Source: Oscillospiraceae bacterium (GTDB taxonomy: Bacteria; Bacillota; Clostridia; Oscillospirales; SIG519). Taken from it: DNA of 64,000 nt. Positions 1 to 64,000 of the stretch are shown one piece after another. Positions within the stretch are counted from its first letter, which is position 1. Every line of letters starts with the position of its first letter. The DNA lies in the NCBI GenBank assembly GCA_015067255.1, contig SVMS01000003.1:1-64000 (forward strand), read 5' to 3'. The position numbers and the translations under genes were made by a program. The notes under the pieces are model-generated. The model did no database searches, had not been told where the DNA came from, and worked only from the letters and a program-made list of their open reading frames with translations.

Positions 1-378
<378 letters not shown>

Positions 379-545
379 ATCTTTTTAGAGTCGTTCTCGT
401 GACTCTTTAGTTACACTTTATTGTGCCAAATTTACTCGTTATTTGTTAATCCTTTCGAATTAACGGGTCCATTTTCATTGTTCAATTTTCAAGGTCCGAC
501 TTGCACCGTTTTTGCTCTCTTTTTTTGCCCTGCATTTTGCGGTGC
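379..545 (-). other. rRNA operon 5' leader
   Basis: This stretch lies between the predicted transcription start (about 545) and 16S. The minus strand contains GGACCTTGAAAATTGAACAA at 478-497, resembling the leader and antitermination/processing element that commonly precedes 16S in Firmicutes. No protein-coding gene is credible here; a plus-strand 90-codon frame starting at 501 is low-complexity and runs over the promoter and terminator. Confidence 0.6.
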
Positions 546-551
546 TTATAC

Positions 552-580
552 ATAATACCACTACGCAATCACTTTGTCAA
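552..580 (-). promoter_or_regulatory. rRNA operon promoter
   Basis: On the minus strand, a consensus -35 TTGACA (575-580) is followed by a 17-nt spacer and -10 TATTAT (552-557). The DNA just upstream (581-620) is a run of A-tracts on this strand, as in a typical rRNA UP element. It lies after the terminator of the ribosomal-protein operon, so rRNA is transcribed separately. Confidence 0.85.
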
Positions 581-720
581 CACTTTTTTTTACTTTTTTT
601 TAACTTTTTTGCTTTTTGTCAGTTTTGCTTCCTCATTTAAGCTTATTTTCCACTATTTTGGCTGTTTTGACATAGCTTTTTCTGACTTTTTCCAAAGTGT
701 TTGCGAGCAGTTTCGACATA

Positions 721-754
721 ATAAAAGCCTCCCAAAAGACTGGGAGGCTTTTAT
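721..754 (-). terminator. Terminator of the ribosomal-protein operon
   Basis: A 14-bp inverted repeat (ATAAAAGCCTCCCA and its complement around a 6-nt loop) lies 16 nt beyond the rplQ stop. The 3' arm ends in TTTTAT on the minus strand. It separates the long r-protein transcript from the rRNA promoter. Confidence 0.8.
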
Positions 755-769
755 GAAATCAATTAAAGC

Positions 770-1111
770 TTAGTTTAACTTGATTATAGCCATTTCAGCT
801 GCATCACCACGGCGGGGACCTGTCTTAAGAATGGTTGTATAACCACCATTTTTATCCTCGTATTTAGGAGCGATTTCATCAAAGAGCTTTTTAACGATAT
901 CCTCCTTGGTGATATAAGCTAATGCCTGTCTTTTAGCATGAAGTGTATTTGTTTTTCCGAGAGTAATCATTTTCTCAGCAACACAGCGAACCTCTTTTGC
1001 ACGAGGCAATGTTGTTTCGATTTGACCGTTCTCTAACAGGAAGGTTACCATTGCACGCAGCATTGCTTTTCTGCTGTCGGTTGTTCTTCCTAATTTTCTT
1101 GTGCCCGGCAT
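770..1111 (-). CDS. rplQ: 50S ribosomal protein L17
   Basis: The 113-residue protein begins [20 protein letters not shown], the hallmark L17 N-terminus, and its length is normal. It assembles into the large subunit near the exit-tunnel side. It is the last gene of the superoperon, 22 nt after rpoA, with GAGGAGG upstream of its start, and a hairpin terminator follows. The rpoA-rplQ order is the usual bacterial alpha-operon end. Confidence 0.98.
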
Positions 1112-1133
1112 AAAACTACCTCCTCTTCGTCTG

Positions 1134-2084
1134 TTATTCTTCCTCTTTAGATAATGTAAGTCCTAATGCCTCTAACTTTTGCATAACTTCCTCAAGGGAT
1201 TTCTTTCCGAGGTTTCTGACCTTCATCATCTCTTCCTCGGTCTTTCCTGCAAGGTCTTCAACCGAGTTTATTCCTGCTCTCTTAAGACAATTGAAGGAAC
1301 GAACTGAAAGCTCGAGCTCTTCTATTGTCATTTCAAGAAACTTTTCTTTTCCTTGCTCCTTAGGAGCTACCCAAACGCCACTTTCCTTTGCGTCGCCAGA
1401 TAAATCAATGAACAAATTAAGATGCTCACTCATTATCTTTGCTGCATAGGAAACTGCTTCTTCAGCAGTTAAAGTACCGTCTGTCTGTACCTCAAGAGTC
1501 AGCTTGTCGTAATCTGTTACGTCGCCGACACGGGTATTTTCAACAACATAATTAACCTTAGTTACGGGTGTATAGATGGAGTCAATGGGAATAACGCTGA
1601 TAATCTGATGAGTATTTGCCTTATTTCTCTCAGCAGAAACGTAGCCTCTGCCGTGATTGAGTGTTATTTCCATATAAAGCTTTGCATCTGCATTTAGTGT
1701 TGCAATATGCATATCTTTATTAATAATTTCAACGTCGGAATCAGCTTTGATATCTGCCGCTGTAATAACTCCTTCGCCTTCTGCATCAATGAAAACAATC
1801 TTAGGACCTTCACTGTGTAGCTTAGCAATAAGGCCTTTAATGTTTAAAACGATTTCGGGTACGTCTTCTTTAACACCTTTGATTGTTGTGAATTCGTGCT
1901 GAACTCCGTCAATCTTTATAGATGTTGCCGCAACGCCCGGCAGAGAGGACAAAAGTATTCTACGCAAAGAATTTCCAAGAGTTATACCGTAACCTCTTTC
2001 AAGAGGTTCAACGACAAACTTGCTATAACTTCCGCCATCTGATGACTCAGTAACCTTAATTTGAGGCTTCTCAATCTCTATCAC
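1134..2084 (-). CDS. rpoA: DNA-directed RNA polymerase subunit alpha
   Basis: The 316-residue protein has the alpha N-terminal dimerisation domain (about 1-230, with [17 protein letters not shown]) and the C-terminal DNA/activator-binding domain (about 245-310). The latter shows [16 protein letters not shown] and [11 protein letters not shown], the helix-hairpin-helix region that contacts UP elements. It forms the scaffold of RNA polymerase. Length is typical for Firmicutes. AGGAGGG precedes the start. It sits between rpsD and rplQ. Confidence 0.98.
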
Positions 2085-2173
2085 TATATTACCCTCCTGT
2101 TATATTTTAACAGCTTTTGCTGTAAGCGAATATACTGTATTTTCGTAATAAATACGAAACAAAATACAATAAA

Positions 2174-2800
2174 TTATTTAGAATAAAGCTCGACGATAAG
2201 ATGCTCTTCGATAGGAAGATCGATATCTTCTCTTGAAGGAAGAACGATTACCGTACAGGTTTTTGTATCTTTGTCAACAGACATCCAACCGGGAACGGGT
2301 TTGGAGCCGTTTGCTTCGATAACTGCCTTAAACTTTTCGCTTTCTGCACTCTTAGATTTAAGAGCGATAACGTCGCCTGCTTTAAGCAGATATGAGGGAA
2401 TATTTACGTTTTTACCGTTAACGGTAAAATGTCCGTGTGTTACAAATTGACGAGCCTCAGCTCTTGACATTGCAAAGCCTGCTCTATACACAACGTTGTC
2501 AAGTCTTGATTCAAGAATTCTGAGCAAGTTTTCACCTGCTTGACCCTGCTGCTTTGAAGCCATTTCAAAATAATGAGCAAACTGGGATTCAAGAATTCCG
2601 TAAAAACGTCTTGCCTTTTGCTTCTCACGAAGCTGTAAGCCGTACTCGGAAAGCTTCTTTCTGCCTTGAGCATGCTGTCCGGGAACGCCTCTTTCCTTAC
2701 TAATTGCACACTTGCCGGAATAACATCTGTCACCCTTTAAAAAGAGTTTTGTGCCTTCACGTCTGCAAAGTCTGCATACTGAACCGGTATATCTTGCCAT
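2174..2800 (-). CDS. rpsD: 30S ribosomal protein S4 (zinc-binding form)
   Basis: This 208-residue protein is a primary 16S-binding and assembly-initiating protein. It has the N-terminal cysteine set C9-X2-C12-X13-C26-X4-C31 of the zinc-binding S4 paralogue, then the S4 RNA-binding fold with [25 protein letters not shown] lies before the ATG. Unlike Bacillus, where rpsD is a lone gene, it sits inside the alpha operon. The 114-nt gap upstream carries stacked hairpins that could hold its autoregulatory site. Confidence 0.97.
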
Positions 2801-2827
2801 TTAGTATAGCACCTCCACTTAATTTCA

Positions 2828-2903
2828 CCGGCGGAGCGCCGGCGACTATTCTTTCCGCCTTTTGCGGAGAGTCACCTAAGCTTTTCCTTTTATATGAAAA
2901 GCT
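2828..2903 (-). promoter_or_regulatory. Structured rpsK-rpsD intergenic leader (three hairpins)
   Basis: Three inverted repeats occur in a row: CCGGCG/CGCCGG (2828-2842), TCCGC/GCGGA (2854-2868) and AGCTTTTC/GAAAAGCT (2879-2903). None has a clear U-run, so they look like RNA structure rather than terminators. S4 is a known translational autoregulator in several bacteria, which makes this a candidate control site; that role is inferred from position only. Confidence 0.4.
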
Positions 2904-2914
2904 GCTCTTTAAAA

Positions 2915-3316
2915 TTAGACACGTCTTCTTTTAGGCGGTCTGCAACCGTTGTGAGGTATCGGAGTAACGTCTTTAATCATGCTGATTTCAAGACCTGTTG
3001 TCTGAAGAGCTCTGATAGCTGCTTCACGACCTGCTCCGGGTCCCTTTACGTATACTTCAACCGTTTTTAAGCCATGCTCCATAGCTGCTTTGGAAGCTGT
3101 TTCTGCTGCCATTTGAGCTGCGAAGGGAGTGGACTTACGAGAACCTCTGAAACCTAATCCGCCGGCAGATGCCCAGGATAATGCGTTTCCGTTCACATCG
3201 GTAATGGTGACAATAGTATTGTTAAAGGTCGACTGGATATGTGCAGCGCCTTTTTCAATGTTTTTCTTTTCACGACGTCTTCTTGTTGTAGTCTTTTTTG
3301 CTACTGCCTTAGCCAT
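2915..3316 (-). CDS. rpsK: 30S ribosomal protein S11
   Basis: The 133-residue S11 has the conserved core [14 protein letters not shown] and the C-terminal block [18 protein letters not shown]. It lies on the platform of the small subunit beside the mRNA exit. The N-terminus is short and basic, as in Firmicutes. The gene is 18 nt after rpsM and is followed by the structured gap before rpsD. Confidence 0.98.
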
Positions 3317-3334
3317 ATTATTTCATCTCCCCGC

Positions 3335-3703
3335 TTATTTCTTCTTATTTGCAATCGTCTTCTTCGGTCCCTTACGAGTACGAGCATTTGTTTTGCTTCT
3401 TTGTCCTCTTACGGGAAGTCCTTTTCTGTGACGAATGCCTCTGTAACATCCGATTTCGATAAGACGCTTAATGTCTAATGCTCTGTCACGGCGGAGGTCA
3501 CCCTCAACTATGAATGTCTTGTCGATATAGTCTCTGAGCTTAGAAACCTCATCTTCTGTAAGGTCTTTGCAGCGAGTATCAGGATTGATTCCGCATGCGC
3601 TCAGGGTTTGTTTTGCTCTTGTCGGTCCAATACCGTAAATGTAGGTAATTCCGACCTCTACCCTTTTATCGTTGGGTAAATCAACACCGGCTATTCTTGC
3701 CAT
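3335..3703 (-). CDS. rpsM: 30S ribosomal protein S13
   Basis: The 122-residue S13 begins [18 protein letters not shown] and ends in the basic tail typical of S13, with [16 protein letters not shown] near the C-terminus. It sits in the head of the small subunit and contacts the P-site tRNA and the inter-subunit bridge. GGAGG lies before the start. It follows rpmJ, the normal infA-rpmJ-rpsM-rpsK order. Confidence 0.98.
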
Positions 3704-3737
3704 TTTGTAAAAACACCTCCTGAATTAATCGTAAAAA

Positions 3738-3863
<126 letters not shown>

Positions 3864-3941
3864 TTAAATTCGTGCCGTAAAGCACCTGTCTCCCGCTGTT
3901 TTGCGGAAGCTTTCTTTTTCTATGAGCTTTAAGCTCTTTTT

Positions 3942-4160
3942 TTATTTGCTTCTCCAGGTAATGCGTCCCCTTGTTAAATCGTAGGGAGACATTTCCACGG
4001 TTACCTTGTCACCGGGAAGAACCTTTATATAGTTCATCCTAAGCTTGCCCGATATATGAGCCAAAATTTTATGGCCGTTGGGAAGCTCAACCTGAAACAT
4101 AGCATTCGGAAGTGCCTCTAAAACGACACCTTCAAATTCTATTACATCATCCTTTGACAA
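3942..4160 (-). CDS. infA: Translation initiation factor IF-1
   Basis: A 72-residue S1/OB-fold protein that binds the A site of the 30S subunit during initiation, with the family signatures [14 protein letters not shown] and [21 protein letters not shown] chose TTG at 4160 because it has AAGGAGG eight bases upstream and gives the normal 72-residue length; the ATG at 4193 would add 11 residues and lies upstream of that ribosome site. It almost abuts the KOW gene (1 nt gap). Confidence 0.95.
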
Positions 4161-4161
4161 G

Positions 4162-4446
4162 TTATAAACCTCCTTCGCAAAGCGGATTTTCAAGCTGACG
4201 TATTGCTTTTCTCAGCTCGGCGTCCGTTACACTGTCGCCTTTTTTCAGCTTTTGAGCCACACGAATATCTGCGCTTGAAAAATGTGATATATGTTTTATT
4301 TTTTTACGTTTGGGATTACCTAATCTTCGGTAATCTCCATCCGCCAGCAATACATATCCGTCGTCCTGACAATCAAGAACAAAAAACAATCTTCCTTTAT
4401 CACGTCCGGACAATGATTTAACAATGTCACCTTTAATGATATTCAT
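4162..4446 (-). CDS. KOW-domain RNA-binding protein (L14e/L24-like)
   Basis: About 94 residues starting [12 protein letters not shown], with a KOW motif in the first 30 residues ([19 protein letters not shown]) and a basic middle. Clostridia often keep this small KOW protein between map and infA; it is thought to bind rRNA but its role is not settled. The start is uncertain: the ATG at 4446 fits the family but lacks a clear ribosome site, and a GTG at 4470 is in frame. A 15-codon ORF (4433-4480) overlaps the start and may couple translation. Confidence 0.85.
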
Positions 4447-4523
4447 AACAAGCAGCCGAGTGCTTAGCACTCTTACTCATGTCACCACCGTTTTTGTAAT
4501 TTTATTCAGCCAAACTGAGTTGA

Positions 4524-5273
4524 CTAAATTTTTGTCAGAATTTCCGGCTCGTTATCGGTTATAAGGATTGTGTTTTCATAATGAGCGGAATTTTTTCCGT
4601 CAGCTGTAACCACAGTCCATTTGTCAGATAAAATTTTAATTTCCTGGCTTCCGGCATTTATCATAGGTTCGACTGCTATAGTCATACCCTTTGTCAGCCT
4701 TACACCTCTTCCCTTGGAACCAAAATTAGGAACCTCGGGAGCTTCGTGCAAATCCTGACCTATGCCGTGTCCTACGAAACGTTTTACTGTACTGTAACCG
4801 AATTTTTTGACATAGCTGTCAATTGCATATCCTATGTCGCCTATGCGACAGCCTTGCCTTGCGTAATTTATTCCTTCAAAAAACGATTGCCTTGTGACCT
4901 CGACAAGCTTTCTGTTCTCATCAGACACATTTCCGGCAAAAAACGTATTTGCGCAATCACCGTGAACTCCATTTATATTAGCGCCTACGTCTATACTTAC
5001 GATGTCCCCATCTTTTATTATTCTGCTTTTAGATGGTATTCCGTGTATAACCTCAGAATTGATGGAAATACAGGCACTTCCGGGATAACCGTCATATCCT
5101 AAGAAAGACGGCCTTGCACCTTTTGAAGTAATAAACTCACGGATTTTAGTGTCAAGCTCATAGGTTGAAATGCCAACGGTTACAAGCTCGCCCGCTAACG
5201 CAAGCGCTCCTGCTGCAATACTGCCCGCTTTACGCATAGCTTCAACCTGAGCTTTTGACTTGATAATTATCAT
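4524..5273 (-). CDS. map: Methionine aminopeptidase, type I
   Basis: A 249-residue enzyme that removes the initiator methionine from nascent proteins in the cytoplasm. All metal ligands are present: D95, D106, H169, E202 and E233, each two residues before its E. coli counterpart, plus substrate-contact H77 and H176. There is no SH3-type extension, so it is a short type Ia form. The gene is 5 nt after adk and upstream of the KOW gene, the usual spc-operon order in Firmicutes. Confidence 0.97.
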   Translation of the reverse strand: MIIIKSKAQVEAMRKAGSIAAGALALAGELVTVGISTYELDTKIREFITSKGARPSFLGYDGYPGSACISINSEVIHGIPSKSRIIKDGDIVSIDVGANINGVHGDCANTFFAGNVSDENRKLVEVTRQSFFEGINYARQGCRIGDIGYAIDSYVKKFGYSTVKRFVGHGIGQDLHEAPEVPNFGSKGRGVRLTKGMTIAVEPMINAGSQEIKILSDKWTVVTADGKNSAHYENTILITDNEPEILTKI

Positions 5274-5278
5274 TTTAC

Positions 5279-5908
5279 TTACGCCTCTAATGCTTTCAGT
5301 ACCTCAGCCGTTGTATCCTCTATCTTTATCTTACCGTAAGCAAGTCTCAGCTTTCCTGTTTTCTTATAGTAATCCTTAAGAGGTTCGGTCTGCTGATGAT
5401 AGATTTCAAGACGGGACAATACTGTTTCGGGCTTATCATCCTCACGGACGTAAAGCGTTCCTCCGCAGCTGTCGCAAGTCTTATTATCTTTAGACGGCTT
5501 GTACTCTATATGGTAAGTAGCTCCACAGGAGCATACTCGCCTTCCTGACATTCTTTCAATTATTCTACTGTCCGGAACCTCTATAGAAACAACCTTGTCA
5601 ATTTCCACGCCCATTTCATCAAGTGCAGCCGCCTGCGGTACGGTTCTTGGAAAACCGTCAAGAATAAAACCGTTTGCACAGTCACTTTGATTAAGACGCT
5701 CTTTTATAATTCCTATAACTACTTCATCGGGTACCAATCTGCCTTCGTCCATATAGGATTTAGCTTTGACACCCATTTCAGTAGCATCAGCAACTGCTTT
5801 TCTTATAATTGCGCCGGTAGAGATGGTAGGAATATTGAATTTCTCACACAGAATTTCTGCTTGAGTTCCTTTGCCTGCTCCCGGAGCTCCGAGTAAAATA
5901 ATCTTCAA
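5279..5908 (-). CDS. adk: Adenylate kinase
   Basis: A 209-residue cytosolic enzyme interconverting ATP + AMP and 2 ADP. It has the P-loop GAPGAGKGT (7-15), the AMP-site DGFPRT (84-89) and a LID domain carrying cysteines. The LID reads C126-S-C128 ... C145-X2-C148, so the first knuckle is CXC where the family norm is CXXC; zinc binding is likely but slightly altered. It lies between secY and map. Confidence 0.97.
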   Translation of the reverse strand: MKIILLGAPGAGKGTQAEILCEKFNIPTISTGAIIRKAVADATEMGVKAKSYMDEGRLVPDEVVIGIIKERLNQSDCANGFILDGFPRTVPQAAALDEMGVEIDKVVSIEVPDSRIIERMSGRRVCSCGATYHIEYKPSKDNKTCDSCGGTLYVREDDKPETVLSRLEIYHQQTEPLKDYYKKTGKLRLAYGKIKIEDTTAEVLKALEA

Positions 5909-5947
5909 GAATATTCTCCTTTCAAAAACGGAAATTTTCTGTTTTCA

Positions 5948-5973
5948 TGGAACGCCTTGTTACAGGCGTTCCA
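5948..5973 (-). repeat. Hairpin between secY and adk
   Basis: A perfect 9-bp inverted repeat TGGAACGCC/GGCGTTCCA with an 8-nt loop sits in the 109-nt gap between secY and adk. It has no T-run on the minus strand, so it looks like a processing or mRNA-stability element rather than a terminator. Confidence 0.5.
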
Positions 5974-6017
5974 ATAATTTCTATTTTAAACAGACACTAA
6001 CCGTTTATCCATGTATA

Positions 6018-7319
6018 TTATTCAAGAAATCCTTTGTAGTGACGCATAAGCATCTGGCTCTCAATTTGCTTGAGAGTTTCAAGAATAACACCGACAATAA
6101 TAAGTATAGATGTACCGCCCAAAGCAATATTAACTTTAAGTCCCATACTGATAAGTATAGGAAGAATAGCAATAAAGCCAAGGAACAACGCACCTAACAA
6201 AGTTGTCTTTGAAAGTACCTTAGAAATAAAGTCAGATGTGGGCTTACCGGGTCTGATACCGGGAATAAAGCCGCCATTTTTCTTTACGTTGTTGGCAATT
6301 TCAATGGGGTTGTACTGAATAGTTACATAGAAATAATTGAAGAACAATATTAAAAGGAAATAAACTACTGCATAAGGCCAAGTAGTATATGAGAAGTACT
6401 TTGTCATAAAGTTAGCAAAGCCCGAATTGGGGAAGAACTGTGCTATCGTTGTAGGTAGCATACAGAATGAGCTTGCGAAAATTATGGGAAGTACACCTGT
6501 CATTGTTACCTTTATAGGTAAATGAGTGTTCTGTCCGCCGTACATTTTGCGGCCAACAACTCTTTTTGCGTACTGAATAGGAATACGTCTTTCCGCATCG
6601 TTCATAATTATTATGAATACGATAAGAGCAAGGAACACAACTAATACCAACGGGATAACCCAGTACTGACCGAGCTCTACGCCGTAGGAGTACATATACG
6701 CAATTACGCTGGGTCCTCTTGATACGATTGAGAAGAAAAGGATTATAGAGATACCGTTTCCGATACCGTTTTCATTAATTTTTTCGCCCAACCACATAAC
6801 TATTGAAGAACCTGCGGTAAAGGTAAGAACAATGATAAGGGTTTTAAACCAGTGGGGATTTGCAATAACGGTTGTACCTAAATCTTTAGCACTGTGAAGA
6901 AGAACCGAATAGTAACCATAGCCCTCAATAAGAGCAAGAACTACAGTTGTATAACGGGTAATCTGTGCTAATTTCTTTCTTCCTTCTTCTCCCTCTTTCT
7001 GCATTCTTTCGAGTGCAGGAATGGCAACTGTCAACAGTTGGATTACGATTGATGCCGTAATATACGGAGAAATCGCTAAAGCAAAGATTGTTGCTTTTTC
7101 CAACGAACCGCCCGCCATAATGTTAAGGAAGCTGAACATACTGTTTCCGCTTCCGAGAGAGCCGGAATCTACAGCAAATATCAATTTCATTGCATCTGCT
7201 TCGATGAAAGGTACGGGAATTGCAGAACCTAATCTGTAAATAACGATAATTAAAAGGGTAAAAAGTATTTTCTTGCGCAAATCTGCTATTTTCCATGCAT
7301 TAACTGCTGCTTGAAACAC
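6018..7319 (-). CDS. secY: Protein translocase subunit SecY
   Basis: A 433-residue channel protein with ten predicted membrane segments and the SecY hallmarks: the IPVPF N-terminal plug region, GIGNGISIILF, and RRIPIQYAKRVVGRKMYGG in the cytosolic loop. It forms the SecYEG pore for export and membrane insertion. Start MFQAAVNAWKIADLRKK is typical. It begins one base after the rplO stop, so translation is probably coupled. Its presence inside the r-protein operon is normal. Confidence 0.98.
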   Translation of the reverse strand: MFQAAVNAWKIADLRKKILFTLLIIVIYRLGSAIPVPFIEADAMKLIFAVDSGSLGSGNSMFSFLNIMAGGSLEKATIFALAISPYITASIVIQLLTVAIPALERMQKEGEEGRKKLAQITRYTTVVLALIEGYGYYSVLLHSAKDLGTTVIANPHWFKTLIIVLTFTAGSSIVMWLGEKINENGIGNGISIILFFSIVSRGPSVIAYMYSYGVELGQYWVIPLVLVVFLALIVFIIIMNDAERRIPIQYAKRVVGRKMYGGQNTHLPIKVTMTGVLPIIFASSFCMLPTTIAQFFPNSGFANFMTKYFSYTTWPYAVVYFLLILFFNYFYVTIQYNPIEIANNVKKNGGFIPGIRPGKPTSDFISKVLSKTTLLGALFLGFIAILPILISMGLKVNIALGGTSILIIVGVILETLKQIESQMLMRHYKGFLE

Positions 7320-7760
7320 TTATAACACCTCAACCTTCCCGCCTGCTGCTTCAATCTTCTCCTTAGCGGAGTCAGAAATCTTAACAGCGTGAACGGTAAA
7401 CTTTTTGGTAACTTCTCCTCTTCCCAAAACTTTAAGGCCATCAAATGCTTTGTTGATAATTCCAGCTTCTATAAGCTTCTCAACAGTAATGATAGAACCG
7501 CCTCTCATTTTGTTAAGGTCGGATACGTTAATTACAGCATAGGTCTTCTTGAAGTGATTATTAAATCCTCTTTTGGGCAAACGTCTTGCCAAAGGCATTT
7601 GTCCGCCTTCAAAGCCGGGTCTTACTCCGCCGCCTGAACGTGCTTTTTGACCCTTATGTCCTCTGCCGGCTGTTTTTCCGTTTCCGGTGCCTGCGCCTCT
7701 ACCTTTTCTCTTTGCAACAGAGGTGGAGCCAGCAGCGGGTGATAATTCATTAAGCTTCAT
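7320..7760 (-). CDS. rplO: 50S ribosomal protein L15
   Basis: A 146-residue protein with the long glycine/arginine-rich N-terminal arm ([20 protein letters not shown]) and a globular C-terminal domain with [13 protein letters not shown]. It threads into 23S rRNA near the peptidyl-transferase region. The gene follows rpmD by 11 nt and abuts secY. Confidence 0.98.
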
Positions 7761-7771
7761 TGTGACACCTC

Positions 7772-7954
7772 CTATTTTACTTCTTCAACTGCGATAAGGT
7801 GTGAGATTTTTGTAATCTTGCCTTGAGTCTGAGCATTGTCAGGCTGAATTGTGAAATCTCTAATCTTTTTAAGACCTAAGGAAAGCGCAGTAGCAATCTG
7901 GTCGTCTTTTCTGCCTATAAGGCTTTTTGTTAAAGTAATCTTAACCTTTGCCAT
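7772..7954 (-). CDS. rpmD: 50S ribosomal protein L30
   Basis: A 60-residue L30 with the family pattern [19 protein letters not shown] then LGLKKI. L30 is small and absent from some bacteria. Placement between rpsE and rplO is standard, with AGGAGG before the start. Confidence 0.97.
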
Positions 7955-7966
7955 TGTCTGTCCTCC

Positions 7967-8470
7967 TTAACCTAAAATCTCGCTAACCGACTTACCGCGA
8001 ATAGCAGCTACCTGCTTTGCGTCTCTAACGCTCTTCAAGCCGTTGATTGTCGCGTTAACAACATTTCTTGAATTTCTTGAATACAATGCCTTGGTTCTGA
8101 TGTCTTTAATTCCTGCAAGCTCTACAACCGCACGAACAGCGCCGCCGGCGATAACTCCGGTACCGGGTGCTGCAGGCTTTAATACAACATGTGATGAACC
8201 GAATATTCCGATTGTTTCGTGAGGAATTGTTGTTCCTCTCATAGAAACCTTGATAAGATTTTTCTTAGCATCCTCGATACCCTTACGGATAGCATCCGGA
8301 ACTTCAGAAGCCTTACCAAGTCCTACGCCGACTATACCGTTACCGTCGCCAACAACGATAAGCGCTGAAAACTTAAAGATACGTCCGCCCTTTACAGTCT
8401 TACTTACACGGTTGAGGGCTACGACTCTCTCTTTTAAATCCAATGTGCCGGCATCAATTATTGAAGCCAT
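7967..8470 (-). CDS. rpsE: 30S ribosomal protein S5
   Basis: A 167-residue protein with the S5 double-stranded-RNA-binding N-terminal domain ([19 protein letters not shown]) and C-terminal domain with [19 protein letters not shown]. It helps keep decoding accurate and contacts S4 and S8. GAAGGAGG precedes the start. The 83-nt gap upstream (8471-8553) is longer than most gaps in this operon but holds no gene. Confidence 0.98.
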
Positions 8471-8553
8471 GGTTTTTCCTCCTTCATAGATACTAACCTG
8501 TATTTACAGGCTTGTATTAAAGTTAAATAGACCGACAAAAATCAAAGCCGGTA

Positions 8554-8913
8554 TTAGAAATTGAGTCCGCCTTCACGAGCGCCCTCTGCAAGCTCTTTAA
8601 CTCTGCCGTGATATACATAGCCGCCTCTGTCGAAAACAACATCTGTGATGCCCTTTTCTTTTGCTGCTGCTGCGATTGCCAAACCAACCTTTTTAGCAGC
8701 TTCGCCGTTGCCGCCGTATGCATTGAAATCTTTATCCTTAGAGGATGCTGCAGCCAATGTTACGCCTGCTACGTCGTCAATAATCTGAGCGTATATATTT
8801 TTCAAGGAACGGAATACACAAAGACGGGGACACTCAGCTGTTCCGGATATCTTTGCACGTACTCTCTTATGTCTTTTGAGTCTTGCTTTATTGGAATCCT
8901 GTCTGCTAACCAA
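8554..8913 (-). CDS. rplR: 50S ribosomal protein L18
   Basis: A 119-residue 5S-rRNA-binding protein, starting [20 protein letters not shown] and ending [16 protein letters not shown], both typical of L18. It helps dock 5S rRNA in the central protuberance with L5. It lies between rplF and rpsE. Confidence 0.98.
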
Positions 8914-8955
8914 TACAATTCATTCCTTTCTGTTAAGCTTTATGCAACAAGGGTT

Positions 8956-9504
8956 TTATTTCTTAGCACCCTTACCTGCTTTACCCTCTTTACGTCTGAT
9001 AGTTTCGGTTGTGTATTTGATACCCTTGCCCTTGTAAGGCTCAGGGGGTCTCTTTTCACGAACATTCGCTGCATACTGACCAACTATCTGCTTGTCGGGG
9101 CCTGATATAACTAACAGGTTGGGGTTAGGAACGTCAAGAGTAATACCGGGGATTTCGGAAATTACTACCTGATGTGAAAATCCTAAGTTCATTACAACAT
9201 CCTTGCCCTGCTTCTGAATTCTGTAACCAACACCGTTTATTTCTAATGTTTTTGAATAGCCGTTCTTAACGCCTTCAATCATATTAGCAATAAGTGTACG
9301 AGTAAGACCATGTAAGCTTCTGTGCTCTTTGTTTTCAGTAGGTCTTTCAACTGTCAGTACATTATTCTCGAATTTAACGATCATATCAGGGTGGATATCT
9401 CTTTCCAATGTACCCTTTGCACCTTTTACGGTAATGTGAGAACCGTTTAAGGTCACTGTTACATCGGAAGGAACGTTTATGGGCATTCTACCTATACGTG
9501 ACAT
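8956..9504 (-). CDS. rplF: 50S ribosomal protein L6
   Basis: A 182-residue protein of two related alpha/beta domains, starting MSRIGRMPINVPSDVTV, with the C-terminal signature PPEPYKGKGIKY followed by a lysine/glycine-rich tail. It lies near the GTPase centre. It follows rpsH by 15 nt. Confidence 0.98.
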   Translation of the reverse strand: MSRIGRMPINVPSDVTVTLNGSHITVKGAKGTLERDIHPDMIVKFENNVLTVERPTENKEHRSLHGLTRTLIANMIEGVKNGYSKTLEINGVGYRIQKQGKDVVMNLGFSHQVVISEIPGITLDVPNPNLLVISGPDKQIVGQYAANVREKRPPEPYKGKGIKYTTETIRRKEGKAGKGAKK

Positions 9505-9519
9505 TTAAACTTACCTCCA

Positions 9520-9918
9520 TTACCAAACAAATGCGAGAACTTCGCCGCCAACGTTTTCTTTACGTGCAGCTCTGTCTGTCATTACGCCCTTAGAAGTTGA
9601 AACTATGGCAATACCAAGTCCCTTCATAACCTTAGGCATATCCTCGCAATTTGCGTATACTCTTAAGCCGGGTTTTGATATTCTCTTAAGTCCCTTAATA
9701 ACCTTTTCCTTTTCAGGAGTGTACTTTAAGGTAACACGGATAATACCCTGCTTGCTATCGTCAATTATCTGATAGTTTTTAATATATCCCTCATTAACAA
9801 GAATTTCAGCGATTGCTTTTTTCATGTTTGATGCGGGAATGTCAACCGTTTCGTGCTTAGCTGAATTTGCATTTCTGATTCTTGTCAGCATATCAGCTAT
9901 CGGATCGGTGATATACAT
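9520..9918 (-). CDS. rpsH: 30S ribosomal protein S8
   Basis: A 132-residue primary 16S-binding protein, starting [17 protein letters not shown] and ending with the S8 C-terminal block [20 protein letters not shown]. In E. coli S8 represses the spc operon by binding the rplE region of the mRNA; I saw no definite equivalent here. The position after rpsN is normal. Confidence 0.98.
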
Positions 9919-9940
9919 AGCGCCATTCCTCCTTCAAATA

Positions 9941-10126
9941 TTACCAACTGGCTTTTCTTACTCCCGGAATGTGTCCCTTATATGCTAACTCACGGAAACA
10001 AATACGGCAAATACCGTACTTTCTGAGGTAAGCATGGGGCCTTCCGCAGATTTTGCACCTGTTGTAAGCACGAGTAGAGAATTTCGGCTCTCTCTGCTGT
10101 TTTAAAATCATTGATTTTTTAGCCAT
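9941..10126 (-). CDS. rpsN: 30S ribosomal protein S14, zinc type
   Basis: A 61-residue protein ([20 protein letters not shown] to [12 protein letters not shown]), the short zinc form, with C24-X2-C27 and C40-X2-C43. The start at 10126 has AAGGAGG upstream; a longer open frame to 10297 only overlaps rplE. It helps assemble the 30S head. Also named rpsZ in some Firmicutes. Confidence 0.97.
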
Positions 10127-10139
10127 CTTACTGCCTCCT

Positions 10140-10679
10140 TTACTTAGCGAACGGAGCGCCCAATAGCGTGAGCAGCTCTCTTGCCTCTTCATCGGTATTT
10201 GCTGTTGTTGCAAATACAATGTCCATACCACGGATTTTGTCAATCTTGTCGAACTCGATTTCCGGGAAGATAAGCTGTTCCTTAATTCCCATTGCATAAT
10301 TTCCTCTGCCGTCGAAAGCGTCGGGCTTTATGCCACGGAAGTCACGTACACGGGGAAGAGCTACACTGAAGAGTCTGTCAACAAACTCATACATTTTGTC
10401 GCCTCTTAATGTAACCTTTGCACCAATGTTCATACCCTCACGAAGCTTAAAATTAGCAACAGATTTACGAGCCTTTGTGGGAACTGCCTTCTGACCGGTG
10501 ATAATTCCCAAGTCGTTTATAATGCTGTCAATTGCTTTGGAGTTATCTTTAGCTTCTCCGCAGCCTACGTTTATAACGACCTTATCAAGCTTCGGAATCT
10601 GCATCGGGCTCTTATATGAAAACTTTTTCATAAGTGCGGGAGCAACTTCGTTTTTATAAAAATCTTTCAATCTTGCCAA
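10140..10679 (-). CDS. rplE: 50S ribosomal protein L5
   Basis: A 179-residue 5S-rRNA-binding protein with [35 protein letters not shown]-type core (about residues 60-80) and the C-terminal block [20 protein letters not shown]. It contacts P-site tRNA in the central protuberance. It follows rplX by 18 nt with AAAGGAGG before the start. Confidence 0.98.
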
Positions 10680-10697
10680 TGCAATCTGCCTCCTTTA

Positions 10698-11024
10698 CTA
10701 TATCGTCTCACGGCAGTCGGAGTTTTTGCAAACTCTTACCTTTGTGCCGTCGGACAGAATTGTACGGCCTACTCTTGTAGGTTTGCCGCACTTAGGGCAA
10801 ACAAGCATAACCTTTGAAGCGTACAAGGGGCCCTCAGCCTTTAAGATACCGCCCGCTTCACCTTGACGGCGGGGCTTAACGTGCTTTGTAACCATATTGC
10901 AGCCTTCAACGATAACTTTGCCTTCCTTAGGGGATACTTCAAGAACTTTGCCCTTCTTGCCTTTGCTTTTTCCTGAAATAACTATAACAGTGTCGCCCTT
11001 TTTAACATGTAATTTCTTTATCAT
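10698..11024 (-). CDS. rplX: 50S ribosomal protein L24
   Basis: A 108-residue protein with an N-terminal KOW motif ([20 protein letters not shown]) and the L24 block [18 protein letters not shown]. The C-terminal part has CPKCGK and a CKNSDC pair, a likely zinc ribbon where many L24 proteins have DPKTGK. It is an early 23S assembly initiator. Its place between rplN and rplE is standard. Confidence 0.98.
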
Positions 11025-11039
11025 TTCGCAACACCTCCA

Positions 11040-11408
11040 CTATAATACTTCGGGAGCAAGTGATAATATCTTGGTATATTCTTTATCACGAAGCTCTCTT
11101 GCTATCGGTCCAAAAATACGGGTTCCTTTAGGATTCTTATCATCTCTGATAATAACTGCCGCATTTTCATCAAAGCGGATATGAGAACCGTCGGGACGCT
11201 TAACACCTTTTACGGTACGTACTACGACTGCCTTAACCACTTCACCTTTTTTAACAACGCCGCCGGGAGTTGCTTTCTTAACGGAGGCGATAATAACATC
11301 TCCTATGCCTGCGAACTTCTTGCCGGAACCACCGAGAACTCTGATACACATTATCTCTTTTGCGCCGGTATTGTCCGCAACCTTAAGATATGATTGCTGT
11401 TGTACCAC
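11040..11408 (-). CDS. rplN: 50S ribosomal protein L14
   Basis: A 122-residue protein beginning [19 protein letters not shown] and including [20 protein letters not shown], diagnostic for L14. It forms an inter-subunit bridge and the binding site for the silencing factor RsfS. GGAGG precedes the start. The rpsQ gene is 43 nt upstream. Confidence 0.98.
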
Positions 11409-11451
11409 GGTAAATCCTCCTTTCCCTCTTTTGAGAGGGTTTTAAAATACA

Positions 11452-11712
11452 TTATTTTGCTTTTTCTATAATTTCAACAAGACGCCAGTGCTTATCCTTG
11501 GAAATAGGACGTGTTTCCATAATACGAACCTTATCTCCTATTGAACACTCGTTATTCTCATCGTGCGCCTTTATTTTATCGGTTCTTTTCAAAACCTTCT
11601 TGTAAAGAGGATGTGTAACGTTGCCTTTTATGGTTACAACGATTGTCTTGTCCATTTTATTGGAGGTTACAACACCGATTCTTTCTTTTCTTAATGCTCT
11701 TTCACTCATCAC
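11452..11712 (-). CDS. rpsQ: 30S ribosomal protein S17
   Basis: An 86-residue OB-fold protein with [19 protein letters not shown] and the C-terminal [13 protein letters not shown]. It binds 16S early in assembly. Two adjacent ATG codons begin the frame, so the protein could be one residue shorter. It follows rpmC by 29 nt. Confidence 0.97.
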
Positions 11713-11741
11713 AAACCATCCTTTCCATTAAAGCAGAACGC

Positions 11742-11942
11742 TTACGCATTCTCCTTTAACTCCTTTTCACGAAGAATTGTCTTGACTCTTGCAATATCCT
11801 TCTTAATAGCTGCAAGCTTCAAAGGATTGTCAAGCTGATTTGTAGCATGCTGAAATCTGAGGATAAAAAGGTTTTGTTTTAAGTCCTTAAGCTTATCGTT
11901 AAGCTCTGCAAGAGACATTTCTCTTAATTCGTTAGCCTTCAT
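11742..11942 (-). CDS. rpmC: 50S ribosomal protein L29
   Basis: A 66-residue two-helix protein with ELREMSLAELNDKLKDLKQN and the central LFILRFQHATNQLDNP, standard for L29. It lies by the exit tunnel, where trigger factor and SRP dock. Its first base overlaps the last base of the rplP stop, indicating tight translational coupling. Confidence 0.97.
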   Translation of the reverse strand: MKANELREMSLAELNDKLKDLKQNLFILRFQHATNQLDNPLKLAAIKKDIARVKTILREKELKENA

Positions 11943-12370
11943 TAATCCTCACCTCCACATTTTTCCTCTTTTTTAACAAATTTACATTTAATAGGAAGCT
12001 TATGTGCTGCAAGACGCATTGCTTCACGTGCAACCTCTTCGCTTACGCCGGCGATTTCAAACATTACTCTGCCGGGCTTAACTACTGCTACCCAATATTC
12101 AGGTGAACCTTTACCTGAACCCATTCGAGTTTCAGCAGGCTTCTGAGTTACAGGCTTGTCAGGGAAAATCTTTATCCAAACCTGACCGCCTCTTTTGATA
12201 TAACGGGTCATAGCAATACGGGCTGCTTCTATTTGATTGCTGGTAATCCAAGAGGACTCCAATGCCTGCAAACCGTACTCACCGTATGTTACGGTATTAC
12301 CTCTGGTTGCAACGCCCTTCATTCTTCCACGCTGTACTCTTCTGTACTTAACTCTTTTTGGCATTAACAT
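11942..12370 (-). CDS. rplP: 50S ribosomal protein L16
   Basis: A 142-residue protein starting [19 protein letters not shown], with the typical core [21 protein letters not shown] and [17 protein letters not shown]. It organises the A-site region of the large subunit. The start overlaps the end of rpsC by 23 nt; a second ATG two codons in gives almost the same protein. Confidence 0.97.
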
Positions 12371-13040
12371 TGGGTTTTCCTCCTTCCTTTGCTACAGGAA
12401 CCTTCTTAACATTGTTAAGAACTTCACCCTTGTATATCCAAACCTTAACACCGATTTTACCGTAGGTTGTATTTGCCTCTGCAAAACCGTAGTCAATGTC
12501 TGCTCTTAATGTCTGTAGGGGAATAGTTCCTTCATGATATTGCTCTGTTCTTGCGATTTCGGCACCGCCCAAACGTCCGCTTACGCTGACTTTGATACCC
12601 TTGGAACCGAATTTCATAGCTCTGCCGATTGACTGCTTCATAGCTCTTCTGAAAGAAACACGTCTTTCAAGCTGTTCTGCAATGTTCTCGGAAACAAGCT
12701 GTGCATTTGTATCAGCTGATTTTACCTCTGCAAAGTTGAGAAGTATTTTCTTGCCGATAAGAGCTTCAACCTGTCCTCTCAGCTTATCCTTTTCTGCACC
12801 GTTTCTTCCGATTGCCATACCTAAACGTGCAACGTGAACGGTTATACGGATTTTGGAGGAGGGTCTTTCAATTTCAATCTTGGAAACGCCTGCTTTGTAC
12901 AGTGCTTTCTTTATGAAATCTCTGATTTTTTTATCTTCAACGATATAGTCTCCGAAGCAGTTGTCCTTAACGAACCAACGGGAGTCCCAATCCTTGATAA
13001 CGCCGACTCTTAAGCCGTGCGGATTAACCTTCTGTCCCAT
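12348..13040 (-). CDS. rpsC: 30S ribosomal protein S3
   Basis: A 230-residue protein with [20 protein letters not shown], an N-terminal KH domain around [16 protein letters not shown], and the C-terminal domain with [17 protein letters not shown]. It lines the mRNA entry tunnel and has helicase-like action with S4 and S5. It follows rplV by 18 nt with AAGGAGG before the start. Confidence 0.98.
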
Positions 13041-13058
13041 AATGTTACCTCCTTTTCC

Positions 13059-13394
13059 TTAATCCTTCTCTTTAAGTACCATCGTAATATGTGATGTTCT
13101 CTTGAGAATTCTGAATGCTCTGCCCTGTGCTCTGGGCATAATCCTCTTCAATGTAGGACCGGGGCATACGAAACATTCAGCCACATATAATTTTGAGGTA
13201 TCCATAGAGTGATTGTTTTCTGCATTTGCAATTGCTGATTTTAACAGCTTAACAAGATACTCGGAAGCAGCCTTCGGAGTATTCTTTAAAATTGCCATTG
13301 CTGTAACTGTATCCTTTCCTCTGATAAGGTCAAGAACTATACTTACCTTACGGGGAGAAATACGTACATAACGCAAATAAGCTTTTGCTTCCAT
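13059..13394 (-). CDS. rplV: 50S ribosomal protein L22
   Basis: A 111-residue protein starting [20 protein letters not shown], with the tunnel-lining beta-hairpin near [20 protein letters not shown]. It contacts all six 23S domains and is a site of macrolide-resistance mutations; the hairpin looks full-length here. Standard position between rpsS and rpsC. Confidence 0.98.
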
Positions 13395-13406
13395 TTTACT
13401 GCCTCC

Positions 13407-13685
13407 TTACTTTGTGTTTGTTGTTTTTGAGCCGGAGTGTCCCTTAAAAAGTCTTGTAGGTGCAAACTCGCCCAATTTATGACCAACCATATCCTCAGTA
13501 ACATATACCGGAACATGTTTTCTGCCGTCATGAACTGCAAGTGTATGTCCCACAAAATCCGGGAAGATTGTTGAAGCTCTCGACCAGGTTTTGAGAACTC
13601 TTTTTTCACCGGCAGCGTTCATTTGCTGTATTCTAACCAAAAGCTTCGGGTCAACAAAAGGTCCCTTTTTAACGCTTCTGCCCAT
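13407..13685 (-). CDS. rpsS: 30S ribosomal protein S19
   Basis: A 92-residue protein starting [19 protein letters not shown], with the diagnostic block [19 protein letters not shown]. It forms the head complex with S13 near the A-site tRNA. It lies between rplB and rplV. Confidence 0.98.
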
Positions 13686-13714
13686 GTGTAATTCATCCTT
13701 TCTTTATGAGAATA

Positions 13715-14551
13715 TTACTTGCCGTTTCTTCTCTTTACGATAAACTTGTCAGACTTGTTTTTCTTTGCTCTTGTCTTATATCCTAAAGCAGGCTTACCCC
13801 AAGGAGTAACAGGACCGCTACGTCCGATAGGAGATTTACCTTCACCACCACCGTGAGGGTGATCGCAGGGGTTCATAACTGAACCACGAACTGTAGGACG
13901 GATACCCATATGACGAGTTCTGCCCGCCTTACCGATGTTAACCTTTGACTGATCAAGATTTGAAACCTGACCAATGGTAGCTTTACAATTAAGTCTTATA
14001 AGTCTCATTTCGCCTGAGGGAAGTCTTACCATTGCATATCCGTTTTCTTTACCCATAAGCTGAGCGGAGTTACCGGCGGAACGTACAAGCTGTGCGCCCT
14101 TTCCGGGATAAAGCTCAATATTGTGGATAACAGTACCTTCGGGAATGTTTGATATAGGTAAGCAGTTTCCGGGCTTAATATCTGCATTCTCACTGCTTAT
14201 AACAGTGTCGCCCTCTTTGAGTCCGTGAGGAGCTATGATGTAGCTCTTTGTGCCGTCCTCATAAACTATAAGTGCGATAAATGCTGTACGGTTAGGATCG
14301 TATTCAATAGATGCAACCGTTGCAGGCATATCAACTTTATTTCTCTTAAAGTCAATAATTCTGTATTTCTTTTTGTTTCCGCCGCCGTGATGACGAACGG
14401 TAATTCTTCCGTAGCTGTTTCTGCCGGATTTCTTTTTGAGCTTAGTCAGAAGGGATTTTTCGGGTGCCTTATTCTTGGTAAGCTCTTCAAAAGTAAGAGT
14501 TGTCTTTTGTCTTGTACCCGGCGTAACAGGGTTATAGGTTTTAATTCCCAC
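13715..14551 (-). CDS. rplB: 50S ribosomal protein L2
   Basis: A 278-residue protein with [20 protein letters not shown] near the N-terminus and the conserved C-terminal [18 protein letters not shown], which carries the histidine long linked to peptidyl-transfer activity. Length and motifs are typical. It follows rplW by 13 nt. Confidence 0.98.
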
Positions 14552-14564
14552 TAAGTTTCACTCC

Positions 14565-14861
14565 TTACATCATACTGTCGAAGAATTCGATAGTCTTGGA
14601 CTTTTCTTTCAATGTAACTATCGCTTTCTTCCATGAGCGTGTTCTTCCGGCATGTACGCCCATTCTCTTGTTCTTTCCTCTGACGTTGATTGTGTTTACT
14701 TTCTCAACCTCAACGGAGAAAAGCTCCTCAACAGCTTTTCTGATTTCAACCTTATTAGCTGTTTTAGCTACCTCAAAGGTGTATCTCTTGTTTGCAATAC
14801 CGTCCATACTTTTTTCAGTAATGATAGGTCTGATAATAATATCCTGTGCAAAGCTGCTCAT
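14565..14861 (-). CDS. rplW: 50S ribosomal protein L23
   Basis: A 98-residue protein with [17 protein letters not shown], the usual L23 start, and the RNA-binding loop [20 protein letters not shown]. It is the docking site for trigger factor and SRP at the exit tunnel. It overlaps the rplD stop codon by one base. Confidence 0.98.
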
Positions 14862-15484
14862 TATGCGTACACCTCCTCAATTTTTGCAACTGCGTCCTTA
14901 GAAATAACCAAGGTGTTGTACTTCAATAAATCATAGGTATTGATAGTATTAACAGCTGCTGTTTTAATTCCTTGAATGTTTGCCGCACTCTTAATAACAT
15001 TTTTATCTGCCTCTGCGGTAACAATCATAGCCTTTCCGGAAACCTTAAGAGCAGAAAGCATATTAACAATGCTCTTTGTTTTGATAGCATCAAGAGAAAT
15101 GCTGTCAACAACAATGATGCTCTCCTCGGCAACCTTGGAGGACAGAGCAGACTTAAGAGCCACTCTCTTTGTTTTCTTTGTAAGGGAATAGCTGTAATCT
15201 CTGGGCTTAGGACCAAGAGCAATACCGCCGTGTGTCCACTGGGGAGCACGTGTTGAACCCTGACGGGCTCTGCCTGTTCCCTTTTGTCTCCAGGGCTTAA
15301 TACCGCCGCCGGAAACCTCTGATCTTGTCAGAGTTGACTGTGTACCCTGTCTCTGATTTGCAAGATAGTTTACAACAGCCATATGCATAACAGTTTTATT
15401 TATATTTGCGCCGAAAACGGAATCTGCAAGAGTAATCTCGCCGACCTCTTTACCGGCCATATCATAAACTTTTACGTTTGGCAT
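14861..15484 (-). CDS. rplD: 50S ribosomal protein L4
   Basis: A 207-residue protein with the extended tunnel loop around [20 protein letters not shown] and a globular domain ending with [12 protein letters not shown]. In gamma-proteobacteria L4 regulates the S10 operon by binding its leader; a long leader exists here, but L4 control in Clostridia is not something I can show. It follows rplC by 22 nt. Confidence 0.98.
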
Positions 15485-15506
15485 AACATTTCCTCCTTTC
15501 GTAGCA

Positions 15507-16139
15507 CTACTTACTCTTTACTGCGCTCTTTAAAAGTACAACCGAGCCCTTAGGACCGGGAATAGCACCCTTAACCGCAATAAGATTTTTTTCAGCATCA
15601 ATTTTTACCACGGAAAGATTTTGAACAGTTATTCTTTCACTTCCCATGTGTCCCGGCATAACCTTACCCTTCATAACTCTTGAAGGTGTTGAGCAGGAAC
15701 CCATTGAGCCCTGACCTCTGTGATATCCGGAACCGTGAGCCATAGGACCTCTGTGTGTGCCCCATCTTTTGATAGTGCCTGCGAAGCCTTTACCCTTTGA
15801 TGTTCCTGTAACGTCAACCTTCTGGCCTTCTTCAAAGATGTCAATCTTGATGATGTCGCCGATGTTTACATCGTCACAGTTTTCTGTTCTGAATTCACGA
15901 AGATACTTTTTGTAAGCCACGGAAGCCTTGTCAAACTGGCCCTTCACAGGCTTAGCAATTCTTTTTTCTGTTGTGTCGGAGAAACCTATCTGAACAGCGC
16001 AGTAGCCGTCCTTCTCAAAGGTTTTCTTGGAAACAACGGGGCAAGGACCAGCCTCAATTACAGTAACGGGAACAAGGTCGCCGTTTTCGGTAAAGATCTG
16101 TGTCATGCCGATTTTTTTGCCGATAATTCCTTTTAGCAT
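15507..16139 (-). CDS. rplC: 50S ribosomal protein L3
   Basis: A 210-residue protein starting [20 protein letters not shown], with the conserved central block [20 protein letters not shown] whose long loop reaches the peptidyl-transferase centre. GGAGG precedes the start. It lies 68 nt after rpsJ. Confidence 0.98.
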
Positions 16140-16207
16140 AATTTTTTTCCTCCTAATTGGTTATTGGTTGGGCTTTCCCCAACTTGACCAGCGGGCATCT
16201 ACGAAGA

Positions 16208-16522
16208 CTAATCTAATTTAACTTCGAATTCAACGCCTGCGGGAAGCTCAAGACTCATAAGAGCTTCTTTTGTTTTAGCCGACGGCTTGAAGATGTCAAT
16301 TAAACGCTTGTGTGTTCTCATTTCGAACTGCTCTCTGCTGTCCTTATACTTATGAACTGCACGAAGAATAGTAACGATTTCCTTCTCTGTGGGTAGCGGA
16401 ATGGGGCCGGATACCTTAGAGCCTGAACGCTTAGCTGTTTCTACAATCTTCTCTGCTGCGATATCAACAAGAGTATGGTCGTAGCCCTTAAGTCTGATTC
16501 TCATTTTTTCTTTTACTGCCAT
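16208..16522 (-). CDS. rpsJ: 30S ribosomal protein S10
   Basis: A 104-residue protein ([18 protein letters not shown] to [11 protein letters not shown]). S10 acts in the 30S head and, as NusE with NusB, in transcription antitermination. I chose ATG at 16522 because AAGGAGG lies upstream and it matches the family start; an in-frame ATG-less extension to 16567 has no support. It is the first gene of the superoperon; fusA and tufA, often upstream, are absent. Confidence 0.97.
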
Positions 16523-16835
16523 TTTGCTCGCCTCCTTAAAATTTTCTTTTGGTTTGGCGGCTAACAAATCCTAACACTCTTCCGTGTGTTTCACCCTCTC
16601 CCATTATAAAACCGGAAATTATACTCAATAATTTCATCCGGCTTATTCAGGTGAATACTTTTTCTTTGCGGGCATCCGCAAAGGGACATAAGAGCATTCG
16701 GTATTTGTCGCCCGGTTTAAAATCGGACATACTCAGCGGAAATTCCCTGCAACAAATGCAGCCACCTCCCGCTTCATCGCACAGTAGGCTCATCATACGC
16801 AAAAAAGCGCAGAATTCCCCTACTAAAAGTCTCGC
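16523..16835 (-). promoter_or_regulatory. Long structured 5' leader of the S10 superoperon
   Basis: About 310 nt lie between the predicted start site and rpsJ. They contain a perfect 8-bp hairpin CTTTGCGG/CCGCAAAG with a 4-nt loop (16664-16683) and a second bulged stem (16612-16641, CCGG at both ends) followed on the minus strand by TTTTATAAT. No coding frame is convincing. Such leaders commonly hold r-protein or antitermination control; which ligand acts here is unknown. Confidence 0.55.
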
Positions 16836-16841
16836 TTGCTT

Positions 16842-16870
16842 ATTCTATCATAAATAAAATCAAATTGCAA
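16842..16870 (-). promoter_or_regulatory. Promoter of the S10-spc-alpha superoperon
   Basis: Minus-strand -35 TTGCAA (16865-16870), 17-nt spacer, -10 TAGAAT (16842-16847), with an A/T-rich upstream region. It is the only good promoter upstream of rpsJ that I found and would drive about 16 kb. Confidence 0.75.
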
Positions 16871-17011
16871 GCATTTTTTTCAAAAAAATAAAAAAATTTT
16901 TAATACCAAAAATTATTCTTTTTTCATCTCTTTAAAAGCCCTTATTTATATATTATATATAATAATGTAGCTTTTTCAATTTTTCTGCAATCCGATTTCA
17001 AACAAAACAAA

Positions 17012-17036
17012 AGCTCCCGATTTAAAATCGAGAGCT
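17012..17036 (-). terminator. Intrinsic terminator upstream of the S10 promoter
   Basis: On the minus strand a stem AGCTCTCGATTT/AAATCGGGAGCT (one U-G pair) is followed by TTTTGTTTTGTTT. It would stop transcription from the lipoprotein operon before the S10 promoter. Confidence 0.75.
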
Positions 17037-17228
17037 CTCAGACTGTTAAAAAAACAGGATTTTTCCGTTTCAGTTATTCGAAAAATGAGTACAAGCCGAT
17101 TTTATTTGATTTTTATTCCCTTGCTTTTTAAAAACAAAATAAAATCCTCTTTGCTGCCTTTTGTAAAAGTATCTTTTCCGAAAATGTAAATCAAATTTGC
17201 TTTTGATTGAGATTTTCAAGTTATAAAT

Positions 17229-17270
17229 GAAAATAGAGTTATCCCGAAATTACGAGATAACTCTATTTTC
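17229..17270. terminator. Strong hairpin after the lipoprotein operon
   Basis: A perfect 15-bp stem GAAAATAGAGTTATC with a 12-nt loop lies 120 nt beyond the stop at 17393. The T-content after it is modest on the minus strand, so it may act with the hairpin at 17012-17036. Confidence 0.5.
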
Positions 17271-17392
17271 GATGATATAACAAAAATCATACCAAAGAAA
17301 ATGTAGTTGAAAACTTTGTTTTTAAGCAGTAAAACCGCCGAAAGTATGACGACTATTCCTGCAGTAACTGTATCATTTAGTAAGAATTGCAT

Positions 17393-18556
17393 TTATTTCA
17401 ATTTAAATCTTAAAATTGATTCAAACCCTTCTGGTGTCACCTGTGATGAACAATAGACAAAAGTTGATTTATTATCTGAAGCCGTATATGTAACATCTTC
17501 AAGAGGACAAATCGTTGCTACTCTTTCATTTTTTAAATCATAAGCCAACAGGTTTTCAGTGTCTGAAAAAATTAACACATCACCAATCATTTCGCAAATA
17601 ATACCGAATCTATTAATCTCATTATCGTTTTTACCTTCCCATTTAAGTAGGCATATCATATGGTCTGTATTATCTTCAAAATCATGCATTTTCAAACCGT
17701 TACCATCGCGCATCAAAAGTCTGCTACCAAAAAACTTTAGTTTCAGATAGTCGTTTTTATTCCACACGTCAAGATATATTTCGCTAACAAACTCGTTTGT
17801 ATCAATAGTCCACACAAGGATTTGTGATGTTATGTAATCAAAACTCATAGAATAATTGTTCTTAATGTTTTTAGTATAAATACCACTATGCATCATTGTA
17901 GCCGAACCTATTGAATTTATAATTCCATCACTTTTTGAGTTAAAATGATAATGTGTAACTTTTAACTTTTCATTATAATCGTATGGCTGCCCAAATTCAC
18001 TTGAGGGTCGTTCTCTTACCGTAATATAATCTCCTGCTTCTGTAAAATATGGTAAATTATCTTCATAAAGTTCAAATAATCTTTTTACGGATTTTTCTTT
18101 AGGATTATATGACATAATATTATATCCGTAACCGTCAGCTTCGTTAACTGCAAATATAAAACAACCGTCTTTCTCGAAAATAGGAGTTATTACATCCGCT
18201 TTGTAAATTTCAATAGGGCTATGTCCTGAAATGTTATAAAGCGTATCTCTTTCATCTTCCTGCACAACTGCAAAAAACTCACCGCCTGCAGTACCAACTC
18301 CGGTTGGCGTATAATGTTCACCCAAAATTTCTATTTCTTCAATATCGAAAATATCAGTTGTTTTACAGGTTTCTGCTGTAGATACCAAATCCACTGTTTT
18401 TGAGCAATTGAATCCCACAGCCATACTGCTTGAAAACTTTAACTCATAATTTTCGTTTTCGCTATTTTGATTATATTCTTTAACTACGGTTTCTTTACAA
18501 CCACATAAGTTTATTACAATACATAGTATGATGGTTAGTGTTATGAATTTTTTCAC
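17393..18556 (-). CDS. Putative lipoprotein, possible beta-propeller
   Basis: A 387-residue protein of unrecognised family. The N-terminus is a lipoprotein signal peptide with lipobox L17-C18-G19-C20, so the mature protein should be tethered outside the membrane at C20. The rest is rich in short beta-type segments with repeated aromatic/Asp patterns (for example YNIMSYNPKEKSVKRLFE and LLAYDLKNERVATICPL), which suggests a beta-propeller, but I cannot count blades. It starts with GTG, overlapping the upstream gene stop by 4 nt (GTGA), so translation is coupled. It is the last gene of the AraC-headed group. Confidence 0.8.
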   Translation of the reverse strand: MKKFITLTIILCIVINLCGCKETVVKEYNQNSENENYELKFSSSMAVGFNCSKTVDLVSTAETCKTTDIFDIEEIEILGEHYTPTGVGTAGGEFFAVVQEDERDTLYNISGHSPIEIYKADVITPIFEKDGCFIFAVNEADGYGYNIMSYNPKEKSVKRLFELYEDNLPYFTEAGDYITVRERPSSEFGQPYDYNEKLKVTHYHFNSKSDGIINSIGSATMMHSGIYTKNIKNNYSMSFDYITSQILVWTIDTNEFVSEIYLDVWNKNDYLKLKFFGSRLLMRDGNGLKMHDFEDNTDHMICLLKWEGKNDNEINRFGIICEMIGDVLIFSDTENLLAYDLKNERVATICPLEDVTYTASDNKSTFVYCSSQVTPEGFESILRFKLK

Positions 18557-19812
18557 GGAAAAATCACCCCAAACTCTTTATATCTAAATCTGTCTGTAGG
18601 ACTAAAAGTAAAAGGATCTAATTCTTTAACGGTATTATATTTATTTAAACTTTGCGGTAAGTGTGACGTATCTCCGTTTACTGCTGCAACATGGTATTTT
18701 GCTTGCATATGTTTAAAATCCTCGGTTATGTATAAAAACGCCATTGCTTCGGGGATATATAATTTTGTTGATATTATCATCCCATCCTCTGAAACTGAAA
18801 TCCCCTCTGGCATAAGGCTATCTTCATTCAAAAATTGACACAAAAATGGGAACATTATTATTTTGTCTGCCTGCTCAAAGTTGATAAAGCTTTTTTGACT
18901 GGCAAAAGTATACATATAATTATTGTACTCTGTTAAAAGGTTGCAGTCGGTCGGAAGAGATTTGCTTAATATTACATCCCTGTTTTGAATATTTGCAGAC
19001 CTTCCCGGTTCAGTCAATTTTGCTAATTCAAATTTTTTGTTTCTGAAATTATCGATTAGCATATACACATATCCGTCATCACCATAAAGCTGTAATGTCG
19101 ATGAATTATAATTATTTTCAAAATAAATTTCCTTGCCTATATTTGGTCTTCCCATAAGATGCATATTACATCCAACCGCATTGTAAACATCGTAAATTTT
19201 TTCTACCGATATCGCATTATTTACCAAACCCGGTTCTTCGATAAAATCAATATTAGGTCTTTGGTTTATTATAATATTGGTGGATGGAGTTGAGGAAGAC
19301 GATGTAGAGGATACAGTTTCTTCATTCTCTTCTTTAATTTCAAAATCTTTAAGAATAATGTTTTTGGCTATTTCTTCAATAACCCATTTTTCCACGGATA
19401 TATCAAAAAACATATCAATGACTACATCATTAACTTTATAGGTAATAATATTACCTCTGCCTTTATCGGTGGTTATAAAACAGTTTTCAGATATTTTCGT
19501 ATATTTTGCATCATCTATAGGAACAATTTTTTCTTTAACAGAAAAAATATCGTCCTCACCCAAATAGTTTATATTTAATACTACATTTCCAATTTGTTGG
19601 CCTAATTCATCACGAAATTCTATTAGGTTACGCCCGTCCCAAATTTCTGTATAAACCCATGAATCAGGTATAGTAAAAACTATTGTTTTTTTTAAAAAAT
19701 CATCATTTTTATATTCTATTTTTTTAAAATTATTATTTTGGCGACTACTGTCACATCCGCAAATACATATTAGTAGACCCAAAATCAAGAATATAGAAAT
19801 TATTTTTTTCAC
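18553..19812 (-). CDS. Putative lipoprotein with Ser/Thr-rich linker
   Basis: A 419-residue protein of unrecognised family. A signal peptide ends in I-C-G-C20, a lipobox, predicting a lipid-anchored surface protein. Residues about 35-155 form one compact beta-rich region (IVFTIPDSWVYTEIWDGRN onward), then a low-complexity linker SSTSSSSTPSTN, then a second domain of about 240 residues. Start is GTG with AAAGGATG upstream. It overlaps the next gene by 4 nt. The pairing with another lipoprotein suggests that the two work together at the cell surface. Confidence 0.8.
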   Translation of the reverse strand: MKKIISIFLILGLLICICGCDSSRQNNNFKKIEYKNDDFLKKTIVFTIPDSWVYTEIWDGRNLIEFRDELGQQIGNVVLNINYLGEDDIFSVKEKIVPIDDAKYTKISENCFITTDKGRGNIITYKVNDVVIDMFFDISVEKWVIEEIAKNIILKDFEIKEENEETVSSTSSSSTPSTNIIINQRPNIDFIEEPGLVNNAISVEKIYDVYNAVGCNMHLMGRPNIGKEIYFENNYNSSTLQLYGDDGYVYMLIDNFRNKKFELAKLTEPGRSANIQNRDVILSKSLPTDCNLLTEYNNYMYTFASQKSFINFEQADKIIMFPFLCQFLNEDSLMPEGISVSEDGMIISTKLYIPEAMAFLYITEDFKHMQAKYHVAAVNGDTSHLPQSLNKYNTVKELDPFTFSPTDRFRYKEFGVIFP

Positions 19813-19839
19813 TTAATCGCATCCTTTATCGCTATGATT

Positions 19840-20577
19840 TTATTGCAAAATTTTACTAACAACATATGTAATTAACGGACTTTCAATAATTTTACTTACA
19901 ATCAAATATACTGCAACGCCTCCAGCTAATGACCAGCCAGATGTTCCACCACGGGTACGGTTGATATTATGCAGTACATGGCTTCTGTAAATGCAGTCGG
20001 CAAGCAAACCGAAAAGAGTGCTAAATACAATCGAGGCTATAATCACCCAAAATGTCATTTTGCCGATTATGGCATCAATTTTACGGTCGTATTTGGTTGC
20101 AGCGTTAAGCGCCTCGGTCATATCAACACTACCATCGGTAAATGCCATATTATAATCATTAGTATTGTTTAAATATTGTGCGTAAGGCGCAATAATTTTT
20201 TCAGCTTCAAGCATAGCGGGCTTTATTGCTGTAGCGGATATTGCTGTTACACCGATAGAGTATAGCATACTAATAATTAAAAATATAACAGCATATTTAT
20301 ACATTTTGCGGTAGAACATCCAATAAACGTTAAAAAACATTGCTGACCAATTCATATGAAAAAATATTTTTTTACCCTCGTTTTTAGCAAAAATATCAAC
20401 ATAGCGTGATGAATTTTTATCTATAAACAAATGCAAGTCAGATTTCTTTATGTCATAAAGTAATGCTTCTTGATGGGTGGGCTTGTAATCAAGCGGTGTG
20501 CTACAGGTGCGGCAGTATGTGTCACCGTTAATAACTGTTGCGCCGCAGTTTGGGCATTTGTTTTCAAAATATGACAT
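19840..20577 (-). CDS. Zinc-ribbon membrane protein, DUF2628-like
   Basis: A 245-residue protein. The first 30 residues are a zinc ribbon (CPNCG at 8-12 and CRTC at 22-25). After about residue 70 comes NWSAMFFNVYWMFYRKMYKYA, the pattern of the DUF2628 membrane family, then about three further hydrophobic segments (90-115, 170-195, 215-240). It is probably a cytoplasm-facing sensor or scaffold in the membrane; function is unknown. It sits 12 nt after the AraC gene and 27 nt before the lipoproteins. Confidence 0.8.
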   Translation of the reverse strand: MSYFENKCPNCGATVINGDTYCRTCSTPLDYKPTHQEALLYDIKKSDLHLFIDKNSSRYVDIFAKNEGKKIFFHMNWSAMFFNVYWMFYRKMYKYAVIFLIISMLYSIGVTAISATAIKPAMLEAEKIIAPYAQYLNNTNDYNMAFTDGSVDMTEALNAATKYDRKIDAIIGKMTFWVIIASIVFSTLFGLLADCIYRSHVLHNINRTRGGTSGWSLAGGVAVYLIVSKIIESPLITYVVSKILQ

Positions 20578-20589
20578 ACAAAATTCTCC

Positions 20590-21513
20590 TTATTTAATAC
20601 TATCCTTTCGTTTCTGTACGGCATTTTTACGAAACTCGGCAGGGGTTGTACCTGTTATTTCCTTAAAAATTCGGTTGAAGTGTTGTACCGTTTTGAACCC
20701 AACCATATTTGAAATATCTTTGATAGGCACATCAGTAAAAGCAAGTTGCTTTTTTGCAATAGTAATTCGGTACTGCATTAAATATTTGATTGCCGTACAA
20801 CCAAGCTCTTCTTTTATAAGCGCAGTAAGGGTAGTGTGGTTTATTCCGGCGTTTGCTGATATATCGGACAAGGTTATACTATTGGCGTAATGTCCCTCAA
20901 TATAAAGCACTGCATCACGAAGTCTCGGATTTCTTATGATTGGTGTATTGTCTGACTTTTGGTGTGTCAGTCCATACCCGATAAGACCATACATACGCTC
21001 TAAAGCAATAATAATCTCCATAAAATAGGAACGGCCTCGGCAAGACCAATACCAATCTCGTTGTTGCTCTAATTCTTCCATCATATAATCGGCAGATTGT
21101 TCTATCTTTTCTACCTGTGTTTTTGCAATGGGTATAACATACGCTTTATCAATAAATGGCTTTAACATAAACATATCGTGGGTGGTGGCAATATCACCAT
21201 AATTTTTAGAACGTAAAAGTTCAAAGGTCATATTGATATTCAAGAATTTAGGGTGGAAGTATACACAAGTGTAGTGTGCTTTTACCTTTGAAACAAGCAC
21301 GGGATTTTCCGACTCGTCAAAGCACAAGAAAGACGGTGCGGTAGCGATAATTTTCTCCCCACCAACCATAAAATCCAATTTTCCTTTGGTAAGTATAATC
21401 AGTAAAAAACACTTATCCTTAATATTGATGTTGTCAAGTGAGCCGTCCCTTACACACTCAACAAAAGCAATTTTTTCCTCATTATACTTTCTGCCAACCG
21501 TAATATGTTCCAT
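20590..21513 (-). CDS. AraC-family transcriptional regulator
   Basis: A 307-residue regulator. The N-terminal half is a cupin-like sensor region; the last 105 residues hold two helix-turn-helix motifs (TLSDISANAGINHTTLTALI and IKDISNMVGFKTVQHFNRIF), with the AraC signature FNRIFKEITGTTPAEFR. It probably binds DNA as a dimer in response to a small ligand. It heads an operon with the zinc-ribbon protein and two lipoproteins and has its own promoter, so it likely controls this operon. No ligand can be inferred. Confidence 0.93.
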   Translation of the reverse strand: MEHITVGRKYNEEKIAFVECVRDGSLDNINIKDKCFLLIILTKGKLDFMVGGEKIIATAPSFLCFDESENPVLVSKVKAHYTCVYFHPKFLNINMTFELLRSKNYGDIATTHDMFMLKPFIDKAYVIPIAKTQVEKIEQSADYMMEELEQQRDWYWSCRGRSYFMEIIIALERMYGLIGYGLTHQKSDNTPIIRNPRLRDAVLYIEGHYANSITLSDISANAGINHTTLTALIKEELGCTAIKYLMQYRITIAKKQLAFTDVPIKDISNMVGFKTVQHFNRIFKEITGTTPAEFRKNAVQKRKDSIK

Positions 21514-21538
21514 GTTTCCACCGCCTTAAACTACATTT

Positions 21539-21567
21539 ATTATACCATAATGCATATATCATCTCAA
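21539..21567 (-). promoter_or_regulatory. Promoter of the AraC-lipoprotein operon
   Basis: Minus-strand -35 TTGAGA (21562-21567), 17-nt spacer, -10 TATAAT (21539-21544), 26 nt from the AraC start codon. GGCGGTGG lies before the ATG. Confidence 0.75.
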
Positions 21568-21633
21568 CAATAAAACTTTATCTGTTTTGTAATTTGTTTT
21601 ATCTATAATTAAACTTAAACTCTACTCAACAAC

Positions 21634-21672
21634 AAAAAACTGTCTGTACAAATTCTGTATAGACAGTTTTTT
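21634..21672. terminator. Bidirectional terminator-like hairpin
   Basis: A perfect 12-bp stem AAAAAACTGTCT/AGACAGTTTTTT gives a U-run on both strands. It lies upstream of the AraC promoter and would insulate it. Confidence 0.7.
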
Positions 21673-21817
21673 AAGCAAGTAATTTTTGTCCCTATTGTGC
21701 CTCAATCATACCATATCGACAGTGAGGACACAAGGAATTAGTAATATGCTTTGTATCCCTCGTCAACACAATTAAAATTACCGACGGTTGTCCGAAGCCT
21801 TATTGCTGCATAAAAAC

Positions 21818-21848
21818 TGCCCAAGTTATCTTTATGACAACTTGGGCA
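21818..21848. terminator. Terminator-like hairpin
   Basis: A 10-bp stem TGCCCAAGTT/AACTTGGGCA with an 11-nt loop. On the minus strand it is followed by GTTTTTATG, on the plus strand by AATTTTAAAGTTTTTT. It may end the orphan transcript starting near 22326. Confidence 0.6.
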
Positions 21849-22213
21849 AATTTTAAAGTTTTTTATTATATAACTACTTGAACTTAAAAACTTCCTTTAT
21901 ATATTTTTTATTTATATTAATGACTATGAAATAAAGCGATGCTTATTTTTATTTAAAATCAAATCAGAACATTGGAGGATACCCCTTATTGTTTAATTTT
22001 TTTGTTCTTCAGAAGCCGTATTTTCATTTTTTTAATACCGACCTCCCATTGATTTTCTATTAAATTGTATATCAACCGTTACCGGATTTAATTTGGTTTT
22101 CATAAACCTGAGTGCCTTACTATTTTTCAATAAAGTTAATTTTTATTTTTTAAAATACAAGAAACACTAAAACTTTTTATCCCTTAACGCCTGATTGCTG
22201 ACCTTCCTCTATT

Positions 22214-22283
22214 TCCAAGGGAAACACGCCTTTCGATTTGTTTAAAAAATTCAAATTCGTTATCCAATGGAAACACACCTTTC
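22214..22283. repeat. Short direct repeat (two 21-bp copies)
   Basis: Copies at 22214-22234 and 22263-22283 match at 19 of 21 bases and start 49 bp apart. On the minus strand each copy can be read as K-G-V-F-P-L, but in two different frames, so no single protein spans both. Its nature is unknown. Confidence 0.6.
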
Positions 22284-22332
22284 TTAGCAACTTTCTTTTT
22301 GCTTTATTCTTTTGACTCCTCTTTGTGTCTAT

Positions 22333-22361
22333 ATAGTACCATACATTTTCAAAATTGTCAA
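22333..22361 (-). promoter_or_regulatory. Orphan promoter
   Basis: Minus-strand -35 TTGACA (22356-22361), 17-nt spacer, -10 TACTAT (22333-22338). No gene follows for over 800 nt, until the AraC gene beyond two hairpins. It may drive a non-coding RNA or a decayed gene. Confidence 0.65.
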
Positions 22362-22445
22362 CAGTTTTTATGCAAATTTAATATATTTTATTCTTTGCAC
22401 AAAAAACCAAGTGCAACCTTGTGCAAAAATTACAATCATTATATT

Positions 22446-22487
22446 AAAAAGTCCAAGTATAACATCAAAATTATACTTGGACTTTTT
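22446..22487 (-). terminator. Terminator of the GH38 gene
   Basis: A perfect 17-bp stem (AAAAAGTCCAAGTATAA and complement, 8-nt loop) begins directly after the alpha-mannosidase stop codon. On the minus strand the 3' arm ends in CTTTTT. Confidence 0.9.
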
Positions 22488-25151
22488 TTAGTTTTTCTTT
22501 AGCATTAACGATACTATTTTCTTGGCTCCGATATTCAAATGAATTTTATCAGTATTTTCGCAAAGCTTTTCAATAGGCTCGTTATTCAAATTACACAGAT
22601 ATATTTCGTCTGCTTTAAAGAACAGCTCTATATCGGTTTCTTTTTCAGCATCCTGCGCATTATACATTCTCAAAATGTACTCTGTATCTGATATACGGTC
22701 GAAATTCGACAAGCAAACGCCGCCGTTTTCTTTTACAAAGCTCATTTCAGCGGGCAATACGCCTTCGTGTAAAGACTGAGCTACCGCAATAGTATCAAGC
22801 TTGAAGCTGTCAGCTTCTATGCAAGCTTCGTTTAAGCTTCGTTTTTCAAAATCAAGACAGTATTCAAAGCTAAGCTCTGTCTGTGCCTTACCCAAATAAC
22901 CATTTGCACCTGCAACCTCTTTTGTAAAGGACCTGAAAAGAGTCAATGCTACGGTGTGGGATTTGTCCTCGGTAACCTCTACCTCGTACAAGCCCTTTGA
23001 GTAAAGAGCTATGCTTCTGTTTTCGTCAAACAATAAGACTGCGCCATTGTTTGGATTTACAAAGGTTTCTGTTTCCTTTGCAGTTTCCCAGTTTTCTTTT
23101 TCAATATCCCACTGTGTCATATTAAATGCGGTTTTAGTATAGAAGGTTTTTGAATTTATATAGCTGGGGAAGCATATTCTCATTCTGTGATTTACAGCTT
23201 TGTTTTCAAGAGCTGTCTTTATTTTTATCTTTGATGAATTTTTAGAAAGTATAACCTGTGTATTTATTATTTGCTCAACCGTTTCACAGCTTCTTGCCTG
23301 ATAATCTGTATGTACAGGTACATCCATAAAGTTCTTTATGTTGACAACACAAACAAGTCCGTTGTCCTCAACAAGACTAACCTGCGCTTTTGATGAATAA
23401 ATCAGTTGGTTTTTATACGGCGCCATAAAGTTGTAGCCATCACCGTCATCGCCGCTGTCTTCAAAAATATGAAGATCTTCAAATACCTCTTTAGTATCAT
23501 TCACAGTAACATTAAAGGTTCCGTTATCGTTAAATTTAACTGTTATTTTTCCCGTATCAAAGCACATATGTCCCGCTTTCATACTTCCGCCCTGTCTGTG
23601 CGGAGGGAAAAGCGCCTCATATGCATAGCTGTAATTCGGAGGCATTACTGTAAGTCTGTTGTCGTAAGATATTACGGTATATCCCATAGGAGAAAGAGAA
23701 AGGCGCATTGCAACTGTTATAATATTTTTAGGTTCAAAATCAATCAATGCATTATAGTTGTATATATGCTGATTTTCCACCTTACTGTCTAAAATACAGT
23801 AGGGAATTTCATTTCCCAGGCTGTCATAAAATACAAAGCTGCGCTGATTTGCCATAGGCATAGCTAAGTTTAAAATAACAACCTCATCTGTCTGCGCCTG
23901 TGCAAAATTAAATACAACAAAAGCTCCGTCTTTACCTTTCAAGCCATTTGTATTTACGTTGCAGGCAAACACACTTGTCATATTTTTATTTAAGGTTTTA
24001 CAAATTGAAGCAGTCTGTCTGAAACGGCAAAGATTGTCAAGATGCACATTGGTTATGGAACAGCCGCAAATACTGTCGTGAGGATGATTTTTAAGCAAGT
24101 AAGTCCAAGCTTCCTCAATCAAAGCTTCACGGTTTTTAACCTCATTACTGTCTTTTTTGAAATCATAATCTTTTTTGCAAAGCTCAACAACACTGTTCAA
24201 GGGCTGTGTAACCCTTGTTATAAGCTGTTCGCAGTAATCGTTTTGTTGCTTGATTTGGATAATTGATGACAGCACGTTTTTCAAAAGCACACTGTTAAGA
24301 CCTTTTGGCGCAATACTGTAAAGAGAGCCTTCTATTTTCTCAAGCTTTGCATCCTTGCTTTTGAAATCTTCAATGAAGCTGCTCATAGTGGAATGAACAA
24401 AATTACAATCCTGAGTATTTTCATTGAGAAGCTTTATTATTTCGGGTAAATCCTCGCAAGCGTCTATATGATCCACACCGTCTAACATCAAATAAACGTC
24501 ATTAGTATTTGCTTTTTCGGAAAGCTCCACTAACTGTTTTACTCTCTGTACAAGCTCGTCCTTGTCCATAGCTCTCTTTTCAAAAGGCCATCTTGCAGCA
24601 AAATAGAAATTGGAATAGGAACGGTCCTCACATATTTTGAAAACGAGTATTTCCGAATTGTCGGCGCCCTTCCACGCAAACGCATCTTTTTCATAATCAG
24701 ATATTCCTCTGAACAAAACAGCGTTGTCAATATCAAACCCTTTAAATAATTGAGGCATCTGATTATTAAATCCGAATATGTCAACAACATATCCGCATTT
24801 CATCGCCTTTGCTCCGATTTTCTCTGCTTGCTTAATACCTCTTTGCAGGTTTTTCACAAGGGACTCACCCGACACCAAAAAGGCGTCAGGCATAACATAC
24901 CAGGGGCCTACGATTATTTTTCCCTGCTGTATAAGTCCGTACAGCTTTTCTCTGTTTTCAGGACGAATTGCCAAATAGTCGTCAAGAACTATTGTCTGTC
25001 CGTCAAAATGGAAATACAGATATTCGGGATTTTTTTCAAATACTTCGAGTAATCCGTCTACCATTCGTACAAGTCTTATCCTGTACTCCTGAAATTCTTC
25101 ATACCATTCTCTGTCCCAATGGGTATGGGAAATTATGTGTAAATTTTTCAT
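22488..25151 (-). CDS. Alpha-mannosidase, glycoside hydrolase family 38
   Basis: An 887-residue enzyme expected to cleave alpha-linked mannose. The catalytic domain has H11 and D13 in HTHWDREW, the nucleophile-region D124 in VVDIFGFNNQMPQ, and H356/H358/D359 in NHPHDSICGCS, matching the zinc-binding and catalytic residues of GH38. No signal peptide is seen, so it should act in the cytoplasm on imported oligosaccharides. ATG at 25151 has GGAGG upstream, in preference to an upstream start at 25178. It stands alone, divergent from the capsule-related plus-strand operon, with no adjacent transporter. The exact linkage cannot be told. Confidence 0.93.
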   Translation of the reverse strand: MKNLHIISHTHWDREWYEEFQEYRIRLVRMVDGLLEVFEKNPEYLYFHFDGQTIVLDDYLAIRPENREKLYGLIQQGKIIVGPWYVMPDAFLVSGESLVKNLQRGIKQAEKIGAKAMKCGYVVDIFGFNNQMPQLFKGFDIDNAVLFRGISDYEKDAFAWKGADNSEILVFKICEDRSYSNFYFAARWPFEKRAMDKDELVQRVKQLVELSEKANTNDVYLMLDGVDHIDACEDLPEIIKLLNENTQDCNFVHSTMSSFIEDFKSKDAKLEKIEGSLYSIAPKGLNSVLLKNVLSSIIQIKQQNDYCEQLITRVTQPLNSVVELCKKDYDFKKDSNEVKNREALIEEAWTYLLKNHPHDSICGCSITNVHLDNLCRFRQTASICKTLNKNMTSVFACNVNTNGLKGKDGAFVVFNFAQAQTDEVVILNLAMPMANQRSFVFYDSLGNEIPYCILDSKVENQHIYNYNALIDFEPKNIITVAMRLSLSPMGYTVISYDNRLTVMPPNYSYAYEALFPPHRQGGSMKAGHMCFDTGKITVKFNDNGTFNVTVNDTKEVFEDLHIFEDSGDDGDGYNFMAPYKNQLIYSSKAQVSLVEDNGLVCVVNIKNFMDVPVHTDYQARSCETVEQIINTQVILSKNSSKIKIKTALENKAVNHRMRICFPSYINSKTFYTKTAFNMTQWDIEKENWETAKETETFVNPNNGAVLLFDENRSIALYSKGLYEVEVTEDKSHTVALTLFRSFTKEVAGANGYLGKAQTELSFEYCLDFEKRSLNEACIEADSFKLDTIAVAQSLHEGVLPAEMSFVKENGGVCLSNFDRISDTEYILRMYNAQDAEKETDIELFFKADEIYLCNLNNEPIEKLCENTDKIHLNIGAKKIVSLMLKKN

Positions 25152-25190
25152 TTTAGACCTCCGCTGCTTCAATTTCATGTAATTACATTA

Positions 25191-25219
25191 ATTATATCAA
25201 CACATTAAAGCTCAGTCAA
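25191..25219 (-). promoter_or_regulatory. Promoter of the GH38 gene
   Basis: Minus-strand -35 TTGACT (25214-25219), 17-nt spacer, -10 TATAAT (25191-25196), 40 nt before the start codon. It lies back to back with the plus-strand promoter at 25246. Confidence 0.8.
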
Positions 25220-25245
25220 CCTTTCTTTTCAAAGTTCCAAATCAT

Positions 25246-25274
25246 TTGACAAAGATTTTCAATCGTGGTATCAT
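25246..25274 (+). promoter_or_regulatory. Promoter of the sugar-transferase operon
   Basis: Plus-strand -35 TTGACA (25246-25251), 17-nt spacer, -10 TATCAT (25269-25274), 29 nt before the first gene, which has AGGAG before its ATG. Confidence 0.82.
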
Positions 25275-25302
25275 TAAATATATTACATATTAGGAGATTC
25301 TT

Positions 25303-25935
25303 ATGTATAAAAGATTTTTTAAAAGATTTTTAGATATTGTTATTTCCTTTTTCGGACTTATTATTCTTGCTTTTCCTATGCTTGTTATAGCTATCATTGT
25401 AAAGGCAGATTCAAAAGGCCCTGTTCTTTTTAAGCAAAAGAGAGTGGGAATACATAAAACATATTTTTCAATGCCTAAATTCAGAACTATGTATGTGGAA
25501 ACTCCCGCAAATATGCCTACCCATATGCTTAATAATCCTGCCCAATGGATTACCCCTTCGGGCAAGTGGCTGAGAAAGCTGTCATTGGACGAGCTTCCTC
25601 AGATTTGGTGCATTTTTGTTGGAAAAATGTCGATAATCGGTCCTCGTCCTGCCCTTTGGAACCAAGAGGATTTAATTGCAGAGCGTGATAAATACGGTGC
25701 AAATGATATCAGACCGGGGCTGACAGGCTGGGCGCAGATAAACGGCCGTGATGAGCTTGAAATTGAATACAAAGCAAAGCTTGATGGCGAGTATGCCGAG
25801 AAAATCAGCTTTTTGTTTGACTGTAAGTGTTTCTTCGGAACTATTCTTTCTGTACTTAAGCACGACGGCGTGGTGGAAGGCGGAACAGGTGAACTGAAAA
25901 AAGAACAAGAAGAGAAGGAAACTGCCAACATATGA
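25303..25935 (+). CDS. Priming undecaprenyl-phosphate sugar transferase
   Basis: A 210-residue bacterial sugar transferase (short WcaJ/PglC type). One N-terminal hydrophobic segment (about 8-34) is followed by the cytosolic catalytic domain with KFRTM, SLDELPQIW, SIIGPRP and GLTGWAQINGRDEL. This family puts the first sugar-1-phosphate on undecaprenyl phosphate at the inner face of the membrane. Its stop overlaps the next start (ATGA). It probably starts the repeat unit whose other enzymes are encoded in the minus-strand cluster at 33-54 kb, which lacks a priming enzyme. The sugar used cannot be read from sequence. Confidence 0.94.
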   Translation: MYKRFFKRFLDIVISFFGLIILAFPMLVIAIIVKADSKGPVLFKQKRVGIHKTYFSMPKFRTMYVETPANMPTHMLNNPAQWITPSGKWLRKLSLDELPQIWCIFVGKMSIIGPRPALWNQEDLIAERDKYGANDIRPGLTGWAQINGRDELEIEYKAKLDGEYAEKISFLFDCKCFFGTILSVLKHDGVVEGGTGELKKEQEEKETANI

Positions 25936-26894
25936 AGTCTTTTGAAAAACAAAAGAAAGTTGCTGTAATAGGCGCCGGCTTTGTCGGCGCTTCAATAGCA
26001 TATGCACTGACTTTGCTAAATCTATCGGAAGAAATAGTTCTTATTGATATAAACTATAAAAAGGCACAGGGTGAAGCATACGACATTACGCACGGAGTTT
26101 CATCCTTTGGCTGTTGCCGTGTTTATGCAGGCGATTATTCAGATATTAAAAATTCCGACTTAATAATAATTACCACCGGCAGAACACGAAAAGTGGGAGA
26201 GAGCCGTCTGGATTTAATTTCAGACAATATCTCAATTATGAAAAATGTGCTCTCCCAAATAAAAAAGCACTATAATTCAGGTGTCATTCTTGTTGTTTCA
26301 AACCCTGTCGATATTTTAGTATCCCTATGTGATAAAAGCTTAGGACTTCCCGACGGCAAGGTTTTCGGAACGGGCTGTATTCTTGACAGTTCAAGATTTG
26401 TAAGCTGTGTTTCGGAACACGTCGGAGTTAACATTGATGCTGTAAAAGGATATGTTATCGGAGAACACGGGGACTCTCAGGTGCCCCTGTGGAGTTCTCT
26501 TAAGATTTCAGATATGCCTATTTCCGAATATTGTAAAAAAGAAAATATTGAATGGGACGAAAAACAAAAGCAACATATTTTTACCCGTGTTAAAAATATG
26601 GGTGCCCATATAATATCAGCAAAGGATAAAACTCATTACGGAATAGCAACCTGTGTATCTCATTTAGCAAATTCAATATTAAATGACAAGCCTGACGTAT
26701 TTCCTGTATCCTCTGTTCTTACAGGAGAATATGGTATAAACGGCGTCGCTTTAAGCGTGCTTTCCGAGGTTTCTTCTCAAGGCATTGTAAAGAGAATTGA
26801 CGCCGAGCTTAGTGCATCTGAGCTTGAGGCTCTCCAAAGCTCTGCCTGTCTTTTAAAAGACAGATTAAATCCATTACTGAAAAAGGGAGTTTAA
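25932..26894 (+). CDS. L-lactate/malate-type dehydrogenase
   Basis: A 320-residue NAD-dependent 2-hydroxyacid dehydrogenase of the LDH/MDH family. It has the Rossmann motif GAGFVG (14-19), N124 in SNPVDI, D152 and R155 in LDSSRF, and catalytic H179 in GEHGD; R92 matches the lactate-dehydrogenase arginine 109. At the specificity position it has R86, where lactate dehydrogenases carry Gln102; Arg there is the malate-dehydrogenase residue. The rest resembles LDH, so the substrate is open. It overlaps the sugar-transferase gene by 4 nt, an odd place for a fermentation enzyme. Confidence 0.9.
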   Translation: MKSFEKQKKVAVIGAGFVGASIAYALTLLNLSEEIVLIDINYKKAQGEAYDITHGVSSFGCCRVYAGDYSDIKNSDLIIITTGRTRKVGESRLDLISDNISIMKNVLSQIKKHYNSGVILVVSNPVDILVSLCDKSLGLPDGKVFGTGCILDSSRFVSCVSEHVGVNIDAVKGYVIGEHGDSQVPLWSSLKISDMPISEYCKKENIEWDEKQKQHIFTRVKNMGAHIISAKDKTHYGIATCVSHLANSILNDKPDVFPVSSVLTGEYGINGVALSVLSEVSSQGIVKRIDAELSASELEALQSSACLLKDRLNPLLKKGV

Positions 26895-26896
26895 AA

Positions 26897-28099
26897 GTGA
26901 AGCTGTTAATTGTCTGTCAGTATTATTTCCCCGAACAATTTTTAATAAATGAAATTGCCCCCGATTTAGTAAAGCAGGGGCACGAGGTAACTGTACTTAC
27001 AGGGCTTCCCAACTATCCCTCGGGCACAGTACCTGACGAATACAAAAAAGGTAAAAAACGTGATGAAATCATTGACGGAGTAAGAGTTATCCGTTGTAAT
27101 GAAATAGGCCGAAAAAAAGGAAAAATCGGACTTGTTTTAAACTATTTAAGCTTTTGCTTTTTCGGCTGTATCAAGGCAAAAAAACTAAAAGAAGAATTTG
27201 ACCTTGTTTTCAGTTATCAGCTCTCCCCCGTTTTTATGGCTCTGCCTGCTATTGCCTACAAGAAAAAGCACCGCAAGCCGTTATTTCTCTACTGTCTTGA
27301 CATTTGGCCAGAATCTGCACAGGCACACGTGCACAACGACAAAGGCTTTTTATATAAGCTTATTTCAAAATATTCAAAGAAAATTTATTCTCAGTGCGAT
27401 AAAATTGCAGTAACCTCTCAGCCCTTTATTGAATATTTAAGCAAGGTAAACGGCATAGATGAAAGTAAAATGGTTTACATTCCTCAGCACGCTGATGACA
27501 GTATGCTAAATTTCAATCTTGAAGCTGAAGATAACGAAATCGCAGACTTTATGTTTGCAGGCAACTTTGGGAAAGGACAAAGGCTTGATATTATAATAAA
27601 GGCGGCAGCTCTTCTCAAGGATAAAAATAATTTTAAAATTCATCTCGTAGGAGACGGCTCTACAAAAGATACAATAAAAGAGCTTGTTAAAGCAGAAAAT
27701 CTTGAGGACAAGGTTATTTTTCACGGTCAGATAAACCGAAAGGATATGCCTCAATATTATAAAATGGCAGATGCTTTACTTATAACCTTAAGAGGAAACA
27801 ACTTTGTAGGAAACACAATGCCCGGCAAGCTTCAAACCTATATGACTGCGGGCAAGCCTATTTTTGCATCTATAAACGGAGCAGCAAAAGAGGTTATAGA
27901 GGAATCGGGATGCGGAGCCTGTGTAGGCGCTGAGGACAGCGAAGGTCTTGCTTCAATTATGCTTGATTATATAGAGAATAAAGAAAAGTATTCTCAATGC
28001 GGTAAAAAAGCCCAAAGCTATTTCAAAGAGAATTTCACAAGAGAAATTTACATACAACGATTACAGAAGCAGCTTGAAAATCTTTTAAAGGAGCTGTAA
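26897..28099 (+). CDS. Glycosyltransferase family 4, WbuB-like (probable L-FucNAc transferase)
   Basis: A 400-residue GT4 enzyme. It opens LLIVCQYYFPEQFLINEIA, with HEVTVLTGLPNYPSG, which resembles WbuB, the UDP-L-FucNAc transferase of E. coli O26. The GT-B donor domain has GKGQRLDIIIKAA and the acidic EVIEESGCGACV region. The UDP-L-FucNAc genes lie in the minus-strand cluster, which supports this reading. Start is GTG with GGGAG upstream; it is 2 nt after the dehydrogenase. GT4 membership is firm; the donor is inferred. Confidence 0.88.
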   Translation: MKLLIVCQYYFPEQFLINEIAPDLVKQGHEVTVLTGLPNYPSGTVPDEYKKGKKRDEIIDGVRVIRCNEIGRKKGKIGLVLNYLSFCFFGCIKAKKLKEEFDLVFSYQLSPVFMALPAIAYKKKHRKPLFLYCLDIWPESAQAHVHNDKGFLYKLISKYSKKIYSQCDKIAVTSQPFIEYLSKVNGIDESKMVYIPQHADDSMLNFNLEAEDNEIADFMFAGNFGKGQRLDIIIKAAALLKDKNNFKIHLVGDGSTKDTIKELVKAENLEDKVIFHGQINRKDMPQYYKMADALLITLRGNNFVGNTMPGKLQTYMTAGKPIFASINGAAKEVIEESGCGACVGAEDSEGLASIMLDYIENKEKYSQCGKKAQSYFKENFTREIYIQRLQKQLENLLKEL

Positions 28100-28103
28100 A
28101 ATT

Positions 28104-29123
28104 ATGAAATTTAAAAAACTACTCAGAGGCAGAGCTTTGTACACTCAGGAGGATAAGCTTTGGATTGCCAGAGGTATGTGCTTCTTTGCTGTTGACTACA
28201 ACGGAAAAAGAGTAACCGATAAATACCGTGTAGGCGGTACCTTAAAATATCTTTTATCAATAAACCGTCTTTCCCGTCAGCTTTTGCGAGAAGGGATACA
28301 TCATTTATTACCCCTTAAAAACGGCAACATAATGGTAAGCGCAAAAAGAAAAGTTTATATTGTTTCTCCTGACGGCAGTATAAAAAATACCTTCAGCGGT
28401 TATTCCGGCAACAAGCCCGGACACCAAGGGGTATGCGTTACCCCCGACGGAACTGTTTTCTTTGGAGAATATACCCTTAACACTCAGCGTAATATTGACA
28501 CTAAATTATACAGAAGCACAGATAACGGCGAAAGCTTTGAATGTATTTTAACTATGTCTGGCAAAGAGGTACGTCATATTCATTTTATAAAATATGACCC
28601 TTATGAAAAATGTCTTTGGTTAGGTACAGGTGACGAGGATTTTGAATGTAAGCTTATGAAGAGCACCGATAACGCTCAAAGCTGGCAAACCATAGGCGAA
28701 GGCAGTCAGGATTGGCGAGCTATCGGAATTTGCTTTGATGAAAATTATCTTACCTGGGGCACCGATGCAGGAAGTGTTCCCGACCAAAATCATATAATCA
28801 GAATGGACCGCAAAACAAACACTCTTGAAATACTTTCAGATGCAGAAGGCCCCTGCCACGGCTGCGCAAGCTTTAAAAACGGCAGAGTTTTCATTTCCAC
28901 AGGAGTTGAAGGCGGTCAGAACGAAAAGGATAATATTGCCCGTTTAAAAGAGCTTAAGGAAAAGATACCTGTTGATGTTTTAACTGCAAAGAAGGATATT
29001 TTCCCTCTTATTCTGCAATACGGCGTTATGAGATTTCCTTTGGGAACAGAAAACACCGATAAGATTGTATTTACCCAAATGGCACTTTGCGGCGGCGGAG
29101 AAAAAATCTTTATAGAAGGCTAA
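28104..29123 (+). CDS. Sialidase-like beta-propeller protein (Asp-box repeats)
   Basis: A 339-residue protein with two Asp-box motifs, STDNGESFE (about 132-140) and STDNAQSWQ (about 185-193), and other repeating beta segments, as in BNR/sialidase-like propellers. No signal peptide or membrane segment is seen, so it appears cytosolic. It is 4 nt after the glycosyltransferase with AAGGAG before its ATG, and is the last gene of the unit. It may act on or sense the polysaccharide or its precursors; I cannot name a reaction and see no sialidase arginine triad with certainty. Confidence 0.78.
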   Translation: MKFKKLLRGRALYTQEDKLWIARGMCFFAVDYNGKRVTDKYRVGGTLKYLLSINRLSRQLLREGIHHLLPLKNGNIMVSAKRKVYIVSPDGSIKNTFSGYSGNKPGHQGVCVTPDGTVFFGEYTLNTQRNIDTKLYRSTDNGESFECILTMSGKEVRHIHFIKYDPYEKCLWLGTGDEDFECKLMKSTDNAQSWQTIGEGSQDWRAIGICFDENYLTWGTDAGSVPDQNHIIRMDRKTNTLEILSDAEGPCHGCASFKNGRVFISTGVEGGQNEKDNIARLKELKEKIPVDVLTAKKDIFPLILQYGVMRFPLGTENTDKIVFTQMALCGGGEKIFIEG

Positions 29124-29128
29124 AAAAT

Positions 29129-29160
29129 AAACTGCTCTATACATTTTAGAGCAGTTTTTG
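29129..29160 (+). terminator. Terminator of the sugar-transferase operon
   Basis: An 11-bp stem AAACTGCTCTA/TAGAGCAGTTT followed by TTG, six nt beyond the stop at 29123; the 3' arm ends in a five-T run. Confidence 0.85.
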
Positions 29161-29189
29161 TTTACAAATAATATACTTAGATGTATAAT
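29161..29189 (+). promoter_or_regulatory. Promoter of the chromate-transporter genes
   Basis: Plus-strand -35 TTTACA (29161-29166), 17-nt spacer, -10 TATAAT (29184-29189), directly after the upstream terminator and 30 nt before the start. Confidence 0.8.
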
Positions 29190-29219
29190 GATTGTAATAT
29201 TAAATATTGGAGTTATGAT

Positions 29220-29810
29220 ATGAAAGATAAGCAAAAAAACATTTTAAGTCTTTTTCTGACTATGCTTAAAATAGGGCTTTTTACCTTCGGCGGCGGTTAT
29301 GCTATGCTTGCCCTGTTGGAAAACGAGCTTATATCAAAAAAGAAATGGATTGAAAAAGATGAATTTTTAAATATGGTGGCAATTGCAGAATCTACACCGG
29401 GACCTATTGCAATAAATTCCGCTACCTATATCGGCTATAAAAGAGCAGGCTTTTTAGGCTCATTAAGTGCAACTATAGGAATATGTATTCCATCCTTTGT
29501 CATTATTTATTTAATCTCTCTTTTCTTTGATTTGTTTTTATCCTTGTCCTACGTTCAATATGCCTTTAAGGGAATTCAGGTATGTGTAGTTTTTCTCATT
29601 TTCCGTGCAGGACTTAAAATGTTTAAGGGTATTGAAAAAACACTCTTAAGTATTATAATTTTTTCTTTAACTATTATATGTATGCTTGCATTTTCACTGT
29701 TTTCTGTTTCTTTTTCTGCAGTTTTCTATATTCTTATAAGCGGTGCAGTAGGAATTTTTGCTTACCTCATAGGACTTCTTACTAAAAAGAGAAAGGAGTC
29801 CGAAAAATGA
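29220..29810 (+). CDS. chrA: Chromate transporter subunit, short ChrA type (first half)
   Basis: A 196-residue membrane protein with the CHR-domain signatures LKIGLFTFGGGYAML and AIAESTPGPIAINSATYIG and about five to six hydrophobic segments. The short CHR family works as pairs of half-size proteins. Family members export or import chromate, but for many anaerobes the true substrate is unknown. ATG at 29220 has GGAG seven bases upstream; an earlier ATG at 29181 lies inside the promoter. It overlaps the next gene by 4 nt. Confidence 0.92.
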   Translation: MKDKQKNILSLFLTMLKIGLFTFGGGYAMLALLENELISKKKWIEKDEFLNMVAIAESTPGPIAINSATYIGYKRAGFLGSLSATIGICIPSFVIIYLISLFFDLFLSLSYVQYAFKGIQVCVVFLIFRAGLKMFKGIEKTLLSIIIFSLTIICMLAFSLFSVSFSAVFYILISGAVGIFAYLIGLLTKKRKESEK

Positions 29811-30382
29811 TTTATATAAAGCTTTTTCTTACCTTTCTTGAAATCGGCGCAGTTTCTTTCGGCGGCGGCTACGGAATGATTTCTCTTATCCGTGAAAAAG
29901 TTCTTCTAAACAATTGGCTTACAGAGGGAGAGCTGCTTAATCTTATTGCTGTTTCCGAGTCAACTCCCGGTCCTATTGCTGTCAATATGGCAACCTTTAT
30001 CGGCTCAACTCAAGGCGGTTTTTGGGGCTCGTTTGTAGCAACCTTGGGAGTTATTCTTCCCTCATTTATTATCATTCTGTTTATTTGTCTGTTAATGAGT
30101 AATTTACTAAAATATTCAGGGGTCAATGCCTTTTTAAATGGTGTACGTCCCTGTGTTATCGGACTTATTATTGCAACCTCAATAACAATGCTTTTAAGTA
30201 CTGTTTTTGGAATTACAGCTATTGCCGATAGCTTTTCCTTTGATATAAAAGGCGCTGTAATTCTCGTTCTTTTAATTGCCTTTTCATTTGTCTATAAAAA
30301 AATCCGCAAAGCCTCCGCTTCCCCCATCCTTCTTGTAGTTATATCGGGAATACTGGGAGCAATAATATACGGCATAAATTAA
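29807..30382 (+). CDS. chrA: Chromate transporter subunit, short ChrA type (second half)
   Basis: A 191-residue paralogue of the preceding gene, with LEIGAVSFGGGYGMI and AVSESTPGPIAVNMATFIG at the same places. The pair would give two inverted-topology halves of one transporter. Start overlaps the previous stop (ATGA). AAAGGAGATG follows the stop but leads straight to TAA, so no third gene is present. Confidence 0.92.
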   Translation: MIYIKLFLTFLEIGAVSFGGGYGMISLIREKVLLNNWLTEGELLNLIAVSESTPGPIAVNMATFIGSTQGGFWGSFVATLGVILPSFIIILFICLLMSNLLKYSGVNAFLNGVRPCVIGLIIATSITMLLSTVFGITAIADSFSFDIKGAVILVLLIAFSFVYKKIRKASASPILLVVISGILGAIIYGIN

Positions 30383-30503
30383 AAGGAGATGTAAAAAAGC
30401 GCAGAACACATAAACAATAGAAAAATATCTTTCAGATGATTATTTTAATAAATATACGTTTATGCTATCTGCCAAATTTTCCTATCTCCTAAAACTATTC
30501 TCT

Positions 30504-30550
30504 AAAAAAAGAAGCTGTACAAAAACGAAAGTTTTTACAGCTTCTTTTTA
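30504..30550. terminator. Bidirectional terminator between chrA and DUF975 genes
   Basis: A GAAGCTGTA/TACAGCTTC stem is extended inside by AAAAAC/GTTTTT with a GAAA loop and outside by A-run/T-run. It gives U-rich tails both ways and separates converging genes ending at 30382 and 30554. Confidence 0.88.
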
Positions 30551-30553
30551 TTT

Positions 30554-31363
30554 TTAAATATTTTCTTGTGTGGTTTCATCAACCGTTGGAGCAGAAAATC
30601 CTAATTCCTCATAAGTACAGTAGCCGTTTATTATGGCTTTATCTCTGAGTATCATATACAAATATGCTTTTGTTGACATCGCATAAGGAACAACAAAAAC
30701 AGTACCTAAGCCGCAACAAACTATTGTACCTAAAAGATACCAGCCGATAAAGGATAAATCAAGTATAAAAATTTCCCCTTTTTCGCCCTTTGTCATCTGC
30801 TGACTCAGTTCAATGGCTCTTTTAGCTCCTATTTGAGGATTGTCGGCAAGTATGTAAGGTACCATTGAATAAGCGTAGCCTTTTACTATACCGGGAATTA
30901 TAAAAAGAAGCGACCATAAAAACTCATATAAAAATCTCAGCGCCATAGCCTTGACAGTAGGAATATATCTGTTTGCCTTAAAGCAAAATATCATATCGTT
31001 AAATTCATTTTTATCTCTATATGAATTTAAAATATATTTATTTACACCCACCGAAAAAGGAAAAGCAACAAAAATATTAAAGGCAATAGATATAACAAAA
31101 AGTATACCGGCAACTGCAAGTGCTATAATAAAAACCGTTAAAAAGCCTAAAACAGCTTCGGAGGGAAGCATATCGTTGTTAAAGGGGGAATTCGGGGCTG
31201 ATAAATCAATATTAAAATTAAAGCCTGCACTGCCCATTCCCGAAGAAACCGAAGATATTCCCGAGCTTATTATACTAAGTATAAAGCATACAAGGAAAAC
31301 CTCCCAATAATGCTTTTTAAGCATTTCCTTTGCATTGTTTTTTAATAAACTTCTCGTCCACAT
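30554..31363 (-). CDS. DUF975 family membrane protein
   Basis: A 269-residue protein with about five hydrophobic segments and the DUF975 opening (RSLLKNNAKEMLKKHYWEVFLV). A mid-protein patch, YILADNPQIGAKRAIELSQQMTKG, is also typical of this family. The function is unknown. It lies 7 nt after the next membrane protein and ends at a bidirectional terminator. Confidence 0.85.
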   Translation of the reverse strand: MWTRSLLKNNAKEMLKKHYWEVFLVCFILSIISSGISSVSSGMGSAGFNFNIDLSAPNSPFNNDMLPSEAVLGFLTVFIIALAVAGILFVISIAFNIFVAFPFSVGVNKYILNSYRDKNEFNDMIFCFKANRYIPTVKAMALRFLYEFLWSLLFIIPGIVKGYAYSMVPYILADNPQIGAKRAIELSQQMTKGEKGEIFILDLSFIGWYLLGTIVCCGLGTVFVVPYAMSTKAYLYMILRDKAIINGYCTYEELGFSAPTVDETTQENI

Positions 31364-31370
31364 AAGTCAA

Positions 31371-32300
31371 TTACTCCTCGTCTAAAAACTCTTGTTCTTC
31401 CTCTGATTCCTCAAACTCTTCGTATTTATCATCATCGCTTACATATTCGTCGTCAATATAGTCTTCTTCCTCTATTTCGACCTTTAAAATTTCCTGCTTT
31501 TGAGATAAAAGCTCTTCATATTTTTCTCTTGTTTGCTTTGTTGGTACAAGAACCGATATTACAAATAAAGCAAAGGCAAGATAATGCACCTGAGAAACAA
31601 AAAACTGTGCCAGATTTCCGCCTACTTCCTCTTTATTCATAAATATAAGAGAAGGGATTGCAGAAACAACTATAACAAAAACAGCGCACATTCCAAAAGC
31701 AAAAGTACGTTTTTTACCCTTACTCTTTATCATTGATTTTGAATAATAAAGGAAGAAAAGAATCAAAGCGCAAAGAGAAAGGATTTCAAAGGTTTTTGAA
31801 GCTATACTTGCTACGCCTGTATATTTCACAAAAAACTCTATAAGACGTACCGTGCAGTACAAAACGGGAATAAGATACATTACAAAAGAAAGCTTTTTGC
31901 TGTTAAAAATAGCAACCAAAAGGAAAGCACACATTAAAACGGCAAAGACAAGATATAATATTGCAAAAATGTCTTTTTCCCCGTTCTTTATGCCCTTTAC
32001 CTCAAGGAATATATTTCCCACAGTTGTAATAAGCAGAAAAACGCAGGCAATATTCATTACTGTACTGTTATTTTTTCTGTTTATTGAAACAATCTGGTCT
32101 CTCAGGGCAAAGCCTGAGGAAATAAAGAAAATTATTGAAACAATACTTAAAATATTGAAGCCTAAAATTGATGTGCTGTTTATGGCATAATATCCTGTCT
32201 GAGGGTCAATGGCAAAAATATATTCTACAACACGCATAGCCAAAGCGCCCATACAAAGCAATATTAAAAACAACAGATATACGCTTTGTCTTTTACTCAT
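31371..32300 (-). CDS. Multi-pass membrane protein with acidic tail
   Basis: A 309-residue protein with about eight hydrophobic segments up to residue 255, then a highly acidic cytosolic tail (EIEEEDYIDDEYVSDDDKYEE and more, rich in D/E/Y). No family is recognised. It lies 34 nt after the cohesin-like gene and 7 nt before the DUF975 gene, which suggests a three-gene unit. Confidence 0.72.
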   Translation of the reverse strand: MSKRQSVYLLFLILLCMGALAMRVVEYIFAIDPQTGYYAINSTSILGFNILSIVSIIFFISSGFALRDQIVSINRKNNSTVMNIACVFLLITTVGNIFLEVKGIKNGEKDIFAILYLVFAVLMCAFLLVAIFNSKKLSFVMYLIPVLYCTVRLIEFFVKYTGVASIASKTFEILSLCALILFFLYYSKSMIKSKGKKRTFAFGMCAVFVIVVSAIPSLIFMNKEEVGGNLAQFFVSQVHYLAFALFVISVLVPTKQTREKYEELLSQKQEILKVEIEEEDYIDDEYVSDDDKYEEFEESEEEQEFLDEE

Positions 32301-32334
32301 TTTTTATCACTATCCGTCTATTATAATTTAAAAA

Positions 32335-33378
32335 TCAGCGGTTTCTCTGCATAAGCAGATAAATTATATATGCTCCCATAGCAACAATTACCATAGAAAA
32401 GGCAATTATAATTACAATTATTTTTTCCTGAAGCTGATTATATTTTTTATCAAGGGCTTCGTAGCTGTCATTATATCCGATATCGTCTTCAAAATCAGGT
32501 GTCGTTGTATCTGAGCTTATTACTTCAGAGGAAACTGCCTCACTGCTGATAGTCTGATTATCCTCAGAGCTTACAGGAGGAGCGTTGGGGTCGGGCTGTC
32601 TTGTAACAACTACACGGTATGTTTTTTGAGTTACCTTGTCAGCCGCCACTACAACTACATAAACATTATTTTTTCCGACCTTAAGATTTTTGTTGCCTGT
32701 TACACTTGCTTTTGCACCTGCATCACTTACAGTATATTCCACATCAACAGAGCTTATATCAAAAGGAACTGTTATTGAATAACCTGTTGTTTTATCAGTA
32801 GAAAAAGCAACATTCAAAGGATAGTTTTTAACACTCAAAGCCGAAAGATTTGCATTATTAGATGCCTTTTCAATAATTTGCATTGTCTTTGCATCAGCAG
32901 GAGCAGCAACCATATCTTCTGGTGAATCGTAATCAGTAAAACCATTTATCTTGGTAATAGAAAAACTAACATTTCCAAGAGCTGCTGTATCCTTAACCTT
33001 AAAAACAAGCTTTCCAATAGTCCACGTGTTCTTAGGAATAAACTTCTCTATATCATTAGGATATGATATAATTTGAACTTCATTCCCTGAATTTTTGCAA
33101 GTAGTAGTAAAACCAAAGAGCGCTTCACTGCGTGCTTGACTGTCTTCTTTTACAAATTCTAAAGCTTCGCCGTTATACTGAATCGAAAGGTCAAAGCCGT
33201 AAACATCCTTCTCGGCGCCAGACATATTTATCTGTACCTCTATCGTCTGCCCCTGGCTTGCAGTTGCAGGGGGAGTTGCCGCTACATATATAATGCTGTC
33301 GGCAGAAACATTTATAGGAACAAGCATTAAAACAAAGCATATCAAAATAACAAAACAACAGATTTTTTTAGAAAACAT
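32335..33378 (-). CDS. Membrane-anchored cohesin-like protein with cadherin-like beta-sandwich
   Basis: A 347-residue surface protein. A signal peptide (1-26) is followed by a cohesin-like domain (about 28-165: QGQTIEVQINMSGAEKDVYG, VYGFDLSIQYNGEALEFV, TWTIGKLVFKVKD), then a cadherin-like beta-sandwich (about 172-262: NANLSALSVKNYPLNVAF), a Ser/Glu linker, and a C-terminal membrane span (about 320-343). Cohesins bind dockerins in cellulosomes; isolated cohesin-like domains also occur in non-cellulosomal proteins. No dockerin is encoded in the window. It has its own promoter at 33414-33442. Confidence 0.82.
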   Translation of the reverse strand: MFSKKICCFVILICFVLMLVPINVSADSIIYVAATPPATASQGQTIEVQINMSGAEKDVYGFDLSIQYNGEALEFVKEDSQARSEALFGFTTTCKNSGNEVQIISYPNDIEKFIPKNTWTIGKLVFKVKDTAALGNVSFSITKINGFTDYDSPEDMVAAPADAKTMQIIEKASNNANLSALSVKNYPLNVAFSTDKTTGYSITVPFDISSVDVEYTVSDAGAKASVTGNKNLKVGKNNVYVVVVAADKVTQKTYRVVVTRQPDPNAPPVSSEDNQTISSEAVSSEVISSDTTTPDFEDDIGYNDSYEALDKKYNQLQEKIIVIIIAFSMVIVAMGAYIIYLLMQRNR

Positions 33379-33413
33379 CTCAGCGTATCCTTCCGTTTTA
33401 TTTATATGTACTT

Positions 33414-33442
33414 ATTATATCTTATTATAATAAATAAATCAA
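33414..33442 (-). promoter_or_regulatory. Promoter of the cohesin-like gene
   Basis: Minus-strand -35 TTGATT (33437-33442), 17-nt spacer, -10 TATAAT (33414-33419). The -35 overlaps the last bases of the upstream epimerase gene. Confidence 0.65.
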
Positions 33443-34623
33443 TATTTTCTCCACACCATTTTATCAATTATACCTGTATAGGACTGAATTATCTTTACAA
33501 CCTTTGTAGATACATTTTCGTCTGTATAATCGGGCACAGGTATTCCGTCGTAACCTTGCTCGTTTAAGTCAATAGCAGTTGTAACGGCTTGAAGGAGGGA
33601 TTTTTCGTCAATGCCTGCCAACACAAAGCATGCCTTATCAAGAGCTTCAGGCCTTTCGGTAGATGTACGGATACATACTGCAGGGAAAGGCTTTCCGATA
33701 CTTGTAAAGAAGCTGCTCTCTTCGGGTAATGTTCCGCTGTCAGAAACAACGGCAAAAGCGTTCATCTGAAGCTTGTTATAATCGTGGAAGCCTAAAGGCT
33801 CGTTTCTTATAACTCTGCTGTCAAGCTTAAAGCCGCTTTCCTCTAATCTTTTTTTGCTTCTGGGATGACAGGAATAAAGAATGGGCATATCGTACTTTTC
33901 AGCAAGCTTATTTATAGCTGTAAAGAGAGATAAAAAGTTTTTCTCTGTATCAATATTCTCTTCTCTGTGCGCAGAAAGGAGAATATATTTTTTCTCTTCA
34001 AGCCCTAATCTTTTAAGCACATCAGAGGCCTCGATATCCTTTAAATTGTTGTGCAAAACCTCTGCCATAGGTGAGCCTGTTACATAAGTTCTTTCTTTAG
34101 GCAAGCCGCACTCTGCAAGATATCTTCTTGCGTGCTCTGAATATGCAAGATTTACATCGGATATAATGTCTACTATTCTGCGGTTTGTTTCTTCGGGCAG
34201 ACATTCGTCCTTACAGCGATTTCCCGCTTCCATATGGAAAATGGGAATATGAAGCCTTTTTGCACTGATAGCGGAAAGACAGGAATTAGTATCACCCAAA
34301 ATCAAAAGAGCATCGGGCTTTATCTGAGTCATAAGCTTATAAGAGCAGTTGATGATATTACCTACCGTAGCGCCTAAATCGTCGCCCACTGCGTCCATAT
34401 ACACTTCGGGATTTTTAAGCTTAAGGTCTTTAAAGAATACTCCGTTGAGATTGTAGTCGTAGTTTTGTCCCGTATGGGCAAGAATACAGTCAAAATATTT
34501 TCTGCATTTATCAATTACTGCCGCAAGCCTTATAATTTCGGGGCGTGTTCCTACAATTATAAGAAGCTTGAGTCTGCCGTCATTTTTAAATTTAACATCT
34601 AAATAGTCTGTTCTTATTTCCAT
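33439..34623 (-). CDS. fnlC: UDP-GlcNAc 2-epimerase family enzyme, FnlC-like
   Basis: A 394-residue UDP-HexNAc 2-epimerase (WecB/FnlC family), with LIIVGTRPEIIRLAAVI, HTGQNYDYNLNGVFF and GDTNSCLSA, and a catalytic-region HMEAGNRCKDECLPEETNRR (about residues 130-150). With FnlA and FnlB two and three genes upstream, the best reading is the last step to UDP-L-FucNAc (C2 epimerisation of UDP-L-PneNAc). It could also make UDP-ManNAc for the WecC-like enzyme. It is the last gene of the long minus-strand operon. Confidence 0.9.
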   Translation of the reverse strand: MEIRTDYLDVKFKNDGRLKLLIIVGTRPEIIRLAAVIDKCRKYFDCILAHTGQNYDYNLNGVFFKDLKLKNPEVYMDAVGDDLGATVGNIINCSYKLMTQIKPDALLILGDTNSCLSAISAKRLHIPIFHMEAGNRCKDECLPEETNRRIVDIISDVNLAYSEHARRYLAECGLPKERTYVTGSPMAEVLHNNLKDIEASDVLKRLGLEEKKYILLSAHREENIDTEKNFLSLFTAINKLAEKYDMPILYSCHPRSKKRLEESGFKLDSRVIRNEPLGFHDYNKLQMNAFAVVSDSGTLPEESSFFTSIGKPFPAVCIRTSTERPEALDKACFVLAGIDEKSLLQAVTTAIDLNEQGYDGIPVPDYTDENVSTKVVKIIQSYTGIIDKMVWRKY

Positions 34624-34637
34624 TATAACACCCGCTT

Positions 34638-35183
34638 TTAAAAAAATATTCCTTTTGAATTTCCTGTATATCCAAAATGCTTTTTCAACGCTAAATCCTT
34701 TTCCTCGCCTTTTAAATGTCCCAAATGCAAGGACTCTTTCTGAAGCTTTTCAAAATATTCATCGGCACTTTTAATAACTTTAGCAGGAACTCCCACAGCA
34801 ACAGAGTTGTCGGGAATATCCTTAGTTACAACTGCGCCTGCACCTATAATAACATTGTTTCCGATTGTTACCCCCGGAAGAACAATTACATCATTCCCGA
34901 AATATACGTCATTTCCCACAGTGATAGGCTTTGTTATTTCCAAATCGGGCACCTTATGTCTGTAAAGAAGAGTACCTCCGTCGTGAGTGATAAATTTAAC
35001 TCCGTTTGTTATGTGAACATTGTCCCCGACAGTTATTATCCACGGCTCTGTGCTCCACTCAACTCTTCCGTAAATATATAGCCTTCCTTTAATATTAACG
35101 CCCACTTTTTGAGCATATTTTATAGGCTTCAAAGCTCCAACTATCTTTTTATACAGCATACGGTATATGCTTCTTATTTTCAT
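34638..35183 (-). CDS. Hexapeptide-repeat O-acetyltransferase
   Basis: A 181-residue left-handed beta-helix acetyltransferase. Hexapeptide repeats run from about 40 to 150 (for example GNDVYFGNDVIVLPGVTIGNNVIIGAGAVVTKD), with the catalytic-type histidine in FITHDGG. It likely adds an acetyl group from acetyl-CoA to a sugar of the repeat unit. It lies 14 nt before the fnlC start and overlaps the fnlB stop by 4 nt, so it is tightly linked to the FucNAc genes; the acceptor is unknown. Confidence 0.88.
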   Translation of the reverse strand: MKIRSIYRMLYKKIVGALKPIKYAQKVGVNIKGRLYIYGRVEWSTEPWIITVGDNVHITNGVKFITHDGGTLLYRHKVPDLEITKPITVGNDVYFGNDVIVLPGVTIGNNVIIGAGAVVTKDIPDNSVAVGVPAKVIKSADEYFEKLQKESLHLGHLKGEEKDLALKKHFGYTGNSKGIFF

Positions 35184-36379
35184 TCTACCACCTCAAAAAA
35201 TGTATCGGGATGCTCAGGCTCAAACTGCTCGTTTGCCCACATCACCGTAACAAGATTTTCTGTATCGGAAAGATTTATAATGTTATGCGTATATCCGGGA
35301 AGCATATGAACTGCCTCTATTTTGTCCCCGCTCACCTCAAAATTAAGCACCTTATCAGTGCCTATTTTTCTCTGCTGAATAAGTCCTTTGCCCGAAACTA
35401 CAATAAAAAATTCCCATTTGCTGTGATGCCAGTGCTGGCCCTTTGTAATTCCCGGCTTTGAAATGTTTATTGAAAACTGACCGCAGTCAGCAGTTTTTAA
35501 AAGCTCTGTAAAACTTCCTCTGTCATCTTTATTCATCTTTAAAGGAAAAGCTACCTTATCCTCGGGCAAATAGGAAAGATATGTAGAATAAAGCTTTTTA
35601 GCAAAGCTGTTTTTGGGAATCTCAGGCATTATAAGAGTCTGCGGCTGTGCTTTAAAGCATTCAAGTAAATCTACAATTTCTCCTAAGGTTACCTTATGTG
35701 TAACAGGTACGGCACAGTATTTTCCGTCTTCTTTTAAAATAGTTTGTATACCGTCAAATTCGCAGTGATGCTCTTTACCTTCCAAAGCATCAAGCATCTC
35801 TTGTACCAAATCATCAATGTAAAGAAGTTCAAGCTCTATTTCCCTGTCATTTACCGTTATGGGCAAATCATTTGCGATATTGTTGCAGAAGGTTGCCACC
35901 GCTGAATTGTAATTAGGTCTGCACCATTTGCCGAAAAGATTGGGGAAACGGTATACCAATACCTTTGCACCTGATTTTTCGCTGTACTCAAAAAACAGCT
36001 CTTCCCCCGCTTTTTTGCTTCTTCCATACTCACCGTCATATCTGCCTATAAGGGTTGCCTGCAAAGAAGACGAAAGCATAACGGGACAGGTGTTGTTATG
36101 TTTTTTTAAAGCTTCCAGCAAAGTACTTGCAAAGCCGAAATTACCCTGCATAAACTCCTCTTGATTTTGAGGACGGTTTACTCCTGCAAGATTAAAGATA
36201 AAATCAGCCTCTTTACAGTAGCTGTCCAACAGTGAAATATCTGTATCAATATCAAATTCAAAAATCTCATCAACGGTAATTTGGGGGCGTGTACGGTCCT
36301 TTCCCTCTTTAATTGCCTTCAGAGCCTCCACAAGATTTTTACCCACAAAGCCTGCTGAGCCTGTTACAAGAATTTTCAT
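35180..36379 (-). CDS. fnlB: UDP-2-acetamido-2,6-dideoxy-L-hexose C3 epimerase/C4 reductase (CapF/WbjC type)
   Basis: A 399-residue fusion of an N-terminal short-chain dehydrogenase domain (GSAGFVGKNLVEAL, about 1-280) and a C-terminal cupin (about 285-399) with GQHWHHSKWEFFIVVSG, the zinc-site histidines of CapF. It makes the second intermediate of UDP-L-FucNAc from the FnlA product. The start at 36379 follows GAGGTG; an earlier TTG at 36391 lies within the fnlA stop region. The fnlA stop is 8 nt upstream. Confidence 0.93.
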   Translation of the reverse strand: MKILVTGSAGFVGKNLVEALKAIKEGKDRTRPQITVDEIFEFDIDTDISLLDSYCKEADFIFNLAGVNRPQNQEEFMQGNFGFASTLLEALKKHNNTCPVMLSSSLQATLIGRYDGEYGRSKKAGEELFFEYSEKSGAKVLVYRFPNLFGKWCRPNYNSAVATFCNNIANDLPITVNDREIELELLYIDDLVQEMLDALEGKEHHCEFDGIQTILKEDGKYCAVPVTHKVTLGEIVDLLECFKAQPQTLIMPEIPKNSFAKKLYSTYLSYLPEDKVAFPLKMNKDDRGSFTELLKTADCGQFSINISKPGITKGQHWHHSKWEFFIVVSGKGLIQQRKIGTDKVLNFEVSGDKIEAVHMLPGYTHNIINLSDTENLVTVMWANEQFEPEHPDTFFEVVE

Positions 36380-36387
36380 TTTACACC

Positions 36388-37440
36388 TCAATATTCAATG
36401 CCCATAGCTTCAAGCTGATTTCTGATATATTCAAGAGAGAGAAGCTTCTTTTTAACCTGTTCAACATCAAGAAGCTCTGTATTGTTGGAATTAAATTCCG
36501 TAAGCTTGTTTCTTTCTATATCTCCCTGATTAAAATATTTATCGTAGTTAAGACCTCTCTTGTCAGAGGGAACACGGTAAAAATCGCCCATATCCACAGC
36601 GTTGGCGCACTCTTCGTTGGTGAGGAGAGTTTCATACATTTTTTCGCCGTGGCGGATACCGATAATTTTAATATTGTCCTTATCTCCGCCGAAAAGCTCG
36701 CATACAGCCTGTGCCTGTGTAAGAATTGTGCAGGCGGGCGCTTTTTGAACGAGAATATCTCCGCTTGTACCATTTTCAAAAGCAAAAAGAACAAGGTCAA
36801 CAGCCTCGTCAAGACTCATAATAAATCGAGTCATTGAGGGCTCTGTAATTGTTATGGGCTGATTGTTTTTTATCTGTTCAATCCAAAGAGGAATAACCGA
36901 GCCTCTTGAGCACATAACGTTGCCGTAACGGGTACAGCAAATTTTTGTTTTTTCGGGTGAAACTGTACGGGATTTGGCTACAACGACCTTTTCCATCATA
37001 GCCTTTGAGGTTCCCATAGCATTTACAGGGTAAGCCGCCTTGTCGGTAGAAAGACATATAACGTTACTTACTCCCGCTTCAATAGCCGCTGTCAGCACAT
37101 TTTCAGTACCTAAAACGTTGGTTTTAACCGCTTCAATGGGGAAAAACTCACAGGAAGGAACCTGCTTTAAAGCCGCTGCGTGAAAAACATAGTCAACATC
37201 GTGCATAGCGTTTTTGACTGACTGAAGGTCTCTCACATCGCCTATATAAAACTTTAATTTTTCAGAAGCCTCAGGGTCTCTCACCTGGAACTCGTGGCGC
37301 ATATCGTCCTGCTTTTTCTCGTCACGGGAAAGAATACGGATTTCGCCTATATCTGTTTTCAGAAAACGGTTAAGCACCACATTTCCGAAAGAGCCTGTTC
37401 CGCCTGTAATTAATAAGGTTTTATTTGTAAATAAAGACAT
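36388..37440 (-). CDS. fnlA: UDP-GlcNAc 4,6-dehydratase/5-epimerase (CapE/WbjB type)
   Basis: A 350-residue cytosolic short-chain dehydrogenase with GGTGSFGNVVLNRFL at the N-terminus, STDKAAYPVNAMGTSKAMME covering the catalytic Lys-type motif, and RYGNVMCSRGSVIP, which is standard for CapE/WbjB/FnlA. It begins UDP-L-FucNAc synthesis by dehydration and C5 epimerisation of UDP-GlcNAc. It is followed by fnlB, an acetyltransferase and fnlC, giving a complete pathway. Confidence 0.94.
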   Translation of the reverse strand: MSLFTNKTLLITGGTGSFGNVVLNRFLKTDIGEIRILSRDEKKQDDMRHEFQVRDPEASEKLKFYIGDVRDLQSVKNAMHDVDYVFHAAALKQVPSCEFFPIEAVKTNVLGTENVLTAAIEAGVSNVICLSTDKAAYPVNAMGTSKAMMEKVVVAKSRTVSPEKTKICCTRYGNVMCSRGSVIPLWIEQIKNNQPITITEPSMTRFIMSLDEAVDLVLFAFENGTSGDILVQKAPACTILTQAQAVCELFGGDKDNIKIIGIRHGEKMYETLLTNEECANAVDMGDFYRVPSDKRGLNYDKYFNQGDIERNKLTEFNSNNTELLDVEQVKKKLLSLEYIRNQLEAMGIEY

Positions 37441-37451
37441 AGCTAGTCTCC

Positions 37452-38474
37452 TTATCTGTTTTTATACATTTTATCGTAGTAATTCTGATATTCGCCCGAA
37501 ATTATGGTTTCCCACCATTCTCTGTTGTTAAGATACCATTCTATCGTCTTTTTTATTCCCACAGCAAATTTTGTTTCGGGAAGCCAACCCAATTCGCTGT
37601 GAATTTTTGTAGGGTCAATGGCGTATCTCATATCGTGGCCTTTTCGGTCAGTTACATATTTAATAAGAGTTTCGGGCTTGCCTAATTCCTTGCATATAAG
37701 CTTTACAATGTCTATGTTTGCCATTTCATTGTGGCCACCTACGTTGTAAACCTCACCCACTCTGCCTTTGTGAATAATTAAATCTATTGCTCTGCAATGG
37801 TCCTCTACATAAAGCCAATCTCTTATATTCTCTCCCTTTCCGTATACGGGAAGAGGCTTATCGTTAAGACAGTTTGCAATCATAAGAGGAATAAGCTTTT
37901 CGGGAAAATGATAAGGTCCGTAGTTATTGGAGCAACGGCTTATTGTAACAGGTAAATCATATGTGCGGTAATATGCCTGCACAAGAAGGTCTGCCGCCGC
38001 CTTTGAGCTGCTGTAGGGGGAGCTTGTATGAATAGGAGTTTCCTCGGTAAAAAACAAATCGGGTCTGTCAAGAGGTAAATCTCCGTAAACCTCATCGGTA
38101 GAAACCTGATGATAACGTTCTATACCGTATTTACGGCAAGCGTCCATCATAACCTGTGTGCCCAGAATATTAGTCTGTAAAAAAACCTCGGGGTTTTCAA
38201 TGGAACGGTCAACGTGGCTCTCCGCTGCAAAGTTGACAACTATATCGGGCTTTTCAACTTCAAATATTTTATATATACCCTCACGGTCGCATATGTTTGT
38301 TTTATAAAACTTAAAGTTTTTATTCTCCATAGCCTTTGCAAGAGTTGACATATTTCCCGCATATGTAAGACAATCGACGCAAATTATTTTATAATCCTCG
38401 TATTTATCAAGCATATGATAAATAAAATTTGAGCCTATAAAGCCGGCGCCGCCCGTTACTAAAACACTTTTCAT
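37452..38474 (-). CDS. rfbB: dTDP-glucose 4,6-dehydratase
   Basis: A 340-residue short-chain dehydrogenase with GGAGFIGSN (8-16), the catalytic [11 protein letters not shown] motif, [10 protein letters not shown] and the family tail. It converts dTDP-glucose to dTDP-4-keto-6-deoxyglucose. It starts within the rfbA stop (4-nt overlap). rfbC and rfbD, which would continue to rhamnose, are absent; the adjacent aminotransferase is the likely next step. Confidence 0.97.
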
Positions 38475-39343
38475 TTATCTTCCTCCGCAAGTGAAATAAG
38501 ATATTGACCGTATTCAGTCATTTTAAGCTCCTGTCCCAAAGCCATAAGCTGCTGAGAAGAAATAAAGCCTCTGCGCCAAGCTATCTCCTCAATGCAGGAT
38601 ATGTAAAAGCCCTGTCTTGACTGTACTGCCTCCACATATTCAGAAGCCTTTAACATTCCTTCAGGAGTTCCTGTATCAAGCCACGCCATACCTCTGCCCA
38701 AAAGCTCTACCTTAAGCTCACCCATTTCAAGATAAGCGTTGTTTACAGAAGTGATCTCAATTTCTCCACGGGCAGACGGCTTAACGTTTTTAGCAATTTC
38801 AACTACTCGGTTATCGTAAAAATAAAGACCGGGAACAGCATAATTTGATTTGGGAACAGCGGGCTTTTCCTCTATGGAAATAACCTTTCTGTCGCTGTCA
38901 AACTCAACTACGCCAAAGGCACGGGCATCCTTTACGGGATAACCGAAAATTGTTGCTCCCTTTTCTCTGTCAATAGCTCTTCTGAGAATTCTTGTAAGGT
39001 CCTGTCCGTAGAAAACATTGTCCCCTAAAATAAGACAAACTCCGTCATTACCTATAAATTCTTCGCCCAAAATAAAGGCATCTGCAAGGCCTCTGGGAGT
39101 TTCCTGTACTTTGTAGGAAAACTTAACTCCGATTTGCTCACCCGTTCCCAATAGCTTCTCATAAACAGGAGTGTCCTCAGGAGTTGATATAATTAAAATT
39201 TCATTGATGCCTGCAAGAAGTAAAACAGATAAAGGATAATATATCAAGGGCTTGTCGTAAATAGGAAGAAGCTGTTTTGAAACAGCCTTTGTCATAGGGT
39301 AAAGACGGGTTCCCTTTCCACCTGCCAGAATAATACCTTTCAT
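38471..39343 (-). CDS. rfbA: Glucose-1-phosphate thymidylyltransferase
   Basis: A 290-residue nucleotidyltransferase with the signature [20 protein letters not shown], the [15 protein letters not shown] helix and [10 protein letters not shown]. It makes dTDP-glucose from glucose-1-phosphate and dTTP, the entry to the dTDP-sugar branch. It lies 12 nt after the aminotransferase gene and overlaps rfbB by 4 nt. Confidence 0.97.
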
Positions 39344-39355
39344 AATGCTTCTCCT

Positions 39356-40444
39356 TTATTTTAGAATAATATCACAAATACGCTCAACGTCAGAAAGCTC
39401 TAAGTCTGCATATAACGGTAAAGTAAGAATACGCTCAGATATATATTTTGCAACGGGAGTTTCTTTTATTTCAAACATATTTTTATATGCCGAAAATTCA
39501 TTTGTACAAGGAAAGAAATATTTTCTTGCAAATATATTTTCTTTTTTTAATTTCTCAATTACCTGGTCGCGTGTATATTTAAAGCCGTCAAACACTACGG
39601 GAAAATATGAATAATTTGATTTAACGCCCTCTTGAAGCGGGCACAGCTTAATTCCTTCAACATTTGATAAAAGCTTTCTGTAATGCTCTGCTACTCTTTT
39701 TCGTTTTTCAATTTCTTTTTCAATATAGTTCAGGTTGCAAAGCCCCATAGCCGCTGCAAATTCGTTCATTTTTGCATTTATTGCAACCTCGGTTACATCT
39801 TCGCCACATTGTCCGAAATTCTTTAAAACACAAAGCTTTTCCTTTAAAGCTTTATCTTTATATGACAATGCTCCGCCCTCGATGGTGTTAAAAACCTTGG
39901 TAGCGTGAAAGCTGAACATTGAAATATCTCCAAAGCAGGCGGCGCTTATATTATTTTTAGTTACTCCAAAAGCGTGCGCCGCATCATAAATAGCCTTTAA
40001 ATTATATTTTTTTGCAATTTCAGAAATTTTTTCTGTATCGCACATATTGCCGTATACGTGTACAGGCAATATGGCGCAGGTTTTATCGGTAATAAGCTCT
40101 TCTATTTTATTTACATCTATTGTATAATCAACATCATTTATATCACAAAAAACAGGAGTTAAACCGCTTCTCACTATAGCCTGTGTAGTTGAGGCAAAGG
40201 TAAATGGAGTAGTGATGACCTCACCCTCAAGCTTTAAAGCCTGCAAAGCAATTTCTAATGCCAGATGCCCATTTACAAAAAGAGTTACATTTTCAGCATT
40301 GAAATAGTTTTCCAATTTTCTTTCCAGCTGTTGATGCTTTGCGCCGTTGTTGGTAAGCCAACGACTGTCCCAAAGTTCTTTTATTTGCTCACAATATTCT
40401 TCATATGAAGGCATTGAAGAACGGGTAACGTTAATCTGTGACAT
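39356..40444 (-). CDS. DegT/DnrJ/EryC1 sugar aminotransferase
   Basis: A 362-residue PLP-dependent aminotransferase. The PLP lysine is in SFHATKVFNTIEGGAL, and the aspartate of PLP ring binding is in YDAAHAFG. Placed next to rfbA and rfbB, it probably aminates dTDP-4-keto-6-deoxyglucose at C4, or at C3 if a ketoisomerase exists elsewhere, giving dTDP-Qui4N or dTDP-Fuc4N. ATG at 40444 has GGAGG upstream; a GTG at 40456 is in frame. Which epimer is formed cannot be told. Confidence 0.9.
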   Translation of the reverse strand: MSQINVTRSSMPSYEEYCEQIKELWDSRWLTNNGAKHQQLERKLENYFNAENVTLFVNGHLALEIALQALKLEGEVITTPFTFASTTQAIVRSGLTPVFCDINDVDYTIDVNKIEELITDKTCAILPVHVYGNMCDTEKISEIAKKYNLKAIYDAAHAFGVTKNNISAACFGDISMFSFHATKVFNTIEGGALSYKDKALKEKLCVLKNFGQCGEDVTEVAINAKMNEFAAAMGLCNLNYIEKEIEKRKRVAEHYRKLLSNVEGIKLCPLQEGVKSNYSYFPVVFDGFKYTRDQVIEKLKKENIFARKYFFPCTNEFSAYKNMFEIKETPVAKYISERILTLPLYADLELSDVERICDIILK

Positions 40445-40456
40445 AATTTCCTCCAC

Positions 40457-41899
40457 CTATTTTTTGCAAATAAAGCCTTTTACTACCGATAGCACATATT
40501 CAAAGCTTTCAAGCTTAAACAGCTTTGCCAGTACTATATAGATAACAGCGCCAAGAGGCACCTGAATAGCAAGAGTGATAACAGCGCCTAAATTCAAAAA
40601 GCCGACACAGTAAACTGCAACACCCATAACCGCCGAAATTGCCATTGTAGGCAAAAGGTCCTTAATCTGTTCAATATAGCTGTAATTCAAAAGCTTACGA
40701 TTTGGAAAAGCATTTACTATACTGCTTAAAATCGTGCTGACAAGTAAGCTGTATGCCATAGCCATTACGCCAAACCACATAGTCGCTACAAGTAATACAA
40801 CGCCTATTATTTTTTTAACTATTTCGAGTACTAAAAACAGGTCGCTTCTGCCCATAGCTTTAATGGCATTCAAGTTAGCTGTGTGTATGGGATAAAAAGC
40901 GTATGTAAAGCAGAAAATACGAAGATAAGGGATACAAAAGCTCCATTTTTCAGTTAAGAGCAAGGGTATTAAAAAGTCTGCGCATACGCCTAAGCCAACC
41001 ATAAGCGGAAAAAGGATAAATGTGCTTGTTTTCATAGCACGTCTTGTCATCGCTCTTACCTGAGCCCTGTCATTCTGAACATTGGACATAGCGGGCAAAA
41101 GCACGCTGTCAATAGAAATATTTACATTTGTTATAACTAAATTAGGAAATTGCATTCCTTTATTATAAAAAGCCAAGTCCTCAGCGGAATACATTTTTCC
41201 TATAATAAGCTGGCGCACATCCTTATACACTGTTTCAAGCAAAGAGGAAACAAGCAGCTTCCAACCGAAAGAAAACAGACTTTTTACTCTTTCAAATGAA
41301 AACATACGCTTTGGACGCCATTTTACAGTAACCCACAAAACAAGAGTTCCTACCGCAAAATTTACAAGCATCTGCACCACCAAAGCCCAGACACCAAAGC
41401 CTAAAGCTGCCATAGTAATTCCAACAACCGCAGCGGCAACGGTACCGCCCAAGGTTGCAAAGAAAAACTTTTTAAACATCATCTTCCTTGAAACATATGC
41501 CTGCTGAACGTTTCGTACGCCTGAAATAACTATCATAAGGCTGACTACACAAATAACAGGTACAAGCTCAGGTCTTTCATAAAAGGAAGCAATGAGAGGA
41601 GATGCCAAACAAATTCCTATGTAAAGAACGGTACAAAAAACAATATTGACATAAAATACTGACGAAAAATCAAGGTCATCTGCATCTTTTTTCTGTATCA
41701 AAGCGTTGCCAAGTCCGCTGTCAACAAAGGTCTGCAAAATGGTGGTAAAAACAGTAACAAGCGCAACTGTACCGTAAACCTCAGGGTCAAGCAAGCGGGC
41801 AAGCACTATAGAAACAACAAAGGTAACAAGCTGTGCTCCGCAACGCTCCATAAAACGCCATATGAAATTTATAACAACACTGTTTTTATTATTTGACAT
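40457..41899 (-). CDS. Polysaccharide flippase, Wzx/WzxC type
   Basis: A 480-residue protein with about 12-14 membrane segments and the WzxC-like opening ARLLDPEVYGTVALVTVF with VDSGLGNALIQKK. It should flip the undecaprenyl-PP-linked repeat unit across the membrane. ATG at 41899 follows GGGAG. It lies 12 nt upstream of the aminotransferase gene. With the Wzy-like protein at 45292 it indicates a Wzx/Wzy-dependent pathway. Confidence 0.92.
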   Translation of the reverse strand: MSNNKNSVVINFIWRFMERCGAQLVTFVVSIVLARLLDPEVYGTVALVTVFTTILQTFVDSGLGNALIQKKDADDLDFSSVFYVNIVFCTVLYIGICLASPLIASFYERPELVPVICVVSLMIVISGVRNVQQAYVSRKMMFKKFFFATLGGTVAAAVVGITMAALGFGVWALVVQMLVNFAVGTLVLWVTVKWRPKRMFSFERVKSLFSFGWKLLVSSLLETVYKDVRQLIIGKMYSAEDLAFYNKGMQFPNLVITNVNISIDSVLLPAMSNVQNDRAQVRAMTRRAMKTSTFILFPLMVGLGVCADFLIPLLLTEKWSFCIPYLRIFCFTYAFYPIHTANLNAIKAMGRSDLFLVLEIVKKIIGVVLLVATMWFGVMAMAYSLLVSTILSSIVNAFPNRKLLNYSYIEQIKDLLPTMAISAVMGVAVYCVGFLNLGAVITLAIQVPLGAVIYIVLAKLFKLESFEYVLSVVKGFICKK

Positions 41900-41928
41900 A
41901 ATATCTCCCAAATAAAAAAATAATATGG

Positions 41929-42876
41929 TTATCTGCGTTTAATTAAAAATGAATATAATCCAGGGCAATAAGCCTTTATGTATAAAAGTACCTTCCATTT
42001 AAAGCTTCTTTTATTATATATTTTTCTGTAAGGCTCTTTTTTCAATGCTTTAATATCGCAATTGAGCTCTTTAACGTTAAATTTTCGCCTTATAATTTCT
42101 TCCTGTATAAGCTCAGTATATTTATAATTTCTGTATTCATCAAGCTTTTCAAAAGCCTGTATGGATTTTTTTATATGTGTTTCAAATTTTTCTTTATTCT
42201 GAGCTATTCTCTCTGTCCAGGAGCCTTTTGCCGCCTGCCTGTAAGCAGAAAGCTTTTCATCTAAAAAGTAAACATCCCCCTGTGTAGAAAGCAAAGCTTT
42301 ATGTATGTAGTCAAAGTTTTGAACATTTTCAAGAAACAAACTGTTTTCGCTGTAATAGCTTTTTCTGAAAAACATTGATGCCATGGGAAACATACTCAAA
42401 TCGGATATTATATCTTTTGCAGTATATATTCCTTCCTTATATCCTTTATTTGAATATATAGATATATATTCTCCGTTTTCAGATACTCTTACAGCATTTC
42501 CTGCAACAAGAGAGCATTGAGGATATTTATTCATACATTCATACTGTAATTGAAGCTTGTTTGGAGATGTCCAATAGTCATCACCCTCACAAAAAGCTAT
42601 AAACTCTCCCTTTGCTTTGGGAATCATAAGAGAAGCAGTAATATGAACGCCCTGAGAGTATTGGTTTTCTTTTTGATATATCGGCTTAATAATATCAGGA
42701 TATTTTTGTTCATACTCTTTTATAATGTCCGCTGTTTTGTCCGTAGAAGCATCATCGTGAACAATTACCTCGAATTTAAAGCTTGTTTTTTGCATCAAAA
42801 AGCTTTCAAGAGCCTTTGCAATATATTTCTCGTGATTATACGCTGTACAAATGACAGATACTTTTATCTCTTCCAT
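41929..42876 (-). CDS. Glycosyltransferase family 2
   Basis: A 315-residue GT-A glycosyltransferase. It starts EIKVSVICTAYNHEKYIAKA, has HDDAS for nucleotide binding, and CEGDDYW as the D-X-D metal site. The start at 42876 has GGGGAG upstream; an extension to 42957 would overlap the WecC-like gene. The sugar is unknown. It adds one residue of the repeat unit on the cytosolic face. Confidence 0.9.
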   Translation of the reverse strand: MEEIKVSVICTAYNHEKYIAKALESFLMQKTSFKFEVIVHDDASTDKTADIIKEYEQKYPDIIKPIYQKENQYSQGVHITASLMIPKAKGEFIAFCEGDDYWTSPNKLQLQYECMNKYPQCSLVAGNAVRVSENGEYISIYSNKGYKEGIYTAKDIISDLSMFPMASMFFRKSYYSENSLFLENVQNFDYIHKALLSTQGDVYFLDEKLSAYRQAAKGSWTERIAQNKEKFETHIKKSIQAFEKLDEYRNYKYTELIQEEIIRRKFNVKELNCDIKALKKEPYRKIYNKRSFKWKVLLYIKAYCPGLYSFLIKRR

Positions 42877-42892
42877 CTTTTCTCCCCAGCTC

Positions 42893-44101
42893 TTACAGTC
42901 TATATGTTTCAGGCAAAGTACAAACCTTTCTTGTGTCAAGAACGATTTTACCTTCAAGCTTTGACATCTGCTCTTTAAGCTGATTATGACCCACCATAAT
43001 TACAACCAAATCAATATCCTCAAGAAATTTATCAAAATCGTGATACTGATTTTCAACTATATCCTTTGTTATAAAGGGGTCATAGGACTTTATAGGCTCA
43101 GAAGATTTTTCAAGAAGCTGTAAGGTAGGCGCTTCTCTGTAATCGTCAACGTTTTCTTTGTATGTAAGTCCGTAAAGACCTACACGGGAAATATCCTTAA
43201 TTGCATTTTCCTTCATAATATCGTAAATGCGTTTCAAAACAAATTCAGGCATAGAGGCATTTACATTCATAGACTCATTTATAACCTTAGTTAAGGAGGG
43301 ATAATCGCCTACCAAAAACCAAGGGTCAACCGAAATACAATGTCCGCCCACTCCGGGACCGGGAGTTAAAATATTTACTCGGGGATGCATATTACAAATC
43401 CTAATAATTTCATATACATCCATACCGTCAGAACGGCAGATTTTTGCAAGCTCGTTGGCAAAAGCAATATTAACTGCTCTGTATGTATTTTCAACAACCT
43501 TTGTCATTTCTGCAGTTTTTATATCGGTTAATACAATTTCGCCCTGACAAAAGCTTGAGTACAGCTCTTTTATCTTTTGTCCGACATTTTCATCGTCTGC
43601 ACCTATTGTACGGTTATTGTGCAAAAGCTCGTACACCATATTTCCCGGAATTATTCTTTCGGGTGCGTGTACTAAATTTATATCCTTGCCTATAACAAAT
43701 CCGTTTTCCTCAATTACAGGACGTACAAATTTATCAATTGTTCCCGGAGATACCGTAGACTCAATAACTATGGTTGCGCCCTTGGGGCAAACCTTCATAA
43801 CCTGCTTTATTGCAGAATTCACATAGCCTGCATCTATCTTTTTTGAAATGTCATCATAGGGAGTAGGTACAGAAACTATATATGTATCCGTAACCTGATA
43901 CTCCGTTGAAAATTTAATACCCGCTTTCAAGGCTTTTTCAAAAAGCTCGTCTAAACCGTCCTCTTTAAAGGTTGTTTTACCTGCATTTAAGGTTGCAACA
44001 AGCTCTCTATTGTAGTCAGTTCCTACAACCTCTACCCCGTGAGACGCCATCATAAGAGCTGTGGGAAGTCCTATGTATCCAAGTCCAATTACGTTAACCA
44101 T
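42893..44101 (-). CDS. wecC: UDP-N-acetyl-mannosamine dehydrogenase-like (WecC family)
   Basis: A 402-residue UDP-sugar 6-dehydrogenase with VIGLGYIGLPTALMM (4-18), SVPTP, the cysteine C255 in PGVGGHCISVDPW and ESTVSPGT. The spacing resembles WecC, which oxidises UDP-ManNAc to UDP-ManNAcA. Its substrate would need a 2-epimerase; the only one here is the FnlC-like enzyme. It abuts the glycosyltransferase gene at 44102. It shares its fold with the TviB-like protein at 49311 but is not a close copy. Confidence 0.85.
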   Translation of the reverse strand: MVNVIGLGYIGLPTALMMASHGVEVVGTDYNRELVATLNAGKTTFKEDGLDELFEKALKAGIKFSTEYQVTDTYIVSVPTPYDDISKKIDAGYVNSAIKQVMKVCPKGATIVIESTVSPGTIDKFVRPVIEENGFVIGKDINLVHAPERIIPGNMVYELLHNNRTIGADDENVGQKIKELYSSFCQGEIVLTDIKTAEMTKVVENTYRAVNIAFANELAKICRSDGMDVYEIIRICNMHPRVNILTPGPGVGGHCISVDPWFLVGDYPSLTKVINESMNVNASMPEFVLKRIYDIMKENAIKDISRVGLYGLTYKENVDDYREAPTLQLLEKSSEPIKSYDPFITKDIVENQYHDFDKFLEDIDLVVIMVGHNQLKEQMSKLEGKIVLDTRKVCTLPETYRL

Positions 44102-45244
44102 TTATTTTTCACCCATCATTTCTTTTTCTGCTTTAAGAAGCTTACCAAATTCATTTTCCCAATTTACTTCTTTTGCTAATTTTAAAGCATTTTCGCTATA
44201 CTTCTCGTACAATTCTTTGTTATTATACAGTTCATTTACTGCCTGAGCAAAGCATTCGGGAGTATTTTCTTTTAAAATAATGCCGAAATTATATTTTTCA
44301 TTGAGGTATCTGTGTTCGGGAATATCAGACATAATGACAGGTAATCCTGCCGAAGCATACTCAAAAAGCTTATTTGATACAGAAAGCTTAAAATTAAGCT
44401 TTATCGCTTCTGTTACAGCTACTCCTACACAAGAGCGTGAAGCAAAGGGAATAAGCTCCTGTATTTTTACAGGCGGATAAAAAATAACATTGTCAGCCTG
44501 TAATTCCTCTTTCATTTTTAAAAGCTGTTCTTCCATTCTTCCGTAGCCTCTGAGAGCAAGCTTAATATCAGCATTATCTTTCAGCAAAGGTGCCGCCTTA
44601 AGCATTATATCATAGCCGCGTCCCTCGTAAAACTGACCGTGATTTAAAACCTCAAAGCCTTCATTTTTTTCTTTTGATATATATATTTCTCTGGCAAGAC
44701 CGCAATTAGTAACTACAAGAGGCTTTTTAACCTTGTATTCCTTTTCAAAATATTCTGCCGCCGCATTGCTGACACAAACCATCAGATTACAGCGATTGAT
44801 TATATATTTTTCGACCTTTTTTATAAAGCTTTTATACGCCTTATAAGGTAAGAGCGTATTATTTTCAACACAAATTTCGTGAGAGTCATATACAAGCTTG
44901 CATTTAAGCTTTTTGGCAGCGTGATAACAGGGTACCAAGGTATTTAAATCGTTTGAATGAATAATGTCGGGCTTTGACTCTATAATATAGTTTTCCAAAG
45001 CCTTATTTGTCATAAGCACACGTTTAATCTTTTTAATTACAGAATTAAGCTTTCCTTGATATTCATCGGACAACATAACCATACTTACAGGACAGGGGAT
45101 TTTAGAAACCTCCTGTTCATTATATTTCTGACATTTATTACCCACACAACAAACATCAATACCTTGATTTTGATATTCAGCTATTTGCTTTCTGACACGG
45201 GGGTCATGCCATATCGAGTCTAATACAACAACGCAAACCTTCAC
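44102..45244 (-). CDS. Glycosyltransferase family 4
   Basis: A 380-residue GT-B glycosyltransferase. It has an N-terminal acceptor domain (VCVVVLDSIWHDPRVRKQ, SNDLNTLVPCYHAAKKLKC) and a C-terminal donor domain ending with KLFEYASAGLPVIMSDIPEH. The GTG at 45244 is about 13 nt after AGGA; an in-frame TTG at 45256 is too close to that site. Donor and acceptor are unknown. Confidence 0.88.
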   Translation of the reverse strand: MKVCVVVLDSIWHDPRVRKQIAEYQNQGIDVCCVGNKCQKYNEQEVSKIPCPVSMVMLSDEYQGKLNSVIKKIKRVLMTNKALENYIIESKPDIIHSNDLNTLVPCYHAAKKLKCKLVYDSHEICVENNTLLPYKAYKSFIKKVEKYIINRCNLMVCVSNAAAEYFEKEYKVKKPLVVTNCGLAREIYISKEKNEGFEVLNHGQFYEGRGYDIMLKAAPLLKDNADIKLALRGYGRMEEQLLKMKEELQADNVIFYPPVKIQELIPFASRSCVGVAVTEAIKLNFKLSVSNKLFEYASAGLPVIMSDIPEHRYLNEKYNFGIILKENTPECFAQAVNELYNNKELYEKYSENALKLAKEVNWENEFGKLLKAEKEMMGEK

Positions 45245-45291
45245 TTCAAAAATCAAATCCTCTCAAGCCGAAAAATTTTTGACAAAGCTTT

Positions 45292-46476
45292 TTACATACT
45301 ATTTTTTCGTTTTCTTTCATTGATATAGAAAAAGCTGAAAACGCCCATAAAAAGACCAAAAAACGTATCATTTAAAATACTGCTTGAAACAAAAAATTTC
45401 ATTAGATAAATAAATATAAATGCAATAAGGAAATTTGTTCTGTTATAATATTTGGAATGACGTATTGCTCTGTATATAAATAAGCCTAACAAAACCAATA
45501 AAATCAATCCTAAAACAACGCCGTAGGCACATAAAAGCTCGACAATTATATTATGAACATAGCTTCCCTTTAATATAACCCTGTCTCCAAACAAGCCGTA
45601 GCCCAAGGGTTGCTTTTGAATAGCGTCTATTACTTTTTCTACAACATCGCTTCTCATTTGGTCCGAAGATGTATTACCCGACAGAATTTGATCTATTATA
45701 TAGCTTTCAATATTTCTGCTTTCCAAAAAGGCATTTATATTCTGCAACACCGCATAATATGCATTTGTTTCTACAAACAGTGCTCCCGATATTCCTGCCA
45801 CGGAAAGTACTGTTATCTTCCACCCTTTTCCCATTTTGAGAAAAGCTCTGTAAAGCACATACAAAACGCCGAATAAAAGAGGACCTCTTGTTCCCAAAAT
45901 AAAAATCAGTATCAATCCTGCAATACACCAATAAAGGTCTGTTACTTTGTTTTTATTAAAGCCGCTGTTTGCCGTCATTACAACATATGTAAGAACTACA
46001 TATGCAAAGGTCATATCCTTATTTGTCATTCCAAAGGTTGTAGCATAAGCAATATAAGAAATAATTATTCCTAATTTAGAAACACTGCCGATAACTTCCT
46101 GCGCCGAGACTGTTCTTGCTATCAGCTTACCTATAAGATAATATATAAAAGCAAAGCTCCAGTTAAATAAATTTGCTTTTATATATACGGTATTTTGAGG
46201 AAAAACTATCATGGTGATTGTAATGCTTAAAGCTATGAACACTAAAAAAAGTATATCAAATCCTTTAATTTTCAAAAAAACGTGTTTGAAATTTATAAGC
46301 AGAAAAATTAAAAACACTCCGTAAATTGTAGCAGTAAACAGATTTACACCTAAAAATTTAAGCTTAATATTACCCGAAAATACGCTCAAAATTACAGGCA
46401 TAAGCCAAAAATATCCAATCAATAAATTTAATCGGGATTTTTCTTTTTTTAGATTTAAAAAACTTAATTTATTCAT
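45292..46476 (-). CDS. Wzy-like repeat-unit polymerase
   Basis: A 394-residue membrane protein with about 10-12 segments and a large external loop (about 240-330). Low sequence similarity is usual for Wzy; a basic cluster (GTRGPLLFG) resembles O-antigen polymerase/ligase members. It probably joins flipped repeat units outside the membrane. ATG at 46476 follows AAGGGG and overlaps the upstream acetyltransferase by 8 nt. It is the only polymerase candidate in the cluster. Confidence 0.78.
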
Positions 46477-47134
46477 CTTTTTCCCCTTGCATATACTTAT
46501 CAATATCGCTGAATAAATGTGCTTCTTTTCTTATTATTTCTTCGGGCAAATTCCACCATTTTTTCTCAAGCAAAAATTTTATTTTTTCTTCGTCAAAACG
46601 GTATTTTATAACCTTTGCAGGAACTCCGCCGACAACTGCATAAGGCGGTACATCATTAGTAACAACGGCGCCCGCCGCAACAATTGCACCGTCCCCTATT
46701 TTTACTCCGCCCATAATTGTTGCTCTATAGCCTATCCATACGTCATTTCCTATTATTATGTTTATTTTTCTTTTTTCGTCAGCATATTTGGTTGTAGAAA
46801 AAAACTGAGTATCAACATACGAGGTCATACACTGAATCTTTGAAGGAGTATGAAAAACAGGATGCGTGGAAACAAACTCCACAGGATGTGCCCCATAGGT
46901 CATTTTAACCTCTGAAGCAATACTGCAATAGCGGCCTATAATGCCGCTTAAAGAGGAATCGTTTCCTATATAAGAGCAACGCCCCATTTTTCCGCTGAAG
47001 GTGCTGTTTTTTCCTATTCTGTTATAGCCCTCGAGCTGAGAGCTGATGCCTATATTTGCGCTCATAGCAAATTTCAGCTTGCGTTTAGAATTTCTTAAGC
47101 GCACAACTATTTGTTTAACAATTCTTGCAGGCAT
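46469..47134 (-). CDS. Hexapeptide-repeat acetyltransferase (CatB/LacA-like)
   Basis: A 221-residue beta-helix acetyltransferase with hexapeptide turns across about 30-190 ([20 protein letters not shown] and [20 protein letters not shown]). The active-site histidine is probably in YGAHPVE. It likely acetylates a sugar of the repeat unit, possibly the dTDP-linked amino sugar. It overlaps the polymerase start by 8 nt. Confidence 0.88.
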
Positions 47135-47161
47135 TTTTTCACCTTCAAAATCAATATTTTT

Positions 47162-48334
47162 TCAGTTATTTATAAAACTGTTAAGCTCTTGTTTATAAAG
47201 CCTGTAATCAAAAAACTGTTCTGCTGTTTTTCTTGCATTGTCATACATTTGTTGACGCTCAGCAAAAGACATTTTTAACGCCTTTCTCAAAGCCTCGCAA
47301 ACAGACTCTGCCCGACAGCTTTCTACAATTAAAGCGTTTTTGCCATTCTGAAGATATCTGCCTAAATCGCTTGTAAGATTACATATTACAGGTGTACCTG
47401 TCGCCAAACTTTCAGGCACCTTGGTAGGAAATCCGGCCTGCGCATACCTTAAATGTACAGGACGTATCAAAATCGTAAAATCAGCTTTTGCTAAATATTT
47501 CAAAACCTCTTGATGCGACATTCTGGGTAAAAACTGCAAAACCTCTCCTAATTCTTCTACCTCTTTTTCAGAAACCTGCGCATCCTGTGCTATACGTTGG
47601 GGAGTTGCACCGATAACACGAAGAGTAATTTTTTCTTTTTCCTGCGGATTAAGCATTTTTAAAGCATAAATAATTTCTCGGAAATAATCCTTTTTTCCCG
47701 GAGCGCCCGCATAAACAATTTCAATTTTATCCTCATTTGTGTCCTTTTCAAAGCTTATTGCCTGAGTATCACATATAGCAGGGATATACATACATCTATT
47801 TTTACATTTCAAAAAATACGATTCTAAATAACGGCTTATGGCAATAATTCCGGCATTTTCAGGAAGCAGCTTTCTCATCCATTTTTCACGTTTACAATAA
47901 GCAAGCTTGCTGTATAACGACGGATAAAACTGTTCTTTTGAATACCATTCAACGCAATCATGCATCAAAACAAAGCCATATTTTTTTTGAAGCTTTATAA
48001 GCTTTTTTAAAACTGACGTAGGAGTGTAATAGACAAGAACAATATCGGGCTTTTTCTCTTTTATATTTTTGATAATTTTTTTCTTGAAGTAAATATAATA
48101 ATCAATCAGCTTTGTTATTTTGCCCTGCTTTTGCGTACATAAAGAAGTAAAGGGCAAAGCTTCATTTAAAGAATTCTCGTTTTTTTGACCTCTGCTGTAA
48201 ATGTCAACAGTATTGCCCATTTCAATCAATGCCTTTGCAATCATATGCATACGTACAGACATTGCATCGCTGTTGGGATATTTGGTTTCCGTAATATACA
48301 TAACTTTTTTTGAACAAAGCTGAAAATCGTTCAT
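47162..48334 (-). CDS. Glycosyltransferase family 4
   Basis: A 390-residue GT-B glycosyltransferase with an N-terminal acceptor half (PDIVLVYYTPTSVLKKLI, MHDCVEWYS) and a donor half with AGFPTKVPESLATGTPVI. It overlaps the TviC-like gene stop by one base. It adds one sugar of the repeat unit; the donor is unknown. Confidence 0.87.
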   Translation of the reverse strand: MNDFQLCSKKVMYITETKYPNSDAMSVRMHMIAKALIEMGNTVDIYSRGQKNENSLNEALPFTSLCTQKQGKITKLIDYYIYFKKKIIKNIKEKKPDIVLVYYTPTSVLKKLIKLQKKYGFVLMHDCVEWYSKEQFYPSLYSKLAYCKREKWMRKLLPENAGIIAISRYLESYFLKCKNRCMYIPAICDTQAISFEKDTNEDKIEIVYAGAPGKKDYFREIIYALKMLNPQEKEKITLRVIGATPQRIAQDAQVSEKEVEELGEVLQFLPRMSHQEVLKYLAKADFTILIRPVHLRYAQAGFPTKVPESLATGTPVICNLTSDLGRYLQNGKNALIVESCRAESVCEALRKALKMSFAERQQMYDNARKTAEQFFDYRLYKQELNSFINN

Positions 48335-49308
48335 TATAAATTCTCCCTATACCATTCGATAGCTTCGTTTAAGCCTTTTGCAAAATCGTATTCGGGCTTG
48401 TAGCCTAATAATCTTTCTGCCTTGGAAATATCTGCGTTACTGTGCTTGATATCTCCTTTTCGCTCAGGCGCAAATTTTGGCTCAATGTTTACTCCCAGAG
48501 TCTTTGTCAGAGAATAGTAAATATCAATCAGATATTCTCTTCCGCCGTAGGCAATATTGTAAGCCTGTCCTGCCGCCTCACTGCTTGCAAGGCAAGCCTT
48601 TAAGTTGGCTTCGATGACATTGTCAATATAAGTAAAATCCCTTGATTGCTTGCCGTCGCCATTTATTGTGGGCGTTTCGCCGTTCATAAGCTGTTTTATA
48701 AACTTAGGGATAACCGCCGCATATGCACCGTCGGGATTTTGACGGCGTCCGAACACGTTAAAATAACGAAGGCCGTAAGTATCAAGGTTATAGTGCAAAG
48801 TATACTGCCTTCCCCATTCCTCATCGCACTGCTTTGTAAGCGCATAGGGGGAAAGTAAATTGCCCTCTCTGCCCTCTGTCTTAGGTAGGTTGGGCTCATC
48901 TCCGTAAACTGAAGAGCTTGATGCGTATACAAATTTTTTGACCTTGTTCTGACGGCTTGCTTCCATCATATTGAGAGTGCCCATAATATTATTGGCACAG
49001 TAAAAAAGAGGCATTTCTATAGAACGGGGAACACTGCCCCACGCCGCCTGATTTAAAACGAAAGCCACACCCTCTGTCGCTTTAAGACAGGTGTCAAAAT
49101 CCTTTATGTCCCCTTTTATAAATTCATAGTTAGGATTATCTATAAATAAATCAACGTTTTCCTGTTTTCCCGTAGATAAATCATCAAGACAACGCACTCT
49201 ATATCCCATATTGAGTATTGCCTCGCAGAGATTGGAGCCTATAAAGCCTGCTCCGCCTGTTACAAGAAAAAGTGAATTTTCAGGAAATTTCAAATGCTTA
49301 AAGCCCAT
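48334..49308 (-). CDS. UDP-GlcNAc/UDP-GlcNAcA 4-epimerase, WbpP/TviC type
   Basis: A 324-residue extended short-chain dehydrogenase with [20 protein letters not shown], catalytic SPYALTK and the WbpP/TviC block RYFNVFGRRQNPDGAYAAVI. TviC-like enzymes epimerise UDP-GlcNAcA to UDP-GalNAcA, so it pairs with the dehydrogenase gene just upstream. The start at 49308 has GGAGG upstream and is 2 nt after the dehydrogenase stop; an in-frame start at 49329 would overlap that gene. Confidence 0.9.
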   Translation of the reverse strand: MGFKHLKFPENSLFLVTGGAGFIGSNLCEAILNMGYRVRCLDDLSTGKQENVDLFIDNPNYEFIKGDIKDFDTCLKATEGVAFVLNQAAWGSVPRSIEMPLFYCANNIMGTLNMMEASRQNKVKKFVYASSSSVYGDEPNLPKTEGREGNLLSPYALTKQCDEEWGRQYTLHYNLDTYGLRYFNVFGRRQNPDGAYAAVIPKFIKQLMNGETPTINGDGKQSRDFTYIDNVIEANLKACLASSEAAGQAYNIAYGGREYLIDIYYSLTKTLGVNIEPKFAPERKGDIKHSNADISKAERLLGYKPEYDFAKGLNEAIEWYRENL

Positions 49309-49310
49309 TT

Positions 49311-50624
49311 TTACAGCCTCCAGTAACAATAGCCCTCGTTTTCATACTGCTCACGTTCAAGTAAGCCCTTGATATCCGACAGCACCTTAGGCGCTCCTTT
49401 TTTGAACATCTTATCAAAATCTTCAATTGACAAAGCTTTAAAGCAATCGTGAGCAACGGCTAAAACAACGGCGTCCATATCTTTAATCTCCGAAATGTCA
49501 ACAAAGTCAATTCCGTAGTGCTGTTTTGCTTCCAAAGCATCGGCTGTAGGATCTGCAATAACAGGGGTAATGGCGTATTCCTCAAGCTCTTTTACAATAT
49601 CTATAATTTTCGTGTTTCTTGTGTCGGGACAGTTTTCCTTAAAGGTAAAGCCTAAAATTGCAACCCTTGCATTCTTTATGGTTACAGAGCTTTTTACCAT
49701 ATTTTTTACAAGACATTCGGCAACGTATTTTCCCATATCGTCATTTATTCTTCTGCCCGAAAGAATAATCTGGCTGTGATATCCCATTTGCTCCGCCTTG
49801 TATGTAAGGTAATAGGGATCTACTCCGATACAGTGCCCGCCTACAAGACCGGGATAAAAATTAAGAAAGTTCCATTTTGTGCCTGCCGCTTCAAGCACTG
49901 ATTTTGTATCTATTCCCATTTTATTGAAGATTATGGAAAGCTCGTTCATAAAAGCAATATTTATGTCGCGCTGACTGTTTTCTATAACCTTTGCCGCTTC
50001 GGCAACCTTGATACTCTCAGCTCTGTGAACGCCTGCCTCAACTACAAGCTCGTACACCTTGGCAACCTCTTCAAGAGTTTCCTCGTCCATACCCGAAACG
50101 ATTTTTGTTATTGTTTCAAGACGGTGTACCTTGTCCCCTGGATTGATGCGCTCGGGAGAATAGCCTATTTTAAAATCGACACCGCATTTTAAGCCCGACT
50201 CTTTTTCAAGAATGGGTACACAAACCTCTTCCGTTACACCGGGATATACGGTGGACTCAAATACAACAATAGAGCCTTTAGTAAGATTTCGTCCTAAAAT
50301 TCTGCTTGCGCTTTCAACAGGGGTTAAGTCGGGGGTATGGTCGGCATTTACAGGGGTAGGAACTGCCACAATATGAAACTTAGCTTCCTTAAGCTTTGTT
50401 TCATCGGAGGTGAAAAATACCGTAGTATTTTTAATAACCTCATCTCCAACCTCTTTTGTAGGGTCTATTCCCGATTTATAAAGCTCAATCTTTGAAGCGT
50501 TAAGGTCAAAGCCTATAACCTCTGCTTTTTTAGCAAAGGCAACAGCTATGGGCATTCCTACATAGCCAAGGCCTACAAGAGATATTTTTTCCTGTCTGTT
50601 TGCAATTTTATCATACAGTGCCAT
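49311..50624 (-). CDS. UDP-GlcNAc/UDP-GalNAc 6-dehydrogenase, TviB/WbpO type
   Basis: A 437-residue UDP-sugar dehydrogenase with VGLGYVGMPIAVAF (17-30), the catalytic C265 in VGGHCIGVDP and ESTVYPGVTEE. It resembles TviB/WbpO, which oxidise UDP-HexNAc to the uronic acid. The adjacent TviC-like epimerase suggests a UDP-GalNAcA branch like that for Vi antigen. It overlaps the upstream acetyltransferase by 14 nt, so expression is coupled. Confidence 0.9.
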   Translation of the reverse strand: MALYDKIANRQEKISLVGLGYVGMPIAVAFAKKAEVIGFDLNASKIELYKSGIDPTKEVGDEVIKNTTVFFTSDETKLKEAKFHIVAVPTPVNADHTPDLTPVESASRILGRNLTKGSIVVFESTVYPGVTEEVCVPILEKESGLKCGVDFKIGYSPERINPGDKVHRLETITKIVSGMDEETLEEVAKVYELVVEAGVHRAESIKVAEAAKVIENSQRDINIAFMNELSIIFNKMGIDTKSVLEAAGTKWNFLNFYPGLVGGHCIGVDPYYLTYKAEQMGYHSQIILSGRRINDDMGKYVAECLVKNMVKSSVTIKNARVAILGFTFKENCPDTRNTKIIDIVKELEEYAITPVIADPTADALEAKQHYGIDFVDISEIKDMDAVVLAVAHDCFKALSIEDFDKMFKKGAPKVLSDIKGLLEREQYENEGYCYWRL

Positions 50625-51168
50625 GTAAATCTTCTCCCAACATTTCTAAATGTCTTTTTAAATCTTCCTCGCTGAAACGATTTTTAATAACCTTAGCAGG
50701 AACTCCGCCCACAATGGAATACGCAGGCACATCCTTTGTAACAACAGCACCTGCCGCAACAACTGCGCCTTTTCCTATTTTAACGCCTCTTAAAACAGTT
50801 ACATTTGCGCCTATCCAGTTATCGCCCTCAAATACAATATCTCTGTCATCCTCAGGACGTTTCTCCGAATCTGTTACACTGCTCATATATCTTCCCACTA
50901 TATCGGTGCGGTGTCCCCCTGTTATAACAGTTACCTTAGGTCCGAACATAACGTGGTCTCCGATATATATTTTTGCAAGAGTACACATAAAAAGAGCCTG
51001 TTCGCCTATGGAAACATCGTTTCCTATATGCAGATTTTTCTCACCGTACAGGCTGATATTCCGTCCCAATTTAACATTTGATCCGTGAGAGCCTATTGCC
51101 GCAAGCTTTATTTTAGAAACTATAAGCTTGTTCCATGCACGCTGAAAAAATCTTATAATCTTATACAT
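50611..51168 (-). CDS. Hexapeptide-repeat acetyltransferase
   Basis: A 185-residue beta-helix acetyltransferase with repeats over about 30-165 (GNDVSIGEQALFM, GAVVTKDVPAYSIVGGVPAK), a histidine in TGGHRTD at the active-site position, and a short amphipathic N-terminus. It probably acetylates the uronic-acid branch or a side group, as Vi antigen is heavily O-acetylated, but that is inference. It overlaps the dehydrogenase gene by 14 nt. Confidence 0.88.
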   Translation of the reverse strand: MYKIIRFFQRAWNKLIVSKIKLAAIGSHGSNVKLGRNISLYGEKNLHIGNDVSIGEQALFMCTLAKIYIGDHVMFGPKVTVITGGHRTDIVGRYMSSVTDSEKRPEDDRDIVFEGDNWIGANVTVLRGVKIGKGAVVAAGAVVTKDVPAYSIVGGVPAKVIKNRFSEEDLKRHLEMLGEDLHGTV

Positions 51169-51187
51169 ATCAAGGCCCCTTTTTGAT

Positions 51188-52276
51188 TTATTTACTCCAC
51201 TCTTCTCTATATCTTTGCATAACTATATCCAAGGAATAGCTTTCCTCAAGCTTTTTTCTTGCCTCTTGTCCCAAGCTTTCTCTTAGCTCTTTATCGTTTA
51301 TAAGCTTTTCAAGAGCTTTTTCTATATCCTCTTGGTTTTTGTTTCTGATTAAAATTCCGCAGTCCTTTATAATATCGGGAATAGCGCCCACATCAGTAGC
51401 AATAATAGGCTTTTTATGCGCCATAGCCTCAAGCACAACATTGGGAAAGCCCTCTGTATGACTTGGGAGAATAAATATTCCTGCACCCTTTAAAAGCTCC
51501 ATAGCTTCGTCGTGGGATTTTTCGCCCTCAAAAATAACCTTTGACGTTGAAAAATTATCTTCCAAGTGTTTTTTATACTCCTCCGAATAAGGACCTACTA
51601 TTCTAAGACACCAATCGGGATTTTTTTTGCTTACCTTTTCAAAGGCGGGTAAAAGCTCTTCCATTCCCTTTGTTTTTATTACCCAGCCGATATACACAAT
51701 CTCTTTGTTTTGAGAAATATTTTCAAGGCTGACAGTATCTAAATTAAAGGGATTGGGAATATTGCATACGTTAACGTAGGGTAAAAATTCCTGTATTGCC
51801 TTTTGAGTGGTAGTGTCAATAGCAATAACACAGTCTGCAAGCTTTAGGGCAACCCTCATAAGCTTCCATTCGGTTGTATTTGCCTTGGCAATTTCGGGAA
51901 TTCTTCCAAATCTGATATGGTATATGCTTCTGACGTTTTTCTTTTTGCAAGCCTTGAGCATTAATATATCTCTTATAATTGCAAGCTGTCCGCTGGTGGT
52001 TATATGCACCGCATCTAATTTTTGCTCCTTTATAGCCTTTAAAAGCTCTTTACGCTTTTTAAGCATCATAAGGCCCTGCGTTACCACTCTGTCCCATAAG
52101 CTTCTTCCGTCTAACCCTCTGCTGACGGGAGCTGTGTTGATATGCACAAATTCAACGCTGTCATCATTTTTAACGTAATTATCAAGCATTAGCACCCAGT
52201 TTCCTATTCCCCCATAGGGCGGAGGTACAGGCGCTACCATAGCAATTTTTAAGCCTTTATTCAAAGTTTCTTCCAT
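51188..52276 (-). CDS. Glycosyltransferase family 4
   Basis: A 362-residue GT-B enzyme with the acceptor-domain PPPYGGIGNWV loop near the start, HITTSGQLA, and donor motif FILPSHTEGFPNVVLEAMAHKKPI with the E-X7-E pair. It is one of the best matches to the GT4 fold here. The sugar is unknown. It lies 6 nt after the acyltransferase gene. Confidence 0.92.
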   Translation of the reverse strand: MEETLNKGLKIAMVAPVPPPYGGIGNWVLMLDNYVKNDDSVEFVHINTAPVSRGLDGRSLWDRVVTQGLMMLKKRKELLKAIKEQKLDAVHITTSGQLAIIRDILMLKACKKKNVRSIYHIRFGRIPEIAKANTTEWKLMRVALKLADCVIAIDTTTQKAIQEFLPYVNVCNIPNPFNLDTVSLENISQNKEIVYIGWVIKTKGMEELLPAFEKVSKKNPDWCLRIVGPYSEEYKKHLEDNFSTSKVIFEGEKSHDEAMELLKGAGIFILPSHTEGFPNVVLEAMAHKKPIIATDVGAIPDIIKDCGILIRNKNQEDIEKALEKLINDKELRESLGQEARKKLEESYSLDIVMQRYREEWSK

Positions 52277-52282
52277 TAGCTA

Positions 52283-53272
52283 TCACATTCCTATTATTTT
52301 TGAAAGTATTTTTGTCCTGTCAATTTTATCAACAATTACAGCAATAATATAAGGCACCGCTGTTCCTAAGACAAAAAGCAAAAGATAAGCCGCAATCACA
52401 GGGAAATTAAGCTTTAAAAAAATTATGCCAAGAACATTCTGAAAAGGCAGAGAAAGAATGTATATGGGGAAAGTATATTTCCCGATTTTTTTACAAAAGC
52501 TCTCAGTATATTTTTCTAAACTCAAAGAAAGCGTCAGCATTGTTGCAAGGCACGCCGCTCTTAAAACAAGATACATCAATGCCGAAAATTTTGAGAAAAA
52601 CGCAAATGACAACAGAATATATAAGCTCCAGCCGACAACAGCAGTAATTGTACAGAATAACGGTTTTATTTTAAGCCTTGTATTTGTTGCAAAAAATGCG
52701 CCTGTCCAATACCACAGTAAATATTTCAGCACATCGTCAACACAAAAAAGCTTTGTTATATTGGGAATAAACTGAAGCGCAGTAAGAATTAAAAACACAA
52801 TACAGGTTAAAGCCTTACTTTTTAATGCTTTTTTCATAATGGGCAAAAATGCACCGATAATGGCAAGCGTCGGCAAAAACCAAAGATGCGGCAAAATACT
52901 GTTTCGGGGAGTTATAAGCTGCAACGCAATTTCAAGGGGATTAAGAGAAAAGGGAACGTTCTGGATTTTTGCTATAAAAAATTTCGGCAGCAGCATCAAA
53001 AGAGATACTGCAAAATAAGGAATAAGCAATCTTGAAAGACGGCGCTTGATATATTGCGCATATCCGTACTTTTCTATTTGCTTTGTAAAAATGGCAAGAA
53101 AACCGCTTGCCCACATAAAAGTTACCAAGCCTGCCGCCTGTAGAAAAGGAACTGATGCCGTAATAAAATACGGGATATTGTTTCCCTCAGGGGTTGAGTG
53201 GCTTAATACTATCAAAAGCATCGCAATTATCTGCGCAAAAGAAATGTAATTAATTCTTTGTGCCTTTTCCAC
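52283..53272 (-). CDS. Acyltransferase family 3 membrane protein
   Basis: A 329-residue protein with about ten membrane segments and the acyltransferase-3 start (NYISFAQIIAMLLIVLSHST), where the His in LSH is the usual catalytic residue. It likely moves an acetyl or other acyl group to the polysaccharide on the outer side of the membrane. It follows the deacetylase gene by 21 nt. Confidence 0.87.
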   Translation of the reverse strand: MEKAQRINYISFAQIIAMLLIVLSHSTPEGNNIPYFITASVPFLQAAGLVTFMWASGFLAIFTKQIEKYGYAQYIKRRLSRLLIPYFAVSLLMLLPKFFIAKIQNVPFSLNPLEIALQLITPRNSILPHLWFLPTLAIIGAFLPIMKKALKSKALTCIVFLILTALQFIPNITKLFCVDDVLKYLLWYWTGAFFATNTRLKIKPLFCTITAVVGWSLYILLSFAFFSKFSALMYLVLRAACLATMLTLSLSLEKYTESFCKKIGKYTFPIYILSLPFQNVLGIIFLKLNFPVIAAYLLLFVLGTAVPYIIAVIVDKIDRTKILSKIIGM

Positions 53273-53293
53273 CTTTTTTTCCTCGTTTATAAT

Positions 53294-54163
53294 TTATTTT
53301 AAAACAGCCTGTTTCTGAATACTTTGTTGTATATTTGCAAAGGTGTCAAACTCAAAACCGTTTTCCCTCAGCATTCCAATAAGCTCATCAATTCTTTTTT
53401 CAACCTTTTCCAAACCACGTCTTGCTCTGATATTTGATAAAAGATTGCTGTTGGGAACCTTTGGCATTGGAACCCTCGAAAGCTCAAAAGGATGAATGTA
53501 AAGTGCATAAGTCTGTGCCTGACTGATATATTTTTTCAAAAGGGGCTTCATAACGGTACTCCAGGGAAGAAGACGTATCCAGCCTCCGCCCGATACAGCA
53601 ATATCCTTGCCTAAAAGCTTCTGAGTGCTTAAAGCAAACTCTGTCATATTGTCCTTTATGTAAATACCCTTTATTTTCTGTTCAAAAGAGGATAAATCAA
53701 TTTCTCCGTAAAGAGGATGTCCCGTTACGTCCATTTTGCTGGAGCTGTACTTAAACCCAACCTCCTGCACAATCTGATAACGCTCATCGTCAATTCCATA
53801 GCAGGGAGCACGGTAGCCTATAACCTCTTTGCCTGTAATTTCTTCAAGCTCTGCCTTTGCCTGTGTAATTTCTTGTCTGAAAACCTCGGGAGATAAATCC
53901 AATGGTCTCATATGAGTTTTTCCGTGGCAGGCAATCTCGTGTCCGCAGGATACTGCATACTGAATTTTATCCTTAGCGCTCTGAGCCAACTCACTCAAAA
54001 CAAAAAAGGTTGTTTTTATATTATGGCTGTTAAGCAAATCAACATAATTGGTAAATCCGTCAAGCATTGAATAGGAGGTGTCTGCCTTGCCTAAAAAGTA
54101 ATAAAGGTGATACCAGTCCTCCACATCCATAGACAGCACCGCATATTTTTTATTTTCCTGCAT
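53294..54163 (-). CDS. Polysaccharide deacetylase (NodB fold)
   Basis: A 289-residue NodB-type deacetylase with the catalytic-base and metal region SMDVEDWYH (D13, E15, D16), and the metal histidines H80 and H84 in CHGKTH. The layout, with a C-terminal IHPFEL block, resembles the PEP-CTERM-locus deacetylase type. It has no signal peptide, so it may act on a lipid-linked intermediate inside. It is the first gene of the operon, 80 nt from the promoter at 54249. Confidence 0.9.
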   Translation of the reverse strand: MQENKKYAVLSMDVEDWYHLYYFLGKADTSYSMLDGFTNYVDLLNSHNIKTTFFVLSELAQSAKDKIQYAVSCGHEIACHGKTHMRPLDLSPEVFRQEITQAKAELEEITGKEVIGYRAPCYGIDDERYQIVQEVGFKYSSSKMDVTGHPLYGEIDLSSFEQKIKGIYIKDNMTEFALSTQKLLGKDIAVSGGGWIRLLPWSTVMKPLLKKYISQAQTYALYIHPFELSRVPMPKVPNSNLLSNIRARRGLEKVEKRIDELIGMLRENGFEFDTFANIQQSIQKQAVLK

Positions 54164-54248
54164 TCTTTCACATCCTTTTTAAAGAAAGTGTTAGGACAAA
54201 ATGTATAAATATATAATATATATAAATATATATAATAACTCATATTGC

Positions 54249-54277
54249 ATTTTACCATAAATAGCTCTATGTGTCAA
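54249..54277 (-). promoter_or_regulatory. Promoter of the 21-kb capsule/exopolysaccharide operon
   Basis: Minus-strand -35 TTGACA (54272-54277), 17-nt spacer, -10 TAAAAT (54249-54254). An AT-rich run (54200-54240) follows in the untranslated leader. It is the only clear promoter upstream of the deacetylase and would drive 18 genes down to 33439. Confidence 0.82.
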
Positions 54278-54295
54278 TGCTGTCTTTACCTTTAA

Positions 54296-54333
54296 AAAAA
54301 TCGGCTGAAAAACATTTTTTTCAGCCGATTTTT
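54296..54333 (-). terminator. Terminator overlapping the sfsA stop codon
   Basis: A perfect 17-bp stem AAAAATCGGCTGAAAAA with a short loop; its 5' arm includes the last two sense codons and the TGA of sfsA. The minus-strand product ends in GATTTTTTT. It separates sfsA from the capsule promoter. Confidence 0.9.
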
Positions 54334-54971
54334 ATCTCATTTTCTCTTATTTCACAGGTAAGACAAATAATCTCAACTCCTGCTTGGCAAGCTTCGAGCA
54401 AGGCATTGGCAAAGGCAGGGTCAGTTTCTTTATTTGCACGCACTTCAAATACGTTTTCCATCTGAATAGCAAAAATTATACACGCCTTATATCCCTCTTC
54501 AACGGCTTTTTTCAGCTCTTTAAGATGCTTCGTTCCTCTCAACGTAGGCGCATCGGGGAAATAGCCGATCCCGTCCTTTTCTAAAGTACAGCCTTTGACC
54601 TCTATAAGAGTCTTTTCGTCCCCTTTTTGACAGTAAAAATCAAGCCTTGAATTGCCGTAAAAATACTCAGGCTTAACTATGTCATAGCCTTGCTTTTCAA
54701 GCCATTCCTTAACTACGTAATTCGGCGCCTGACTGTCGATATTTACAAGGCCTAAACCTTTTTTATATACCGCAATTAAATCGTATTTTGTCTTACGGCT
54801 TTGGTTGTCGGATTTGCTTAAAATAACCTCACAGCCATCAATCAAAAGTTCCTTGCAGCGCCCTGTATTTTTAACGTGTACTGTCTCAATTTTACCGTCA
54901 ATTTCTATCTTTGCAATAAACCTGTTAGGCCTCTCTTTGAATATTCCTTTTTTAATGTTTTTGTATATCAT
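54321..54971 (-). CDS. sfsA: Sugar fermentation stimulation protein SfsA homologue
   Basis: A 216-residue SfsA family protein with RFIAKIEIDGKIETVHVKNTGRC (residues 16-38) and EVKGCTLEKDGIGYFPDAPT, both diagnostic. It was first seen as a DNA-binding factor in E. coli maltose metabolism; the domain also resembles nucleases, so its role is not settled. The start ATG follows AGGGA. It lies just beyond the ligand-controlled ligase gene and its hairpin. Confidence 0.93.
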   Translation of the reverse strand: MIYKNIKKGIFKERPNRFIAKIEIDGKIETVHVKNTGRCKELLIDGCEVILSKSDNQSRKTKYDLIAVYKKGLGLVNIDSQAPNYVVKEWLEKQGYDIVKPEYFYGNSRLDFYCQKGDEKTLIEVKGCTLEKDGIGYFPDAPTLRGTKHLKELKKAVEEGYKACIIFAIQMENVFEVRANKETDPAFANALLEACQAGVEIICLTCEIRENEIKIG

Positions 54972-54991
54972 AGCTTATTCCCTGCATTGTC

Positions 54992-55023
54992 AAAGCCCAA
55001 GCTATAATAACAGCTTGGGCTTT
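54992..55023 (-). terminator. Terminator after the XRE-cupin-ligase gene
   Basis: A 12-bp stem AAAGCCCAAGCT/AGCTTGGGCTTT with an 8-nt loop, six nt beyond the stop. On the minus strand the following T-run is short (GCTTTGAC), so read-through into sfsA is possible. Confidence 0.6.
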
Positions 55024-55029
55024 TCCTTG

Positions 55030-57330
55030 TTATTTCTGTAATTTTTCTAAATCGTTTTTGCGGATTTCTACACGTCTTACCTTACCGCTGATGGTCTTGG
55101 GAAGCTCGTCTACAAATTCAACGATTCTCGGATATTTATAGGGCGCTGTATGTGTTTTAACGTATTCCTGAATTTCTTTTTTCAGCTCGTCAGTGCCCTG
55201 TGTTCCCTTTACAAGAACAACTGTGGCTTTTACTATCTGACCGCGTACTTCATCAGGAACAGGAGTGATTGCGCACTCTAAAACGTACGGAAGCTCCATA
55301 ATTACGCTCTCGATTTCGAAGGGTCCGATACGGTAGCCTGATGACTTGATTACATCGTCAATACGGCCCACATACCAAAGATATCCGTCTTCATCCATCG
55401 TTGCCTGGTCGCCTGTGTGATAATAACCGTCGTGCCAAACATCTTTTGTCTTTTCTTCATCTAAGTAATAACCGATAAAGAGACCGCAAGGAACCTCGTC
55501 TTTGGTGCGAATGCAAATCTCACCTGCATCACCTATCTTACATTCATTGCCGTCGGGATCAAGAACAACTACATCGTAAAGCGGACTGGGTCTGCCCATT
55601 GAGCCGATTTTAGGAGTTGAACCAACGAAGTTAGCGATAGAGAGAGTAGTTTCAGTCTGACCGAAGCCTTCCATAATAGTAAGTCCGGTAGCTTTTTTAA
55701 ACTGATTAAACACCTCAGGGTTAAGAGCTTCACCTGCTGTTGTTGCATATTCGATAGAAGAAAGGTCGTACTTTGACAAATCTTCTTTGATAAAGAAACG
55801 ATACATTGTAGGGGGAGCGCAGAAGGTTGTGATATGATATTTAGCAAACATAGGCAGGATATCTTCTGAATGGAATCTGTCAAAGTCATAAGTAAATACA
55901 CCTGCTTCACAGAGCCATTGACCGTAAAGCTTACCCCAAAGAGCTTTACCCCAGCCTGTGTCAGAAATAGTGAAATGTAATCCGTCAGGATTTACATTGT
56001 GCCAATGCTTTGCAGTAGGATAATGACCTAATGCATACTTGTAGGAATGAGTTGCAATACGGGGATATCCGGTTGTACCGGAGGTAAAGAGCATAAGCAT
56101 CGGGTCGTTGCCGCAAGGAGTTTCCTCGGTACGATTATAATGTGTGCTGAAGCGTTCCATTTCAACATTAAAATCGTTCCAGCCCTCTTTTTTACCGCCA
56201 ACCAAAATTTTCAACATTCCGGGGAATTCTGCAGCTGCATTTTCCGCTTCGGTTGATACATCTCCGTCAGCTGTACATACGATTGCTTTTACTTTAGCTG
56301 CCTTATATCTGTAAACAAAATCGTGTTCTACAAGTTGATTGGTAGCAGGGATTGCGATTGCTCCGATTTTATGAAGAGCAAGCATACAGAACCAGAACTG
56401 ATAATGACGTTTAAGAACGAGCATTACGGTATCGCCCTTTTTGATACCGAGAGATTCAAAGTAATTAGCCGTCTTAGCTGAATATTTCTTCAAATCGCTA
56501 AATGTAAATCTGCGGTCGGTTTTATCATTTGCTACCCACATCATTGCAAGCTTATCGGGATTCTTTTCTGCAATAGCATCAACACAGTCAAATGCGAAAT
56601 TAAACTTATCGTCATTTTTGAATTTGATGCCGTTAAACACGCCGTTTTCATCGTAAAAAGATTCTACGAAGTTATCGGCAACGGTTGTTGCGCCTGCTTC
56701 TTTTTCTACTACTTTAGAAACCACATAAGGCGCTTCGGGATATTCCTCACTCACAAGACCGTCCTGAGGGTTAAGAACAACAGCGTGAAATTCACAGCCA
56801 CCCTCGCTTACAGCAATCATACCGTGGGGAATAAGGCTGTTATAGAAAATAGAGTCTCCTTCGTTGAGAATATCCACGTGGTTACCTATCTGCACCTTGA
56901 GAGAGCCCTTTACAATAACATCAAACTCCTGACCGTTATGGGAGTTAAGCTTCATAGGTGCGTCTTGTTCTTCGGGAATATAGGGGAATTTAACCAAAAA
57001 AGGCTCGGCAAGCTTGTCCTTGAATTTCGGGGCAAGATTATCATATTCAACGCCGTACTTTTTAACAATCTTAAGGCCTTCCCCCTTTCTTGTAATCGAA
57101 AAAGAGGAAAGAGTTGTGCTTGTTCCTTCAAGAATGTCAACAACCTCAACGCCGCAAGCCTTTGCACATTTATAAATAAATGTGAAGCTGAAATCGGCAT
57201 CTCCATTTTCTAAAACTTTATAATCTTCATAGGATACGCCTGTAAGCTTTGCAAGCTCTTGTTGTGAGTATCCTTTTGCTTCTCGCAGTTCCTTAATTCT
57301 TCCTGCGACCTCTTTCAAACTGTAATCCAT
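55030..57330 (-). CDS. XRE-cupin-acyl-CoA synthetase (AMP-forming) fusion
   Basis: A 766-residue three-part protein. Residues 1-65 form an XRE helix-turn-helix (ELREAKGYSQQELAKLTG), about 105-190 a cupin (SLKVQIGNHVDILNEGDSIF), and about 225-766 an AMP-forming acyl-CoA synthetase with FTSGTTGYPR (415-424), GFGQTETT and catalytic K750 in SGKVRR. The ligase part resembles the medium-chain group (GWGKALWGKLYGQWL). It should activate a carboxylic acid to acyl-CoA; the regulator part may bind DNA. A T-box riboswitch (57366-57650) sits directly upstream, so expression follows charging of one tRNA. Confidence 0.95.
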   Translation of the reverse strand: MDYSLKEVAGRIKELREAKGYSQQELAKLTGVSYEDYKVLENGDADFSFTFIYKCAKACGVEVVDILEGTSTTLSSFSITRKGEGLKIVKKYGVEYDNLAPKFKDKLAEPFLVKFPYIPEEQDAPMKLNSHNGQEFDVIVKGSLKVQIGNHVDILNEGDSIFYNSLIPHGMIAVSEGGCEFHAVVLNPQDGLVSEEYPEAPYVVSKVVEKEAGATTVADNFVESFYDENGVFNGIKFKNDDKFNFAFDCVDAIAEKNPDKLAMMWVANDKTDRRFTFSDLKKYSAKTANYFESLGIKKGDTVMLVLKRHYQFWFCMLALHKIGAIAIPATNQLVEHDFVYRYKAAKVKAIVCTADGDVSTEAENAAAEFPGMLKILVGGKKEGWNDFNVEMERFSTHYNRTEETPCGNDPMLMLFTSGTTGYPRIATHSYKYALGHYPTAKHWHNVNPDGLHFTISDTGWGKALWGKLYGQWLCEAGVFTYDFDRFHSEDILPMFAKYHITTFCAPPTMYRFFIKEDLSKYDLSSIEYATTAGEALNPEVFNQFKKATGLTIMEGFGQTETTLSIANFVGSTPKIGSMGRPSPLYDVVVLDPDGNECKIGDAGEICIRTKDEVPCGLFIGYYLDEEKTKDVWHDGYYHTGDQATMDEDGYLWYVGRIDDVIKSSGYRIGPFEIESVIMELPYVLECAITPVPDEVRGQIVKATVVLVKGTQGTDELKKEIQEYVKTHTAPYKYPRIVEFVDELPKTISGKVRRVEIRKNDLEKLQK

Positions 57331-57365
57331 TTTTTGTCTCCTTTCAAATATGACTATTTTGAATA

Positions 57366-57650
57366 AAACAAAAAACTCGTCTCAAAAGAAACTTTTGAGA
57401 CGAGTAATAAACCCGCGGTACCACTCAAATTACGGAAAATATATTTCCGTCACTTTCCGAGCTCTAACAAGCTCTTTGCTTTTACGCAGCATTACGGAAG
57501 GAGTCTACTTGCTTTCGCTTTCGGTCCTCCGACTCAGAAGTGATAAGTCATTGGAAAGATTCACTATTGCCTCGCACCAACCGGCAACTCTCTGATAGTT
57601 TTTCATTCCGACCGTCTTCATCATAGTCGTTTTTGTGATATTCAAATTTG
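57366..57650 (-). promoter_or_regulatory. T-box leader upstream of the XRE-cupin-ligase gene
   Basis: Minus-strand RNA has the T-box hallmarks: Stem I with AGAGAGTTGCCGG, GGTTGGTGCGA and a GATGAAGA K-turn element, then antiterminator TGGTACCGCGGG (57412-57423), then a 14-bp terminator stem ACTCGTCTCAAAAG (57375-57405) with a TTTTTTGTTTTATT tail. The bulge TGGU calls for a tRNA with discriminator A. By position the specifier appears to be AUC (Ile), immediately before the A next to helix CTTC; a CUU (Leu) reading one codon upstream remains possible. Confidence 0.92.
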
Positions 57651-57656
57651 CAATAA

Positions 57657-57685
57657 ATTATAGTACAAAAAAATATATTTGTCAA
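57657..57685 (-). promoter_or_regulatory. Promoter of the T-box/XRE-cupin-ligase unit
   Basis: Minus-strand -35 TTGACA (57680-57685), 17-nt spacer, -10 TATAAT (57657-57662). It sits in the 39-nt tail after the preceding gene, so the T-box unit has an independent start. Confidence 0.87.
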
Positions 57686-57724
57686 TACTTTTTTTGAAAA
57701 ATTTTTATTTTTTCAGAAAACAAC

Positions 57725-59161
57725 TCACGAGTTCACCGAATAATCCTTTTTAAAACCGTGTGCTCCGAAAATTTGCCATTTGCCAACACCAAGACGCCCG
57801 ATTATCGCCTTTCTTTCCTCAGCGCATAGTTTAGGATCCGTGTCAACCGAGGTCATTAAAATAGGTGCATATTGATTGTATTCCGCTTGCTCAGGGGTGA
57901 GTCCGTGTATATTGATGTAAATATCGCCTGTAATGGCAATATTCTTTGTATAATCAATTAAAACGATTTCACCCGGCAAATGTCCGCCCTTTCCCTCATA
58001 AACCTCAAAGTGCAGTTCTTCAAAGTCGAAAAATCCAATTTGTGTAAGAGGTTCTGTCAAATTCTCAATATCTTTCCACAAGGCTGTAATCTTATCCGGA
58101 TTAACGGTTTGATAGGAAGTGAGGATTTTACAGATGTTAATATACGGTTTATGAAGCAAATTTTTCTCTCGGTATCCGTCATTTCCTAAATATTCACTCT
58201 TTAAACAGAATGCTGTTTTTGGGCTGGCTATAATCTCATCAAACAGCGGCAATAGACCACAATGGTCAACATCAGCATGTGTTACAAGAATGGTTTTCTT
58301 TATGTCTTCAAAATCGGGGACAATCTTTTTGAAAACCTCAAGCATTTCCTCGCTATAACAAGCATATCCGCTGTCCACAAAAAGAACCTTGCCGTTGCTT
58401 TTTATGATAATCGTATTGCTGCCGCACGGAGGCTCTATTAAAGTAATCTCTGTGTTCTCGGAAATTCTGTGAGAACTTATTCTCGGCACAAATGCTTTTG
58501 CCTTTGAATTTCCGAGCAATTCGGCAAATTTACTTATGCTGTCAAAGGTTCTGTAGGGTGATAAGCCCTGTTCATCAAGGGTTTGCATAGCAAGGTTAAC
58601 GTGAACCAACAGCTCGCGGCTGACTGCTTCCGAAAGCCCCATTATTTGCGATAAACCCATAACATAAGTGTTATAAAAAATACTGTTATCATAAACCTTT
58701 TCAGAGCGGTTATAGTCAATAACACGAACCTTGCACAGCTTTTCAGCTTCTTTCAGAAATTCCGATATTTTTTCAAAATCCTCAACATACAAGCCCATCT
58801 TAAAGTACTGATAGTCTGTGCCGTTTTCTTGAGAGCTTATATAGGAAATATTGAAATTAAAATCACGAATTAAAGCAAGTATGCTTGTAACACTTCCGGG
58901 AATATCTTTAAGGCAAAATTCAATTAAAACTACGCTTGTTTTATTTGTATTACTTTGAAGATACCCTATTTTTTCAAGCTCAGCATCCGCCTTACTTAAC
59001 TGTTCCTCCGTACCTTCTGCATCAATAAATAATGTCTGAGAATCAACCGCTTTATTATAGCTTACACGGGTTATATTAATTCCCAAAGCAGAAAAGCATT
59101 CACTTGCTTTCAAAAATGCGCCTATGTTATCGGGCATAGATGTCACATAAGATTTTTTCAT
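57725..59161 (-). CDS. ACT-ACT-metallo-beta-lactamase fold fusion protein
   Basis: A 478-residue protein with two N-terminal ACT domains (about 1-70 and 76-150) and a C-terminal metallo-beta-lactamase fold (about 240-478). The metal motif reads H295-A-D297-V-D299-H300, i.e. HXDXDH, where HXHXDH is usual and HXEXDH occurs in flavodiiron proteins. ACT domains bind amino acids, so a ligand-controlled hydrolase or oxidoreductase is plausible. It is the last gene of the Phe T-box operon. The reaction cannot be assigned. A short AU-rich hairpin at 57695-57715 may end the transcript. Confidence 0.87.
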   Translation of the reverse strand: MKKSYVTSMPDNIGAFLKASECFSALGINITRVSYNKAVDSQTLFIDAEGTEEQLSKADAELEKIGYLQSNTNKTSVVLIEFCLKDIPGSVTSILALIRDFNFNISYISSQENGTDYQYFKMGLYVEDFEKISEFLKEAEKLCKVRVIDYNRSEKVYDNSIFYNTYVMGLSQIMGLSEAVSRELLVHVNLAMQTLDEQGLSPYRTFDSISKFAELLGNSKAKAFVPRISSHRISENTEITLIEPPCGSNTIIIKSNGKVLFVDSGYACYSEEMLEVFKKIVPDFEDIKKTILVTHADVDHCGLLPLFDEIIASPKTAFCLKSEYLGNDGYREKNLLHKPYINICKILTSYQTVNPDKITALWKDIENLTEPLTQIGFFDFEELHFEVYEGKGGHLPGEIVLIDYTKNIAITGDIYINIHGLTPEQAEYNQYAPILMTSVDTDPKLCAEERKAIIGRLGVGKWQIFGAHGFKKDYSVNS

Positions 59162-59181
59162 TCTATCACCTCAAATGCCGT

Positions 59182-59610
59182 TTATATTTTGCATTTAACG
59201 ATAGCTTCCGTCACGTCTTTTAATACAAGCTCGCCGTTTTGATTATACGCATCAATCGTGATTTCAACCAATCCGTTTTTAAAACTTCGCTTTACTAAAT
59301 TTGTAATAGTTGCCTTTCCCGTCAAAACATCGTCAGCAAATACCGGCTTGAGCCATTCAATTTTAGTAGATTTTCCGGCAAGTAATTCATCGCCGAAAAA
59401 ATCAACCTCAAGATATTTTGCCCAAACAGACATAAAAGACATAACACCCGGTGCAAGCAATTTACCAAAAGGCGTTTTTTTAGCATATTCCTCGTCAGTA
59501 TGAAGCGGAATATTGTCATAATCCTGAGCAAAAGAAATCATTTTTCCTTTTTGAATAACAGCAGGCGCTGTATTGACTGTCATACCAAGTTTAAGCTCTT
59601 CAAAATACAT
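59182..59610 (-). CDS. MaoC-like (R)-hydratase
   Basis: A 142-residue single hot-dog domain with DNIPLHTDEEYAKKTPFG, matching the MaoC/PhaJ hydratase motif with catalytic Asp and His in D-X-N-P-X-H. Enzymes of this type hydrate 2-enoyl-CoA or similar thioesters. The start at 59610 (MYFEELKLGMTVN) fits the family; a GTG at 59631 would overlap the previous gene. It lies in the paaK operon, so its substrate is probably an arylacyl- or acyl-CoA, which is inference. Confidence 0.9.
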   Translation of the reverse strand: MYFEELKLGMTVNTAPAVIQKGKMISFAQDYDNIPLHTDEEYAKKTPFGKLLAPGVMSFMSVWAKYLEVDFFGDELLAGKSTKIEWLKPVFADDVLTGKATITNLVKRSFKNGLVEITIDAYNQNGELVLKDVTEAIVKCKI

Positions 59611-59627
59611 TTTACACCCATATCCTA

Positions 59628-60092
59628 TCACAGTATCAATTCCATACCGATTTTTTGCGGGACAAAGCCGCAGGCTTCATAAAAGCGCAGCGCTGAAGGA
59701 TTACAGCTCCACACATTCAGCGTGAGATTGTAACAATTATTTTCTTTGGCAAATTCAACAACTGCCTCATATAATTCCTTGCCAATGTGTTTTCCTCTCA
59801 TTTTTTCATCAACACAAAGGTCATCTATATATAAGGTTTTGATGTCTGTCAACACCGAATTGTTAATATGCTGCTGAAAGATACACAAGCAATATCCCAT
59901 TACCTCATCATTTTCATTCACTGAAACAAGGATAGGACGATGCTTGTCCTTTAAAATTACTTTCAGTTCTTCTTTTGAATATTTTCTGCCAATTTTAAAG
60001 ATATCCGGTCTGCCGTTGTGATGGACAAGGTCAACCTGCAACAGTAACTCCTCAATCTTCGGAATATCTTTTTCTAATGCTAATCTTATCAT
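59628..60092 (-). CDS. GNAT-family N-acetyltransferase
   Basis: A 154-residue GNAT fold protein with the acetyl-CoA binding signature VDEKMRGKHIGKELYEAVVEFA (about residues 94-115) and RFYEACGFV near the C-terminus. It probably acetylates a small amine or amino acid; the substrate is unknown. ATG at 60092 follows the ACT gene stop by 2 nt, suggesting coupling rather than a strong ribosome site. Confidence 0.9.
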   Translation of the reverse strand: MIRLALEKDIPKIEELLLQVDLVHHNGRPDIFKIGRKYSKEELKVILKDKHRPILVSVNENDEVMGYCLCIFQQHINNSVLTDIKTLYIDDLCVDEKMRGKHIGKELYEAVVEFAKENNCYNLTLNVWSCNPSALRFYEACGFVPQKIGMELIL

Positions 60093-60094
60093 TT

Positions 60095-60526
60095 TTAAAG
60101 CTTGCAAATATCCTTTTCTGTGATAAGCTTAAAGCCTGCGTTTGTAAGTGCAGCTTCTGCCGCATTGTTATCCTCAACACGAATAACAACATAAGCGTGT
60201 TTTTCTGTGCGGGCCATAAAAGCATAAAGATACTCTATATTGATTTTATTTTTATCAAGAATTTTCAACGCCTCAGAAAGCTTGCCGGGTTCATCGCTGA
60301 TTTTAACGCCTACAACATCAGTAATCTTAATAAGATATCCTTCCTGTGTAAGTATCTTCTCTGCATTTTCTTCATCGTTAACAATAAGACGGAGAATACC
60401 AAAATCCTGTGTTTCCGCAATAGAAAGCGCTCTGAGATTGATATTGTGCTTAGAAAGTGTATCAGTTATAGAAACAACTGCACCTTGCTTGTTTTCAACG
60501 AATATAGTTAATTGTTTAATAGCCAT
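60095..60526 (-). CDS. Tandem ACT-domain protein
   Basis: A 143-residue protein made of two ACT domains (KQLTIFVENKQGAVVSIT at 3-20 and GVKISDEPGKLSEALKIL in the second). Such stand-alone ACT pairs often lie by phenylacetate-CoA ligase genes and are thought to sense aromatic amino acids. It is 20 nt after the paaK gene and 2 nt before the GNAT gene. It may control ligase activity or be a partner of the ACT-MBL protein. Confidence 0.92.
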   Translation of the reverse strand: MAIKQLTIFVENKQGAVVSITDTLSKHNINLRALSIAETQDFGILRLIVNDEENAEKILTQEGYLIKITDVVGVKISDEPGKLSEALKILDKNKINIEYLYAFMARTEKHAYVVIRVEDNNAAEAALTNAGFKLITEKDICKL

Positions 60527-60546
60527 TAGTTTATCTCCCTTCCGAA

Positions 60547-61854
60547 TTATACAAGTTTTCTCTTATCAATAACACGAACAGCTTTACCTTCGCTGCGAGC
60601 GATAGCCTTGGGCGCAACAAGGTGAACAGCAGGATTGATACCGAGCATAGCCTTCATTGCATTTGCAAGAGACTTTTCCATAGCAATAATTTCGCCAACC
60701 TTATCAGTAAACTTTTCAGGTGTCATTTCCACATTTACTTCAAACGTATCCGTATTCTTAACACGGTCAACAACAATTTGATAATTAGGCTGATAGCCCT
60801 CGTTCAATAAAACTGTTTCAATCTGGCTTGGGAACACGTTTACGCCACGAATAATAAGCATATCATCAGTTCTGCCCATAGGCTTCGCCATTTTGACAAG
60901 TGTTCTTCCGCAAGAACATTTTTTACGTGAAAGAACGCAGATATCACGAGTGCGATAACGAAGTAAAGGAAATGCTTCTTTGTCAAGAGAGGTGAATACA
61001 AGCTCGCCCTTAGAACCCTCAGGAAGAACTTCGCCTGTTTCGGGGTCAATAATTTCAGCGTAAAAATGGTCTTCGTTTATGTGCATACCTGTCTGTTCAC
61101 TGCACTCGAAAGCAACGCCAGGGCCGGTTGTTTCGGTAAGACCGTAAATATCGTATGCCTTAATTCCAAGCGCTTGTTCAATGCCACGACGCATTTCCTC
61201 AGTCCAAGGCTCAGCGCCGAAAATACCTGCTTTCAACGGAATATCCTCGGGTTTATATCCTTGTTCCTTTAAGGTTTCACCGATATATGCCGCATAGGAA
61301 GGGGTACAGCAAAGTATAGAAGCGTTAAGGTCCATCATAAATTGGATTTGACGATCGGTATTACCTGAGGACATAGGAAGTGTTAAGCAGCCAACCTTGT
61401 GCGAGCCGCCGTTAAGACCGGGACCGCCTGTAAACAAACCGTAACCGTACGCAACCTGGCACACATCCTTTTTTGTACCGCCTGCAGCCATAATTGCACG
61501 GGCGCAGCAATCTTCCCAAAGGTCAATATCCTTCTGTGTGTAAAACGCAACTACACGTCTGCCTGTTGTGCCTGATGTGGACTGAATACGAACACAGTCA
61601 TCAAGAGGCTTTGCAAGCAATCCGTAAGGATACGCATCACGCAAATCTGCTTTAGTAAGGAACGGAAGCTTGCAAAGGTCATCAATACCCTTGATATCCT
61701 CCGGTTTTACGCCCTTCTCGTCCATAAGCTTTTTGTAGTAAGGTACGTTTTCGTAAACGTGCTTCACCTGTTTGACGAGCTTTTCTGATTGAAGCTTTTT
61801 CATTTCTTCAAGCGGCATAGTTTCAATTTCTTTTTGATAGTAGTTTTGTGCCAT
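60547..61854 (-). CDS. paaK: Phenylacetate-CoA ligase
   Basis: A 435-residue AMP-forming enzyme with STSGTTG (92-98), the YGYGLFTGGPGLNGG segment, and YGLTETTGPG, typical of PaaK. It makes an arylacetyl-CoA from phenylacetate or a related acid, CoA and ATP. The start at 61854 has AAGGATG upstream and gives the family start; an extension to 61935 reads into the terminator of the T-box. A Phe-specific T-box leads the operon, so it is made when Phe-tRNA is uncharged. No other phenylacetate-catabolic genes (paaA-E) are near. Confidence 0.95.
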   Translation of the reverse strand: MAQNYYQKEIETMPLEEMKKLQSEKLVKQVKHVYENVPYYKKLMDEKGVKPEDIKGIDDLCKLPFLTKADLRDAYPYGLLAKPLDDCVRIQSTSGTTGRRVVAFYTQKDIDLWEDCCARAIMAAGGTKKDVCQVAYGYGLFTGGPGLNGGSHKVGCLTLPMSSGNTDRQIQFMMDLNASILCCTPSYAAYIGETLKEQGYKPEDIPLKAGIFGAEPWTEEMRRGIEQALGIKAYDIYGLTETTGPGVAFECSEQTGMHINEDHFYAEIIDPETGEVLPEGSKGELVFTSLDKEAFPLLRYRTRDICVLSRKKCSCGRTLVKMAKPMGRTDDMLIIRGVNVFPSQIETVLLNEGYQPNYQIVVDRVKNTDTFEVNVEMTPEKFTDKVGEIIAMEKSLANAMKAMLGINPAVHLVAPKAIARSEGKAVRVIDKRKLV

Positions 61855-61934
61855 TTTTGAACATCCTTTCTTTTTGTGTTTAGCTTTCCTAAGCCATAAA
61901 TTGTTAAATACAAGACTTCGGAGTGTAAAGAGCA

Positions 61935-62243
61935 AACAAAAAACGCCCTCTGCATTCCGATAACGAATACAGAGGACGAGAAAATTACTAATCCCGTGGT
62001 ACCACCTCAGTTCGCCGCCACTTCACAATAGCGACCTTTTCAGGTACTAACATACCTTAGTTCTGTAACGGGAACTCCCGTTGCCTCCTACTAAAGATTT
62101 CTCTTATTCAGTGCACTGCTAACAGAATGAATTCAGAAGGACACCATCTTTGCCTCGCACCCACCGGCAACTCTCTCAAGATTTTTTCCAACCTACTGGT
62201 TTCTGCTCCTCGCATTTAGTGTTACAACTTATTCAATTATTGT
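61935..62243 (-). promoter_or_regulatory. T-box leader upstream of paaK (Phe, UUC specifier)
   Basis: Minus-strand RNA has a Stem I with CAGTAGG, GAGAGAGTTGCCGG and GGTGGGTGCGA, the antiterminator TGGTACCACGGG (61993-62004), and a terminator stem 61944-61978 followed by TTTTTTGTTTG. The specifier loop shows the AGTA/GAA loop-E pairing and then TTC-A before the lower helix, so the codon reads UUC (Phe). The TGGU bulge fits tRNA-Phe with discriminator A. Confidence 0.94.
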
Positions 62244-62248
62244 TAAAT

Positions 62249-62277
62249 ATAATAACACCATTGTTTAAAAAAGTCAA
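62249..62277 (-). promoter_or_regulatory. Promoter of the Phe T-box/paaK operon
   Basis: Minus-strand -35 TTGACT (62272-62277), 17-nt spacer, -10 TATTAT (62249-62254). It lies just beyond the stop of the lipoprotein gene. Confidence 0.8.
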
Positions 62278-62280
62278 GTC

Positions 62281-63417
62281 CTAAATTTTCGGTCCTACAC
62301 TGTCTACTATAATATCTTCGCTTGCTCCGTGCTCTAAGGCATGTTGCTTCCACCCTGCCGACAGCATAGATGTATGAGGATTGCGTACATAGGTTTCGAA
62401 CACATAAAAGTTCTTAAGCTTAGGGAAAACAGGGTTAATCAAATCAAAGGTTGATACTGAACAATAACAGATATCAAGATAGTAAAGATTAGGTAAATCG
62501 TTGAAAATCCCCGCATTCTTTTCCCCAAAAGCAGTGTTCGATACCGATATTTTTTTAAGACTTTTTTTAGTGGATAAAAACGCAAGTCCGTCTTCGGTTT
62601 CATCACTGAGATAAATCTCTTCAATCACATTATTTTCAGATAAAAGTCTCTCAAGCTCTCCCTCTTGATAGCCATAAACAGACAGTCCCTTTAAGCCTGC
62701 AAAGCTTGAAGGCGAAACAGCAGAAAAATCAATGCTTTTGGTTTCAAAATTATTATATGACAGTCCCCAGACATTTGTCAGAATGCCGTTAAGCATTTCA
62801 GGATAATTATATCCGGTATAATAATCTCCGTAGTCAATAACAAGCCAATCGTATTGAGGAAGCTTTTCAAAGCCTTTAAGCACATTTGCGTTAGCCTTTG
62901 CATCATAGGTTACAGTGCCGTCTAACGCGGTGTAAAAAGACATCTCAAGGGGATATGCCTCTTCCTTTTTATAAAAGCTAATGATTGTCTTTCCTGCAGC
63001 GGCATTTCCGGCTCCAAAGGTGATGTGTATTTTAGATATTTTTAAGCTTTTTACCTGTGCATAAGTAGGATTTTTAACTCCCGGAAGCAATTTTTCGAAG
63101 GCTAATCTCATCATTTCCTTCATTGACGGGTCTGCAAAATAGTCAAGTACTGCCTCTTCCTCTTTGTTGACAGGCTTACTTACAACATCAGAGCTTCCCT
63201 CTGCCTTTGACGAAGAGGTTTCTGCTTTATCAGAGCTTACGTCTGAGCTTATGTCTGAACTTATTTCAGAGCTTATATCGGAGCTTGTTTCCTGTGAAGA
63301 AATTTGCGAGCTGCTCTGTAAAGTTTCTGAAATAGACGAGGATACATCAGGTGCTTTTTTGTTACAGCCCGAAAGCAAAAGAGAAAAACAAAGTACCGCA
63401 AAAACAACTTTTTTCAT
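62281..63417 (-). CDS. Putative lipoprotein with Ser/Asp-rich linker and LRR-like region
   Basis: A 378-residue surface lipoprotein. The signal peptide ends in L-L-S-G-C at residue 18. Residues about 28-70 are a low-complexity SSD/SSE linker (DISSEISSDISSDVSSDK), then a helical segment, then a beta/leucine-patterned C-terminal half (LKGLSVYGYQEGELERLL, LPNLYYLDICYCS) like a leucine-rich repeat. No enzymatic motif is seen. ATG at 63417 follows AAAGGAG. A terminator is not obvious before the next gene's promoter. Confidence 0.8.
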   Translation of the reverse strand: MKKVVFAVLCFSLLLSGCNKKAPDVSSSISETLQSSSQISSQETSSDISSEISSDISSDVSSDKAETSSSKAEGSSDVVSKPVNKEEEAVLDYFADPSMKEMMRLAFEKLLPGVKNPTYAQVKSLKISKIHITFGAGNAAAGKTIISFYKKEEAYPLEMSFYTALDGTVTYDAKANANVLKGFEKLPQYDWLVIDYGDYYTGYNYPEMLNGILTNVWGLSYNNFETKSIDFSAVSPSSFAGLKGLSVYGYQEGELERLLSENNVIEEIYLSDETEDGLAFLSTKKSLKKISVSNTAFGEKNAGIFNDLPNLYYLDICYCSVSTFDLINPVFPKLKNFYVFETYVRNPHTSMLSAGWKQHALEHGASEDIIVDSVGPKI

Positions 63418-63484
63418 AAAAAACACTCCTTTTTATAGTTTGATAATTAAATTATAACATAAAATGGTAAAAATTGCAATAATA

Positions 63485-64000
63485 TTACCTTATTAAAGGA
63501 ATTATAGCGGAAATCAAAATTAGAGACAGCGCAGCAAACAAGACAAGAGCTAACCCCGATTTTTCAACTTCGATTTTTATGTTGGGATTATATTTTTTTA
63601 TTTTTCTTAATCCATATGCGGGGAAATGCATTATTTCAATAGAATATTCTTGTTTTTGGAACGATTCGATAAATATGGTAGCATATGTATAATTAACACT
63701 AAATTTGGAACACATCCTTGGGCTAAATGTTATTTTTTTAATATCCTCCCATAAGATAAAATCATTATCTAAAAGCAACCCGTCTTCCCGTGCCACAGCT
63801 ACAATTTTTCCAAAGAAAAATCTGTTTAATAATGACAAAACAATAAACGGTGCAAGAAATGCACACCCTATTGTTACAAACATTGGAAGATTTTCTATCA
63901 TTTCTTTCATTACGGAAAAATCAAAATTATTTTCTTTTAATTCTACGACAATAAGCATAACAGATATAGCAAAAAATAAAGAAAGAATCCCATAAATACA
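63485..64000 (-). CDS. Membrane protein, PH-like core (start beyond window)
   Basis: At least 171 codons. The frame stays open to the window edge and those first residues (GILSLFFAISVMLIVV) form a membrane segment, so the true start is probably beyond 64000 rather than at the internal ATG at 63958. A further hydrophobic helix follows (about 25-50 from that ATG), then a soluble domain with VAREDGLLLDNDFILWEDIKKI that looks like a bacterial PH or similar beta domain, and a C-terminal hydrophobic helix. Function unknown. Confidence 0.65.
   Translation of the reverse strand, partial: CIYGILSLFFAISVMLIVVELKENNFDFSVMKEMIENLPMFVTIGCAFLAPFIVLSLLNRFFFGKIVAVAREDGLLLDNDFILWEDIKKITFSPRMCSKFSVNYTYATIFIESFQKQEYSIEIMHFPAYGLRKIKKYNPNIKIEVEKSGLALVLFAALSLILISAIIPLIR

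Follow-up and report, generated by a model that had tools for sequence, protein, structure and literature searches.

A dehydrogenase gene in a surface-polysaccharide operon

The window, by which we mean the whole 64-kb stretch of DNA analysed, carries a small operon of four genes, with a promoter-like site at one end and a terminator-like repeat at the other, and a large surface-polysaccharide gene cluster on the opposite strand. The following features were annotated:

25246–25274, + strand: sigma-70-type promoter-like site, TTGACA-17-TATCAT, with TG before the second hexamer, 29 bp ahead of the first gene (consensus scan 11/12, pattern only)
25303–25935, + strand: priming sugar-phosphate transferase (Bac_transf), first operon gene (PF02397, 9.5e-57)
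25932–26894, + strand: LDH/MDH-superfamily 2-hydroxyacid dehydrogenase of the Arg102 type, R86 in its own numbering (Pfam, alignment, trees)
26897–28099, + strand: GT4 glycosyltransferase, WcaI-like (PF00534, 1.1e-26; best NCBIfam family WcaI with 112 bits, below the cut-off of 276)
28104–29123, + strand: BNR/Asp-box-like protein, last operon gene (only a weak Pfam Sortilin-Vps10 match, 8e-4; no NCBIfam match)
29129–29157, no strand assigned: terminator-like inverted repeat of 11 pairs, with T runs on both strands (pattern only)
33439–54163, − strand: large surface-polysaccharide cluster without a priming transferase (Pfam, NCBIfam, phmmer)

A preliminary description had placed the dehydrogenase inside a polysaccharide operon, overlapping the priming sugar transferase by 4 nt and preceding a glycosyltransferase, and this arrangement was confirmed. 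The two first genes overlap in an ATGA at 25932–25935, with the GT4 gene following at 26897, 2 nt past the dehydrogenase stop. Together with the promoter-like and terminator-like ends, this gene order suggests that the dehydrogenase appears in one transcript with the priming transferase and the glycosyltransferase. Directly past the terminator-like repeat we recognized a two-gene chromate transporter-like pair (29181–30382).

From the nucleotide-sugar genes, the large cluster encodes a WecB-type epimerase, FnlB/FnlA-like proteins, RmlB, RmlA, a DegT aminotransferase and nucleotide-sugar dehydrogenases. The assembly genes are a flippase, glycosyltransferases and a Wzy-type polymerase, and an acyltransferase is also present. 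Searching the six-frame translation with phmmer gave no second priming transferase within the 64-kb window. Because the large cluster lacks a priming enzyme and the only one in the window lies in the small operon, the most economical assumption is that the small operon initiates the polymer made by the large cluster, and probably serves that polymer.

The dehydrogenase belongs to the Arg102 lineage

The ORF at 25932–26894 is intact and its product of 320 aa matched both Pfam domains of the superfamily above their cut-offs, Ldh_1_N with 3.5e-38 (131 bits) and Ldh_1_C with 5.5e-30 (105 bits). The whole catalytic set is kept. In LDH numbering, with the protein's own numbers in brackets, the residues are H68 (H54), E107 (E90), R109 (R92), N140 (N124), D168 (D152), R171 (R155), H195 (H179), T246 (T234) and I250 (I238). 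The substrate-specificity site, LDH position 102, is occupied by Arg86, in the loop TTGRTRKVGESRLDL. ORF, Pfam and alignment thus agree with the earlier claim of an intact LDH-family gene with all catalytic residues and an Arg at the specificity site. Two further basic residues are R84 (LDH 100) and K233 (LDH 245).

The residues of a canonical L-LDH were found only in part. T246 and I250 are present (T234 and I238), while Gln102 is replaced by Arg86, the acidic D/E expected at 199 (PMC9486893) by Gln183, and R173 and H188 at the FBP site by V157 and K172. The protein does not fit MalDH type 3 either, the tetrameric bacterial MDHs with R102, M199, A/S246 and P250: it has R102, together with Q199, T246 and I250, and its score with TIGR01763 was 213 bits, the cut-off being 351.85.

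A maximum likelihood tree was calculated from 54 proteins, comprising a clade of five that includes the window protein and 49 other compared sequences. The window protein fell in an Arg102 group with a support of 99/99, which takes in the malic-enzyme-linked clostridial malate dehydrogenases of the Cthe_0345/Ccel_0137 type. After all active-site and signature columns had been taken out, the group was kept with a support of 100/98. R102/Q199/G236 occurred in the clade and in 24/24 other group members compared, Q102/E199/A236 in 22 LDHs, and Arg102 in 27 of the 49 other sequences overall. The persistence of the group without the active-site columns, and the linked Q199 and G236, indicate that the Arg was inherited from a malate-type lineage. 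Judged from these alignments, Arg102 is common to the entire lineage rather than a single change within an LDH. The framing of the preliminary description, a lactate dehydrogenase whose Gln had been replaced by Arg, therefore has to be given up.

Beside R102/Q199/G236, the window protein has the LDH-like H68, T246 and I250. In LDHs, charge balance requires an acidic residue at 199. T246 is considered unfavorable for oxaloacetate, and some MDHs of the intermediate group with T246 accept both oxaloacetate and pyruvate (PMC9486893). As enzymes with mixed signatures in this framework use both substrates, some pyruvate activity would be unsurprising here. Overall, malate-type specificity is the better prediction than lactate-type specificity.

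The lactate dehydrogenase annotation

Automatic annotation would name the gene at 25932–26894 a lactate dehydrogenase, whereas its ancestry and active-site residues place it in the malate dehydrogenase lineage. With the NCBIfam L-LDH model TIGR01771 (cut-off 303.55) the window protein scored 321 bits, and a malic-enzyme-linked protein scored 373 bits. Since both exceed the cut-off, the model cannot separate Arg102 malate-type enzymes from LDHs.

The best PDB match, with ~47% identity, was 1y6j, deposited as “L-lactate dehydrogenase” and also having Arg at the 102 site. A protein near-identical to it (304/311 positions) adjoins a malic enzyme gene in the genome G1082, where the malic enzyme was recognized by eye from its sequence and not by a family search. 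We infer that 1y6j is a malate-shunt MDH of the Cthe_0345 type. Its name is probably wrong, given the near-identical protein beside a malic enzyme and the fit to the description of Cthe_0345. For the same reason we dropped 1y6j as an example of an Arg102 enzyme working as a plain LDH.

MDH genes beside malic enzyme genes are known from the malate shunt of C. thermocellum (Cthe_0345/Cthe_0344) and C. cellulolyticum (Ccel_0137/0138) (PMC3268733, PMC3561251). In C. cellulolyticum, 28% of the MDH activity remained after disruption of the Arg81 paralogue and lactate was not reduced, whereas disruption of the Gln86 paralogue removed >90% of the lactate (PMC3268733). Homologues with the same Arg acting as plain lactate dehydrogenases had been proposed as the case that would overturn the malate reading; in C. 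cellulolyticum, the nearest system with experiments, the main MDH is instead the paralogue with Arg and the main LDH the one with Gln. From the earlier proposal that the Arg confers malate specificity, the prediction of a malate-type enzyme is thus strengthened, by the grouping with the MDH lineage, by R102/Q199/G236 and by the C. cellulolyticum paralogues.

The protein could still be a plain, FBP-independent L-lactate dehydrogenase despite its Arg, and perhaps the cell's sole source of lactate. The L-LDH equivalog score, the LDH-like H68, T246 and I250, and a source genome in which no Gln102 lactate dehydrogenase was found would all fit. The same NCBIfam model, however, also names the malic-enzyme-linked protein an LDH, R102, Q199 and G236 are states of the MDH group, and in C. 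cellulolyticum it is the Gln paralogue that makes lactate (PMC3268733). We regard a plain lactate dehydrogenase as very improbable.

A divergent clade with additional basic residues

The window protein forms a clade, with a support of 100/100 and a long stem branch (0.94), together with one relative each from four further genomes of its order (G502, G225, G374 and G694). By search, its identity to these relatives is 55% for G502, 53% for G225, 53% for G374 and 52% for G694. The Arg and the catalytic set are not there by chance, because all five members keep both despite 49–54% identity to the window protein. Searching genomes more widely, by class, by phylum and among the relatives of G502, added no member to the clade, and a scan of genome contigs gave only one distant relative.

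Several states were exclusive to the clade, being found in 5/5 members and in 0/49 other sequences: Arg100, Met235 and Lys/Arg245. At position 245, Ala was found in 47 of the 49 non-clade sequences. All five members also had His247, shared with two LDHs. Positions 102 and 246 line the substrate side chain, and positions 100 and 245 are their neighbors in sequence. Further clade-only changes, again in 5/5, affect R/K173 (to Val/Ile) and H188 (to Lys/Asn), R173 and H188 being the FBP effector residues of LDH. The clade thus looks like a 2-hydroxyacid dehydrogenase freed of FBP control and with a more positive pocket, and its own basic residues may point to a substrate other than oxaloacetate. 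A bolder idea is that the clade represents a new specificity type, in which Arg100, Arg102 and Lys/Arg245 would form an enlarged anion site accepting a larger or phosphorylated 2-oxoacid; in this bacterium, the neighboring glycosyltransferases would then incorporate the resulting hydroxyacid into the surface polysaccharide. We consider this distinctly doubtful.

Genomic neighborhoods of the clade members

A survey of homologue neighborhoods placed two of the five clade members in glycan clusters and three outside. No glycan gene was seen at the other LDH/MDH loci examined, many of which spanned only 4 kb, judged by likeness to 17 queries. With five members from four genera, the association with glycan genes is a hint and not a proof, and the contexts of the clade members vary.

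The second glycan-linked member, in G374, lies in a cluster with a priming transferase, glycosyltransferases, an EpsG-family polymerase-like protein, LuxE/LuxC, an AMP ligase and a PIG-L deacetylase. Its gene overlaps the upstream LuxC by 4 nt and is followed by a GT4. Upstream of this dehydrogenase (L036:10203-17411) we found LuxE/LuxC, a thioesterase, an AMP ligase, a two-part transketolase-like pair and SDR-like genes, a set that may serve to produce an uncommon sugar or acyl group.

Two candidate explanations were rejected here. A conserved dehydrogenase-GT4 pair was ruled out, the GT4s beside the two glycan-linked members being non-orthologous, with 27% identity over only 75 aa. The dehydrogenase-GT4-PIG-L order in G374 had suggested a bacillithiol-like pathway (malate plus GlcNAc, with BshA/BshB), for which the scores were too low: the GT4s reached 53 and 55 bits with BshA (cut-off 273.7) and the deacetylase 79 with BshB1 (cut-off 182.5).

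Outside the glycan clusters, G502 has serC, the LDH/MDH-family gene and a SerA-like gene in one tight row (L066:2075-5316). In G225 and G694 the clade member adjoins a gene reading like a ThrH-type phosphatase. Serine genes near three relatives brought up a replacement of SerA (phosphoglycerate dehydrogenase), which was discarded in its simple form: a SerA-like gene directly follows the dehydrogenase gene in G502 and is also present in the source genome of the window, where a SerA-like 2-hydroxyacid dehydrogenase gene lies directly downstream of serC on contig C15.

More broadly, the clade as a whole could have switched its substrate, with R100, R102 and K/R245 binding a larger or phosphorylated 2-oxoacid such as phosphohydroxypyruvate. 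The enzyme would then have been recruited wherever needed, for example to serine synthesis in G502, and a polysaccharide role would not be the common denominator. The location of the clade-specific basic residues next to positions 102 and 246, the long stem, the serC-dehydrogenase-serA order and the ThrH-type neighbors are in favor of such a switch. On the other side, we saw no serine genes in the vicinity of the window gene, and the source genome has serC and a SerA-like gene elsewhere. Moreover, 3-phosphoglycerate has a C2 configuration opposite to that of the products of the LDH/MDH superfamily. We consider a substrate switch of this kind unlikely, though a serious contender.

A second paralogue in the source genome

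The source genome encodes only two Ldh_1 proteins, both with Arg102, and no malic enzyme was found in it. The gene of the other paralogue (contig C13) is followed by genes for HdrB-/HdrC-like proteins, HdrA, an MvhD/VhuD-like subunit, a fumarate-reductase-like flavoprotein and fumarase alpha and beta. This locus (L045:8852-19409 and L125:92-3863), in which further oxidoreductase-like genes also lie, resembles a fumarate reductase locus that is linked to Hdr and possibly electron-bifurcating. A related dehydrogenase adjoins Hdr genes in G141 (L044).

With its fumarase and fumarate reductase neighbors, the C13 paralogue is the natural candidate for oxaloacetate reduction. Given this MDH-type paralogue and the absence of malic enzyme, central metabolism does not call for a second MDH, so the window dehydrogenase could have a special role; it is probably not the housekeeping MDH of this genome. 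The preliminary description had allowed for a displaced metabolic enzyme, an alternative which is weakened by these findings. In its present form it would be an ordinary central-metabolism MDH that landed in the operon and whose product is unrelated to the polysaccharide. The unrelated contexts of the clade relatives would agree with this. Against it are the paralogue beside the fumarase and fumarate reductase genes, the missing malic enzyme, the ATGA overlap with the priming transferase, and the second glycan-cluster case with its 4-nt upstream overlap. We hold a landed MDH to be improbable.

Proposed function

Our preferred reading, which we put forward tentatively, is that the window enzyme reduces a dianionic 2-oxoacid, belongs to the MDH lineage without being a housekeeping enzyme, and supplies an (S)-2-hydroxyacid for a surface polysaccharide. 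It builds on the ancestry, the active-site residues, the gene order and the second paralogue. T246, considered unfavorable for oxaloacetate, the three of five clade members outside glycan loci and the non-orthologous glycosyltransferases beside the other two speak against it.

The enzyme would be an NAD(H)-dependent (S)-2-hydroxyacid dehydrogenase with the standard superfamily mechanism, presumably running in the direction of reduction. R171 would grip the carboxylate, H195/D168 would give the proton, R109 would polarize the carbonyl and R102 would grip a second negative group. The substrate would most likely be oxaloacetate or a larger dianionic 2-oxoacid, e.g., 2-oxoglutarate, rather than pyruvate. 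Malate would be the default product; given the added basic residues, it could also be 2-hydroxyglutarate or a different larger hydroxyacid.

An (S)-2-hydroxyacid such as L-malate would probably serve as a substituent or an acceptor in the surface polysaccharide. Malic acid (in both forms) and 2-hydroxyglutaric acid are known components of bacterial polysaccharides (PMC3210612), which makes such a use chemically reasonable. No ligase or transferase for attaching malate was recognized in the four-gene operon. A hydroxyacid for the polysaccharide is therefore plausible, and the relatives outside glycan loci, as in the serC-X-serA row, warn against assuming it. Keyword searches of the open-access literature gave no published description of an MDH/LDH gene inside a polysaccharide cluster.

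If our reading is true, this would be an example from nature of polysaccharide assembly recruiting a dehydrogenase of central metabolism, and residues 100, 235, 245 and 247 would be candidate new specificity determinants in a much-studied superfamily. For the annotation of clostridial genomes, the common L-lactate dehydrogenase model blurs Arg102 malate-type enzymes with LDHs.

Comparison with known systems

The closest known enzymes are the clostridial malate-shunt MDHs (Ccel_0137, Cthe_0345; structure 1y6j), which share with the window protein Arg102, Q199, G236, T246, I250, H68 and the tree branch. The window protein differs from them by A100R, A235M, A245K and Y247H, and by the replacement of R173 and H188. 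Its gene lies in a polysaccharide operon and not beside a malic enzyme gene, in a genome without one.

The intermediate LDH/MalDH group (Archaeoglobus fulgidus, Ignicoccus islandicus) has in common R102 together with T246 and H68, but the window protein has I250 instead of P250, and Q199 where A. fulgidus has M199 (PMC9486893). With the canonical FBP-activated bacterial L-LDHs it shares the fold, the catalytic residues and the TIGR01771 match; it has R102, Q199 and G236 for Q102, E199 and A236, and lacks R173/H188. The engineered B. stearothermophilus LDH Q102R likewise combines Arg102 with T246 and I250 on an LDH-like scaffold. That enzyme was made by one substitution, whereas the window protein represents a natural lineage with many linked changes.
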